A stretch of 64,000 nucleotides of DNA from Tilletiopsis washingtonensis. Lineage: Eukaryota; Basidiomycota; Exobasidiomycetes; Entylomatales. Under the pieces are notes generated by a model. That model was not told where the DNA came from and searched no databases. It saw only the letters and a list, made by a program, of their open reading frames with translations. Location: contig NW_020312019.1 of NCBI RefSeq assembly GCF_003144115.1, positions 231,780 to 295,779 of the forward strand, in the 5' to 3' direction. This document shows, one piece after another, positions 1 to 64,000 of this stretch (within the stretch, counting starts at the first letter, position 1; every line of letters starts with the position of its first letter). Position numbers and translations under genes: made by a program.

Positions 1-744
1 CTGGCGTCGAACGACGGCTGGCGCCAGGGCACGGCCAGCGGTACGAAAGACGGCTGCGGGGCGCTGAGTCTAGTATCGAGCTGCGTTCTGATTTGCAATT
101 GCGTCTGGAGTGGAGGAGTGAGCAGCTATGCCTCGCAGGTGCAGAGGGACAACGAGCTGGTGCTGCTCCCAGCAGGCGCCTCGCGCTGCTGTGGAGCGAG
201 CTGCACCCTGCATGGCGTCTTAGTCAGCGGATCTCGGACCCTTGATCTCAGCATCGGGACCAGCGAACAACCGCGCAGGAGGCGACAGCTCAGAGGCGGA
301 GCATGGCAACGGACCGAGCTCGATCACTGCAGCCTGTGAGGCTGCTCTGGTCTGCCTTCAGCACGGCGGCGGCGGCGAGGAGCGGAGGAGAGGCAAAGTG
401 CGCCGCTCGAGCCCCCATCAGCCTCGGGGCGCGTCGCGAGGCGCGAAGCTGGCGGCAGGCACGCCGCGGCAGCGAGCGCCGTGGGAGCGCCGTGCCCTCT
501 CCGTTGATGAGCCGCTCGAGGTGCAGCGGAGCAGCAGCAGCAGCAAAGGCTGCCTCTCACCCACCACCACTCCCGCCGTCCGTCTCTCCCATCCAAGTCT
601 GGCTCCCTCCGTTGCACCTCCGACGCTCGCCTCGCCGCTCGCACCCGAAGCGTTGCTGCGCTCGAGCACGCGGCTGCTCCACCTGTGGCGCCCACCGCTC
701 GCGCCTCGCACAACTCGCCAGCGGGCCGTCTGGGCTGCAGCGCC
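1..744. other. Intergenic/upstream DNA, no gene seen
   Basis: The frames here encode only arginine-, serine- and cysteine-rich composition with no family resemblance. The frame entering from the left edge stays open for about 113 codons but is not protein-like. The segment probably holds the promoter and 5' leader of the SNF2-RING gene on the plus strand. No ACGCGT, TATA or other strong element was found. Confidence 0.5.
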
Positions 745-3700
745 ATGAGCTCCAGCCCGCACATCGAAGCAGGCGGCTCTGCCGTCGCGGAGGCGCCTGC
801 TGCTGCCGCTGCCGAGGCCAGCTCGAGCAGCGCCGCTGAGCAGCCTCAGGGAACGCTCTCTGGCGTGCTCGAGGAGGTCGACGATGCGGCTGAGCTGCTC
901 AAGCAGCCCTTCGAGCCGCAGCCGCTCGTGCCGCAGCCCGTGCTTGAGCCGGCCAAGCCTGCGCTCAGCGCCGAGAAAGAAGCTCGTATGGCCGAGCGCC
1001 GTGCTCGCCTCGCCCAGCGGGCCGCGCCCTCCACAATGCCGCCCGAGGAGGCGCCGAGCGGCTCGAGGGCAAGCGCCGCTCCGAGCCACGCTTCCGTGCG
1101 CTCTCGCGACAGTGGCGACGATGTCGAGCAGCCGTCGAAGCGAGCGCGCACGAACGGCAGCGGCGATGGCCGGTCCGCCGTTGGCGTCTCGGCAGCGGCA
1201 GCGCCGTCGCTGATGGTCGGCGGCAGTGGCGCTCGAGCGCCCACTCAGTTCCTCGACTCGTCTGGCAGCTTCGTTCCGCCGCGCGCCTCCAGCTCCCACA
1301 ACGGCGAGCCTGCGTTGCGTCTGCCTGTCAAGACGGAGAACGGCGGACGCAGTGCTCGGAAGGGTACGGGTGCCGCGATCGATCTGACGCTCAGCGATGA
1401 CGAGGACATCCAAGTCACTGCCACGAAGCGCAACACGGACGTGCAGGTCGACGAGCAGCGCACCAATGCGCCCGTCTGCCTGGGCGCTGTGAATGGCGTT
1501 GTGCTGTGCTTGCACGGCTTGCCTCGCAGCCTGATGTACGAAGGCACCGGCCGGCCGGAGGACGTGCCTCAGGATCCGGCCTACGAGAAGCGCAACTGGC
1601 CTCGCATCTCGAGCTTCTGGTCGCAGCCGGGCTATCGCCCTATCCTGCTGTCGATCCACTCGAAGAACGACGGTCCTGTTGGCCCGCGCGGCAGCTCCGA
1701 CCACATCGAGCTCAACGTGAGCACGGTGCAGCCGCCCCTGGTCGCGGCTCAGGCAGCCGCGGCGCACGCGCGCGCCCGGGGACTGCCCATGGAGCCGCCG
1801 AAGGTATCGGCAGTCATGCTGGCGCCGTTCGGCGCCCTCTCTGAGAAGCACAAGAAGGCGCTACTGCCGCTCCTCACCTCGGGTCTGATCCGCTGCGAAG
1901 CTCGCTGCAAGATGGCGTCTTCGAAGCGTGGATCGGTGAGCTCACTTGAGCAGCGCTAGCAACTTGGTCTCACGGCTCACCCGCCGTCCTCACAGATGTT
2001 CACGTACCCCATCGAGATCCTCATCTTCACCACCTCTGCCCAGGTCGGCCGCGTCACGAACGTGCTGCTCAGCGAGGGCGTGCAGATCGACAAGCCAGTC
2101 TGCTACGAGCCGCTGGACTACCCGCAGGCGCCGCGCCTAGTCTACAGCCGCAGCGCGCTCCCCGAGGTGCACGGCGCAGGCGACTTCCGCCAGGGCCCGA
2201 GCATCTTCACCGGCGGCTACGGCGGCCACGTGCTGCAGACCAAGGAGCAGACGGAGGAGGAGCGCAAGAAGCAGGTCGACTCGGTGTACGACAGCCTGCG
2301 CAGCGGCGACGATCTGCCAGAGGTCGAGCCGCACGCCGTCATCATCACGAAGCTCTTCCCTCATCAGAAGCAGGCGCTCTCCTTCCTGCTCGACCGCGAG
2401 CAGGACCGCTCCTTCGACCTTCCGCCGGCTGGTGAGGCGCAGGAGGCGGGAAGCGAGAACGGTGACGCCAAGGGCAAGGGCCGCGCGCCCCAGGAGGAGG
2501 AGACAGTCTCGCTCTGGAAGGCAGTGCGCAAGCGCGACGGCACGCCGCGCGCCTACCTCAACGTGGTGACGAACAGCGAGTCGCTGCGCCGCCCGGAGGT
2601 CTGCCGTGGCGCGATTCTCGCCGACGACATGGGCCTGGGCAAGACGATCACCACCATCGCGCTCATCGCCCATACGTATCTTGATGCACGCAAATTCGGC
2701 AAGACGAAGCCAACACCCGCCGACCCTGCCAGCGCCGCCGACTCGAAGGCCAAGGAGAACGAGCACGAGGAGGCCTTCACCGGCAACGTGCCCGGCGCCC
2801 CGCTCGGGCGCATGATCAAGAAGAGCCAGGGCGGCGGCAAGGTGCAGGCGAAGAGAGACGAGGCGGAGCGCGTGCGCCGCAAGAACCTGCGCACGCGCAG
2901 CCGAGCGACACTCATCGTCCTGCCGCTGACGCTGGTGTCGAGCTGGGTAAGTGCCGCAGAGCGATGAAATGCTCTACAGCTGCTGACACTGTGCATCTAC
3001 AGGAAGAGCAGATCAAGGAGCACACGGATCCGCGCTGGCGTGATCGTCACGTCCTCATCTATCACGGCGCGAACCGCAGCTCCGACCCGCTCTGGATCGC
3101 CAATCACGACATCGTCCTCACCACGTACGCAACGCTGGCGAACGAGTTCTCCAACCAGAAGACCTGGGTCGCCGATGGCGAGGAGGATGAGGACGCGCCG
3201 GACGCCGAGGACAGCGACCCTGACATCGTGCCGCTCGACGAGTTCGGGCAGCCGATCCTGTCAGCGGCGGCGAAGGCTGCGAATGCGCAGAAGGCGGCTG
3301 CCGCGCGCAAACAGGCGACGAAGCGCCGCAGGGCGGAGGCCGGCGAGTCGAAGAACCCTCTGCAGCGCATTGAGTGGTTCCGCATCGTGCTCGACGAGGC
3401 GCAGTGAGTCTTTCGCGTCGCGCGTGTCCGATGCCCCACTCACGCTTTCACTCGCCCGCAGCACGATCAAGGAGACTCGCACGTGGCAGTCCAAGGCGAC
3501 GTGCAACCTGTCCGGCCAGCGCCGCCTGTGCCTGACGGGCACGCCGGTGCAGAACCGTCTCGACGACCTGTACGCTCTCATCAAGTTCCTGCGCCTCGAA
3601 CCGTTCAACGATCGGGCGACGTGGAACGAGTTCTGCGGCTCGCGCGACAAGGGTGGCGGCCTGCGTGCGACGTCGGCCAAGGAGAAGGCCAGCGCGCCCG

Positions 3701-5433
3701 TCGACGGCACGTCGCTGCGCCGCATCCAGACGATCATGAAGTTCCTCACGCTGCGCCGCAGCAAGGACGGCAAGCGCAAGGACGGGCAGCGCCTGCTCAA
3801 CCTGCCGCCCAAGTACGGCCGCACGCTCATGCTCGACTTTGACCCGCGCGAGCGCGCCGTGTATGCGCAGATGCACCAATCCTTCAAGGAGGAGTTCGAG
3901 CTGCTCAAGGCGTCCGACACGCTCAAGCTTAACTACGCCACCATCCTGCACGAGGTGAGTGCTGCGTGCGCATTATGGTGAGCACTGCTGACCGCCCGTC
4001 GCGCAGATCTCAAACTTGCGCATGGTCTGCGACCACGAGGCGCTAGTCGACGACAGCAAGGACCTGAAGCGGAAGAAGAATGGCGGAGACAACGACGCGG
4101 TGCAGGCGATCGTGACGGACGGACTCACCCGTCAGCGCGCGATCGCGCTCTTTGCGCTGTTCGCCGGCGAAGACCAGGCAGAGTGCGGCCTATGCGGCGT
4201 GGACCTGACGCGCAACGACGAGGAAGCCGCCGCGGGCGGTCCCGCGGCTGGCGACGGCAAGATGCGCCCCGTCGTCACCAAGTGCCAGCACATGTTTTGC
4301 ACGCCGTGCTTCCGCAGCCGCATGCCGGCCAAGTGGCCCGACTGCAAGGCCGACGACCGCGCAGCGTGCCCCGCATGCGACATCGTGCTCGGCCTGCTCG
4401 TCGAGACGGTCCAGCTGCAGCCGTCGGACATCGAGTCGCGTGACGGCGCCGGCGAAGGGGCCAACGACAGCGACGCGGAGAGCGACGCTCCGCCGCGCAA
4501 GAAGGTCACTTTCGGCGCCGACGCGGACACGCCCATCTCGAAGCGCACCGATCTCAGCTCGAAGATGCGCGCCCTGCTCGCCGACATCACGCCCTTCTCG
4601 CAGTGCAATGCGCACTCGATGCTCTTCGACCGCGACGCGCCGCTGCTGCAGCACATGGCCATCTCCAAGGGCGACGAGCCGGTAGTCATTGCGCAGCACC
4701 CTCCGACCAAGGACGGCGGCCCGGACAACATTTTGCCCGTCAAGTCCGTCGTCTTCAGCCAATGGACCAAGATGCTGGACCGCGTGCAGACCGCACTCGA
4801 GCGCGCCGGCATCAAGTCCGTCATGCTCGACGGCCGCATGAAGCGCGACCTGCGCGCAAGCAACATCGAGCAGTTCAAGAACGACCCGGGCACCGAGGTG
4901 CTGCTCGTCTCCATCAAGGTCGGCGGCACTGGCCTGAACCTGACCGAGGTGCGTGCTCGCGTGACATCCCACGTGTGCCGTAGCTGACTCCGCTCTGCAG
5001 GCCTGCCGTGCCTATCTCATCGAGCCGGCCTGGAACCCGTCGGTGAGTAGCGCCATGCCGCGGTCAAGCGAAGCCTTCTCACACATTCCCTCGCAGATCG
5101 AGAACCAGGCGCTGGACCGCATTCACCGCCTGGGCCAGCAGATGCCTGTCATCACCACGTGAGTCGCGCCTGCAGCAGCGCCGGCGACAGCAGCTGACAT
5201 GCATGGGCCCACCAGCAAACTCGTCATGACCAGCTCGATCGAGGAGCGCATGGTGAGTGACTCGCCTGCGTGCGCAGCATAGCCTGTCGTGCTGACTCGC
5301 GACCGCCTTGCAGCTCGCTCTGCAGCGCCACAAGCTCGAGCTGGCCGAGAAGTCCGTCGGCGAGAGCGGCCGCGGCGCCAAGGGCAAGTCCGACCTGCAG
5401 CGCCTGCTCGAGGAGACCGACTTCGTCAAGTAG
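745..5433 (+). CDS. Rad5/HLTF-type SNF2 ATPase with internal RING finger
   Basis: Predicted 1412-residue DNA-dependent ATPase and probable E3 ubiquitin ligase of the Rad5/HLTF (SMARCA3) branch, expected to act in the nucleus in post-replication repair. Exons: 745-1935, 1996-2946, 3003-3403, 3462-3954, 4007-4948, 5001-5042, 5097-5158, 5216-5252, 5314-5433. Residues 1 to about 220 are low complexity. A HIRAN-like region follows around the first splice junction (motif FTYPIEILIF). The SNF2 core has Walker A DDMGLGKT near 605, then an acidic/basic insert, then DEAH near 846, which is completed across an intron. LTGTPVQNRLDDL follows. A C3HC4-like RING lies at about 1072-1135 between the two ATPase lobes. 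The C-terminal lobe has VVFSQW near 1260 and HRLGQ. ATG 745 is the first ATG in its frame. The RING position separates this family from plain Snf2 remodellers. Rad16 or Uls1-like paralogues are alternatives, so no symbol is given. Confidence 0.88.
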
Positions 5434-5662
5434 GCGCAGCGCGCGGCTCTCCTCGCCGGTGCACCACACAAGCGCCACCCTTTCGCGACCGCCTCCACTG
5501 TCCCGTCGCCCGATCCGATCCGCTCCCACACATGTATCATCCCTCATACACACGCTACACGACCTCAACATTACCCACCGCCCGCGCGTCACCATCTGTA
5601 TCACTCAAACACGCCTGCGTCTGTGCTGCGCTGCTGCGTCAAAGCCCGGTGCATTGCGTGCG

Positions 5663-6307
5663 TCATGGCTGCGGTGGTGTGGCGTCGGCCCTGGCGCTCT
5701 CCAGATCTGCCGCTCGCCGCGCCGCCTTCTGCGAGCGCGCGACGGAACCGTAGCATGCGCCGCAGATGTGATGTGCGAGCTTCGGCGTGCCGCAGGCCTG
5801 GCAGTGGACCAGGTCTGCAAGGAGTCGAGCGGTCAGTCACTGGCCGTGCGAAGGATCCTGCCGCGCTCGGAGCCCGCTATGCCCAGCAGCAAAGAACAGT
5901 GCTCGACGCATGCGCCACAGCAGACTCCTCCTGCACGTCGAAGCTTGTGCTGACTTCGAGACATCCTCTCGCATCTCCAGCGCTGCTTGCAGGTCCCGTA
6001 ACTCACCGACGCGGTCCTTGAGGCCCTTGTTGGCCGATCTCATCGCTTTCCGGCTGTGGCTGACCTTGCTCTTGGGCACGGCGTTCAGCATGCCATCCCA
6101 GCCAAAGACCTCGTCGTTCGCGGGCTCAGCGGCAGCCGCTGATGACGGGCCAGCCTGCGTCGGAAGCCAGGCGAGCTTGGCCGGCGCCGAGGCCGAGGCC
6201 TCGGGCAGAGAGAGCGCGGCGAGGGCGCGCGGCAGCATGAAGGAGATCGAGACGGTCAAGCGCGGCGCGATGGCGGCCCGCAGGGCAGAGCGCAGGACAG
6301 AGCGCAT
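5663..6307 (-). CDS. MRPL32: Mitochondrial large-subunit ribosomal protein bL32m
   Basis: A 150-residue precursor made from two exons (6307-6007 and 5814-5663) separated by a 192-bp intron. Residues 1-70 are rich in Arg, Ser and Ala and look like a mitochondrial targeting sequence. The mature part begins around NAVPKSKVSHSRKAMR, the hallmark of bacterial and mitochondrial L32. Exon 2 supplies the zinc ribbon, two CxxC pairs (CQAC and CGAC) nine residues apart around GTPKLAHHI. In yeast the mature N-terminus is produced by the m-AAA protease, and the Ala-Val-Pro start is consistent with that. The gene is divergent from COX11 with 247 bp between start codons, so the two mitochondrial genes may share a promoter. 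Confidence 0.9.
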
Positions 6308-6554
6308 CTTGTGCGAGTCGTGGTGGTTCGCTGTGGAAGTCGGACGGCGGGAGGATGAGGTCAGGAAGGTGCCGCGGTTGCGGCGTGTGCGGTGGCCGCG
6401 CTGCTTCTCACTCGCTCTGGCAGGCGTCGGGCGCCTCGGCCGAGACGCGCCGGAAGCTGGCCGCCGGCCCGAGGCTCCTTGGCCTCGCTGTCTGACTCAG
6501 ACCCTCACTTCCTCACCTCTACCCGACCTGCAACCTTGTGCTCCATCTGTTGCC
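6308..6554. promoter_or_regulatory. Shared upstream region of bL32m and COX11
   Basis: Only 247 bp separate the two divergent start codons. Any promoter here must serve one or both mitochondrial genes. No TATA box or named factor site could be assigned with confidence. Confidence 0.5.
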
Positions 6555-7723
6555 ATGGCTGCGCCTTTCCTCCGTTCAGCTGCAGGGTCTTCGCTGCTAC
6601 CGGTAGTCTCGAGACGGCTAGCCGTCCCGTCGTGCGCCTCGCAGCGCCTCGCGCTCCGCAGGGCCAGCCACCTCGCTTCTTCGCGCGGCCATGCGGCGTC
6701 ATCTCTGCGACCGCCGCCGGTCCCGTTGCCACGGCTCTTGGTGCGCTGCTACGCAACACCAGCAGAGCCGCCACTCGGCCCAGAACCGGGCGCGAGGAGC
6801 TCGTCTGGCCCCTCGGCGCAGGCCGGCCAGCCATCGCGCGCTGCCATGGCCGACGCCGCGAGGAAAGAGGCGTATAAAAGGCGGAATCAGTCGCTGCTCC
6901 TATACACTGCTGCCACTGTGAGCAGCTCGCAAATATGGCTTGTCGCACTGCGCTGACTCTCGCCCAGTTCATCTTCGGCATTGGCGTGACCTATGCCGCC
7001 GTGCCGCTGTACCGCGCGTTCTGCGCCTCGACTGGCTTCAGCGGCACCCCGATGGTGGGCACGGGGCGCTTCTCTGCCGAGCACCTCATCCCGCGCTGGC
7101 TCGACCCACGGACCGGTGCCGAGACGCGGCGTATTCGTGTGACGTTCAACGCCGACGCCTCGGACGCCCTGCCGTGGGGCTTTGAGCCGGCGCAGAACGA
7201 GGTGTACGTGCTGCCGGGCGAGACGGCGCTGGCGTTCTACAAGGCCAAGAACACAGGCCCGGTGGACATCACAGGCATTGCCACGTACAACGTTGCGCCG
7301 GACAAGGTACGTCTGTGCTTCACGCTTCTGCTGTGGCTGGCGCTAACAGGGCTCTGGTAGATCGCGCCGTACTTCGCGAAGGTCGAGTGCTTCTGCTTCG
7401 AGGAGCAGCGCCTGCTGGCCGGCGAGGAGGTGGATCTGCCCGTCTTCTTCTTCATCGACGCCGACGTGCTCGACGACCCCAGCGCGCGTGACGTGCGCGA
7501 CGTCGTGCTCAGCTACACGTTCTTCGGCGCGCGACGCAACGAGAAGAACGGCCAGCTCGAGTGCGTGTTCTGCGTCGCTGTCTGCTTCGCCTGCGCTGAC
7601 CTGGCACTTCCTCCTGCGCAGGCCAGACACAGATCTCAGCAAGGTGAGTCCGGTCCCGTGCAGCGTTGAGCTGCCACGTCCTGACTCGAGACGCTGCAGT
7701 ACACTGTCGGCAAGGACCTCTAA
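6555..7723 (+). CDS. COX11: Cytochrome c oxidase assembly protein COX11
   Basis: A 315-residue inner-membrane copper chaperone that helps deliver copper to the CuB site of Cox1. Exons: 6555-6917, 6968-7306, 7361-7560, 7622-7643, 7700-7723. The last two coding pieces are only 22 and 24 nt and encode PDTDLSK and YTVGKDL. The first ~95 residues form an Arg/Ser-rich mitochondrial presequence. A single membrane segment (YTAATFIFGIGVTYAAVPLY) spans about 113-132. The intermembrane-space domain carries the copper-binding CFCF motif at 244-247, followed by EEQ, as in all CtaG/Cox11 proteins. Splice joins were chosen because they restore the conserved frame. The smallest exons are the least certain part. 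Confidence 0.92.
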
Positions 7724-8142
7724 TGCAATGTACCACCACCGCCACTCCTAATCATGACGCTCCATGACTTTGCCACCGAGAGGCCGCTGCATCACGATAA
7801 CTTAGCATGAGTCAAATTGTTCGTACTGACGAGGCGCGCAGAGGCACGATGGGGGAACGTGAGGCTCGCGGCAGTGAGGGTGATTAGCCTGCGCGGAGCG
7901 GCGAGAAGGCGGAAGAGGAGGACATGCAGAGGGGGCGTAGAGCGAGGAGGACGGTGCTGGTTCGGGCGCTGGATGGGAGTATGATGAACGAGCCGGCCGT
8001 GGAGAACGCAGGTGCCGGCGGCCGGCGCGAGAGCGTGCGTTTTGTGTGGGCGAGATGAGTGAGAGTGCGAGGTGACGATGTGGGAGATGGTCGTGAGGCG
8101 TAAAGGCCAGCAAGCGGGCCGTCGTGGCGTGTGCGGCGAAGT
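7724..8142. other. Convergent intergenic region
   Basis: This holds the 3' ends of COX11 and the NRPS-like gene. Open frames here are Arg/Ser/Pro-rich antisense shadows. No RNA gene or repeat was recognised. Confidence 0.5.
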
Positions 8143-11100
8143 CTAGTGTCCTGCGGAGCTGGCGTAGCCGTTGGGCGCGCCCTGGGCGCGTGGCCGCCGC
8201 GTGCGCAGCTGGCGCGCAGGCCAGCCGGCGTACACGGCGCCAGCCTCTGCGATCTCGCCACTGGCCACGAGCGTGTGCTCGAGGAGCATGGAGCGCGGCT
8301 CCATCGAGGCGCCGGAGAGCAGGCGCGAGCCCGTGCGCATGGCGCAGCCGTCGCCGATGCGCAGCCGGTTGAGGCTGAAGCGGCCACGCGAGTTGATGTG
8401 CGCCACCACCGAGCAGTCGTCGAGCGACACGTTGTCGCCCATCGTGACGAGCTCGGGCTCGGTGAGCTGCAGGCTCGGCTTGCCGCCCGCCCAGATGGCG
8501 CAGTTGCGCCCAATCGTCGCACCGAGAGCGCGCAGGTACCATACGACGAAGACGGTGCCGGAGAGGTTGCCCAGGATATGGCCGCCGAAGCCCTTGCCGA
8601 GGAGGCGCTGCAGCGTGAGGTGCAGCTGCCAGCGCTGGCAGTAGCTGCTCTTGTCCCAGTCGTAGCGGCCCTCGCGACGGCGGCCGATGATGGCCCACTT
8701 GGTGAGGATGACCCAGGCGAAGGCCAGAAGCATCTGCACGTTGAGCACGACGACGAAGCAGATGGCGATGAAAGCGTAGATCAGGCCCGGGCGGTACCAG
8801 TGGTCGCTGAAGAGCGCCGCGTCCGTGTACTCGAAGTGCGCGCGCGAGACGTTGAGCGAGACGACGGTGACGACGGCGGCACTGGCCCAGTAGCCCGACG
8901 AGAAGACGGCCATGAGCAGGTTGATGGCAACGAGCATGAGGTACGGGAAGACGAAGAACGAGGCCTTGCGCTTGTAGAAGGCGCGGCCGAACGGCGTGAT
9001 CGTCTCGTCATCGTCGCCGACGGAGATCTCGCTCTTCTCCTTGGCCGCGCGACCGAAGCTGACGGCCGAGCCGTTCTTGCTGCCCATCCACACGGTGTTC
9101 TCCTCGTAGAGGCCGTTGCGCACTGCGAGCGCGCCCGAGCCCATGACACACTGCTTGCCGATCGTCGTGCCGGGAAGGAGCACGACACGGTCCGCAATCA
9201 TCGCACCGCGGCCGACACGCACGCGCGCCCAGCCGATCGAGTCCGACGTGAAGAGCTCAGAGCGCGAGCCGAACACGACGTCGTCGCCGATCTCGAGCAG
9301 CTCCGGGTCCGGGCAGTACACGCCGCTGCCGGGCCAGTACACGCGCTTGCCGACCTTGGCGCCCATGGCACGGTAGATCACCGACGTCATCTCGTAGTGC
9401 GTGCCCAGGATCGACATGGCGCGACGGATGTTCGGCTGGCTGAGCAGCTGGCCGTTGATCCAGCGGCGGAAGAGCGCAAGCTGCGTGGCGTTGCGCACCG
9501 AGCCCTCGCGGTTGAGGCCGAGGCAGCGCTTGAGGATGATGCCGATGACGAGGTTGATGAGCGGCGGCATGATGTTGCGCATGATGCGCGCCACGTAGTG
9601 CCAGCCGATACGCGGCGGGTAGGCGAACCAGGCAATGACGCTCTTGACGCTGTCGCGGTGGTTGAACTCGAACGGCTGCGACAGGAGCATGAAGAGGGCG
9701 GCGAACCACGGCACGTAGCAGATGACCCGGATGAGCAGGATGAGCGGCGTGCCGACGAACCAGATCAGCGCCGGGTGCGGCGTCGGTGCGGCGTTGCGGT
9801 TGTACGCCGCGTAGGCGTCCGACGACGGCTCCTCGTGCGACGACGACTGCGGGCCCCACACCGTGCCGTCGGCAAGGCGCGCGCCAGGCGAGATCTGCGT
9901 GAACGTGTTGACGACGCAGTCGCGGCCGATGATGATAGGCTCAAGGCGGAAGTAGCCGTCGCGCTCGACACAGAAGCCGCGGAGGAGCGACTTGTCGATG
10001 CGCGCGCCGTCGTGGATCGTGATCAGGTCGTGCTCGGCAATCTTGGCCCAGCGGTCGATCTTGACGTCGTTGCCGATGGACATGCCGAGCAGGCGGAAGT
10101 ACGTCTGCTCGAGCCCGGGCGTGAGCGAGAAGAGACCCTTGCCGGCCGTCTTGAGCGACTGGTTGACGAGCCACCAGCGGAGGTGGTAGTTGCACCACAT
10201 CGGGTACTTGCCGGGGCGGTAGCGGCCGATGACGAGCCACTTGAAGGCGATGGCCGTGACGGGGCAGATGATGCGCGACGTGAAGCGCGCGACAACGATC
10301 GACGCCAGCAGCACACCCACGCGCTCCCAGAAGTCGTCGCGGATGTAGTAGGCAGAGAAGGCGAGACCGTGCAGGATGACCGTCCACGTCCACGCCGCCT
10401 TGAGCGGGTAGAAGAAGAGGATGGGAATGAGCTGCACGAACACGACCCAGGGATGCGTCTGGCTGCGCGGCCGGTAGCCGTGCGCGGCAATGGCCGGGTC
10501 GAGGTCGCCCGCCGCGTCGTCGTCGTAGCGGTGCGCGCTGGCAAAGGCGCCGCCGCCCGCGCCGCCCTTCTCGTCGTCGTAGTTGTCGGCGTAGTCGAAC
10601 TCGTCATCCACGATGCCCTGCTCGTCCTCGATGAGCATCGCGATGCCCTCGACGGTGGAGTTGTTGAACAGCGTCGACACCTCGAGCGTCGCGCCAGTCT
10701 CCTTGCGCACGAGAGCCACAAGGCGACCCAGCAGCAGACTGTTGCCGCCGAGCAGGAAGAAGTCGGACTCGGCAGTGATGGTGCCGCTCTCGGTGTCGAG
10801 CAGACGCGCAATGATGTCGCGCACCACCAGTGCCGTGCGCGACATGGCCGAGGCGTTCTGTGCGCGCACCTCCTCCTCCATCGTCTTGAAGTCGATGCGG
10901 CCGTTGACCTTGGCCAGCGGCTGCCTGAAGACGTGCAGCGGGTTGGGCACCACGTAGCCGTGCAGCACCTGCGCCAGGGCGCGGTCGATGTCGGCGGCGT
11001 CGTACTCTGCGTTCTCCTCCACCTGGATGAACGCCTCGGGGGCGCCGTCCTTGCGTTGCCGCACGGCCGCCTCGATGATGCCAGGGATGCGGTAGCACGC

Positions 11101-12999
11101 CCGCTCGACGGCGCGCACATCGACGGTGACGAGGTTGCACGGGATGGGCTCGGAAAGCGGCACCTCCTTGCCGGGCGCGCGCGCCTCGAAGTGGCGCTGC
11201 AGCGGCGGCACATCGTCCGACAGCGGTCCAATGCCCAGACGCGAGCCGAGCTTGATGCGCAGCGGCTTGCCGGCCTGGTTCTTGGGCAGGTCATCCATGT
11301 ACACGGCTGCAAACGGCCACTTGGACGGGTGCAGATGCGAGCGCAGCAGGTTCTGTAGCTCGGCGAGACCGATGCGCGGCTGGTTCGGCACGGGCACGAT
11401 CACGACGCCGATCGTCTCCTGCAGCACCGTGTGCTCGATCGAGAAGGCGAGCGTCTGCTTGACGCGGTCCTTGCACGCCTGCGTGATCGCCTCCTCTACC
11501 TCGAACGGCGAGACAACCTCGCCGCCCTTGTTGATGATCTCCTTCGAGCGACCCGTGATGTACAGGTAGCCGTCGGCATCCTTGTGGCCCATGTCGCCTG
11601 AGTCGAACCAGCCCTCGCTGGAGAATGCCGACGTGTCGAGCGCGTCGAACGGGTCCGGCGACGTCTCGTAGCCCGAGAACGTCGGCAGGCCGCGCACAGA
11701 CACGGCGCCAGTCTGTCCCACGGGCAGCTCGCGCTCACGGTCGAACGGATCGCGAATGGAGAGACCCGGGCCGCACGCGACACCGGAGCAGCCAGGCCGG
11801 TCGAGCTGGTAGTCGACCGGCGGCGAGGCGATCGGCATGCACTCAGTCATGCCGTACGATGGCAGCACGGCGGCGCCGCCAAACGTCTCCTTGAGCTGGA
11901 TGGCGAGCGACGGCAGCAGGCCACCGGCGGCGTTCGCGATCATGCGGATCTTCAGGTCGCGCGACGGCTGAACGCCCTCCGGACGCGACGCGAGGATGGC
12001 GTGGTGCATCGTCGGCGCGGAGTAGTACCTGCGAAGGAAAGTCAGCGCTGTACGTGGCCGACACTGCACCGCGGAACTCACCAGGTGGCGCCAAGCTGCT
12101 TGGCAAGCGTCCACCACATGTTCGCGTCGAAGCCGGCGCACATGATGGCGCTGCCGCCCGAGAAGAGCGGCGACCAGAGGTTGCGCACAATGCCGCCGAC
12201 GTGGAAGAGCGGCATCATGTTCATGTTGACGCTCTCGGGGCGCAGGTCCCAGCTCTGCACGACACAGCAGGTGCCCACGATGAGATGCCGAAGCGAGTAC
12301 GGCACGACCTTCTTCTTGCCGCTGGTGCCACTGGTGTGCAGCACGAGACTCTGGTGCTCGAGGCCGTGGAGCTGCGACGGCTGGCGCCCGGCGCGCGACA
12401 TGCTCGCCTCGCGCGCGAGCGTCGACATGTCGAACAGGCCCGCCGGGCCGACGCCGCGGTTCTCCACAAAGATGACCTCCATGCCCTCCTCCTCGTACAG
12501 CGCCTGCACCTCGAGACGGTCGGCGGCATCGCGCGTCGTGACAATGGCCTTGGCGCGCAGCCGCACCGCGTCGTCGCGGAGCTCGCCCGCCGTGCAGCTG
12601 GCGTTAATCGGTGCGCACGTGTGGTACGCAGCAACGGACATGAGCGCCAGCGCGTTCTCGGCGCCGGTCGGCAGAGCTGAGGGACATAATGAGCGGAACG
12701 CTCGTAACGCACCGCGGCCGGCGCGACTCACCCATCATGACGCGATCATTGGGGCCCAGCGGCTGGCGCGAGTACGGCAGCGAGAAGCCGGCGATGAAGC
12801 GCTTGATGTCGCGGTGCAGCAGCGGCTGCCGATTCAGATCCGGGCTCCACAGCGCCGGCGCGGGCGTGTTGCAGATGACATCGAGCAGCGTGCGGATGCG
12901 GCCATTGTCAGTGACGTGCCGCGCGATGTGGTCACCGAGCGAGACGCCGCGTTCCGGCGGCGGCAGGCCGTACAGGAACGAGAGCGGAAAGTCGGACAT
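8143..12999 (-). CDS. NRPS-like adenylation-carrier-membrane/hexapeptide synthetase (Pls-type architecture)
   Basis: A 1582-residue protein from three exons (12999-12732, 12676-12082, 12028-8143). The order is an AMP-forming adenylation domain (about 20-620), a phosphopantetheine carrier (about 685-755) and a very long C-terminal region (about 815-1560). Adenylation motifs seen: TSGTSGKKK near 203, SYGMTEC near 346, SGDMGHKDADGYLYITGRSK near 430-450, and the A10 lysine in KNQAGKPLRIKLG near 538. The carrier has the GGNS attachment site near 716. The C-terminal part alternates about six hydrophobic segments with three blocks of hexapeptide-like left-handed helix repeats, as in the terminal domain of bacterial epsilon-polylysine synthetase (Pls) and related NRPS-like proteins. 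The substrate cannot be read by eye; the adenylation domain looks closer to Pcs60/acyl-CoA-ligase types than to classical amino-acid NRPS domains. No condensation, reductase or thioesterase domain is present. The gene stands alone, with no cluster partners on either side. Confidence 0.85.
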
Positions 13000-15527
13000 G
13001 GCGCCGGCGGAGCACGAGCGTGCGAGATGCACAGGCTCGCTAGGTCAGGGCAGGAGTACGGGGCGGAGGGAGCTGGGAGGAGAGGGTGTGCGGTGGCGCG
13101 GCGGTGTCCAACAACACTGCTGAGGCGACACGGGCTAGCGACGCGCGAAAGACAGGAGGGTATGCCGGTGCGAGCACGAGAGCGTGAGCGACAGGCTCTG
13201 TGAAAGCGCTGAGCAAGGAGAGCGAGAGAAAGAGCGTCGAGCGCTCGCGGCGCAGGTGGCTCGCGAGGAGGCGGATGCGAGCGGGGCGGAGAAGGAGCGG
13301 GCGCGCGGCAGAGGCGGGCCTGGCGCTTGCTCGAGTAGCCAGCAGGGAGCGGGCTGAGAGCGAAGAGAGAGCGCGGCCTGAGGAGACGTCGAGGTGCGAG
13401 GCAGCACCGGCGAGGGAGAGGCGGATGGGTGAGGACGAGAGAGGGTCTGCTAGGACGCAAGGCAAGCGGAAGGGAAGGGCGCTGAGAGGCGCGCGCGGCG
13501 CCGCTGCTGCCGCGCGCGTGTTACCGCCGCGCGAGGCGCAGACGGCGCGCCTGCCGCGGCGGCGGCCTGGCGCGGCACGGCACGGCATCGGCATCAGCAG
13601 CGGGCGCAGGCCAAGAGGGGCTCGCAGGCACACGGCCAAGACTGACAAGGTGTAGAGCGTGCGGCGCGGGCGGTGCAGGCGCCGGCGCGCAGGCGGCGCG
13701 CCGCGCAGGGGTCGCGGCGGGCCTGCGGCGCCACGCCTGAGCCGAGAAATTTCGGCCCGAGGCACTCGCCCTGCAGGCCTTCTCCGTCGAAGCCGCCGCG
13801 GCTCGCCAACGGCAGCAGGCAGGCGGGCGAGTGCCGGCCCAGCGGCAGGCCGCCCCGTGCGTGCGTGCTGCAGCACCGCTGGACATCGCGCCGCCGGCGT
13901 GCAGCGCACAAACTGCGGCGCGCTGCTGTCGTGAGCGGCGCTCCTCCTCTCTGCTCGGGCTGTCAGCGGACGCAGGTTCCAGCAGTCGTCTGCCGATGCT
14001 GCAGCTGCGGCTGTCGCTACGCGCTATAGGAGTGCGGATGCTGCGATGGATGCCTCAGGTCGCAGCGAGGCGCACGCAGAGGAATCCCGCCGGAGGGAGC
14101 GCCGCAGCGCAGCCTCTCCCGCCGCGGCCGCGCCTGCACCCGTGCCGCCACAGCGCTCCTGCGCTGCGTGCCTTGTCCTCCCGTGCCCGCGCGCGACAGC
14201 CGAGGGCCAAACCGAAAGGCGCACAGGGGCTCAAGCTCCGCTCCCGAGAGCATCACTCTTGCGCCGACGCCGCCTCGACATGCGAGCTGTCGAACGCCAT
14301 CGCGCCGCGAAGGCGGCTGCAGCAGCGATCAGCGTTCCTGGAGGCCGCCGAGCCGTCGTCAGCTTCCGTCCTGCTCTGCGCCGCGCAGGTCGCCGGCGTG
14401 CCATGCGCAGAGTGCCATGCCATGGGCGGTGGAGGCCTGAGCTCGGCTGACGGCCAGCCAGTCGTCTCGCACCCGCTTTGTCGCAAGCCCTCCGTGAAGC
14501 TTCGCCTTGTCAGCGCGGAGTGCATGCTACACCAGCTCGACGTGAGAAGTGTGCTCTCCTGGGCGTTGACGAGCGAACAGGTACTAGCCAGAGGCTGGCG
14601 CGCGCTAGCTGCGCCCGTCGATCTTCGAAGGGCGGCGCTGGCTCTTGTCGGACGCAGCACAGCATCAAGCTCGATGGGAGAAGCTGGCTTCATCGCACGC
14701 AGCACGTACGATGTGGCGGCGTTGCGCGAAGGTTGCTCAACGGGTGCTGCCCAGGCCACCGCCTCCGCGTCGTTGACGGCACGCATGAGACGCTGCCACC
14801 CGCCTCGTCCAGCATAGTCGCCGAGGCGTGTCCTCGCCCGTCGGAGCCCGGATGACGACGGGCAGCAGCTCCGTCTGGCCCTCTGCTACGGCCAATACTC
14901 GGCAGCCTAGGTGGCCTGCAAGCAGCCGTTGCCTCCGCTCCAAGCGCAGGGTGCAGCGCTCGTCACGTCCTTGTTGATGCGCGCCGCGTCGCGCAGGAGA
15001 CCTCAGCTCTCAGAAATGCTTGTCTTATTGCCGCATGAGGGGAAGAGAGGCTCCCATTTTGGGCTCAAAATCCGAGTAATTATGTCAGCTACCTGGAACA
15101 GTGTGCATCATCGCAACGAGCTGCAGATGCTCTGCCACGAGTCTCTGTTCTGCGCGGGGCGCGCTGTGTCTGCAGCTTTCGTTCATCGCCCAACAGGGCC
15201 AGCGCTGACGTGATGGCGCTTTCTCATCTAGCCTCCGAATACGTTGCGCAGTCCGTCTGCTAGCAAAGAGGTCCATCAGTCCACCACAGACACCAGGCCC
15301 GAGAGCATCAGCCCAGCTGACTTTGTCACCGCAAGCGGCCGGCAGCCCGCGCGCGCTCGGCCGCTCCGAAGCCGTTGGCCGCTGCCAATGCGCCCGATTC
15401 CGGCGCCGAGCCACGCCAGAAGCCCTCCGAGATGCATCCGGTACCGCTGCTCAGCGTGCAGAGTCAATCGCCTCGGCATCGGAGCTGAATGCGCTATAGA
15501 TTATGCAAGCAGCTGTCTAGACGGTGC
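13000..15527. other. 2.5-kb gene-free region upstream of the NRPS-like gene
   Basis: All frames give Arg/Ala/Cys-rich, non-conserved translations with no splice-joinable family match on either strand. The segment from about 15000 to 15130 is clearly richer in A and T than its surroundings. I looked for tRNA B-box-like sequence, spliceosomal RNA 5' ends and Sm sites and saw none. It probably contains the promoter and leader of the minus-strand NRPS-like gene and the 3' end of the importin gene. Confidence 0.5.
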
Positions 15528-18500
15528 TCAAGCCGCCAGCGCTGAGCGCAGAATGTCCTGCTCGCCGGCGCTGAGGTACGGAGCCAGGCGGCTGGCAGCG
15601 TCTGGCCGTTGGCTTTGCGCCTTGAGCACACGTGTGAGGTACGCCTGGAGCGGGGAACGGTCAGATGGAGCACAGCGGCGAGAAACGCATCTTCGCTGCT
15701 CACCTTCTCGTCCATGTTGTACACCTCATCGTTGGCCAGGTCGGCGTCCTCCGCGGCGGCGAGGTCGTCGAGGCCGTCCGTCAGGCCGCCCATGCCCAAG
15801 CCGCCCGGACCCAGAAGGTCTGCGAAGGAGTGTGAGCGCTGCGAAACTGCAGACCTAGCCTCGAGACGCACCGGACAAGAAGTCATCCCCACCCTTGGGG
15901 CCATCTTGGCCTTCCTCGTCATCCCACTCGCCGTCCTGATGCATGGGAGGCGTCAGCTGGGCGCAGCGTGAGGTTCTAGTTGCACGCACATCGTCATCGG
16001 TATCCGGGGTTCTTGCGCCGTCCGCCAGCTCGTCAGCACTTGGTCCCGGCGGCCCACGCCGCGCAGTCTGCCAGCTATTGACCAGAAGCTTGAGGATCTT
16101 CGCCGGCAGAGGCACCTGCGTGTAGCGGTGCGGGACTGTCGATGTGTCAGACGACGTCGAGTGCGTGCTGGCGCGTCGGAGCGACTCACTGGTCTTGGCT
16201 CGCGAGCGCGTGCGAATCACTGCAAGCGACAACATCAGCGAAGGACACTCGGACCGGGCGGCGGGTGTCGCGCACCGTTGACGTCGTCGGGCAGCATGTC
16301 GCCTTGCACCATCACGTTGTCAAGAGAAGGCCGAGCGGCTTCGAGCAGATGCGAGAGAGCAACGGTGCTGTCAGAGCAACATCAGTGAGCTGCACGAGCA
16401 CGTGGAAGCGCAGGCCTGACTCACCTCACGCGCTCTGCCCAGAAGCCTGAGATCGTCTCGGCAGTCTCTACCCACTTGCGGGCCAGGACCTCCAGCCCAG
16501 ACGCAGTCTGGACCCCCTCGGAGGCGGGCAATGTGACCTGCAGGCCCTCCAGCAGCTCGATCACGACGGTCGACTGCTCGAGCATCAGGTACGCGAACGG
16601 CAGAATGAGAGACTGGAAGGGCGTCAGAGCACTGTGGTGCGCGCCAGGCTGCTCAACGCTCACCTGGGCGAACGTCGATGTCTTGACGGTAGCAAGGCGA
16701 TTGAGCAGCGCGCGCAGCAGATCAGGCAGCACGGACTGAATCGCATGCGGACCCTTGCGCAGGAGCGCTATCAAGAGGTCGCCTACCGCGAAGCCGCCGC
16801 TCTCCAGCTCGTCTGTTGGGTCGAGCAGACGTCCAGTGATCGCCAGAAGGCACGACATCGCGGGCGTGCCGTCGGCAGCCGTCCTACGAGCAGACGATCA
16901 GCGATGAAAGCACGGTGCCGACTGAGCGACGCACCATTGCAAAGTCTGCTCTGGCGCTTTCCGAACGAGCGAGGTCAAGCAGGCCACGCCGCTCTGCGTG
17001 ACAGTGCTCAGCAGGATGTCTTGTGCAGCGCGCCGGATAGCTCACCTGCAGCATGCTACGGTCGTCGCTCTTCATGACTAGCGTAACGAGCGCGCCCATC
17101 GTCAGGCTTGTCGCATCGACGGCAGCAAGGGTCTCAGCGGAGGAACCACGCAGCAGCGCGGCCACCAGGTCAACAGCGCCCGAGGCAAGCGTGTCGTCCA
17201 CGTCATCGCGCGACAAGACCTCGATCAGGGTGCTGAGGCCGCGATGTGCCACGGCTGCGGCATGAGCTGCCGACTTGCTGCCAGCAAGCGCCTCGAGCAG
17301 ATCATCGACGACCATTAGCAGCATGTGGTCTGCGAGCGACTCGCGTCAGAGACAAGGCAGCTCAGAATCGGTGCGACACGTACTGTTCGGCTCTCTGCTC
17401 CAGGCTTGCAGTGTCGCTGCGATGATCTCGGCGAAGACGCCGGCGGGGACCGTATCAGGGCCTGCTGCCTGGCTCTCATTCGCCACGAGCTGTAGCGTCT
17501 CCACGATAAGCATGAGCGTCGATGCACTTGCGACGGCGAGCAGTGGTCCCAGGCGTGCGATGATGCGAGCTGCAGTCGCGGGAACCTGCGCAGCGTCGAT
17601 GTGCCGGTAGAAGCTGGGCACTGGCGTCAGCGCGTAGCGAACGCAGTGGCTGAGCAGGAACTCCTCACTTCTTGACGCATCGCACGGCCGAGAGCTTGAT
17701 GACCACATCGCCCTCGGAGCCAGAGTGCGACTCGTCCTCGATTGCAAGCACTGCCGAAGTGAGCATCTGGTGCGCCAGCTGCGGCGGTAGAGCCGCGGCG
17801 TACTGCGAAGCGAATACGAAGCACCGTCCGAGAAGGAATGGCTCGGCTGTGTGTGACTCAAGTGAGCGTCGACACTACAGCGTCTGACGAGGGACTCACA
17901 GTTCGAGGCCATGTGCGGCGCCACGAGCTGGGCAAATACGCCGCCCAGGTCGAAGGTGGCGGACGTCTGCATGGCGAGCTGTTCCTGCACGGCCTCGGAC
18001 ACTCCACCCAACAGAGCGAGCGCAGCCTCTTCCTCCTTCCAGGCATCGCTGTTGCCCGCTGACCGCAGGGCAGCCGCATCGCTGCTCGCCTTGGCTGCGA
18101 CTTGTCCGAGCCCGTTCAACACCGGCTCGGAGAATGTCTCGAGCAGCTCGTTGAGCACGTCAGCCGCGACGCCGCGCAGAGTGAAGCCCACGCCTTCGTC
18201 GTCGTCCGCTGCATCGACAAAGGCGCCAGCGTCTGCCATCCACTCCTCCTCGTCATCCCGCGTCATGCGCGCAAAGACGCGCAGCGAGTCGAGGAGCGAG
18301 GTCAAGGGCGCCTGATCGGAGGCCGCAGCAGCACGTGCGAGCAGCGCCTCGCGCGCCTGCGGTGACCGCAGAACAGTCGAGATGAAGTCGAGCACTGTCG
18401 AGGCGAGGCGGGGCACCGTCGTCCACACGTCACGATCGCCGTCTGGCGCGTCGGGAACGGCAGGTCCGTCATCCGCTGATGCAACGTAGAGAACACTGAA

Positions 18501-19550
18501 GGCCTGGCGCAGCGCCGTCAAGTCCGAGAGTGCAGCCCGGACGAGCGTGCTGACGTGCGGCTTGAAGTGCGACCTGAAGTGGTTCGCCATTTTGAGGGTC
18601 TGTCGCAGCCTTGTCCATGAGTCAACCGGTGTCGTGCAGCCTCAGCACGTACACGCACCTTCCATGCCTCGCTCCGCAGGCCCAGATCCTCCCAGAAGGC
18701 CTCGTTGCTCTGCAGCGGCTGCGACACTATCCGCTCCAGCGCATCGAGCCACTGCGGCAGCGTGTCCGCCGTCGCCTGCTTGGCAGCCTCTGGGTATGAC
18801 TCCCGCACCATGAACAACGTCTCGAGCATATGTCGGAAGACGGTCAGCGCTCGGGCGCGCACAGCAGGCGGATAGCGCTGGAGTGAGCTAGCGTGAGCCT
18901 TCTGCTACGTAGTAAGGCTTGCCGGAGGAAGCCAGGAGCTCGTGCTCCCTCCGCTGACGACAGTGCCTGCCTATGCGCAGCACACTCACCGCTGTGTCTG
19001 CCAGCACCTTTTCCAGACTCGGCAGCAGCTCGCGACTAGCGCCCATGATCTGTGTCTCGTCCAGCTCGCCGCCGACGAAGTCCGCCAGGAAGCACATGGC
19101 GCCGTGCGTGGCATCAGAGCCGCCCTGCTCCAGGAGCTGCCTGATCGACGGCAGCAGCTCAGGAAAGTCGTCTGGCCAGTCCGGCGCCGAGGCAGAGCTG
19201 AGTGCATAGGCAGCCGCCAGCCGCAGAGCTCGCTCGGGCAGCGTGAGGGCCTGCAGCAGCTGTGCGCGCACCGGCGGCTTGGCGGCAGCGTCGAGCGGCG
19301 CATTGCTGGGCGGCAGGCCGACGAACGTCTGGTGGTACGGCGACCAGCGCTCGTTGATCCACTTGCGCAGCGAGAGCGCCGCTGCCTGGCGCAGGTGCAG
19401 CGGGTACGCGGCGCTGAGGAGCAAGCTGCTGAGTGCGTGGCCGCAGGCGGGCGTCGCGTGCAGGGCGGCAAGGTGCGCCTCGGCCTCGCCGCGCGAGGCT
19501 GCGTCCGCCGAGAGCGTGGCCGCGAAGACGTGGGCGAGCTCCTGCTCCAT
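15528..19550 (-). CDS. KAP114: Importin-9/Kap114-type karyopherin beta
   Basis: A 1067-residue nuclear import receptor built from 15 exons: 19550-18990, 18877-18659, 18599-17900, 17846-17669, 17613-17384, 17329-17046, 16993-16935, 16883-16664, 16612-16425, 16367-16276, 16219-16190, 16135-15990, 15935-15872, 15819-15704, 15644-15528. The N-terminus has the importin-beta signature (HLRQAAALSLRKWINERW near 55-72). The rest is helical HEAT-repeat sequence. An acidic loop (DADDDEGVGF) precedes the middle, and a Gly/Asp-rich acidic segment lies near the end, as in Kap114 and importin-9, which import TBP, histones and ribosomal proteins. RTRSRAKT-IPHRYTQVPLP joins cleanly across a 30-nt exon. Most joins are supported by frame closure. 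The acceptor of exon 13 has a nearby alternative at 15957. Confidence 0.88.
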
Positions 19551-19869
19551 GATGATGTGCAGCAGGGTGACTGAACGCAGAGGCGCGTAGGAGAGGGAGA
19601 GGTCGTGGCGGAAAGGGATGCGTCGCGGCATCGGCGAAAGTGTTGCTCTCTCGCCTCGCGGCCGGGCCGCCGCTTCTTCTCATGCGCGCGCGCTTAACGC
19701 GACGCGTATAGTGCCGCACGCTGCCGCTGCCGAGTCGTGAGGGGTCAGTGGCATTGCGCGGTGATGAGGGAGTGTACAAGTGGAGGGTAGTGGTACAGAA
19801 TGGGGAGAGAAGCAATCCGTGGGCCAGGTGATAAGAAATGAATCAGCGGACGGAGGAGAATGGCGGACC
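19551..19869. other. Importin promoter and DCAF11 3' region
   Basis: A 319-bp gap between two minus-strand genes. It holds one ACGCGT hexamer at 19700-19705, about 150 bp upstream of the importin start. No coding sequence was seen. Confidence 0.45.
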
Positions 19870-22532
19870 TCATCTCGCCGACGCAGCGAGACGCGTGGCC
19901 TCGAGGGCGTCCTCGAAGTTGAGGCCGTTGACGCCCCACGCCTTCCACTCGTGCTTGGCGATGCCTGGAGCGGGGCAGAATCAGCGCTGCTGAGCTGTGT
20001 CGAGCACACACGCGCAACTCACTGCCGCCGGTCGGCTCCCAGCTCGTTGACATCAGACTCGGCTCGCTCGAGTGCCAGCTGACGTCGCGCACCGTCGAGC
20101 CCGCCGGGCCACGGCCGTAGCCCATGTAGCGGCGGCCCTGCGCCGAGCGCTGGCCGGCGCTAGCTTCCTCGCGAACAGAGTTCACGGGCGCCGACGGGTC
20201 CGCCGCCAGCGGGCCGTTGCCGCCGGCAGCGCTCGAGCCAGGCTCGTACATCGGCGTCGTCTTGTTGCGGTCCAGGATCTGCACGACGCGGCCATCGAGC
20301 GACCAGATCTAGATGCAGTGTGGTCAGCACTGGCGCATGTAGAGATCACCTGGCGCATGCTCACGTGGATGCGTCCGTCGGCACTGCCGGAGTAGATGTA
20401 CTGCTGGCCCGTCGTGGCCGCAGGGCTGAAGTGGCAGCGGATGAGGGTCTGCAGCACGGCGTGCCCGCGGTACGTCATGACGGAGCAGTCGTTGGGCCGC
20501 TGCTGGAAGCGCGGCTTGCGGTACGTGGCGTTGCGGTAGTCCCAGTGGGTCAGGCCCACGTCCATGCGGTTCGTCGGGTCGCGCTCAAAGTCCGAGCTGC
20601 TGACGAGGCTGCGCAGGTCCCACAGCTTGACGCTCTGGTCCTTGGCGTTGGAGATGCAGTAGCGGCCGTCGCCCTTTGGACTGACGTACGTCACGCCCTC
20701 GGTGTGTCCTGGCAGCACGCCCGCCGGCTTGCCGCCCGACAGCGAGCGACGATCCCACACCTTGACGAAGCTGTCGTCGCTGCCAGACAGCAGCACGTTG
20801 CTGCTGCCTGCATCGGCGAACGCCACGGCGTTCACGTCGTCGTGGTGCCCCTGAATGCGCAGCACCCGCTTGCGTGCCTCGACGTCGAACACGCTGATAG
20901 TGCCCTGATTGGCACCGGCGACAATCTCGCGCGAGTCGCCGCTGAAGCGGATGCTCCAGATCTGTGGGCAGGCAGAAGGCATTAGCTAGGCGACTTGCCG
21001 CCGCGCCGAGCTGGACGGCGCACGCACCGCCTGACGCGAATGGTACCTCACCCCACTGTCGTCAGAGCCGCCGCTGAAGTCTAGCAGCACCTGCCGGTCG
21101 TTGGCGCCGCCGTCGGCGTCTGTGCGCGTCGGCACGAGATAGACGTAGGGCGTGATCGAGCTGTAGATCATCCACTGCGAGCCGAGCATCAGCAAGCGCG
21201 CATCATACGAGCATGCGCGGCGCTCACCTGATTGTCGGGCGAGAGATGCGCGTCGGTAATAGTCCACTGTCCCTGCCGCCCATTGATCGTCTTGATGACC
21301 TTGAGGCTCGTCTCGTGCGTCTCCTCGCTGTTGCGGAAACGCATGCGCCCGCCGCCGCCCTGCGTGTGCATCTTGGCGTGCCGGTGCGGCGTCACGGTCG
21401 TGTCGTAGATGTGCACCTTGAAGTCTTGGTCGCACGTGTAGAAGAACGACGAGTCGTCGCTGTACTGGCCGCAGTAGACGCGGGCGGGGTAGCGCGCCAC
21501 CTCGGTGCCGTTGGTATTGGGCACGTAGCGCTGCACGCTCATGCATCAGCGAGGCCTCCCAGCAGCTTCCGCGTCTGACTCACCTTGAACTCTGCCTTGG
21601 ACACGACGCGCTGCCGGCTGGCGCGGTCCATGATGCGGGTGGCGGCATTCTTGGAGCGCTCAAAGGCACTGCAGCGCGCGTCTGGCAGCTCCGGCAGCTC
21701 GTCTGGCCGTCCAAAGTCACCCCCGCGACGCAGCTCCTGTCCTGCCTGGATCGGCTTGAGGCATGGGTCCCAGAAGCCCTCGAGAGGAGAGCGCGAGCTG
21801 CTGCCGCCATAGCCATAATCGTCATCGTCGTCCTCATCCTCCTCCTCCTCTTGGTAGCGGCCGCCGCGCATGGCTGTCGTGAGCAGCCGCAGCAGGCCGT
21901 TGGCGCCGAGTGAAGCCAGGTGCGCACGTGCACGGCCATTTGGCCCGCTCTCGTCGACCGTGCCGCCTGTTCGTCGTGTGTGGAGCACAGAGAGCAGCTC
22001 TGTCGCCATGCGTGAGCGAAGAGGTGGCGGGCGGGCAATGGTGCGACTCACCGTCCAGTGTGATTGTGTGCGTCTCGCCCGCCTCCTGCTCGGCATCGCC
22101 AGCACCTTCGCCGTCATCCTCAATCATCTCCTCATCACCGTCGAGGAAGATCTCGTCGCTGTCCTCGTCCTCGTCCTCGTCCTCGTCCTCCTCCTCTGAT
22201 GACGAGAGCTCGTCGTCGTCTGCGTCCATCAATCCGAGCGGATCGACGACGAGCGGCCCGTCCTCGTCGCCATCACTGTTCAGCGAGTGTGAGCACGGAC
22301 AGCTTGCACCGGCATACACGGCCGCAGCAGCTCACGCAGGCAGATACTCGCTCCCGCTCTCCGACTCGTCGTCGTCGCTGCCCTCCACTTCGCGCTCGAG
22401 GGCGTCGAGCTCCGCGGCCATGGCCTCGAGGGCGACGTTGTGTGCGCGGCGCTCGCTCGAGTCGCTGTCGCTGGGCGAGCCGGCATCGGAGGAGGCCTCT
22501 TGCCAGAAGCCGCTGCCCGAGTCGGAGCTCAT
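19870..22532 (-). CDS. DCAF11-like WD40 protein (putative CUL4-DDB1 substrate receptor)
   Basis: A 735-residue protein from eight exons: 22532-22336, 22275-22052, 21966-21584, 21530-21228, 21174-21052, 20961-20365, 20308-20023, 19964-19870. The first ~130 residues are Ser/Asp/Glu-rich, including long acidic runs. A basic linker follows, then about seven WD40 repeats from about 290 to the end (for example VKVWDRRSL, VKLWDLRSL, GHHDDVNAVAF). The segment CSVMTYRGHAVLQTLIRCHF, with QQYIYSGSADGRI after it, is characteristic of DCAF11/WDR23 and plant LEC14B. Animal WDR23 is a substrate receptor of the CUL4-DDB1 ubiquitin ligase that limits Nrf2-type stress responses. The fungal substrate is unknown. 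The C-terminus GIAKHEWKAWGVNGLNFED is expected for the family. Confidence 0.87.
22159..22200. repeat. Hexanucleotide repeat coding for an acidic tract
   Basis: On the plus strand CCTCGT units are repeated about five times and run into CCTCCT units. Read on the minus strand they encode the Glu-Asp run of the DCAF11-like protein. Slippage of this repeat would change the length of the acidic tract without a frameshift. Confidence 0.75.
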
Positions 22533-23031
22533 GGTGCGGCGCGCGGTCGGAGAGGTGCGAGAGGGGTGAGGTGGAGGGTGCGCGGCACGGATCGGTGGCG
22601 TGAGCGCGACACAGCGCGGTGGGGCGCGGTGAGTGCGGAGGTGCGCTGAGAAGGGTGTGCCTTGTGAGAGCTGTCGCTGTCGTCGTCGTCGTCGTCGAGC
22701 GGCCGAGATGGAGCTGGGGGCGGGAAGCAGGGCCGTGAGCGTCGAGCGAGGCGGCCCCGATCAGTCAGCGGCCAGGGACCAGGCGAGTCCCCGCGCCGCT
22801 AGCCCGGCCAGGCACTGGAGCAGTGTCCGCGGCGCTGCCGCCGTGAGCTGATGCCGCCCGTGCGAGAGCGCAGTGTCCGCGGCGTCCGCGGGATGCCGCT
22901 CAGGCGCCGAGGCGTCTTCTCGCCCAAACGCGAGAGCTCGCGCCTCTCGGGTGACTCGGGTAAAGTTGGGCGTCCAAGGTGCCTTTCCCTCCACCACACC
23001 ACCGGCTGCTGCACACACCTCGCCAGCAAGC
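22533..23031. promoter_or_regulatory. Shared upstream region of DCAF11-like gene and AspRS
   Basis: 499 bp between divergent start codons. It contains a short CGT trinucleotide run near 22681-22697. No specific factor site was assigned. Confidence 0.45.
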
Positions 23032-25132
23032 ATGACCGACGCACCACCGCCCGCTGCCGCGCCGCCCGCCGCTGAGACCGAGGAGCTCAAGTGCGTTTCG
23101 GGCGCATGCGTCACGACCGCGTTGCACTGACCTTCTACCCGGCGCACAGCGAGGACGGCACGCCGCTGTCGGAGAACCAGAAGAAGAAGCGCGCCGCAAA
23201 GGCAGAGAAGGAGCGCAAGAAGGCAGAGACGGCCGCGCGCCTGGCCGCCGAGAAGCAGGCCAAGGAGGCCAGCGAGGTGGTGAGTGCGCTGCCAGCGTGG
23301 ACAGAGAGAGGCAGCCTATCGCTGCAGGGAAGCGATGCGGCGGAGGCCTGCACAGGCATCGCTGCGCTCGCGGAATCGGACGTGCGGGCACGGCATGCGG
23401 CAGAGATAGCGGGAACGGCGATGCGTGCTCTCGCACAGCCTCAAGCAGAGCCAAACGCTGATGTGTGCTCTCGCAGGACTTCGCTGCCCAGAACTACGGC
23501 CCGCAGCCGCTGAACCAGAGCCGCGAGCGCACGGGCCGGACGTTCAACCTGATCAGCGAGTTCAGCGGCGAGCGCGATGGCGAGGCCGTCATGTTCTCGG
23601 CGCGCATCCAGACCTCGCGCTCTCCCTCAGGTGAGTGTGCAACGACCGATGTTACGCTGGAGCGAGGCTCACGCAAGCGCTGCAGCCAAGATGGTCTTCT
23701 TGACGCTCCGTGCGCGCTTTGACTGCGTGCAGGCCATTCTGGCGCAGACGCCCGAGGTGGTGTCGAAGCAGATGGTCAAGTGGGCCGCCGGCCTGCCGGC
23801 CGAGACGCTCGTGGCCGTCGAGGGCACGCTTGTGAAGTCGCCTGTCCCGATCGAGTCCTCCACCGTCACGGTCAAGGACGCCGAGGTGAAGATCACGAAG
23901 CTGCACGTTATCTCGGCCATCACGACGACGGCACCGCTGCCGTTCTACGTCGACGATGCCGTGCGCTCCGACGCCGAGATCGAGGCGTCGCAGAGCACGG
24001 ACCGCCCGATGCCGGGCCTGCCGCTGGACCTGCGCCTCGACAACCGCGTTCTCGACCTGCGCACCGTCACCAACCAGGCCATCTTCCGCATCGAGCACGG
24101 CGTGTGCCGTCTCTTCCGCGAGTACCTCGACAACGAGGGCTTCCTAGAGATCCACTCGCCCAAGCTGCAGGGCGCGGCGACGGAGAGCGGCGCTTCGGTG
24201 TTCAAGGTCTCGTACTTCAAGGGCGAGGCCTTCCTGGCGCAGTCGCCGCAGCTCGCCAAGCAGATGGCCATCGCGGCCGACTTTGGCAAGGTGTACGAGA
24301 TCGGTCCCGTCTTCCGTGCCGAGGACAGCAACACGCCGCGGCACATGACCGAGTTCACCGGCCTCGACCTGGAGATGGCGTTCAACGAGCACTACCACGA
24401 GGTGCTCGACCTGCTCACCGGCCTCTTCACCTTCATCTTCCAGCAGCTGCCCATCCGCTACGCCAAGGAGCTCGCGCTGGTCAAGCGTCAGTTCCCCGTG
24501 CCCGACTTCCTCGTGCCCGACAAGATGCCGCGCATCACCTTCAAGGAGGCGATCGCCTTCCTGCGCGAGGACGGCGTCAAGAACGCCGACGGCTCGGAGC
24601 TGAGCGAGCTCGAGGACCTCTCGTGAGTGTGCGGTGCGGGTCTGCGTCTCTGCCTTCGTGCTCACTTCCGCCGCAGCACCGAGCAGGAGCGCATCGTCGG
24701 CCGCATCGTGCGGGAAAAGTTCCACTCCGACTTTGTCGTCATCGACAAGTACCCGCTGGCCGTGCGCCCGTTCTACACGATGCCCGACCCGGCGAACCCG
24801 GTGAGTTGCCGCGCGCTTCGACGGCTCGAGCCTGCCGTTCTGACGACCCGCCGCAGGAGTACTCCAACTCCTACGACTTCATCATGCGCGGCAACGAGAT
24901 CCTCTCTGGCGCCCAGCGTATCCACGACGCGCCGACATTGGAGGCGTCGATGGCCAAGGCCGGCGTGCCGGTCGAGTCGATGCCCTCGTACGTCAACGCC
25001 TTCCGCGCCGGCTGCCCGCCGCACGCTGGCGGCGGCATCGGTCTCGAGCGCGTCGTGCAGTTCTTCCTCGGCCTCGGCAACATTCGCCGCGCCTCGCTCT
25101 TCCCGCGCGACCCCAAGCGCCTCGAGCCCTGA
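23032..25132 (+). CDS. DPS1: Aspartyl-tRNA synthetase, cytosolic
   Basis: A 559-residue class IIb aminoacyl-tRNA synthetase that charges cytosolic tRNA-Asp. Exons: 23032-23090, 23150-23279, 23477-23630, 23686-24622, 24677-24800, 24857-25132. A Lys/Ala/Glu-rich N-terminal extension ([19 protein letters not shown]) matches the tRNA-binding extension of eukaryotic AspRS. An OB-fold anticodon-binding domain spans about 75-200. The catalytic domain has motif 2 ([15 protein letters not shown]) near 321 and motif 3 ([10 protein letters not shown]) near 525. No mitochondrial presequence is seen. The second intron, 197 bp, is longer than usual here. The last residues [10 protein letters not shown] are the expected family C-terminus. 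Confidence 0.95.
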
Positions 25133-25388
25133 GCGGCGGGCACGAGGGAAAGACACAATGCGATGGTGAAACAATCTATGGCATGACGTGGCGTCTGGGC
25201 CTCTCTGGCAGGCCTCCTCCTCCCCAAGTGTGTGTGCGCGTCCGCACGGCGCGCGTGACAGAGCCTGCCAGCGCTGCTCCCGCGCCGGGGAACGAGTAAG
25301 AGTAGACGGGTGCAAAGAGACAAAGCAGAGGGAAAGTGGCGAGCGGCGCTGCGTGCAGCCGCGCGCTGCTCTGTGCTTTTGGACTCGC

Positions 25389-27167
25389 TTAGAGCATGAA
25401 GCTGCGGAGGGCGCGGGTCAGTGCCTGCTGCAGCAGCGCGCAAGAGCGCAGCACTCACCTGAGCGGGTTCTCGAGGGCATCCTTGAAGGCCTTCATCCAC
25501 TTGGCTGCGGTGGCGCCGTCGACGATGCGGTGGTCGGCGCTGATGGTGGCCTGCATGACCATGGCCTTGCGCCAGCCCTGCTCGCTGGCATCGTCGGGCA
25601 CGATGCGCGCCTCGGTGCCGCCGATGGCGAGGATGGCCGACTGCGGCGGGTTGATGATGGCGGTGAAGTGCGTGATGCCCATCATGCCCATGTTGGAGAT
25701 GGTGAAGCTGCCGCCCTGGTACTCCTCGGGCTTCAGCTTGCCCTCGCGCGCGCGCGACGCCAGCGACTTGGTCGACGCGCTGATCGTCGCCAGGCCGCTG
25801 GCGCCGACGTCCTTGACGATGGGCGTGATCAGGCCCGTCGGCGTGGACACAGCAATGGAGATGTCGGCCTTGTGGTAGCTGCAGAAGGCCGTCAGTAGCC
25901 GTTAAGGGCTCGCGCAGCCGCACACGCGCGCAGACTCACCTGCGCACGAAGTCGCCCATCCAGCTGGCGTTCACCTCCGGCACCTCGCGCAGCGCCACAC
26001 CTGCTGCCTTGGTGATGAAGTCGCCCACAGACAGCTTGGCGGCCTTGGCCAGCGCCTTGTCCGCGCCGGCCTTCTTCTCGCTGGCGTCGTTGAACGCCTG
26101 GCGCAGCTTGAGCACGCGGTCCATCTCGACGTCAATCGAGACGTAGTAGTGCGGCAGCTGCTGCTTCGACTCGGTCAGGCGCGAGGCAATGACGCGGCGC
26201 ATGTTGCTGACGGGCGAGTCGGTGTAGTCTGCCGAGGCCGGGGCCGGCGCGCTCGGCGCCGGTGCAGAGGAGCGCGACGAGGAGGCAGCCGGAGCCGGAG
26301 CCGACTTGGCGGGTGCGGCGGGTGCGGCAGAGGGCTTGAATGCCTCAATGTCCGCCTTGACGATGCGGCCCGAGGGGCCAGTGCCCTTGACCTGCGCCAG
26401 CGGGATGCCTTGCTCCTGCGCCAGGCGCTTGGCCAGCGGGCTGGCAAAGATGCGCGAGCCCTCGGCGCGCGGCGCCGACAGCTGCTGCGGCTCCGGCTTG
26501 GACTCCTCCTTGGGCGGCGCCGGCTTGGACTCCTCCTTCTTGGGCTCCTCCTTGGGGGCCTCCTTAGCCTCCTCCTTGGGCGCCTCGCTGGCCGCAGCAC
26601 CAGTGTCTGCGTCAGCGGCAAGCGCATCGGCGCCCGAGAGGTCGTCACCCTCCTCGCCAATGATGGCAATGGTGGAGTTGACCGGCACGCCCTTGCTGCC
26701 GTCGCCAACCTGTGCGCGGGCGGTGTGAGGGGCGCCTGGAGCGCACAGCGTGCAGATCACTCACGAGGATCTTGGCCATCACGCCGTCGTCCTGCGCCTC
26801 AACGTCCATGGTTGCCTTGTCGGTCTCCTGCAAAGCGGCGCGAGCATCAGCAGCAGCACCTCACAGCGCTTCTGCGCATCGCCAGCACCGCGCGCGCACG
26901 CACAATCTCGAGGAGCACGTCGCCGGCGCTGAAGCTCTCGCCGGGCTGCTTCTTCCACGCGGCAATGCCGCCCTCGGTCATCGTCGGGCTCATCGCCGGC
27001 ATGTTGAACTTGGTGAGCGCGGCGGCGCGCGGCGTCGTGTGGAACGCAGCGGCGGCTGGGTGGAGAGTGTGTGAGCAGGGCAGGAGTGTTGGTCGAGAGC
27101 GCGCGGCCGCCTCACCGAGCGGGCGCGCGGCCGAGAGCCGGCGCGGGAGAAGACGGATGGCCTGCAT
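25389..27167 (-). CDS. LAT1: Pyruvate dehydrogenase E2, dihydrolipoyl acetyltransferase
   Basis: A 489-residue mitochondrial core enzyme of the pyruvate dehydrogenase complex. Exons: 27167-27116, 27055-26904, 26827-26765, 26709-25940, 25878-25459, 25401-25389. A short basic presequence precedes one lipoyl domain (about 30-105) whose ETDKATMD motif places the lipoyl lysine near residue 72, at the start of exon 3. A Pro/Glu/Lys/Ala-rich linker leads to the peripheral-subunit-binding domain (SPLAKRLAQEQG, then GTGPSGRI). A second linker precedes the catalytic domain, which carries the DHRIVDG active-site motif near 461-467. The last exon is only 13 nt and encodes SFML-stop across the junction; the NPLSFML ending fits other E2 proteins. 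One lipoyl domain is usual in fungal E2p. Confidence 0.95.
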
Positions 27168-27737
27168 CGTGAGGAGTGCAGCGACAAGAAGCGACGGAGA
27201 GAGGGAGTGGATGGAGGATGCAGAAGCAAGGCAGGGCCCGGATGATGAGGCGAGCCAGGTGGACCCGCGGCCGCGCACGAGCGAGCGAGCTCGGCGTCGG
27301 CCCCGTCGAAGAACTTGCGGCGGCGCTGCGCCGAGACCGCACCGCTCGTCTGCTGCTGCTGCTGCCAGCGCTCCGCCGCGCTCGGTGGCCGGCGCCGACA
27401 GAGGTCCCGCCGAGCAGTTGTTGTATTGCGCCGCGGCCGCAGTGTAAGCTGCGAATACAACGCAGGTGTGCCTTTGGGCGCCCGCGCGCACGGGCACCGC
27501 GCAGGCACGCCGCCTGCAGGCGCTGTGCTGGGGCGCCCCAGCGCTCGCTTTCGGCGGAGCGCGGTCCGGCGGCGCCCGGGAGCCGCCGTGGCGTGGGAGC
27601 AGCAGCTGTCGCGCCTCCTCCCCACACGGCTGACGTCTACCTTGTCAAGCAGAGAGGCATAGCATTAGGCACGTCAGGTCATGAAATACAGTCGGCAGGG
27701 CAGGGCAGCATCTACGAGTCGCGAGGCACCTCTCCGT
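27168..27737. other. E2 promoter and flavoprotein 3' region
   Basis: 570 bp between two minus-strand genes. Translations are Arg-rich and non-conserved in all frames. A short CTG/CAG run lies near 27350-27365. No RNA gene was seen. Confidence 0.45.
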
Positions 27738-29906
27738 CTAGGCGGCCTTCTTGAGGGCCTGCGTGTCCTTCTGCGCCTGCTGCGCCGAGACGCGCGGCAC
27801 CGTGCCCAGGCCGAGCCAGCAGCCGGCCCGCTTCCACAGCGGCACCGTGTCCGGCCGGCTGGCGTTGCGCGGCAGGCCCGTGTAGATGAGGTCGTCCCAC
27901 ACGGGGAACGTGGCGCGCTGCAGGAAGCGCCACTGCCAGTCCGGGTACATGGCCGTGACGCGCCCCGAGGCCTTGTCGACGTACCACGAGCCGCAGCCCG
28001 TGCTGAACACGAGCTTCGCCATGGCGTGCTGGATCCACTGCTGCTCCTGCAGCTCGGCCTCGAGCTTGACGTCGACGCTGGGCAGCGCGCGCGCCGTCGG
28101 CAGCTGCGCCTGCCCGGGCAGGTGCTTGATCTGCGCGTCGGTGGGCCGCGGCGCCTGGACGATGGGCTTGATGAGCTCGATGATGTAGCTGATCTGCGCC
28201 TCGCTCGTAAAGATCAGGCTCATGTGGCCCGTCGCGCTGTTCGTGCCCACGCAGGTCTGGCAGGAGGCGGTCAGCATGCTTCTCGCGCAGTACGCCTGCT
28301 GGTAGCACTCACGAAGAAGTTGGGCAGGCCGCTGAGCATCGTCGAGCGGTATGACATGGGTCCGCCGCCGCCGTGGCGCTCAAAGTGCTCGTGGATCTCC
28401 CGGCCCTCCTTGTCCCAGATGGTCATCGGGAACCCGTTGCGCGCCGTGGCGAAGCCCGTGGCGAGGATGATCACATCCGCCGGGAGCTTGCGCCCGTCGG
28501 CCGTCTCGACGTGCTTGGGGTGGATCTTGACGAGCTTGCTCGACTCGAGGTGCACGTTGTTGCGCTTCAGCGCCGGCAGGTACGTCTCGTCAATCACGCG
28601 CCGCTTGCATCTGAGGGAAGGGCCGCGTCAGACGTGCATCGCGCGCAGCGCTGACCGCAGCGCACACTCACCCGACCTTCATCTCCTTCTGCGTCGTGAG
28701 CAGCATGGGCCAGTACTCCTTCGGCGCATTGTTCTTGACGTTGGCGGTGCACTTGCGCGCCCACCACCAGCGGAACACGTGGCCGATGGGGTTGAGCTGC
28801 GTGATGAAGAAGTGCGACTCGAGCACCATCCACACGAGGAAGCGCTGCAGGTTGCGGAAGAAGGCAAAGTGCCGCACGAGCCAGCGCCAGCCGGGCAGCT
28901 TCGTGAAGGGGTCCTTGGGCACGGGCGCGTACCAGTGCTTCGAGCGCACGAACTGCGTGAGCGACTTGGCCTTCTCCGCGACCGGCGGAACGAACTGCGT
29001 GGCGGAGCAGCCTGCAGCGCAGGTGTCAGACAAGTGCAGTCTCGCGCGCGTGCAGCGTGCAACCGCTCCCTCCTGCCCTCTCTCACGCCCCTCTGTCCGT
29101 CTGCCGTGCGACTCACCGTTGCCCACCACGATCACGTTCTTGTTGTTCAGGTCCGCGTCATGGTTCCAGCGCGCAGAGTGGAAGAGCGGGCCCTCGAACG
29201 TCTCGTGCCCGTCGATGGTGCACTCGTTGGGCTGGCTCAGGCCGCCAACGGCCGAGACAAAGACAGGCGCGACGTAGTGGTGCAGCTCGCCGCCGTCGAC
29301 GTCCTCGCACCAGAGGTGCCAGAGGCTGGTCGACTTGTCGAAGCGCGCCTCGCGCACCGTCGTGGAGAGGTGCATGCGGTCGTTGAGGCGGTACTCGGCG
29401 ACGACAGTGAGGAAGTCTGCGCGTGCGTGAGCGTCCTGCACAGATGTCACGCGAGCTCACCGGACGACTCACACTCGCGCAGCTCAGCCTGCTTGGGGAA
29501 GAAACTGCTCCAGTCCGTCTTCTGGCGGAAGGAGAAGGAGTACACGGGCGAGGGCACATCGCAGCCGGCGTTGGGGTACTGTACTCGAGGTCAGCGCTGT
29601 GCTGTGAGCTGACTGTTCAGTTGCTGCTCACTGTGTTCACGCTCCAGGCTGTAGTGGAGGCAGCAGTGCGTCAGCCAAGCTGCCAGCGCCTCGTCGCAAC
29701 GACACCAAGTAGGGCGCCTGCCCTGCACTCCTCCCACCGCTCCACTCACTGCCGGCAGGCGCAGGCTCCTTGTCGAGGATGACAAAGTCCTCGACGCCGA
29801 GCCGCTTGCGCAGCATGCACGCCATAGCGATCCCGGAGACGCCCGCGCCGACGATGACGACCTGGCGGTACTGCGGGCGGATGTTCTTGCTTGCGTACGA
29901 CGACAT
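27738..29906 (-). CDS. FAD/NADPH monooxygenase of the Baeyer-Villiger/FMO family
   Basis: A 578-residue flavoprotein from seven exons: 29906-29750, 29648-29632, 29578-29473, 29416-29117, 29011-28672, 28610-28313, 28256-27738. The second exon is a 17-nt micro-exon needed to restore the conserved GTWSVNTYPNAGCDVPS segment. The N-terminal FAD-binding motif is GAGVSG at 20-25. The Baeyer-Villiger fingerprint FEGPLFHSARWN (FxGxxxHxxxW) lies near 163-174, although the final position is Asn where Pro or Asp is usual. The NADPH-binding motif GNGCSA is near 193 and the ILATGF motif lies in exon 6. Such enzymes insert oxygen next to ketones or oxygenate N or S atoms; the substrate cannot be inferred. 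Neighbours give no pathway context. A 50-bp duplication begins 10 nt upstream of the start codon. Confidence 0.87.
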
Positions 29907-29915
29907 GTCGGGCGA

Positions 29916-30010
29916 CAGCGAGATGGTGGAGCGGAGACAGGCGTTGCGAAGAATGCGGGGCCCGCCAGCGAGGTGGTGGAGCGGAGATAGGCGTTGCGAA
30001 GAGTGCGGGG
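29916..30010. repeat. Imperfect 50-bp tandem duplication
   Basis: The block GTGGAGCGGAGA-(C/T)-AGGCGTTGCGAAGA with its flanks occurs twice, with equivalent bases exactly 50 bp apart. Over the first 45 aligned bases there are three differences, all transitions (A/G, C/T, A/G). Copy 1 starts 10 nt upstream of the flavoprotein start codon, so the repeat lies in its leader or proximal promoter. Confidence 0.85.
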
Positions 30011-30457
30011 TGCCTTATGAGGCGGCCGCTCATCGGGCGCCAGAGTGGCACGTCGGCGCAACCATGAGGGGCAAGCGAGCGAGACACCGCAGGCGCGCCG
30101 CGTGAAACGGCGGCGCAGCTGAGGGTCCTGACCGCCCGCTGCAGCCGAGTTCCGAAGCGCGGGGTGCTGACTAAGCAGAGCCCAACACCTCGGCAGGCGT
30201 CCCAACCCCTCCGCATTCTGACAAGGCACCGCACACCACCAGCCGAGAAGGAGATGAGCCGGTACAGCTGCAGGTGCAGGAGAGATACTGCAGGCAAACC
30301 GTGAGGTGAAGGAGCGCCGCCAAAGATGGCCGGACATCGGCGAGGTGGAGCAGCGGTCTGTGCGCGCGGCGCCGCGTCGGGTGACCGGTGCGTGCGGTGA
30401 CTTCGCATGTCCGTCACCTGCTGAGCTCTACCACCACCTCGCTCCTGTCTCTTGTCT

Positions 30458-30463
30458 ACGCGT
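30458..30463. promoter_or_regulatory. ACGCGT (MCB-like) site upstream of ORC4
   Basis: A palindromic ACGCGT lies 22 bp before the ORC4 start codon. In budding and fission yeast this is the core site of MBF, which drives G1/S genes. Binding here is an inference; one such hexamer by chance in this gap is not very unlikely. Confidence 0.4.
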
Positions 30464-30484
30464 CTCGCCAGCACCGCAGGCGCC

Positions 30485-32972
30485 ATGTCGCCGCCGCAGC
30501 AGCGCACCTCGGGCCGCAAGCGCCGCGCACCGACGCATCTCGACGAGGCCTCGCAGTCGCCGCCGCCGCTCACCAAGCGCCCGCGCAAGGCCGTCGCTGC
30601 AGCACAGGCCGGCGGCTCGAAGCCAAAGGCCGCACGCACGACCAAGGCGAAGCAGCGAACAGCTTCTGCCAGCAAGAGTGCCAGCGCACAGCCAGAGGGC
30701 GCTCAGGATGGCGCGGCCTCCACCAACGGCGCGCAGGATGGGCCTTCTCTCGCTGCTGCCAACATGTCACCGGCCGAGCAGCCGGGCCAGGCGTCCGGCA
30801 GCGCAGGCGCAGCAGTCCACGGGGCAGCACCTCCGGCACCGCTCGCCGCGCCAGACCCAACCACGTCCGCACGAAGTCCCTCGCCCGTCATCACACGCGA
30901 AGCGCCCGAGGAGATCGAGCTGTCCGCCTCGCCCTCGCCGCAGCCACAGGCGCTCGGCGCCTCTGCGCTCACAGCACTTCCAGCCGACGTGCTCGAGGCA
31001 CACCTGCCGGGAGCACGCGCACGCGTGCTGCAGCTGCTCGCTGGCTCGCTGCCGCCGCCGCGAACTCAGGGTGCTGAATGTGTCGGGCTCGGCAAGCAGT
31101 GGACAGACCTGCGAGGCGCACTCTTCTCCACTGTCGCGATGGGCGAGGGCAACAGCGCGCTTGTCATCGGGACGCGCGGCACGGGAAAGAGCTTGGTGAG
31201 TGGCTGAGCGTGCGGATCGGCGCCTCGCAGAGATGGTGGCCTGCAAGCCATAGCCATCACGTCTCAGCGCCCCTGTGCTGATGCTCATTCCCGTGCAGCT
31301 CTTGCACTCGGCACTGCGCTCTCTCCCGGCAGACAAGCCCTTCCACCACGTGCATCTCGACGCCTCAGTGCAGACGACAGACGCGCTCGCCATGCGCGAG
31401 CTGGCGCGTCAGCTTGTGCACGCCGGTGCTATCACTGTGCCGGATCAGGAGCGACTAGGTCTCTCGCGCACAATCGGCGGGCTGGAGGATGACGATGAGG
31501 CGTCAGAGGTCTCCGATGACGAGGAAGATGAGGACGCGGCTGCGCAGGCAGAAGCCAAGCCAGAGGCGACAGAGGAGGAGCTGAAGGAAGCGGTTGCCGG
31601 CGCAGTGCTAGTGAGTCAGCCTTGCGCTGTTGCAGCGGAGCGCTGCTGACGCGCGTGCAGTCCTCGATCGCGACGACGACGTCCACGCTCCTCACGCTGC
31701 TCTCGGGCGCGCCAGCCGGAGCGCTGCCGCTGGTGATCTCGCTCGGCACGTTTGACGCCTTCACGCCTCGGCCACGACAGGCACTGCTCTACGTGCTGCT
31801 CGATGCCGTTCAAGCCGGCTCATACGCGCCTGGCCTGGCTGTCATCGGCATGACGAGTCGGCTCGACACGACGGACCTGCTGGAGAAGCGTGTGCGCAGT
31901 CGCTTCTCGGGCCGCAGCATCAACGTCTACCCGCCCGGCGCCGCAGCGTGGCAGGCGTTGGCGCGCACAGCCCTCGAGCAAGGATTGTCCCCGAGCCTCG
32001 ACGCGAGCGCTTTCAACACCGCTTGGTCACAGGACGTTGAAGTGAGTCTTGCGAAGCACGCGCCTCGTATCTAGCTGACACTGGAGTCCTCGCAGCGGAT
32101 CATGGGCGACGGAGCATTTCAGCAGCTGCTGCGCGGACAGCATGAACTGAACGCAGACGTACGCGCACTCTATCGCATCTTTGTGCGTGTGCCGCTGAGC
32201 TGTCTACGAGTGCAAGTGCTGACTCTACTTCCGACCTGCAGACCGTCGCTGTCTCGGCTCTGTCGCCCGCCGCACCGGAGCTCGACCCACGATCGTTTGT
32301 GAACGCTGCGCTGGTGCAGCGTGCAGATGCGACAGAGAGCGTTCTAGGAGGTGCGTGCTGTCGCGGCGACCTCACGAGTCGCGTTGTCTGACCGCTTCAC
32401 GCAGACCTGACAACGCCGGAGTTCGCGCTTTTGGTCGCTGCCAAGCATCTCGCGACGCGCGACCGCTCGGTCTTCAACTTCGAGATGTGCTTTGCTGAGC
32501 TTGCGCGCTGGGCCAAGCGCGCGCAGCGTGAACGCGAAGGCGCTGGCACCGGCGGCCTCGGTCTCGTAGGAGACGGGTCCACACGCAGTGCTCGGCGAAC
32601 GGTTCAGCGATCCGGCGGCGGCAAGGAGGGCGGTGCTTTGGCCGATCGGCACCGCGCCATGATGGTGAGACCGCGCGTGCGTGCAGGAGCGAGAGCTGAA
32701 GCTGACTCGCGCACCTTCAGTCGTTCAACTCGCTCCTCGAGCTCGAGCTGTTCCTGCCCGACGCCATGTTCGCCACGATCTCGCACCTGCCCGGCCCGCA
32801 GGCGGGCAGTGCAGCCCTCTCGCGCACCGCGCGCGGCGCAGTGCGCACCGAGTACCTGCGTGTGCGCTGCGCTCTCGACGCTCCCGTCATCGCCCGCGCT
32901 GCCCGCAGTCGGGCTAGACGTGAGGCGCTCAGCACGAGCCTGATCCAGTGGGCCACCGCGGCCAGTGGCTGA
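30485..32972 (+). CDS. ORC4: Origin recognition complex subunit 4
   Basis: A 703-residue AAA+ subunit of the origin recognition complex, which binds replication origins and loads MCM. Exons: 30485-31195, 31299-31610, 31661-32041, 32096-32182, 32242-32350, 32405-32664, 32721-32972. The first ~180 residues are a disordered Ala/Pro/Ser region with an AT-hook-like basic patch (SGRKRRAP). The AAA+ domain begins near 185, with Walker A GTRGTGKS near 229-236. An acidic insert (SDDEEDEDAA) follows. The Walker B position reads PLVISLGTFDAF, so the usual Asp-Glu pair is Gly-Thr. The arginine-finger segment LLEKRVRSRFSGR, important for Orc1 ATPase in other species, is intact. A winged-helix region closes the protein. 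The upstream in-frame codon at 30452 is TTG, so ATG 30485 is the start. Confidence 0.92.
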
Positions 32973-33077
32973 GGGCCGCTCTTCACTCGCGCAGCGATGC
33001 CGGGTCTGTATGAATATAATCTAGGTGACTGAGCAGGTGGTGGTACAATGAGGTAGAAGGAGCAAAGGCACGGTCGA

Positions 33078-36000
33078 TCAGGACTGCAGCACCTCGTGGC
33101 GCAGCGACGAGCCGGCACGCGGGCGGAAGAGGGTGGCTCCGCCCATGCCAGGCGGCGCCTCCTCGGGCGTCTCGTTGAGGTCCCAGACGCGCACCTGGCG
33201 GACGCGCGCCTTGAGCCAGCGCGGCTTGAGGCTGCCGCTGATCTTGGAGGCGCGCATCATGGACATCTCGCAGGAGAGCATGAGGAGGTGGGCGCCGTTC
33301 GAGACCATGCAGGGCCGGCTCGGAAGCGGCGCCGAGGCAGCGCGCCCAGGCGCACCGCCGTTGACGAGCACATGCGGCGGCGGAGCGGGGCCGCGAGTCA
33401 GGCGGGAGCGGCCGAGCGACGAGGTCCGGGCAGTGCGTGCCTGCGGGGCGACGAGTGGCGCAGCGGCCGCCTCAACGCTGACGCTGACCACTTTGACTTC
33501 GCCCGCGCGACCGCGGGTGTCGCTCGACTCGTCATCGCTCGAGCTGTTGGGGTCGACAGCGCCGACAGGTGGCAGCAGGGCGTTCTCGAGCGGCGCGGGC
33601 GGCGGCACGGCAGCTGCAGCGGCAGCCTGGCGGAGATGCTGAGCGGCGTGCGCAGCGGCCGCGGCGTAGCTAAGGTTGGGCGAGCTGCGCACGCGCGGCA
33701 GCGAGACGGCGGAGTGCTGAGAGTCGCCACCGCGGTTCGAGCGTCGCCGAGTGCCGGGAGAGCTGGAGAAGAGGCCGATGGCGTTCTGGCGTGGCGTCGC
33801 AGTCGTCGAGGGACTGGAGGTGCGGCCGGCGCGGCCAGCGCGACCGCGTGACTCGCGGCCGCTGCTGCGGCTGCTCGCCGCCTCGCGCTCGCGCGAAGCA
33901 GAGCCACGAGGACGGCGCGCGTTGCGCGGCACCTCTTCCTCGGAGGCTGAGCCTGAGCCTGAGAGCGAAGAGCCGTATGCGCTAAACGTCTCGGGCACCG
34001 GCTCCTGCACGGCTGGACGAGAGCAGCGAGGCGCAGCGCCGCTGGGGCTGCAGCGGCCGCGACGGCCGCGGCGCACCTTGCGGAAACCGTCGCTGTCCTC
34101 GTCGTCGCTCTGCCGCCGCGCGCGTTCAGACGCAGGCGCCGCGGGCGTCATCTCGTCATCCGTCAGGTCATCCGTGGAGCGCGCCTCCTCGTCCGAGCGC
34201 GGCTCGAGGCGCTCCTTCGAGGGCGAGCGCGAGAGCGAAGAGCTGCGCAGCTCCGGCGACGTCGGCGCCGAGACGGTGGACTCGACGAGATTCGGCGGCA
34301 GCTCGAGGAAGTCGCGCACGCGCATCCGGCCTCGGCTCGCCGGCAGTGGCTGGGCGAGCGACTTGGGCAGCAGCGGCTCGGATCCGCGCCGACGAGCTGC
34401 CGAGCGCCCTGCAAGGTCAAACTTGCCCGCTGCTCCCTCGTCAGCAGAGCTGCGCCGATCGTCGCCCGCCGGCGCAGCGTGCTCGTTGACGGGCCCGCGG
34501 CTGGCGCTGCGACTGCGCGTGCTACGGAAGGTCTGCAGGTGCATGACCGAGGAGAGCTCGGTGTCTGGGTCGATGGGCGCGCCGAGACCACTGACGTAGG
34601 CGCCCGTGTCGCGATCACCGTCCAGCGGACTGACGACGCCGCGCGCCTCCTTGATGTGCTCCACCGTGCTGCTGCGCCGCGACTGCGAGTCGCCGCTGTC
34701 CGAGCTGCAGCGACTGAGCGGCGAGCGGCCGGGAGAGTTGGGCGTGGTGGGCGACGAGGGCAGTCCGATCGGCAGGACCGTGGGCGACGGCGGCAGACCG
34801 AGGTGCGTGGCGGCTTCGTGCGCATCGACACGCTTCGGCGACGTAGGTCCCTGCGCGTCGTGCGCCACTGCGGGCGCCCGCGCCGTCAAGGCCGGCAGAA
34901 GAATGAGGTTTGGCAGGCGCGCCAGGCGGCGCCACGAGGCGCTGAACAGGCTCTCGTCTGCATGCGTGGAGACCGCGACTGGTGCAGCTGACGCCGAAGG
35001 CACCATAGGCTCCATAGCCGGCGGCGGCACGAACGCCGCAGCCGACTGCGGTGCGGCGGGCTCTGTGCGCGGCGGCGAAGCTGGAGTGGCGGCGGCCACC
35101 GATGCGTCGTCCGCTGCAGTGCTGCGAGACCACAGGCGCAAGTGGCTGCCGATGGCAGTGATGCGCTCCTGGTACGCCGCCGCAAATCCGCTGCGGCGCG
35201 CAGCCTCGTGCTCGGTACCCTCGGGCGAGGCATAGGCGCCGCGCGTCTGGCGCAGACGGTTGCCGCTGAGGCCGCTGGAGCCGCTGGAGCGCCGCCGCCG
35301 CTCGCTCTCTGAGTCCCACTCGACGGCAGGCACAGCGACGAGGTCGGCGATGCCGCCCTGAGTTGGACACAGCAGCGGGTCCGCCTCGGGCTCCAGCTCG
35401 ATGCGCAGTGCCGGCTGCGTACCACTGGCAGCGCTGCCCGAGCTGCCGGCGCTGCGCGCCAGAGCGCCAGCCGGTGGGCTGATGCTGATGGAGAGATCGC
35501 GACGCGCCGGCTGTAGCGCTGCCTCGCCGCCTACAAGCCGCGCCAGCTTCTGTGCCGCACGGCTAGGCGGCGGCGAGCGCGAAGCGAGCGCCGCGCGGCG
35601 GGTCGAGCGGCTGCGCCGACGGATGAGCAGCGCAGAGGCTGGCACGGACGCCGAGCGCATGTCGAGTCCTTCGCCCTCGTCATCCGCCTCGTGCGTCTCA
35701 GCGGCTGGAGTTGTGTCCTCGCGCGGCAAGACGTCGATAAGCACAGCGTCCTCCTTGCTTCGTTGCCGCCGCCGCGCTCGGAACTCGAGCGTGTGCTCGC
35801 AGCTGCTGCTGCGGCTGCTCACAACGCTCGTGCCGCTCATGCCGTCGTGGTCTGAGCTGGTGCTCGCGCTCGTCGTGGCCGTGCCCAGGCTTGTCGCACA
35901 TGATGCAGGCTCCTCCGAGGCCGCGCTGTGCGCCTTGGCCGAGCCAGAGACGGGCCGCAGCAGCACGCGCAGGCCACGACGACGCTCGCGCGAAGCAATG

Positions 36001-37172
36001 CTGCTGCGCCGCGAGTGGTTGCGCGACGAGTGCGACGAGGCGCCAAGCTCCTCGCTGTCGGAAAGAGAGGACGAAGAGAGGGCATGCCGCTCACCCTCGT
36101 CGTCGGAGAAGAGCGCGCCGTCGAGATCGATGCTCGTGCGGCTCGGCGGACGGCTCAGAATGCTGCTTGCCCGACTTGTCCGCGTCGCAGGCAAGTGCCC
36201 AGCGAGGCGCACGGTTCCGTCTGCGTGCGCTGTCCGCTCGCTGTCTGCGCCACCGTCGCCGTCGCCGCTTGAGTCCTCAGCGCCACTGAGGACGCTCGCG
36301 CTGGCGCCTCTGCGGCCTAGCCGCGACGGCGACACGTTGGCCGAGCGGCCACGACTCACTGCAGCCAGACTCGGCAGCGCAGGCGCAAGCCGGATGGCCG
36401 ACTCCTTGCCCGGCGCGCTGGCGCTCGGCCGGACACGCGGCGGTGCGGGCGCGCGCGAGGACGGGGCGGGCGAGGACTCGCGCGACGCTGTGGCGTTGAG
36501 CGCACAGAGCTGCGGCGACGAGCCCGCCGTCGTAAAGAAGGCAGAACGCGCCGTACGCAGCAGCGTCGGCGTTAGGGCGCCTGCGCTGGCGGCAAGCGAC
36601 TCTGCTGAGACGGCGTTTGGCGGGCTGCGCGCGACAAGGGTGCCGGCACGCGGCCGCCGTGCCGGGCTTCCGGGCGCAGACTGCCGCGAGCTGGAGCCGG
36701 ACGCTTCGCCGCCGACGGCGCCGGAGCCCTGCGTCGAAGCAGAGTCGTCGGACGCTGCGCCTGCAGCCTCGTCGCCGTGCCGCCGCCGGTCGCGTGAGGT
36801 GCGGCTGCGGTGCGAGCGGCGCGGCTCGTCCTGGTCGCTGAGCACGGCGGACGGGTCGTGTGCGCGCTGCTTGGAGCGCACGCGGCTCGAGGCGTTCGAG
36901 AGACTGCGGCTCGGGATGAGCGAGTAGGGCACGGGTGCGCCCGACGCTGCGCGCTCGGCGGCGAGGGCGGCGAGGAGGCGCTGCGCCTCGATGCCGCTGC
37001 TGCTGCCGGCAAGGCTTTGCTGCTGGTGCGACGAGCCGGAGCTGCTGCTGCCAGCGCGCATCGCCTCCGAGCCGCTGCTGCTGCGGTGTGCGCGCTGGTG
37101 TTGTTGCTGCTGGTGCTGCTGCGCGCGCGGCATGGCGTGCGCCGGCGCAGCGGCCACTGGGCCGTGGTGCAT
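33078..37172 (-). CDS. Large low-complexity protein of unknown function
   Basis: An uninterrupted 1364-codon frame, unusual in this intron-rich window. The frame continues upstream, but the first true ATG is at 37172. The protein is rich in Ser, Arg and Ala with many RS, SP and RR patches. A Gln/His-rich run (AQQHQQQQHQRAH) lies at about 16-28 and several acidic Ser clusters follow (for example SSSDDESSD). Most of it looks disordered. The last ~75 residues look more ordered and more likely conserved, with MVSNGAHLLMLSCEMSMM, KISGSLKPRWLKARVRQVRV and WDLNETPEEAPPGM. No catalytic motif, membrane segment or signal peptide was found. Third-position GC bias and absence of stops over 4 kb support coding. 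It is convergent with ORC4, 105 bp apart. I do not recognise the family. Confidence 0.75.
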   Translation of the reverse strand: MHHGPVAAAPAHAMPRAQQHQQQQHQRAHRSSSGSEAMRAGSSSSGSSHQQQSLAGSSSGIEAQRLLAALAAERAASGAPVPYSLIPSRSLSNASSRVRSKQRAHDPSAVLSDQDEPRRSHRSRTSRDRRRHGDEAAGAASDDSASTQGSGAVGGEASGSSSRQSAPGSPARRPRAGTLVARSPPNAVSAESLAASAGALTPTLLRTARSAFFTTAGSSPQLCALNATASRESSPAPSSRAPAPPRVRPSASAPGKESAIRLAPALPSLAAVSRGRSANVSPSRLGRRGASASVLSGAEDSSGDGDGGADSERTAHADGTVRLAGHLPATRTSRASSILSRPPSRTSIDLDGALFSDDEGERHALSSSSLSDSEELGASSHSSRNHSRRSSIASRERRRGLRVLLRPVSGSAKAHSAASEEPASCATSLGTATTSASTSSDHDGMSGTSVVSSRSSSCEHTLEFRARRRQRSKEDAVLIDVLPREDTTPAAETHEADDEGEGLDMRSASVPASALLIRRRSRSTRRAALASRSPPPSRAAQKLARLVGGEAALQPARRDLSISISPPAGALARSAGSSGSAASGTQPALRIELEPEADPLLCPTQGGIADLVAVPAVEWDSESERRRRSSGSSGLSGNRLRQTRGAYASPEGTEHEAARRSGFAAAYQERITAIGSHLRLWSRSTAADDASVAAATPASPPRTEPAAPQSAAAFVPPPAMEPMVPSASAAPVAVSTHADESLFSASWRRLARLPNLILLPALTARAPAVAHDAQGPTSPKRVDAHEAATHLGLPPSPTVLPIGLPSSPTTPNSPGRSPLSRCSSDSGDSQSRRSSTVEHIKEARGVVSPLDGDRDTGAYVSGLGAPIDPDTELSSVMHLQTFRSTRSRSASRGPVNEHAAPAGDDRRSSADEGAAGKFDLAGRSAARRRGSEPLLPKSLAQPLPASRGRMRVRDFLELPPNLVESTVSAPTSPELRSSSLSRSPSKERLEPRSDEEARSTDDLTDDEMTPAAPASERARRQSDDEDSDGFRKVRRGRRGRCSPSGAAPRCSRPAVQEPVPETFSAYGSSLSGSGSASEEEVPRNARRPRGSASREREAASSRSSGRESRGRAGRAGRTSSPSTTATPRQNAIGLFSSSPGTRRRSNRGGDSQHSAVSLPRVRSSPNLSYAAAAAHAAQHLRQAAAAAAVPPPAPLENALLPPVGAVDPNSSSDDESSDTRGRAGEVKVVSVSVEAAAAPLVAPQARTARTSSLGRSRLTRGPAPPPHVLVNGGAPGRAASAPLPSRPCMVSNGAHLLMLSCEMSMMRASKISGSLKPRWLKARVRQVRVWDLNETPEEAPPGMGGATLFRPRAGSSLRHEVLQS

Positions 37173-40100
37173 GCTGGGCAGCACGGGCTGCAGACGCGGC
37201 GGCGCAGAGGCGCAGCGGCGTGTGTGTGTGCGAGCGCGACGAGGGTGCGCTCAGATGTGGTGTCGATGGCGAAGGGCGCACTCAGGCGAAGTGGGGTCTG
37301 CGCGTGCGGTGCTTGAGCGCGTGTGCCGGGTGGCCAGGCTCGCTATCGCGCGACTCACGAACTCGGCGCTGGAGTGGCGGCGCGGTGTCGTGCGGGCGCG
37401 CGCGCAGCCAGACGGGCGCACGCAGAGATTGCGCAAGCGAGGTGCGCAGAGGGTGTTGTGAGAGAGCGAGACGATGGTGTGTGCGCCCGGCGGTGGTGCG
37501 AGGCGTGGGGTGATATGATGTGAGGAGTCAGTGGCTGCGCCCGGGGTGCTGGTGCTCGTTCGGGCTCGCGCTCGCGGTGGCCAAGCTCGGGCGTGCGCAC
37601 GCCGCACGCCAGCTCCGGCCAGCGGCAGCAGCGCGTGCGGCGAGAGAGCGAGAGGACGCGCGCGCGGCACCGCAGCCGCGGCGGCAGCAGCGTGCAGGCG
37701 GCCGCCTGAGCCCTGCATGCACAGGCACTAGAGCAGCGTCAGCATGCAGGCGCCGCAGGAGAGCAGCGGCCGCCCAGCACACGACTCGTCCCCTGCCGCG
37801 CGTCCTCTCTCGCTGCCCGCGCTCGCATCGCTCCACAACGGCCCATCAGCACCACGTTTTCGCTGCTCCTCGCCTCCGGTTCCGCGCTTCGTCGCCTCTT
37901 GTTCGCGACGAGAGTGCAGCACATCTACCTCCTGTCGCCAGGGCGGTCGCCTTCCGCGAGGAGCGTGGCGCATCATCGCGGCGTCTCGCAAGAGGCACAG
38001 AGTGCGGGCGGAGCTGGCGCGCGGTGCCGCGGCTGCGCGCGTGACTGGCGGCTGGCGTGCGGCAGGGCGAGTCACGGCGCGCCCAATTCTGCCCTTCACG
38101 GCGCGAGTCACGCGGCGGCTCCTCTTCCGCCTCGCCGAAGCCGAGCCCGCATCTCGGGCGCATGGCCAGCCAGGCGCGCGCCAGAAGCAGTTGAGCCGCC
38201 CGGTCTGCGGGCAACTGCAGGGGCCAAAATGAAGCAGCGGCGGCAGGCACCGCAGCGGCCGCGCAGCGACGCGGCTTCGGTGCGGCGTTGCGCCTCCTCG
38301 TCACTTCGCGGCGCCCGACTTTGCCGGCCGGGCGTCATGCAGGCAGATCGCCCGCAAGGCTGCACGCTGCACGCGTGGCAGCAATCAACGGCTCGCCTCG
38401 TTCGAGCGCAGAGGGGCCGCGCCGGGAACGGCGAGGGGAGAGGCGGAAGCCCTGCGGTGCCGCTGCATCTGGACGCCGCCCGAGGTGCCGAGCATGTGCG
38501 CAGCTCTTGCTGCAGAGCAACGCGCTACGGTCAAACCGTCCTGGCACACGAGCTCGGCCGTGCTCGTCGCGGGCAGCGGTATGACCGCACCTGGAGCGCG
38601 GCGTGCAGAGCGCAGGAAGAGAGCATCTCTCGCGCGGCATCAGCGCTTTCGTCCGAGCCACGAGCCGGAGATCTGCGCGACGGAGGAACAGACGCTCGGC
38701 ACACGGCAGCGGTGCGTCCGAGAAGCGGCTTATTGGTTGCGCGCTCGCAGCCTTGGCTTGCCATGGAAGCGCAGGCAAGTGCCAGCGCGGGCCTGCTGCT
38801 GCAGCTTGCGCCTTCCAGCGCTCGGAGGGTTGCCTTGCGGGGCCTTTGTGGGTGCGCCAAGGGACACGGCGCTCGGCAAAGCGGCATGCGGGCGTGGCAG
38901 CGGGAGCGGGAGCAGCGCGCCGGCGGCGAGCGCGCCTCCTCTGCGCTGGACGCCCTCCTCGCTCATCTCTCGCGTTGCAGCGTCGTCGCCACGCCACGTC
39001 AACCACATGTCCAGCAGCGCATGAACGGCCTCCAGCAGAGCTCCTCTCCTGGCTGGAGGCTGTCTGCTGCTGCGTCTGCTGCGTCTTCCGCGCCGCATGC
39101 CCTGCGGTGGCGCTCACGAGTTTGGCGGGCCAATTCTGCGCCTTTCCTCAGCCGCACTCGTGGCGAGGGGAATTGAAGCGCCGCCGCGCGCACCCGAGAG
39201 GTCATTGTCGTCGTTCGCTGCAGAGGGGAGTTGAGGCCTTCGCCACGAAGCTCCGCTCCGCCGGTCTGCGAGGGGCGGGTGAACGAGCGCTGCAGCCCTG
39301 CAGCGAGCCCTGCAAGCTGGTGCTGCGTTTGCCGCCTCGCCTTCTTTCTCATTTCCGCCGCGCACCGTGCCTGGTGCTACATTTCGTCGCGGAGCCGAGC
39401 ATCCCCCTATGCGATGGGAAGGGAGGCACTTTGCGCGTCAGCGGCGTGCTGTTTGCAACTGAGAGGGGCGCTTTGCTCGAGAAGAAGCTCGGCTCAGGGG
39501 AAAGGGCGTCACCGAGACGCTCGCGTCGCGTTTTTGGAACGCCGAGGCGCGGCGCGCCCCATCGAAAGGCGTGCTGGCCAACCCCAGAGAGCGGACTGCA
39601 GGCAAATCGTGACTTGGCTTGCAGGCTGCAATGCGGCAGCATGCACCACGGACGTGCGTGCGGGACGAGAGGTGGCTTGTCGGCCGCAGCAGCAGCGCAT
39701 GCAGTCGCAGCGTGCAGCATGCAGAGCCGGCACACGAGGCGGCAGCGTGCAGCGGCATCCGGAGGGGCCGCGAGGGGAGCAACTCCGCCGCTGTTGCGAG
39801 CACAGAGAGGGCAGCGCAGCCGCAGCAGCCACAGCTCCGCAAGCGTCTTCATGCACGCCGTAATGCGGCCTTCGCCACTCTGACGCCTCTCCGAAGAGCG
39901 CCTGCGCTCGAATTAGGCTTGCACCGCGCACAGGTCGTGTGACCGAGCCATGGCTCGGCCGCACGCTCGGCAACCCCAGCGGAGTCAGAGGCCTCGGGGA
40001 GCAGCTGACCAAGCAAGATGTGCAGTAGAACCCCAGGGCCCCTCCTCAGCAGCGAGAGCGGGCGAAAGAGCAGCTTAGAGCGCTGCACCAAGCACTCGGC

Positions 40101-40758
40101 ACCGGCACTGCTGCACGGCCCCTGGGGCGCTGCGGCTGGGGTGCGGCATCTGCCGCTCGCTGGCAAGATGATCCGCTGTGGCTATGCCGCCGGGACCTTG
40201 TGCGGAGTGTGGTGCGGCAGGCGGTGGGGCAACCGGACATCCCGCTGGAGGCTTCTTGGCCCGGCCTGCGGCCGTCTGCTGACCCTACATACTCGGCTCG
40301 ACTCGTCTTCCGCTGCAGAAGCAAGATGCACTGCGGTACGGCCGCGCTTCGTCCAGCAGAGTGGGGCTCGCTGCGGCAGATGTGATCTCAGCGGAGTTTG
40401 CCCAAGCTGGGCCACGCTAAGCAAGGCGCACCGAGCTCGGGATGCCCGCTCCGACTTGGCCGTAGCGTCGTGTACCCCGCACCACATGCTCACCGGTCCG
40501 AGCCGCCGGGACACCGCACCGCTGCAAGCTTGCTGGCAGACCTCGGGCTCACCGGTCCTGCCTGCTGCGTCCCTGCGGACACATGCCCTCCGCTTGCAGC
40601 TGAGGCGAGTGCGCTGCCAAGCTCAAGGTGTGCAGCGACGCGGCGGAGAAGCAGCCTCGAGCCCGCCACGCATGCGACACGCTTCGCCTCTGCGGTAAGG
40701 TCGAGTCCAATCTATAATGACATTGCACGGAAGACCACATCTTGCAGCAGTACCGCGG
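37173..40758. other. 3.6-kb gene-free region upstream of the 1364-residue protein gene
   Basis: Frames up to about 426 codons exist on the plus strand, but their translations are Arg/Ala/Cys/Ser-rich and unlike any protein family, and none can be extended through splice signals into something recognisable. On the minus strand a GTGAGT at 37352 followed by an AG near 37290 could mark a 5'-UTR intron of the downstream gene. GAGTCAC occurs twice within about 40 bp near 38070-38112. A 16-bp palindrome lies at 39943-39958. No tRNA, snRNA or repeat family was seen. Confidence 0.5.
39943..39958. repeat. Perfect 16-bp palindrome
   Basis: CCGAGCCATGGCTCGG is its own reverse complement and has no spacer. 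It lies inside the gene-free region. It could be a dimeric factor site or chance; nothing nearby explains it. Confidence 0.7.
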
Positions 40759-43735
40759 CTATGAGCTCCACGACTCGAAGCCCGTGTACCGCACGCCGGC
40801 GCCCTCCTGCACGGTGCCCATGGTGACGACGTCCTTCTCGCCGCCCTGTGCGAGCGCCTCGAGCACGCCCTCCACGCTCTCCTTGGCCACGACGAGCACC
40901 ATGCCGATGCCGCAGTTGAATGTGCGGCACATCTCCTTGGCCTCGACGCCGCCGACCTTCTGCAGCCAGGCGAACAGCGGCGGCTGCTGCCACGCGCTCA
41001 CGTCGACGACGGCGCCGAGGTGCGCCGGCAGGATGCGCGGGATGTTGTCCGTGAAGCCGCCGCCGGTGATGTGCGACAGGGCGCGCAGGCCCTTCCAGCT
41101 GGCGTGCGGCGCGGCGCCGTCGGCGAGGCCGAGCAGCGGCGAGAGGGCATCGACGTAGATGCGCGTGGGCTCAAGCAGTGCCTCGGCGAGCGTGGCGTGG
41201 CCCTTGGGAGAGGCAAAGGGCGTAGGCGCAGAGAGCTGGGCGGCGCCCCGCTCGACGATCTTGCGCACGAGCGAGAAGCCGTTGGAGTGCACGCCCGACG
41301 AGCGCAGGCCGAGCAGCACGTCGCCGGCCTGCACGGCGTCGACGCGCGGCAGCAGCAGCTCGCGCTCGACGGCGCCGACGGCAAAGCCGGCCAGGTCGTA
41401 GTCGTCGCCCTCGTACATGCCCGGCATCTCGGCCGTCTCGCCGCCGATGAGGCCGCAGTGCGACTGCCGGCAGCCGGCGGCGACACCGGCAACGACAGCC
41501 GAGGCAATCGGCACGTCGAGCTTGCTGCACGCAAAGTAGTCGAGGAAGTAGAGCGGCGCGGCGCCCTGCACCAGCAGGTCGTTGACGGACATGGCCACAA
41601 GGTCGATGCCTGGTCGGATCCAGTAAGCGGAGGCGCGAGTCAGGCGGCCGCGCAACACTCACCGACGCTGTCGTGCTTCTTGGCGTCAATAGCCACGCGC
41701 AGCTTGGTGCCCACGCCGTCCGTGCCGCTGACAAGGACGGGGTCCTTGAACTGGCAGGCCTTGAGGTCGAACACGCCGCCGAAGCCGCCCAGGCTGGCGT
41801 CGCAGCCTGGCCGCCGTGTGCTCTTGGCCGCCGGCTTGATGGCCTCGACGAGCGCGTTGCCCGCGTCCACGTCCACGCCCGCCTGGGCATACGTCAGGCC
41901 GCCCTGACTTGCAGCTGCCTGAGCGGGCTTGAGAGCGCGGTGCGCAATGTCCCGGCGCACCACCATGCCCTCGAACGAGATGCAGTCCACGCCCGCGTAT
42001 GCGAGCTTGACAGCGTCCTGCAGCGTCTCGCCGGCGGCAGAGACGACAAGCACGCGGCCGCCAGCCGTGAGCAGCTCGCCAGCCGGGCCGCGCTTCGTGC
42101 CGGCGTGGTAAACCTTGACGCCGGCCGGCAGCTCGCCGATGGTGATCGGCACGCCCGTGCTGTACTTGCCCGGGTAGCCGCCCGAGGCAAGCACGACGGA
42201 GACGGCAGCGCCAGGCCGCGTCTGGCACACGACCGAGTCAAGGCGGCGCTCGACGCACGCCAGCATGAGCTCGGCGAGGCCGACGCCGTTCGAGACGTCG
42301 ATGAGCTCGAGCGCGGCCTCCGTCTCGGGGTCACCGAAGCGAACATTGTACTCCAGCACCTGCGGGCCCTGCTCGGTGAGCATGATGCCGGTGAAGAGCA
42401 GGCCGACGAAGGGGAAGCCGTCGCGCCGCATGCCGGCAATCGACGGCGCAATGATCTCGCGCTCGATGCGCTCGGTCATGCCAGGCACGAGGCCCTCGGG
42501 CGCGGGCGTGTAGGCGCCCATGCCGCCCGTGTTCGGGCCCGTGTCGCCCTCGCCGATGCGCTTGTGGTCCTGGCAGCACGGCAGCGAGTAGGTGCTGTAG
42601 CCGTCCGAAAAGGTCAGGATCGAGAGCTCGGGGCCAGAGAGGCGCGCCTCGATGAGCAGCGACGAGCCTGGCGCACAGCTCCGTCAGTAGGTGCACAGCC
42701 AGGCGCTGCGATGCCAGCCGCATCGCGCCGGCACTACACTCACCAGCCTCGCCGAACGTCTTGCGCACGAGAATGTCCTGCAGGCCCTCCTCGCACTCCT
42801 CCTCCGTCTCGGGCAGCAGCACGCCCTTGCCGGCGGCCAGGCCGCTGGCCTTGAGCACGACGCGCTGGGCGCCGCCGCAGCTGCGCACAAAGTTGCGCGC
42901 GTCGACGAGCTGCGTCGCGTCGAAGGCGGCAAAGGCGGCCGTGGGGATGTTGTGCCGCGCCATGAAGGCCTTGGCAAGCGTCTTGCTGCCCTCCATCTGG
43001 GCGGCGATGGGTGACGGGCCGAAAACGGGAATGCCGACTGCAGCACGCGGGTGAGCGGAGAGCGCACGGCGGATCCACAGCAGCAGACGCACCAGCGCGG
43101 AAGGCGGCCTCGACGCCGTCGACGAGCGGCTGCTCAGGGCCGGGAATGCAGAGGTTGATCTGCGAGAGGTATCAGCATAGAGCTCCGTCAGGCGTGGTTT
43201 GTGCAACGGCACGCGCTGTTGCCAGCACGATCGCAAGTGACTGCGCACTCGCGCTGCATGACCGCGCACAGGAGCCAGGAGCTGTCGTACTGGCCATGTC
43301 AGAGCAGAATTCGCCTCTGACGGTCCATGCCCGGCAGCATATTCCTCTCCGCGCCTGCTCTGCCTACGTTCCTCCAAGCTGCTCTGCCTGGCTGTGCTGC
43401 AGAGGAGTGCCCTCTCTCTGGCTACGCGCACGAGAGTTGCCTCGCAGCCGGCTCCCTGTGACTCCCGCTCTTTGAAGCCTTCGCCGCCGCCGTCTGGCGA
43501 CCGCACTCACCTGCTGCTGCACGGCCCACTGCACAATGGCCGCGAAGCCGTCGGCCGGCGTGGCAGGCACATCGACGTTGCTGGCGCGCGGTGGCATGGC
43601 GGTGCCGCCGTTGCCGGGCGCGACGTACACGTGCTGCACGCGCGGCGAGGCGAGGAGGTGTGCGGCCAGCGCATGCTCGCGCCCGCCGGCGCCGAGGAGA
43701 AGCACGCGCAGCGGCGCAGGTGCAGGGAGTGCCAT
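40759..43735 (-). CDS. ADE5,7: Bifunctional GAR synthetase / AIR synthetase (purine synthesis)
   Basis: An 813-residue fusion that catalyses two steps of de novo purine synthesis: phosphoribosylamine plus glycine to GAR, and FGAM to AIR. Exons: 43735-43511, 43159-43093, 43037-42744, 42667-41663, 41609-40759. The N-terminal half is PurD-like: [12 protein letters not shown] at 11-22, the ATP-grasp [11 protein letters not shown], then [20 protein letters not shown] and [16 protein letters not shown]. The C-terminal half is PurM-like: [55 protein letters not shown] and [13 protein letters not shown]. This domain order and length match fungal ADE5,7; animals carry a third domain that is absent here. 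The first intron is 351 bp, the longest of the gene. It is divergent from UTP25. Confidence 0.96.
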
Positions 43736-44078
43736 GGTGAGAGTGAGATGAGTGTGTGGAGAGAAGGAACGGCGCCGCCAGGCGGGCGAGTCAGAGGATC
43801 TGGACCGCGGCGCGCGTTGCACTGCGCGGCCGCGAAGCTCTTCCCGCTGCTCTCCTGCCGCAGAATTTGGCGGCGGCCATCTCCGCGGCGACCGCGGCGC
43901 AGGCGCGAGAATTATCTGGCGGCGCCTTGCCTCGACTTCGCCCGCCGGCGCCCTCCATCTCGCCCTCACCACACCAAGCAAGACCCTCAGACAGCCGTTC
44001 TTGTCGCCTGCGTCGTCACTCGCACCGCCGCACACGCTATACATACACCGGCGCACGCGCGCCTGCCTCTCCGCCGCC
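43736..44078. promoter_or_regulatory. Shared upstream region of ADE5,7 and UTP25
   Basis: 343 bp between divergent starts of a purine-synthesis gene and a ribosome-biogenesis gene. A weak TATA-like stretch (CTATACATAC) lies about 40 bp before the UTP25 ATG. No other site was assigned. Confidence 0.4.
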
Positions 44079-46663
44079 ATGCCGACGCCCGACCTGCTCT
44101 CGTCGCCCACCACCGCCCTCCTCACCCTCGTCAACGTCAGCGCCACAAAGCCGCACAAGCGCCGGCGCTCGCTGCTCGCCGCCTCGCCCGCCACACGCCG
44201 CCGCCTGGGACACAGTGCCGCCGAAGCAGACGCAGCGGGCTCCGAGTCTGCACCCAGCGCCGTCGAGCGCCTGCATGCAAAGGCCAGCGCCGCCGTGCGC
44301 GCCGAACGCCGCGGCGAGCTGCCGGCTCTGGCCGGTGCCGAGGCCGAGGTGGAAGAGGCCCTCGAGGCAGCGCACAGCTCTGACGAGGACGACGATGCCG
44401 CGGCTGGCAGCAGTGCCAAGCCCGCCGCGGCCGTGGACGGCTTCGAGGCGCACTTTGCGTCCGAGGGTGCCGGCTGCCATGCCGAGCTGCTGCAGAGCCG
44501 CTTCCCAAACGCGCAGGACGGCGCACTGCCGCTGGAGTGGAGCGAGGGGGCGGACGCGAAGCGCGCAGCTCTGCTTGGAGCAGCAGCACGACGGGCGCGC
44601 GTGCAGGGCATTGAGGAGGTGGAGGCAAAGGTGAGTGCGCCCGTGTGTCAAGCCCGCAGACGCGCCGATCTGACTCCTGCGCCAGCCCCACGCGAACGTG
44701 CTAGCTGCGCTCAGCAAGCTGCGGTCACAAGCGCGTGCGTATACTCGTCCTGTCTGTCATGCCTGTCCCTAGGCAACGCTCACACGTAATGCGCAGCCAT
44801 GACGAAGGAGCAGCGCTCGCTGCTGAGCTGCATCAGCGGCTACGGCGATCTGCTGCACTCGCACGTGCCGCACTCGCGCCGCGAGCGGGCAGACATGCGT
44901 CAGGTGCTGGCCACGCATGCCATGAGCCACCTCACCAAGTGCGTTCTTTGCCTCTGCTGCGCTTCATCCAGCTAATACCGGCGGCCTTGCAGGACTCGCC
45001 GGCGGATTCTGCGCAACAACGAGAAGCTGGCGCGTGCGGCCTCGAACGGCACGGCGCTCGTAGCGCCGCGCGACCAAGGCTTCACTCGGCCTACGCTGCT
45101 TGTCCTTGCGCCGCTGCGTTCGACTGCGTACGAGTGGCTGTCGACGCTCTTTGCCCTGTCCGGCTGCGAGCAGAACGACAACCAGTCTCGCTTCGAGCGC
45201 GAGTTCGGCCCGGATCCGCTGCTTGAGGCCGCCGCATCTGCTGGCGAGTCGACGGGAGACCACGCGCAGATCTTTGCTGGCAACGCAGACGACAACTTCC
45301 GCATGGGCGTCAAGATCACGCGCAAGAACTGGCGCGCCTTCAGCGGCTGGTATGAGAGCGACATCGTCGTCGCATCGCCGCTCGGCCTGCGACTGGCGAT
45401 TGAGAAGGACAAGTAAGTACTGCAAGCCGCGCTGCTCAGCTTAGACGGTGCTGAGACAAGCGCTCGCCAGGGATGCAGACTTCCTGAGCTCCATCGAGAT
45501 CGTCATTGGCGATCAGCTTGACATCATGCAGATGCAGAACTGGGAGCACGTCCAGGTCAGTCGTGAGATTCTCGTGCCTGTGTGGCGCTGCGGCTGACAC
45601 CTTCTCGGCGCCGCAGTACGTCTTCTCGCACCTCTCCGCCATTCCCAAGGCCTCGCACGACACCGACTTCGCGCGTGTGCGGCAGTGGTACCTCGATGGC
45701 CGCGCACCGCACATGCGCCAGACGATCCTGCTCTCGGCATACGACGCGCCCGAGATGCGCTCGCTGTGGCGTGGCCTCGTCAATGTGGCGGGCAAGCGGC
45801 GCGCGGGCGTCAAGGAGGAGGGTGTGATGGGAGAGATCAGAGAGGGCATTCGGCAGGTGAGAGAGGAGCGGCATCGCACTGTGATGCAGCCTGCTGACAC
45901 TGCTGCCAGAACTTCACGCGCTTCGACTGTGCAAATCTCAACGCCGAGGCCGATCTGCGCTTCCAGCACTTCACGAACAAGGTGAGCTGCTCCTCTGCTC
46001 GCCTGCTCTTCGGAGAGTTGCTCATCTCGCTGTCCCCGCAGACGCTGCCTCTCCTGCTCAAGTCGGCCGTGAGCGCCACCAAGACGCTGATCTTCGTGCC
46101 CTCGTACTTCGACTTTGTCCGGCTCGACGCCTACCTGCGCAAGCAGGACGTCTCATTTGCCGCCATCTCCGAGTGAGCAGCCGATCTTGTGCTGCCATGC
46201 TGCCTCAGCGACTGATCCCGGCTGCAGGTACTCCTCGAACAAGGACATCTCGCGGGCGCGGCAGGCCTTCTTCTCCGGCAAGAAGGCGTTCTTGCTCGTC
46301 ACTGAGCGCTTCCACTTCTACCGGCGGTGCGTTGTCGTCTTTGCTTTCAGCCTGCCTGGCTCTCCCGCTCACCGTCCTGCCCGCAGCTACGTGCTTCGCG
46401 GCGCCCAGACGCTCGTCTTCTACGCGCTGCCCGAGCGTCCGTCGTTCTACGCCGAGTTTCTCTCCTTCCCCTTCGCGCCGCGGCAGGCGCGTGCCGGCGC
46501 CGCTGCCGAGGACGACGACGAGGAGCCGGAGCTCGACGCCGCAGACGTCAGCGTGCTCGCGGCCTACTCGCGCTACGACCTCATGCGCCTGCAGCGCATC
46601 GTCGGCTCTGCGCAGGCGCAGCGTATGGTCACGGAGGAGAAGAGCAACTGGCGGTTCACCTAG
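44079..46663 (+). CDS. UTP25: U3 snoRNP-associated protein UTP25 (small-subunit processome)
   Basis: A 688-residue nucleolar protein needed for 18S rRNA maturation. Exons: 44079-44630, 44686-44734, 44797-44938, 44993-45412, 45471-45555, 45617-45856, 45910-45981, 46042-46172, 46228-46326, 46387-46663. The first ~150 residues are Ala/Glu/Ser-rich and acidic. The conserved core follows the UTP25/DEF pattern: [64 protein letters not shown] and [14 protein letters not shown]. Later blocks are [15 protein letters not shown] and [13 protein letters not shown]. The fold is that of a DEAD-box helicase with degenerate motifs, so ATPase activity is doubtful. The C-terminal NWRFT ending is the normal family end. 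Confidence 0.92.
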
Positions 46664-46766
46664 GCGGAGGCCAGGGCAATGAGATGCGCTGCCTTCTATC
46701 AGTCTCAGACACAGTCGCACAGGTGACGCGTGGTGATTGCGGCTCGCTCTGCCAACTGCATCCGGG

Positions 46767-49723
46767 CTAGGGCATTCTCACAGGTGCGCGAGGCATGGCC
46801 GCCGCCAGGTCGGCGTGCGAGGTGCTGGTGTCTGGGCTGAGGCTGCTGCGCGCAGCCCACGACGTGTCCATCTCGACGTCCTCGGGCTCGTCGGCGAGGA
46901 GCGACTTGTGCGGCGAGGGCGCGGCGCCGCTCATGAGGAACGCCGACGGCGGCAGGCCGACGCTGAGCTCGGGCGTGGCGCGGTGCAGCGAGTGGGCGTG
47001 CATGAGAGGGTGTGGCGGATGAGGGTGCGGCGGGAAGGAGAGACCGCTGTCGTTGGACATGGGCGAGCCGTCGATGAATGGAGAGACGCTGCCGCCGGCA
47101 GCCGGCGACGAGGCGCCGCTGTGAGGCGCACTGCTAAGCATGGGGCCATGCGCGTGGGTGCGGGGCAGGACGCCGGGCGGCATCGTGTGCGGAATGGAGA
47201 TGGACGCCGTGCCGCTGGGCGCCGAGAGCATCGGCCCTGAAGAGGCCGGAATGATGGGCGCAGGAGCTGCGGACGTCGATGCCGGCGCTGCAGAAGAGGC
47301 TGGCTTTGCTGTGGAGCCTGAGGCCTCGGGCGCCGAGGAAGCGCCGGCCTTCGAGGCGCCACGGCGCACTGGCTTCTCCTCATCGTACTTCGGCGGCGGA
47401 GGCACGTCCGGTACCTGTGGGGACACTGGCATCAGCGCACAAGTGTGAGGGACTGACAGCGCCGGACTCACCACAAGTCGACCAGCCTTCCATCTCGCGC
47501 CACAGGCATTGCAGAGCTGGCTGGGGCCGGCGGGGCCGCGTCGCCACATTGGCGTCGACAGTGTGCCGCAGGCGCCACAACTCTTGCGGCTGCCATCGGG
47601 ATTGTGCGTTGCGACGTGGCGCTTGCGCTTCTTCGGTGGCTCCACCTCTCCTGCGGGCCCAGTTGCTGCCACAGTAGAGGATGATGTGGCAGCTGCAGGT
47701 CCACGGAAGAGAGCGCGACTTGCGTTGCTGGTCGCTGTGCCCGTCGCGCCACTGCCGCTTCCGTGGGACTTCTCCTCGGAGACGATGGGCATTGATGGCC
47801 CTGCAGGACCGCCAGCACCTCCGCTGGCGATCTTGCGCTTGGCGCTGGGGCGCCCGGCAATTTGCATGATGCGCACGCCGAACTTGTCCGAGAGATGCTC
47901 CTCGAGACCCTTCGGAATCAAAGCTGCGGGCACGGAGTAGGCGAGCGGCTTGGAGCGAGGCAAGGCTGCCACCTGGAGTGCAACAGCGTGTCAGCCAGTC
48001 AGGTCTGTGCAACGTGCAAAGCAATAGCGACACTCACGAGTCTGGCAGTCTCTCTGATCGTCTCATCGCGCACCGCGCTCTCCTTGTGCTGCATCTCCAT
48101 GCCCTTCTCGTCCCACGTACGGCACGCCTCAAAGCGACCGAAGGCATCCCACAACGCCTCGCTGACGCCCTCCAACGTCCAAGTGATTGGCGCACGTGCC
48201 GGCGGCGCATCTTTCAGGCCGGCCGGCAGCGCCTCGGAGCCAGGGAGCGGCAGGAAGAACGTAATACGGATGCGTGCTGGCGAGCCACGGGCGACACGAG
48301 ATCCGGTGCGCTTCTCCGCGCCGGCCTGCTGGCTCGCCTCGGCGACGGCAGCGGGAATGGCGGTGCGCCGCTCGATGCTGGCATCGCGCCAAATGGGCAG
48401 CGAGAAGCGCGCCGACGGGTTTTCGCGGTACTCGAGAATGAGGATAGGCACGGGCGCGGCCGGCGTTGCTGATGATGCAGCGCTCGTCGATGCTGCTACG
48501 GGAGCAGAGGAGGAGCTGGGCTTGGACGCTGCCGGCGCTGATGGCGCGGCGGGCGCGGAAGAAGCAGAAGCGGCGGGAGCAGAGGTGCTCGTGCTGGCTG
48601 CACCGCGCGAGCCAGGCGGTGGTCCGGGCGTCGCAGCAGGAGCAGTGGCTCCCTGAGTCGCCGTCTTTGTCTGCGCACTCGCAGACGTCGAGGTGCCGCT
48701 CGCCTTTGGGTCCTCCAGCAGGCCCTCCTTCCTCAGCTCCTCCGTCACGCCGCCGATCCAGACGCCGAGATGGTGCAGCTGCTCCGACGTCGCCGAGCCC
48801 GACGCCGCCGCGTGCAGCAGCGCCTGCAGCGCCGGGTCCGTCGCTGCCTTCTCGTTGACACGCGTGACGAGCGCAGGCGAGATTGGCGGCCGCGGCTTAG
48901 GTGCCGGCGGCGCTGGCGGTGCGTGCGCAGAGGGCAGACGTGACGGCGCAAAGGGCACGTGCTTGGAGGAAGAGGACGTCGAGGCAGCGGTAGGAGGAGC
49001 AGCTGATGAGCTCGACGCTCCGGCGCTGCTTGAGGCCGCAGCGGCGGTGCCGGGCTTTGGCTCCTCCTCGCGCACCTCCCACACCTTGGTGCCGCCAAAG
49101 ACGTGCGGCCCACAGCGGATCTCCACGCGGCCCAGCTGCAGCAGCACGTGCGGCTTGCGCGGATCGAGCGCACGCGGCAGGCGCTGCGTGACCGGATAGG
49201 TGATGCCGTTGCGCTGCCGTGTCGAGAAGACGGGCAGCAGCGAGGTGAGGTGGAGGAGACGCGACTGGCGCAGCGATTGCAGGAGGATGGCGCTGCGAGG
49301 GATGAGCCTAGGGCGAGATACGAAGATGAGAGCAACTCACCTGTCGGCAATGCTCAGCGCTGCGGGGGCCGGCGAGGCCTGCTTGCCCTTGCCCTTGCCC
49401 TTGCCCTTGCCCTTTCCCTCGACTGCCTCTTCCAGCTCGTCCTGTTCCTCCTCTGCCTGCTCTTCTGCCATCTCCGCATCGTCACCGTCTGCCAGGCGCT
49501 GCTGCTGTGCTCTGCGCTCTTCCTCCTCGCGCAGCTCTCTGTCCCTGCGCTCCTCCCACTTTGTGCGCTCGCGCAGCGTCGGTAGCGCAAAGGGCACGAC
49601 GAGCTCGGGCGCCGCTCGCCGCGCACCGCCGGCGGCCGAGAGCGTGCCGGGTGCGGCCGGGCCCGGCAGCGAGAAGCCGATGGTGCCGCCGAGCTTGGAG
49701 GAGAGCGAGGGCGCGGCGGCCAT
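46767..49723 (-). CDS. GATA-type zinc-finger protein with conserved N-terminal region
   Basis: A 928-residue probable nuclear regulator from four exons: 49723-49341, 49292-48038, 47972-47472, 47414-46767. One GATA finger near 677-702 has the spacing CX2CX18CX2C (CGAC, then STPMWRRGP, then [11 protein letters not shown]). It is preceded by a likely nuclear signal, PPKKRKRH. N-terminal to it, exons 1-2 hold a conserved-looking region ([45 protein letters not shown]) and a second block ([19 protein letters not shown]). These are not part of any GATA-factor family I can name and may be a chromatin-complex module. A KG dipeptide run comes from a hexanucleotide repeat. The C-terminal 216 residues are Pro/Ser/Ala-rich. 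The 18-residue loop differs from the 17-residue loop of classic nitrogen-regulation GATA factors. Confidence 0.8.
49383..49418. repeat. Hexanucleotide repeat in the GATA-finger gene
   Basis: TGCCCT is repeated about five times, with a diverged sixth unit, on the plus strand. Read on the minus strand it encodes alternating Lys-Gly. Unit-length changes keep the frame, so it is a likely site of length variation between strains. Confidence 0.85.
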
Positions 49724-50038
49724 GGCGGGCGGGTGCGTGCGGCGGGCCACGCAGAAGGCAGCGAGGGAGGATGGTGGAGAGGGAGAAGGCCGGAGCGCAC
49801 GAGAAGGTCGAGGCTGAGGTTGTATTGCGCACTTCAAGTCCCGGCGCTCGCTGCTGTATTGACCCTGGCGGGTGTTCCCACGCGCCGCTGCGCTGAGCTG
49901 GCAGTGCGCACGGCCGGCGTCCTCCCTAGAATAGCCATTCCCGCCCCTGGCTGCTCACCACATCCTCCTCGTCGCACCTCTCGCCTTCCGATTCCTCTGG
50001 CCTTACTCTGGCAGAGCGCTGAGAGTCCGCTGAGCAGC
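49724..50038. promoter_or_regulatory. Shared upstream region of the GATA-finger gene and OXR1-like gene
   Basis: 315 bp between divergent start codons. No coding potential and no factor site that I would name. Confidence 0.4.
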
Positions 50039-52167
50039 ATGGTCTCGCCTCGCCCGCAGCCGCAGCGCGGGCTCAGCTCGCTCGCCGCGCGTGCAGCGGC
50101 AGCAGCAGCGGCCGTGGGCGACGACAGCGCTGTGCGGACGCCGCAGTCAGCAGCTGTGAGTGGCCGGCTATCGTGTCGACTGGCATCAGATACCAGCCGC
50201 TCGCTGAGGCAGGCGCATCGCTGACGCTATCCTCGCCTGCTGCAGAGCACGCCCCGCCCGGCCTACGCGCGGCGGCAGTCCAGCGCCGACTTTGGCGCCT
50301 TTGTCGGCTCCTCGTCGGCGCTCGACTGGGGCATCGATGCCGGCGCAAGCTCTTCTGCTTCACCGTCTGCTGCGGCGCCGACGTCGCAGCCCGACTGGTC
50401 GGCGTGGGACTCGCTCGCCTCCTCCTCCACCGCCACGCCGCTGCCCTCCACCACGGCGGGCAACAGCGGCGGGCTGGGCTTCAACGCCGCAGACGACGCC
50501 TTCTTCGCCGCCTTTGAGCAGGCCACGCTCTCCAGCTCCGCCTCTGCCGGCGCTGCTGCAGCAGGCAAGGGCAGGGAGAGCCCGCCGATCATCGACCTGC
50601 GGCCTACGGAGCGCAAGCTGGCCGCACAGGCTGCCGCACGCTCGCCGCGCATCAGCACGGGCACTTCCGCGGGCAGAACGGCGTCGCAGTCGCGGCAGGC
50701 TGAGGAAGACTTCTTCGCGGCATTCGAGCGCTCGCCAGAAGAGACACTGCGACGCCTGCCGAAGCCGCCGGCTCTGATGGGCGACGACCTCGAGGCGATG
50801 ACGGACGCGCGGCTGAGCCCCATGGCCATTCCCGCTTCTCCACACACGGCGCGGCAGGAGTACTTCTCTACAGCACAGCCAGCGGCGCAGGAGCGGGAGA
50901 AGCAAAGCCAGCAGGAAGAGGAGCAGGGCTGGACGGGCAGCCTGAAGCGCACGTGGGGCTCATTGCGCGGCCTTCCCGCCGGCATCGTTGAGCACCTGCC
51001 GTCGGTGGCCGACTTTGTCGTGCCGCCCGGCGATGGTTCAAGCGGTGAGGAGGAGGATGCTCGCATCTATGCAGAGAGGATGAGGCAAAGGGCGGGGAGA
51101 GATGGTGCTGGCGCCAAGGAGAGACGACCCTCGTCTAGCTCGACGAGCAGCTCTGCCTCTGCGCCCAAGCGGGGTCTGGCGCATGCTGCAGACTATTCCT
51201 CCTCGACACCCTTCGGCACTTCCTCGTCCGGCGGGCCTTCCTCCGCGCCTCGACGTGGCTCCACGCTCGGCTCCACCAGCGGCGCCACGCTCTCCGGCGC
51301 GCCGGGCTTCGCTGCCGGCACGCCTCAGCGCTGGAACACCGGCTCCTGGTCTTTGCCAGCCGCCTCACCTTCCGCAACACGGCAGCCCATTCCCGTCACG
51401 CTCGTTGGGCGCGCCGAGGAGAGCGAGACGTGCATCACACACTGGCATGCCTCGCGCCTGCAGGCCCAGCTGCCGCCGCGCTCGCAGCTGGGCAAGACGT
51501 GGAAGCTGCTCTACAACCTCGATCAGCACGGCATCTCGCTGCAGACGATGTACGCAAACGTCGCCTCGGGCCTCTCCTCGTCCGGCGCAGCCCGCGGAGA
51601 CAGCGAGGAGGTAAAGGAGGGCTGGCTGCGCGGTGCCAGCAGAGAGGCACGGGCAGCACTGGGCGAGTCACGACGTGTGGGAGGCGGCCTGGAGCTCAAA
51701 GACGCGGGCATCGTCGTGGCCGTCATCGACTCGCGGGAGAATGTTTTTGGCGCATACCTCAACGAGCGGCTACGATCGCAGAGCAGCTACTACGGCTCGG
51801 GCGAATGGTGAGTGAGACTCTGTCCCATGCTGATTACTCAGCTAAGACATCTACCTCCAGTTTCCTGTGGAAGACGACGCGCGGATCCTCCTCGACTGCC
51901 GACGATGCCATCAAAGTGTTCCGCTGGACGGGGCGCAACGACTACGTGGCGTTGACGGAGCACTCGTTCCTCTCCTTCGGCGGCGGCGACGGGCGCTACG
52001 GCCTCTGGCTCGACGGGCGCCTCGAGCACGGCGTCTCGGCGCGCTGCCCGGCGTTTGACAACGACGTGCTGTGCGAGGGCGACGCAGACGTCAAGACGGA
52101 GGCGGACGCCAAGGAGGAGCGCTTTGAGGTGCTGTGTGTCGAGGTGTGGGCCGTCGGAATAGACTAG
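50039..52167 (+). CDS. OXR1: OXR1-like TLDc-domain protein (oxidation resistance)
   Basis: A 661-residue protein from three exons: 50039-50155, 50246-51807, 51861-52167. Residues 1 to about 440 are Ala/Ser/Pro-rich and probably disordered, with two repeated short blocks, AADDAFFAAFEQATL and AEEDFFAAFERSPEE, spaced about 70 residues apart. The TLDc domain fills the C-terminus: LPPRSQLGKTWKLLYNLDQH, then GISLQTMYANV, then VVAVIDSRENVFGAYL. The blocks CFLWKTTRGS, NDYVALTEHSFLSFGGGDGR, YGLWLDGRLEHG and FEVLCVEVWAV follow. TLDc proteins protect against oxidative damage, and yeast Oxr1 promotes V-ATPase disassembly. An insert of about 35 residues separates two TLDc strands, which is common in basidiomycetes. 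Confidence 0.9.
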
Positions 52168-52326
52168 GCATGCTCGGCGCCACGACGAGCATTGAGATGT
52201 CTGAAGGCGGCTGAGCATGCAGCACATATGCTGCAGATGTGTACCTTGTGTTGGCACGCATACTAGCAGACGAGGAAGCGCCGAGAGCAGGATCGAGTGG
52301 AGCCGCTGCTGGAGGCTGGCGGAGTG

Positions 52327-52368
52327 GCCGCCAGGCGCACGCGTCACGTGCGCAGTGCGCCTGGCGGC
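52327..52368. promoter_or_regulatory. 13-bp inverted repeat around an E-box upstream of uL1m
   Basis: GCCGCCAGGCGCA at 52327-52339 is matched perfectly in reverse complement by TGCGCCTGGCGGC at 52356-52368. The 16-bp spacer region holds CACGTG (52345-52350), directly preceded by ACGCGT (52339-52344). The element lies about 90 bp before the uL1m ATG. In yeasts CACGTG is bound by bHLH factors such as Cbf1; binding here is inferred only. Confidence 0.5.
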
Positions 52369-52459
52369 GGAGCGGCCCTTGCTCATCTTGCACCTGCAGC
52401 GCCGCGCCGCTTCCTTCCCGCCGCCCTCTCCACGCCCTGTCTCGCGCCAGCAGAGCACC

Positions 52460-53881
52460 ATGTCTCTGCACACTCTGCGGCCCGTGCGCCTGGCGCTCGC
52501 GTCGTCGTCGCGCTCCTTCGCCACCTCGTCGGCCGCGCTGGCCAAGAACCCGCCGGGCCGCGGCCGCGATGCCGCAAAGCGCCTGCGCCGCGCCGAGCGC
52601 GCCGCAAAGGCGGCTGCCAGCGGCGAGACGGAGGTCAAGAAGGAGGAGCCTGTGCTGGGGCTCGAGGATGCCGTGCGCGTGCTGCAGGTGAGCAGGAGCT
52701 GCTGGGCGATGTGTGGCACCAGGAACAGGCGAGGCGAGGCGGAGCTGCAGCTAGGCGGTCAGGAGAGACAAGTGCTCCTCGGTCGGGAGGAAGGAGCATG
52801 ACAGCGCTGCTGGACAGAAGCGGGCGATGATAGGTGGTCAGCCTTCTTATTCTGGGTTTCTGGCCATTTGCTCTCACTTGCTCCGCCCTGCATTCCATCT
52901 CAGCCGCCGCCGCTGGCCCAGCCGCGCTTCCGCAGTGTAGCTCACTCGTCTTCCACTAGGCTGTCGAGGTCACGCGGCCGCTCGCCGCCTACGAGCTGCA
53001 CGTCGTCACCACCGTTTCGTCGCACGTCGCCAACGCACTGCGCGGGCGCATCTCGCTGCCCTACTCGGCACGCACCAAGCCCGAGAAGCTGCTCATCTTC
53101 GCCTCGGAGGACTCGGCTGCTGGCGTCCTGGCACGCCGGCAGGCTGCCGCCGGCGAGCCCATCACCGTCGGCGGTGCCGAGCTGATTGCAGACGTCGTCA
53201 GCGGACGCGTCAGCGACTTCTCAAAGGTGCTCGCCACGCCCGACCTCGTGCCGCAGATCGCAAAGGCGCTGGCCAGGAGTCTCGGCCCAAAAGGTCTCAT
53301 GCCGTCGGCGAAGCGCGGCACGGTGGTGGAGGGCGAGGAGGAGATGAAGACGGCGATCCTCGAGGCGCAGGGCGCCATGGACTGGCGAGGCGACCGCAAC
53401 GGTGTCGTGCGGACCGGTGAGTCCTTGCGGCTAGTCTGACTGCTGCTGCGCTGACACGAGGACGTTGCTCATAGCGGTGGCACGGCTGCATCACCCGATT
53501 CCGTCACTGCGCTCCAACATTGCCGCCTTCCTGGGCGCCGTGGTGGAGCGCGCTACGAGCGGTCTTGGCTCGGCTGCGGCGGCAGGTGTACAGCAGGGCG
53601 TCGTGGTGGGCGCAAAGGAGCCGATTGCGCGGAGTGCCGGCGAGATGAAGAAGGGTGAGTCTCGCGAGAGGAGATTACGGCCAGGACGCAGGGCAGGGCC
53701 AAGCTTGAGGCATGGCGGCAGCTCGAAGGGTGCAGGCTTCTCTGCTGAGCAGGCGGGCGCTAGAGAGAGACTGCGAGGCTGACCGTGCACCCGCCCCGCA
53801 GCACAAGGCGTCATCAAGCAGATCCACCTCTCCAGCACACAGGGCCCCGGCATCAAGCTGAGCCTGGCAGACATCTACTGA
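52460..53881 (+). CDS. MRPL1: Mitochondrial large-subunit ribosomal protein uL1m
   Basis: A 314-residue protein from four exons: 52460-52687, 52960-53416, 53475-53654, 53802-53881. It starts with a typical presequence (MSLHTLRPVRLALASSSRSF). A basic Ala/Arg/Lys-rich stretch leads into the L1 fold: RISLPYSARTKPEKLLIFAS, VVSGRVSDFSKVLATPDLVP, LARSLGPKGLMPSAKRGTV and the C-terminal IHLSSTQGPGIKLSLADIY. The LGPKGLMP motif identifies bacterial and mitochondrial L1 rather than cytosolic uL1. The first intron is 272 bp. The gene follows the OXR1-like gene on the same strand with 292 bp between them. Confidence 0.93.
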
Positions 53882-54176
53882 AGGTGTGGCGCTGCAGGGC
53901 AGGGCGGAGGCGCACGAGGGAGATGGCTGGTCATTGCGATGGATGATTGGTGATGATGACGATGAGCTGAGATGGACTGAATGGGTGCGTGTGTGGAGAC
54001 AGTGTCGAGGAGCGGGACGATGTGAGATGTGGATGGAAAAGGAGGCGCTAGAGATCAGGATGAAGCGCGACGGGCTTGAATGGAAGCGTCAGTCGCGCGT
54101 GGTAAGGGTCGTGAAGGGATCTGCCGTGTGGGCATGCGAACTGGAGAAGATAGCCGTATTGCTCAGCGATGCCTCA

Positions 54177-56999
54177 TCACTGTCGGTCCTCGATAGTCGG
54201 CTCGCCAAGCGATGCGCCTCGCTGTCTCGCCGTGGCGAGTCGGCGGCCCGCCGCATCAGCCTGCTCCTCGCTCGCTCCGACAGCAAGCAGCGAGCCGGCG
54301 CGCAGACGTCTCTGGCCTGCAGCAGCGTCGCTTGCACTTGCGTCCTGGTGGGCGCCGCGCGACGAGCGCACGGCGGCGGCGCTGCCGCTGCGAGCGCGCA
54401 TCGGCGTCGCTGCCAAGAGAGCGCGGGCGCGAAGGCCGCTGGGGCTCGGTGCACGCCCGTCGCTCTCGTTGCCCGACACGGCACTGCCTGCCGACGAGAC
54501 TCTGCGTCCGAGACTGGGCCGCGACGCCGTGCCGCCTGCGCCGTTTGTGCTGGCTGCGTCCTCGTCCACCGCGCTGAGCGAGAGCGAGAGGTCCTCGACC
54601 GACGCCATGAGGCCGTGAGCCAGCAGAGCGTGCAGCTGCGCAGGCGGCGCCGGCGAGGCACTGCGGCTGGGCGAGAGCAGCTGGTGCGGCGTGGAGGTCG
54701 CTGCCGTGGACTGCGTCGCAAATGTCGGCGGGGCAGCGGCAGACGAGGAGCTGCCCGCACTGGTGTTGCTGCTGCTGCGCGCCTTGCGCGGCGACGTATG
54801 AGGAGTGCCGCTCTGAGTGGCCGGAAGAAGCATCGGCGGCGACAGTGGACGACGAGTAGTGGGTGAGGTGGGCCGCATGCCAGCTGGCGAAGCCGGTCGT
54901 GCACCGGCGCCGTTGCTGCTGCTGGTGGCGACGTAGGACGGCGGTGCACGGCGCAGCGTCGCAGACCAGGCCTCGAGCAGTGCTCTGTCACGCGACGTCT
55001 CCATCTCCTGCGCATTATCTGCGCGCAGCGGCTGCGCCTCAGAGGCGCGCTCGTGCGACGGCGATGTAGGACGTGCCTGCTCCTCTGTGCGTGTCTCGGC
55101 CGCAATGGCGGCAGGCGGCGTGGAGCGTACCTTGTGGCCGCCATTGCGGCGCACGCGATGCGAGAGGCCATCATCGGTCGTAGCGGCGGGAAAGCAGACA
55201 GGCGTTGAGGGCGGCTTGCCGGTGTCGTCTGTCGAGGAAGCGGAGCTCGAGGCTGAGGCAGCGCCCGACGGCGTCGGCGGCAGTGGCGATGCGGCCGCGC
55301 TGTCCTGAGTGCCTCGGTCTGCACCTGGCAGTCCAGCGTCCAGCTCCATCGGCGTGCCGGCGCGCGAAGCAGCTGTCGGAATGTCGCGCGGCATCGGCCC
55401 GTTGAGCCGCTTCCAAGCCTCCTCCTCCTCGGCGAGTCGCTCCTTGCGCAGCTGCGCCTTCTTAGCCTGCCGTCTCGCCTCGCGCCACGTCTCTCCTGGC
55501 CCAGCATACGGCGCATACATCTCGGCGCCGCGGCGCGAGCCTCCCGGCGTCTCCGTCACGACGCTCGTGCGCTCGTGCACGTCGCAGGCGCGTGCCGTGA
55601 AGACGACGCGGATCGCCTTGTGCAAATAGATGCGCGGCGCCGTGCGAGTCGAAGACGTCGAGCCGTCCGCTGCGCTGTCCTGCGCGCCCTTGCTCCGTGC
55701 CGTCGCTGGCGGCGAGCAGAACTGCAGGTGCACAGCAAAGCGTAGCGTGTCACGCGCTGCAGCTGTGCTTTGCCGTGCATTGGCCGCCGGCGATGAGCGA
55801 GGCGAGCCTGGCGCCGCCGGCGACGCAGGTGCAGTGACGGCCGGCAGCGCTAGGCACTTCTGCCGCACGAACGTCTTGGTACCCGGCGGCATGTCGCGCA
55901 GGTCGTACGGCACCAGAAAGAGCTTGACGGCGGTACGCTCCGCGTTCTGGATCATCAGCTGCACCTGTCCTTGCGGCGGCACGCGGTAGCCGGGAAAGAC
56001 GGGTGCAGCGCCTGCATCGCTGCCGCTACGGCCTGGCACTGGTGCAGCAGCGCCGACGCTGGCCATGAGAGGCGCTTCGAGATGCGGCGCCCATTCTCCG
56101 TGCGATGCTTTCGCCTCTGCCGCAGCTCGTGCCAGCAGCTCCGTCGCATCTGCGCCGGGCGGGCGCTGCGCCGCATCGAGGCCGAGCAGGCGGCCGACGT
56201 AGTGCGCCTCGAGGTCGATGGTGCCCACGTACGGGCTGTGCTGGCTGGGCTTCGACGATACCGGCGCCGCCGCGACGCCCTCGAGGCTGTAGAAGTGCGC
56301 CGGAAACTCCAGCGCCACATGCGGCGGACAGCGACGCGCTGCACTGCCTGCCGCAGCGCCCAGCACGCCGAGCTCGGCGGCGAAGAGCAGCGGGCGCGAG
56401 GGCACACTCGACATGCGGCCCGAGAGCAGCGACTCTTCGTAGCTGCCTACGAAGCTGCTCGAGGCGCACTGCGGACTGCCGGGTGTCGACATGCGCCGCC
56501 GCGCCAAGGAGCTCGGACTGCTGCTGGCGCTGCTGCTGCCAAACGGACTGAAGGCACACGGCGGCGAGACGGAGAGATGCCGTGCGCCGCCAGCCAGGGC
56601 ACCAGCAAGCGGCGTGGGGTTTGAGACGCTGCGTGCAAAGGAGCGCGGCGCCGAGGAGAGGCTGCCGCTGCTGTTGCTGCCGTCGCTGCTGCTGCTCATG
56701 CCGACGGCCAGGCCGCTGAGCTCGCTGTGTGCTCGCCGCGGCGCCGCATGGCTGCCCCAGCGCGGCGGCGAGGCCAGCGGCGACGTCTCGCGCGGCGAGT
56801 GCGGGTGCGCAGCGGGAGCGAGGCGGCGCGGCGAGACGGCGTCGGAGGGCCAGCGGCCCGGCGAGGAGAGGAGCGGCGAGGGCGAGAGCGAGGCGGTGCG
56901 CTTGGTGTGCCGCATGTCGCCGCTGCTGCTGCCGCTGGCCTCGCTGAGCTCGCGCGGCACGAGCGGGCTGCGCGGCGCGGGCACCGTGGGTGCGACCAT
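54177..56999 (-). CDS. Atos/FAM214-like protein
   Basis: A single 940-codon exon. Two separated blocks match the Atos (FAM214) family. The first is near 184-270, beginning SFVGSYEESLLSGRMSSVPS and including SPYVGTIDLEAHYVGRLLG. The second is near 331-470, with YRVPPQGQVQLMIQNAERT, then VKLFLVPYDLRDMPPGTKTF, and later PRIYLHKAIRVVFTARACDV. The second block corresponds to the domain annotated as 'chromosome segregation during meiosis' in fission yeast; animal Atos proteins regulate transcription. The remainder is Ser/Pro/Ala/Arg-rich and probably disordered, and the last ~300 residues have no motif. The biochemical role in fungi is not known. No intron is needed, which contrasts with the neighbours. 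Confidence 0.85.
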   Translation of the reverse strand: MVAPTVPAPRSPLVPRELSEASGSSSGDMRHTKRTASLSPSPLLSSPGRWPSDAVSPRRLAPAAHPHSPRETSPLASPPRWGSHAAPRRAHSELSGLAVGMSSSSDGSNSSGSLSSAPRSFARSVSNPTPLAGALAGGARHLSVSPPCAFSPFGSSSASSSPSSLARRRMSTPGSPQCASSSFVGSYEESLLSGRMSSVPSRPLLFAAELGVLGAAAGSAARRCPPHVALEFPAHFYSLEGVAAAPVSSKPSQHSPYVGTIDLEAHYVGRLLGLDAAQRPPGADATELLARAAAEAKASHGEWAPHLEAPLMASVGAAAPVPGRSGSDAGAAPVFPGYRVPPQGQVQLMIQNAERTAVKLFLVPYDLRDMPPGTKTFVRQKCLALPAVTAPASPAAPGSPRSSPAANARQSTAAARDTLRFAVHLQFCSPPATARSKGAQDSAADGSTSSTRTAPRIYLHKAIRVVFTARACDVHERTSVVTETPGGSRRGAEMYAPYAGPGETWREARRQAKKAQLRKERLAEEEEAWKRLNGPMPRDIPTAASRAGTPMELDAGLPGADRGTQDSAAASPLPPTPSGAASASSSASSTDDTGKPPSTPVCFPAATTDDGLSHRVRRNGGHKVRSTPPAAIAAETRTEEQARPTSPSHERASEAQPLRADNAQEMETSRDRALLEAWSATLRRAPPSYVATSSSNGAGARPASPAGMRPTSPTTRRPLSPPMLLPATQSGTPHTSPRKARSSSNTSAGSSSSAAAPPTFATQSTAATSTPHQLLSPSRSASPAPPAQLHALLAHGLMASVEDLSLSLSAVDEDAASTNGAGGTASRPSLGRRVSSAGSAVSGNESDGRAPSPSGLRARALLAATPMRARSGSAAAVRSSRGAHQDASASDAAAGQRRLRAGSLLAVGASEEQADAAGRRLATARQRGASLGEPTIEDRQ

Positions 57000-57943
57000 G
57001 ATGTGAGTGTGGGGAATGTACGATGCTAAATGTATGCGTCGCTAGAAGCGACGGAGCACGGCGTGCAGTGTGTCAGGCCAGGCCGTGCCAGCAGGCGACG
57101 CCCCCTGCCCCGGCTGGCGAGTGGAGGGCGCGGGCGAAGAGGCTGCCGGCGATGCCGAGGCTGCGAGCCGCAGCAGCGGCAGGCAGGGCAGCGCAGAGGC
57201 CACGACGGCGCGGGAGAGGGCGCGGCACGGTGGCCAGGTGGGGTGCGAGCGGTGCAAGGATGGGAGATGGAGGAGGAGAGGACGAGAAAGCGGGGCTGGC
57301 GGGCCTTTGATAGGGCGCCCGGCGCCGCCAAAAAGGAGCAGCGCGGCGCGCCAGCAGCCGCACCCGCTCGGTTGCCGGGAGCGGCAGCGGGCGCCGCCGC
57401 CGCATGCCTCGCCGATGCCGTGGCGCCGCGCCGCGCATGCCCCCCGCGCGCCCGCAAGCGCCTGCCTCGGCGCGCGTGGCCGGCCGTTGCGCCTCGCGCT
57501 TGCATGCGGCGAGGCCCGATCTGCCGGTGGCTGGCGCTTTCGCCTTCTTCTGACCTGATCTGGGCCGACATGCGAGGTGATTTGGAGCCAATTCGTCACT
57601 CCTGGCTGCGTGTCCTCGCTCGGCTGTGCCATACGGTGGAGGTGCCGTGGCCAGCTAACGCCGTCGCGTGCTGTCCGCCATGCCATCCACGATCGCTGAG
57701 TTCGCAGGCCTGCGGCGTAGGTGGACGATCCTTAGCACGCCGCTTCACCCCGTCAGCAAGCGCCATCCATCTGGGTCACACCCGTCGAGCAATGGGGTGC
57801 AGTGTAACATTGAAAGCTGATCATCTTCGCCGTCTCCGCCGCCGGCGCTCCATCGTCGTACCCAGGTCTCTCCCTCCCTCTCATCACACAAGTACAGAGC
57901 ATGTGCACAGGAGCAATGCAGTAGCAGCAGCAATGACGCGCGC
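57000..57943. other. Atos-like promoter and RPS5 3' region
   Basis: 944 bp without a supported gene. The frames are Arg/Pro/Ala-rich on both strands. It should contain the promoter and leader of the Atos-like gene and the 3' UTR of RPS5, both on the minus strand. No RNA gene was recognised. Confidence 0.45.
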
Positions 57944-59211
57944 TTAACGGTTGCTCTTGGCGACACGCTCGAGCTCGTCCCGCTTCTTGATGGCGTACGA
58001 GTTCGACGAGCCCTTGGCCGCGTTGATCAGCTCGTCGGCGAGGCACTCGGCCACCGACTTGACCTGAGGGTGGGGAGCACGGCATCAGCAGCTGCTCTAT
58101 CGACCTGCACGCTCATTCCGCCCTCTCTGCGTCCCTCTCCGACCATCTCCTGCGAATGGCACTCACGTTGCGGAAGGCCGACTCGCGGCAGCCCGTGGTG
58201 ATGAGCGTGATGCTCTGGTTGACGCGGCGCAGCGGCGACACGTCGACGGCCTGGCGGCGGACAGTGCCCTGCGAGCCAATGCGCGTCGAGTCCTCGCGCG
58301 GGCCGGTGTTGACGATGGCGTCGACAAGGACCTGGACGGGGTTCTGGTCCGAGAGCAGGTGGATGATCTCGAAGGCGTGGGCAACAATGCGCACAGCCAT
58401 GAGCTTCTTGCCGTTGTTGCGGCCGTGCATCATGAGCCTGGCGGGAGAAGGGGTGAGAACGCGTTCTCGACGCCAGCGGGAGAGGGCATCCTCGGCGCCA
58501 TCCGCAGCCGCAGCTTGCGCTCCAGCACCCTGCGCCGCAGCCGCGCTCGCCCCGACTCCCATCTGCACACACCGCACAACACTCACGAGTTGACAAGGCG
58601 CTCAACGATAGGCATCTGGGCCTTCTTGAACTGCTTGCTGGCATAGCGGCCGGCCGTGTGCGGCACGTACACGGCGTTGCGCAGCGAGATGTAGTCCGTG
58701 AGGGAGATGTCCTTGACCTCGACCTCCGACGCGTCCCACTTGCCGAAGAGCTGGGAGAGGAAGCGCATCAGCATGCGTCCGGCGCGACTTGTGCATCCTG
58801 TCGCAGTGCCACCAATGGCGCGTCACCACGAGGTGATTGCCGCTGGCCGGCTCACTGCTGCGGCCAGCTACTGCACTGCCAGCCCTACACCTGCTGTGCG
58901 CCATCTACGACGCCGACAGCGCGTCCTTCGTGCCGCCCCATTGCCCGCCCGTGCTGTCCATCGCTGCCCACGACCCAGCCTTGCCTGCTCCACTCGCGCC
59001 GGACCCTTCCAGTGGCGCGAGTGGAGCGCAGCCGTGCCCTTCGATGGTGAGGAGGCGTCGCTGCTGGCGCTGCCATGGCGCCACTGTGATGCCCTCCTCT
59101 TCGTGTGGCGCGTCCATCGCCCCACTGCTCCGCGGCGCAGCTCACCTTGACGGAGCCCTGGTTCGGCAGCGAGACAGCCGCGATGTCCTTGGGCACACCG
59201 ACGCGAGCCAT
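57944..59211 (-). CDS. RPS5: 40S ribosomal protein uS7 (S5)
   Basis: A 206-residue small-subunit head protein that contacts mRNA and the E-site tRNA. Exons: 59211-59146, 58750-58587, 58437-58167, 58063-57944. Conserved blocks are [80 protein letters not shown] and the C-terminal [20 protein letters not shown]. Length is close to animal S5 (204) and shorter than yeast Rps5 (225), because the N-terminal extension is short. The first intron is 395 bp after only 22 codons, the longest intron found here. A long early intron is common in ribosomal protein genes. Confidence 0.96.
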
Positions 59212-59600
59212 GATGACGGAGAACGGAGGGTCGGAGAAGGTGGGTCGGGAAAGGAGGCCGTGAGGAGTTGCAAGACAGAAGCGGAGTCTTGCAGCGGGAC
59301 CGGAGAAGAGGCGGGGAGCTTGAGGTGGTGAGGGTGCTGGTGGAGAGGCAGGCGATCCGAGGCGGGAGTGGAAGCCGCGCGGCGTGCCGCCGCTGCTGCT
59401 GCCGTCGCGGCGCGCTGCGGCTGCATTGCGCGTCGCCCGCCAGGCGCGGTTGCCGCAGTCGCGCTCGCGAGGGCGAGCCACTTCGCAAGCGCACGTGATG
59501 CTGTTCTCACGCTCCGTCCGTGCTGCTCCCACGCTCTGCTCCCCTCCAGCGCCGCCCCATCATCATGCCAGGGCCCGCACTTTGCATGCATGCTCATTGC
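59212..59600. other. RPS5 promoter and RPN5 3' region
   Basis: 389 bp between two minus-strand genes. It contains the 10-bp palindrome GCATGCATGC near 59584-59593, at the RPN5 end. No coding sequence. Confidence 0.4.
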
Positions 59601-61865
59601 CTATGCCGGCGCCACCAGGCCCGCCTTGGAGATGGCATGCTCGCGGCTGATCAGGTGGCTCGTCGCCTCGACGAGCGCCAGCAGCTGGCCCATGTCGGCG
59701 CTCCAGGCGTTGAGGTGCTCGGCCGTCTCGCGCCGCTTCACAAACGCCACGACGCCCGCCGGCCGGTCGATCTTGCCGTACACGGTGCCGCCCTGCACGA
59801 GCTTCGCGAGCGCCGCCTCGGCCGCGTCGGGCGAGAGGTCAAGCAGCTCGCTGAGCCGCTGCAGCGTGATCTTCGTGTAGTACTTGGCGATCACGCGGAT
59901 GTTCTGCAGCCGTGCGGGTCAGCAATGAGATGGAGCGAGCGCAAAACGCGAGGGCCGAGAGGTGTGCTGGCTGCGGCCGCAGAACGCTGCGACTACCCAC
60001 TGGCGCTCCCGCGGCAAATCACGAGAGCATCCGCGCATTCCCTGCCTCTTGCTCGCACAAAGCTGCACTACTCACGTGCTCAACGACCCGCTTGTGCAGC
60101 TCCTCCCAGCGGTAGTCGCCGTCAGTGCCAGGCTCGAATGTAGGCGTGGCGCGCAGCAGCGGGCCGTACAGCGCCTCGATGCCGGGCCAGCGCATGAGCT
60201 CGGGCGTCGTGAAGCACTTGAGCAGGTTCCTGCGGTGAGCCGTGGTCAGCATCTCTGCACGCATGGAACAGGCCTTGCCTACGCACTTGTGCTCCGGCAC
60301 GCGCTCCAGCCCCTCCGTCTCTTCGACACGCGCCATCAGATCGCTCTGCTCGTTGTCGTACGGCGCCAGCACGAGGAAGACGACGACGCTGCGCAGCACC
60401 TCGCGCGCCCGCGCCTCGTCGCGCTGAATCCGTGGCGTCGCCAGCACGGCACGCGCGTACCGGCAAACGTCGAGGTGCTTCTTCTCGTGCAGTGCGTAGC
60501 GCTCCATGAGCGCATAGTACGTCAATTTCAGGTCCTGGGAATGAGACATGTCAGCGGGTGATGGTAAAGGCGCTCTCCTGTAGCCACACACATGGTTGCG
60601 CGAGTCGTCGAAGAACTTGGTGTTGATCTTGCGCGAGACGATGTTGCAGCGCGTGTAGTCGCCCTTCTCGAGGTTGAGGCGCATCTGCTCGAGAATGAAC
60701 GACGTCTTCTCGCGGCGGCCCATGCTGCCGAACGTCTCGACGGCCAGCTCCTGCAGCGCCTCGGTGGCGCCCGCCACGTCGCCGCGCGAGTAGAGAATCG
60801 AGGAGAGCAGCCGTGTCACGCGTGCCCGCTCCACCTCCACGAAGATCTGGACGCCGCCGTGGTCAGCAACGGCATGAGAAGTCGGCCGCTAGAAGCTGTC
60901 CAGCAGGATGCGGCGCGCTGCGCAGCTGTTCACGCCTCGTCGACGCTATGACAGACTATCGTCCCTTGCCAGAGCTCCAGGACGTGAAGCTGCCATCGCC
61001 CGATTCACCGACCCCTACTTCGTCCCTCTGGCGCGCTCCAACGTTGCCGCAGCTCATAGCAGCCCGAGGCCATCTAGCAGCTTCGGGCACGCCGTAGAGT
61101 CCCGGCGCCACCAACGCACGGCCAGACTGCCGATTCTCACGCCCTGCACTCACCTTGCCCTCGGTCACGGTGCGCAGGCTCTCGATGAGCTTCATGCGCT
61201 GCTCCTCATCGACGCCCTCGTTGCCCACGGCGCGCGCCTCTTCCATGAGCTTCTGCACGCGCGGCTCGAGCTGGCCCTCGCCCTTGTCCTCGATCTCGCG
61301 CTCCTCGCCCGCCTTGCGCTTTTTCTCGTCCTTCTCCTTGGCCGCCTTCTCCTGCTCGCTCGGCTCGTCGAGCGGGTCCAGCTCGCCCATCTCCTCGTCG
61401 ACGTCCGGCTCGCCGGGCGCGTGCAGGAAGCGCATCGCCAGCTGCACCATGCGCGTCACGGCCTGCTTCAATTGGCCGTGCTTGCGCGCCAGCGCGCCCA
61501 GCGTCTCGGCCAGCAGCGCCCAGTCCGTCTGCTTGGCCGATGGCGAGATGCGGATGAGCAGAATGCTGAGCAGCAGCAGGCGTGTTGTGCTCGTCAGGTC
61601 GGCCGCCTGCGAGAGCGAGCGGGTCAGCTGTGGATCAAAAGTAGCAGCAATAGAGTCACACACGTTGCGCGCCTTCTTCTCGAGCGCATTGAGCTTCTCA
61701 AGCGCCTCGGGCAGCTTGCCGGACTGTGATGGGCGCACGCGGTCAGCAAACGAGGGTGTGCGGCTTTGCGGCGCCACGCACCGAGGCTAGCTGGCGCGCT
61801 GTCGGCTCGAGGGCATCGACGTCGGGCGAGAGGTCGGCCTCCTGCTTCTTCTCGGCGGCGTTCAT
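59601..61865 (-). CDS. RPN5: 26S proteasome regulatory lid subunit RPN5 (PSMD12)
   Basis: A 518-residue PCI-domain scaffold protein of the proteasome lid. Exons: 61865-61782, 61723-61664, 61606-61154, 60846-60592, 60534-60287, 60229-60076, 59903-59601. Recognisable blocks are LEKLNALEKKARN-AADLTSTTRLLL, IFVEVERARVTRLLSSIL, LELA-type helices, FILEQMRLNLEKGDYTRC, LKLTYYALMERYALHEKKHL and the PCI end NIRVIAKYYTKITLQRLSEL. An acidic/lysine insert (EKAAKEKDEKKRKAGEERE) lies near 110-135 and makes the protein longer than most homologues. Intron 2 is 57 nt with no in-frame stop, so its retention would still be translated. I removed it because the family shows no insert at that point. Intron 3 is about 307 bp. 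Confidence 0.93.
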
Positions 61866-62194
61866 GGCTGCGGCGGCCAGGCGCGAAGCAGAGATACGAG
61901 AGATGAAGTGATGTGAGAGTGTGAGGTACGCGGCAGGTGCGAGAGGGTGTCCAAGGTGGCAGATGCGGCGAGGGAGGAGCAGGTGGAGTGGAGTGAGAAG
62001 GGGCGCGCTGGAGGCGAGGTGCTGTCCGTGCGCCGCTGACGACGCGTGCTGCTCCCACGCTCCTCCAGGCTGCACGTGACGCCGGCGCCTGGTGCGCTTG
62101 GCTGGCAGGCAAGCACGGCGCCCGGCCTTGCTCCACTCCACGTCCTCCACTCCTCGCCTCTCCTTCTCGCCTCACCGCCGCCGCTCGGCCCGCC
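61866..62194. promoter_or_regulatory. Shared upstream region of RPN5 and SLD2
   Basis: 329 bp between divergent start codons. It holds ACGCGT at 62042-62047 and GGTGGCAGA at 61955-61963, the latter one base from the yeast proteasome-associated control element GGTGGCAAA. Both are sequence matches only. Confidence 0.4.
62042..62047. promoter_or_regulatory. ACGCGT (MCB-like) site upstream of SLD2
   Basis: An ACGCGT hexamer lies about 150 bp before the SLD2 start codon. It is the MBF core site in yeasts. With the similar site before ORC4 it is suggestive of G1/S control, not proof. Confidence 0.35.
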
Positions 62195-64000
62195 ATGGAG
62201 GCCCTGCTGGCGCGCGACCTCAAGGTCTGGCAGCGCGCCTTCCGTGCCGAGGTGTGTGCGCGGCACGCGCTGTGCTGCACGGGCCCTGGCTGACATCGTG
62301 TCTCGCAGCACGGGCGCGAGCCGTCCAAGAAGGACATGGCGCAGCACCCCGAGATCGCAGACACGTACAACACCTGGTCCGCCATCCGCGCCGCCACCTC
62401 CAAGCCTGCAGCGCGCGCGTCGGCTAGCAGCACCAGCGGCAGCAAGGCCCAGCGCACGGCCCGCGCCAGCAGCAGCCGCAGCGCGGGCGAGAGCAGCCGC
62501 TCGGCGGCGTCGTCGAGCGCTCTGCCGCCGGTGACGCCGACGAAGAAGCGGCGGCCAGCAGCAGCGACGCCGCGCACGCCGGCACCGCCGGAGACACCGA
62601 AGGGCGTGGCTGCAGCATCGGCGCGCTCGCCCTTCCGCACGCCCTCGCGGCCACGCTCCGCCGCGCGGCCAGCTGCCGGCGAGACGAGCGCTGCTGCCGC
62701 GTCGACAGCGACACCAGGACGCAATCCCTTCGCGACGCCCTCGCGCAACCCCTGGGCCACGCCCTCGCGTGCCGTGCCGCCACGCACGCCGGGGTCCGCC
62801 GAGAGCGTGCGTTCTGTGGTCAACTACCCCGACCTGAGGCCGAGCCGCTCGCCCACCACGCCCGGCGGCGGCAGCGGCGGCTACGAGGCGGTGCGCTCGC
62901 CCGCGGCGCTGCGCAGTCTGCTCGCCTCGCGCTCGCCCGGCGGCGGCAGCAGCTCGCGGCGGCGCGTCGAGATGGCTCGCACCGAGGCGGCGCTGCGTGT
63001 GGCATATACGCCGCGCACGAAGGCGCGCAAGCGCCTGCGCGGTGACGAGGTGCCGCCAACACCAGCACGCGCTCCTAAGCGTGGGCGCGGCTCGGAGACG
63101 CTCGGCGTACCTTCAGGTCCTCTGGTGAACGAGGCTGGCGGCAGCTGGGCGCGTACGGCCAGCGGCAGCCAGAGCCTCAGCCAGCAGCCTGCGTCGCCGC
63201 AGGACGAAGAGATGTTCGGCCCGTCGCCCGTCAAGCGCGGCCCGAAGGCATACGTGCCGCTGCTGCCTTCGCGACCGTCGGCGGCAGTCGCGATGGAAGA
63301 GGATAGCGACAGCGAAGATGACGACGATGAGAGCGGCGATCTGGTCGCGGGCCCGTTGAGCAGCACATTGCGCTCCGAGGCTCGTGCTCCAGGCGAGGCA
63401 GGTGCTGCGCCGCTGCAGGACGAGCGGCTTGCCACGCCGCCACGCCGCGAGCGCATCAAGCCTAGGGCCGAGCGGCAGCGTGTCGAGCTCGACGATGATG
63501 ACGATGAAGAGGCAGAGGTGCAGGAGCTCATCATCCGCCCATACCAGCGCTACGGCGCCGTGCGAGCCGGCCTGCAAGGCGAGGCCTCCGACGACTCAAG
63601 CTCCGACTCAGATGGCGGCGCGGCTTTCTCGCATCTCCGCGCAGGTGAGCGGCGACGGCGACGGCACGGCCTTGCCACCGCCACGCCTCCGCCGCCCGAC
63701 TCTCCAGCGGACATCTCGACGCAGCAGAACAGCGACGCGCCCGGGCTGGAACGTCTCACGCTGGCGTCGCCGCAGACGAAGCATGCACGGGCATACGTGC
63801 GCGCACGCGAGGCCGAGGCGCTGGAGCATCTGCTGGGCGGCGGCGCCGAAACGCTGGAGCTCGAGGCGGAGCAGGCGCCCGTCGAGCCCGAGGGCGGCAG
63901 CAAGAAGGCCAAGAGCTGGGGCGAGGCAAAGGCGCGCGAGCAGGTCAGCAAGGGCAAGGGTCGCAAGAAGCGCTACGACGCCTCGCCGCCGCCCGAGCGC
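62195..64000 (+). CDS. SLD2: DNA replication regulator SLD2 (5' part, cut by window end)
   Basis: Exons 62195-62251 and 62309 to the edge give 583 codons so far, with no stop reached. The N-terminus carries the Sld2/RecQ4 homology region: LKVWQRAFRAEHGREPSKKD, then MAQHPEIADTYNTWSAIRA. Sld2, phosphorylated by S-phase CDK, binds Dpb11 and allows CMG helicase assembly. The protein then becomes Ser/Thr/Pro/Arg-rich, with many TP and SP sites followed by basic residues (for example TPTKKR, SPFRTPSR, ATPGRNP, ATPSRNP, SPVKRG). Acidic Ser/Asp runs appear near 390 and 450, then basic patches towards the edge (SKKAKSW, GKGRKKRYD). The gene is divergent from RPN5. Confidence 0.85.

Follow-up and report, generated by a model that had tools for sequence, protein, structure and literature searches.

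What would a fungal protein make that carries a membrane part related to that of the epsilon-polylysine synthetases (Pls) behind a front resembling an acyl-CoA ligase? The question is raised by a gene of Tilletiopsis washingtonensis, whose host genome measures 18.7 Mb with a GC content of about 67% and short introns. The gene lies in the window, the stretch of 64,000 nucleotides that was analysed here, and occupies positions 8143..12999 of the minus strand, exactly as in the initial annotation of this DNA; all parts of it named below are on that strand.

The gene starts with an ATG at 12999, its stop codon ends at 8143, and its product is 1582 aa long. Upstream of this ATG, the frame opens at 13032 with GTG and contains no earlier ATG. 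Two GT-AG introns of 55 and 53 bp separate three exons. Exon 1 (12732..12999) encodes aa 1–89 and the first base of codon 90 and ends at the first of these introns, exon 2 (12082..12676) encodes the core of the adenylation (A) domain, with TSGTSG at aa 204–209, PLFHVGG, and a PF00501 match of 3.8e-16, and exon 3 (8143..12028) encodes the remaining A domain, a second A-subdomain, the carrier, and the membrane/beta-helix part. Pfam analysis of the protein revealed matches to AMP-binding, AMP-binding_C, PP-binding, and Hexapep. Because a single exon, exon 3, runs from within the A domain through to the end of the protein, the fusion of an acyl-CoA-ligase-type front to a carrier and a membrane part, unlike the stand-alone organization of a CoA ligase, is real; two genes joined by a gene-model artefact were ruled out, as exon 3 is a single open frame across the junction. 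The codon-usage score of exon 3 was strong, although it is uninformative on decay because the score was trained on the same gene. The opposite strand holds an open frame of 1075 aa (8131–11358), for which GC-rich codon usage most likely accounts.

The window contains 59 coding-like stretches, three of which belong to this gene, and the scan covered 10 of the other 56, all at 1.9 to 26.7 kb. Pfam matches were obtained for eight of these 10 and not for the remaining two; three stretches matched SNF2, helicase, and RING domains, and the other five matched COX11, an importin, a WD40 protein, a class II tRNA synthetase, and a 2-oxoacid dehydrogenase E2. The eight nameable neighbours look like housekeeping genes, consistent with a self-sufficient enzyme. 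The claim in the initial annotation that no partner genes surround the gene is thus partly supported, by the eight nameable stretches among the 10 of 56 scanned, with the region from 13 to 19 kb hardly covered, and within the same scope a biosynthetic cluster was not supported.

The initial annotation had described one protein combining an A domain, a carrier with GGNS, and a Pls-like C-terminus in which about six membrane segments alternate with three hexapeptide (left-handed helix) blocks, and both the Pfam matches and a structure model bore out this layout. For the C-terminus, a family search returned TIGR02353 (NCBIfam, Pls/PosA terminal domain) at 3.2e-57 and 194.4 bits, matched in three stretches. 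This score is below the curated cut-off of 423.1, whereas the product of a second TIGR02353 gene in the same genome (contig C23; spliced protein of 1387 aa), which served as a control, scored 528.8 bits and is a canonical Pls/PosA member. Judged by these profile matches, the C-terminus (8194..10458, about aa 812–1566) is homologous to the Pls/PosA terminal domain along its length, though diverged from it. The six membrane segments are paired in the structure model, with beta-helix-like blocks between the helix pairs, as had been proposed. The first block (9856..10095, about aa 933–1012) and the second (9070..9369, about aa 1175–1274) were assigned in the model by strand pattern only, at a confidence that is low in parts; the second also contains the Pfam Hexapep match (2.9e-12), which covers residues 974–1004 of the translated open frame, corresponding to aa 1224–1254 of the protein. 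The third block (8194..8529, about aa 1455–1566) has a left-handed beta-helix fold most like that of the maltose and galactoside O-acetyltransferases.

In the Pls/PosA family, which comprises the epsilon-poly-L-lysine and delta-poly-L-ornithine synthetases, including Epls of Epichloe, the carrier likewise precedes six membrane segments and three blocks of this kind. The fungal epsilon-polylysine synthetase has been described from Epichloe, with homologues in a few Ascomycota (PMC7179176). Our literature searches found no report of an NRPS-like/oxalyl-CoA/LpxA protein in fungi and none linking Ustilaginomycotina with polylysine.

Conservation was assessed against a bacterial scan built on an alignment of three bacterial members, which confirmed at least 575 relatives; the best 80 of these were analysed, so the sample leans to canonical Pls. 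Positions were regarded as near-invariant when conserved in 40 or more of 42 bacterial terminal domains, and 25 of the 58 polar or charged positions of this kind are kept in our protein. A third-block motif, (Q/T)(T/S)H(L/I)(F/Y)ED in our own summary of the bacterial loci, occurred in all 80 of the best 80 of at least 575, a count that is partly by construction because the motif is similar to one of the two patterns used in the scan. Unlike in Pls/PosA, only the histidine is found here: His1498 (8398..8400) is the sole residue retained from the bacterial motif QTHLFEDRVMK. Polymerase activity could therefore be altered or lost. Profile alignment to E. coli LacA placed His1498 in the loop of His115, which we take to be the catalytic histidine of that acetyltransferase, but on His119, four residues off. 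For this reason His1498 is a candidate catalytic base, not a proven one.

These observations bear on the main rival to polymerization, in which the acid would be activated and loaded on the carrier and the beta-helix domain would transfer a single acyl group to an acceptor that faces the membrane, such as a glycolipid, a sterol, a cell-wall sugar, or an amine. Hexapeptide O-acetyltransferases are soluble, CoA-dependent enzymes, and the likeness of the third block to them in fold, with a histidine in the corresponding loop, would suit such a transfer, as would the loss of most of the bacterial third-block signature with one His retained and the resemblance of the A domain to CoA ligases that form no polymer. 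However, the blocks of bacterial Pls are predicted to have the same fold (PMC10522769), so the acetyltransferase match does not discriminate between the two. Moreover, all three blocks and all six membrane segments are kept, whereas a single transfer should require fewer parts. We consider a single transfer possible but doubtful.

The carrier (thiolation) domain (10582..10821, about aa 691–770; PF00550) directly precedes the terminal domain, as in the Pls/PosA family. Its serine, S718 in GGNS, is retained, three of eight near-invariant polar or charged bacterial positions of the carrier are kept, and the genome contains three matches to the phosphopantetheinyl-transferase family. Between the carrier and the first A-subdomain (11233..11571, about aa 441–553; PF13193 at 3.8e-5 and PDB alignments) sits a second A-subdomain of NRPS/Pls type (10852..11121, about aa 591–680). 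The first keeps K542, presumably its catalytic lysine, in QAGKPLR. In the second, which is apparently dead, the lysine is replaced by R665 and four of 15 polar or charged near-invariant bacterial positions are kept; we presume this subdomain to be the scar of an A-domain exchange. This second A-subdomain, together with the acyl-CoA-ligase-type front, sets the protein apart from Pls/PosA.

The A domain itself is, by sequence comparison, not of NRPS type but of the Pcs60/oxalyl-CoA synthetase type, in line with the earlier view that it is nearer to acyl-CoA ligases. Its closest solved relatives, the three best matches in the PDB comparison, are the oxalyl-CoA synthetases 6qjz (2e-52), 5ie0 (6e-48), and 8aff (7e-43), followed by the malonyl-CoA synthetase 4fuq (2e-35). 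The His of FHVxG is kept as in the oxalyl-CoA synthetases (Pcs60/AAE3), which, unlike the protein described here, are not fused to a carrier and membrane parts; MatB, the malonyl-CoA synthetase, is a dicarboxylate ligase and likewise stands alone. A phmmer comparison of the A domain with the 80 bacterial Pls proteins gave no match at E 1 or better, and the genome contains no close paralogue of this domain, the top non-self match reaching 33% over 129 aa.

In PosA, Asp217 binds the alpha-amine and Glu221 the side-chain amine of the substrate, and mutation of either left no detectable activity (PMC10522769). Among the best 80 of at least 575 bacterial relatives, the A3 motif is readable in 72 proteins, and every one of these 72 has both residues; the count omits eight proteins without a readable motif, some of which, several in number, are truncated. 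Alignments revealed that the pair characteristic of NRPS-type Pls A domains is absent here, with His248 (12201..12203) replacing the Asp and Arg254 (12183..12185) aligned with the Glu. Arg254 was placed by sequence alignment, with a gap of two residues that the following Trp anchors; in the same column, Ala or Gly is found in the oxalyl-CoA synthetases and Val in the malonyl-CoA synthetase. Among His214, Ser289, and His319 of AAE3, which we take to be its oxalate-contact residues, one of three is kept by alignment (as His248), and Ser289 and His319 are replaced by Ala and Pro, respectively. The pocket is therefore unlike those of known dicarboxylate ligases. Taken together, these residue changes suggest that the A domain should not activate alpha-amino acids, that it probably does not act on oxalate, and that it may accept a larger, negatively charged acid. 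Oxalyl-CoA synthetase function was rejected on the loss of the two contact residues.

On the same evidence, an ordinary polylysine synthetase was rejected on the type of its A domain and the lost Asp and Glu. That divergence alone separates the protein from a canonical epsilon-polylysine (or polyornithine) synthetase would agree with the common overall layout and the homologous terminal domain, but we consider it extremely improbable given an A domain that is nearest to CoA synthetases and has no match among the 80 bacterial Pls proteins, the missing Asp and Glu, and a separate canonical Pls in the same genome. A Pls-type polyamide synthetase using an omega-amino acid, or another amine-bearing acid without an alpha-amino group, would fit the loss of the alpha-amine-binding Asp, and the characterized members with this terminal domain make isopeptide polymers, as described in PMC10522769 and PMC7179176; however, Arg254, aligned with the amine-binding Glu, should repel an amine, and this alternative appears unlikely.

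In the paralogue on contig C23, all of the residues used by PosA (Asp, Met, Glu, Thr, and Ser) are present. Since a canonical member is thus present, the gene in the window is not the ordinary Pls of this genome. Phylogenetic reconstruction from the carrier and terminal part kept the two proteins separate in 200 of 200 bootstrap trees, and a single origin of both genes is compatible with the well-supported branches. The branch of the window protein measured 7.62, compared with a median end branch of 0.49; because the branches are too long, its placement is not trusted. Bacterial and archaeal genomes scanned with only the carrier and terminal part as the query yielded 12 pattern matches and no relatives, and a homology search of ten genomes gave matches in all ten, the best at 77 bits. 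Among plasmid records, the longer query matched 1976, none covering 80% of the query, and the terminal part alone matched 51, of which 29 exceeded 80% coverage, with identities of 21–33% among the 40 listed. Phage records gave three weak matches.

The very long branch and the dead-looking second A-subdomain would also be expected of a decaying or non-functional fusion gene. We regard this as very unlikely, as the coding sequence is open over 4.7 kb with clean introns, and the A-domain core, K542, and GGNS are kept.

A published enzyme with a similar described layout is the polymalate synthetase of Aureobasidium melanogenum ATCC 62921 (QHD40385.1), which, together with the second A-subdomain, the paralogue, and the TIGR02353 score below the cut-off, goes beyond the initial annotation. 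PMC11905612 describes it as a transmembrane protein composed of A-like, T, and C-like domains, and PMC9210645 describes its gene as 5049 bp long, encoding six membrane segments and no thioesterase. The likeness is one of described layout and size, a single NRPS-like protein of about 1682 aa compared with 1582 aa here, and in contrast to our protein, whose membrane segments are C-terminal, those of the polymalate synthetase are N-terminal according to PMC9210645. Deletion of the polymalate synthetase gene is reported to leave growth unaffected, and its restoration to bring back only a third of the product (PMC9210645); expression has been linked to calcium and Crz1 (PMC9210645, PMC11905612). 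The enzyme that joins malate units has been sought for more than two decades and is described as still incompletely characterized (PMC9210645). In a literature search on polymalate synthetase, the polymalate items among the matches listed concerned Aureobasidium or were reviews.

Our tentatively favoured reading, which falls somewhat short of probable, is that the protein is by itself a Pls-type polymer synthetase, embedded in the membrane, in which an acyl-CoA-ligase-type domain has taken the place of the amino-acid-activating front; the suggested product is a polyester of the polymalate type. Malate is preferred because the A domain is nearest to the oxalyl- and malonyl-CoA synthetases and has an Arg aligned with the Glu of Pls, and a polymalate-type polyester because of the layout described for the Aureobasidium enzyme. 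Under this scheme, a carboxylic acid would be adenylated by the front; the probable substrate is a hydroxy-dicarboxylic acid, for example L-malate. S718 would receive the acyl group on its phosphopantetheine arm. The C-terminal domain, in which His1498 would be the likely base, would then couple the acyl group to the hydroxyl of a chain growing in the membrane and pass the polyester across it. The architecture, the homology to the Pls terminal domain, the non-NRPS type of the A domain, the residue changes, and the dead-looking second A-subdomain are direct observations, whereas the substrate, the ester bond, polymerization, and export are what we infer, as the function of the protein was also inferred in the initial annotation. 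The loss of residues conserved in the bacterial terminal domain, the unusual pocket, the gap-based position of Arg254, and, for the polymalate synthetase, the N-terminal membrane segments and the recovery of only a third of the product on gene restoration all count against the polymalate reading.

A broader proposal, which we put forward as speculative and on balance unlikely, is that fungal polyester synthesis arose when the A domain of a Pls polyamide synthetase was swapped for a dicarboxylate CoA ligase, an exchange that left the scar and turned the polymerase from amine to hydroxyl acceptors. If this were true, the gene would be a polymalate-type synthetase beside a canonical polyamide synthetase in one genome, and it would supply a mechanism for the poorly understood polymalate polymerase. 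If the enzyme is of the polymalate kind, polymalate and polylysine synthesis would share one membrane polymerase, the substrate class being changed by the exchange of a single module. The gene would then be a natural case of a homopolymer synthetase retargeted from polyamides to polyesters, and its pairing with a canonical gene in the same genome would make a test direct.

Another contig of the Tilletiopsis washingtonensis genome, C23, carries a canonical Pls/PosA-type synthetase gene at locus L016 (C23:2500-12400), on the minus strand, with exons at 7054-6490, 6438-6355, 6297-4625, 4571-4016 and 3954-3070 and a last one from 3010; the exon borders in this gene model were picked by eye. The encoded protein of 1387 aa scored 528.8 bits against TIGR02353 (cut-off 423.1), and all five of its substrate residues (Asp, Met, Glu, Thr, and Ser) were identical to those of PosA, the delta-poly-L-ornithine synthetase, making it, by sequence, a candidate fungal polyornithine-type synthetase. 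Approximately 16 kb from this paralogue, a second long AMP-binding frame (L005, C23:25601-26815; 1634 aa open) is possibly another NRPS-like gene.

Antisense to the window gene (8143..12999), a 1075-aa open frame was observed on the plus strand (8131-11358); it is most likely artefactual, arising from GC-rich codon usage.

Phylogenetic analysis placed the Phyllobacterium Pls (L018:1452-5459) on a very long branch (4.28) adjoining that of the window protein; this Pls may belong to a divergent subfamily of its own, or its placement may stem from long-branch attraction. At this locus and at L017, the bacterial Pls genes were adjoined by GNAT acetyltransferase genes, with a phosphopantetheinyl transferase gene also adjoining in L017; these acetyltransferases may act on the product, modifying or neutralising it.
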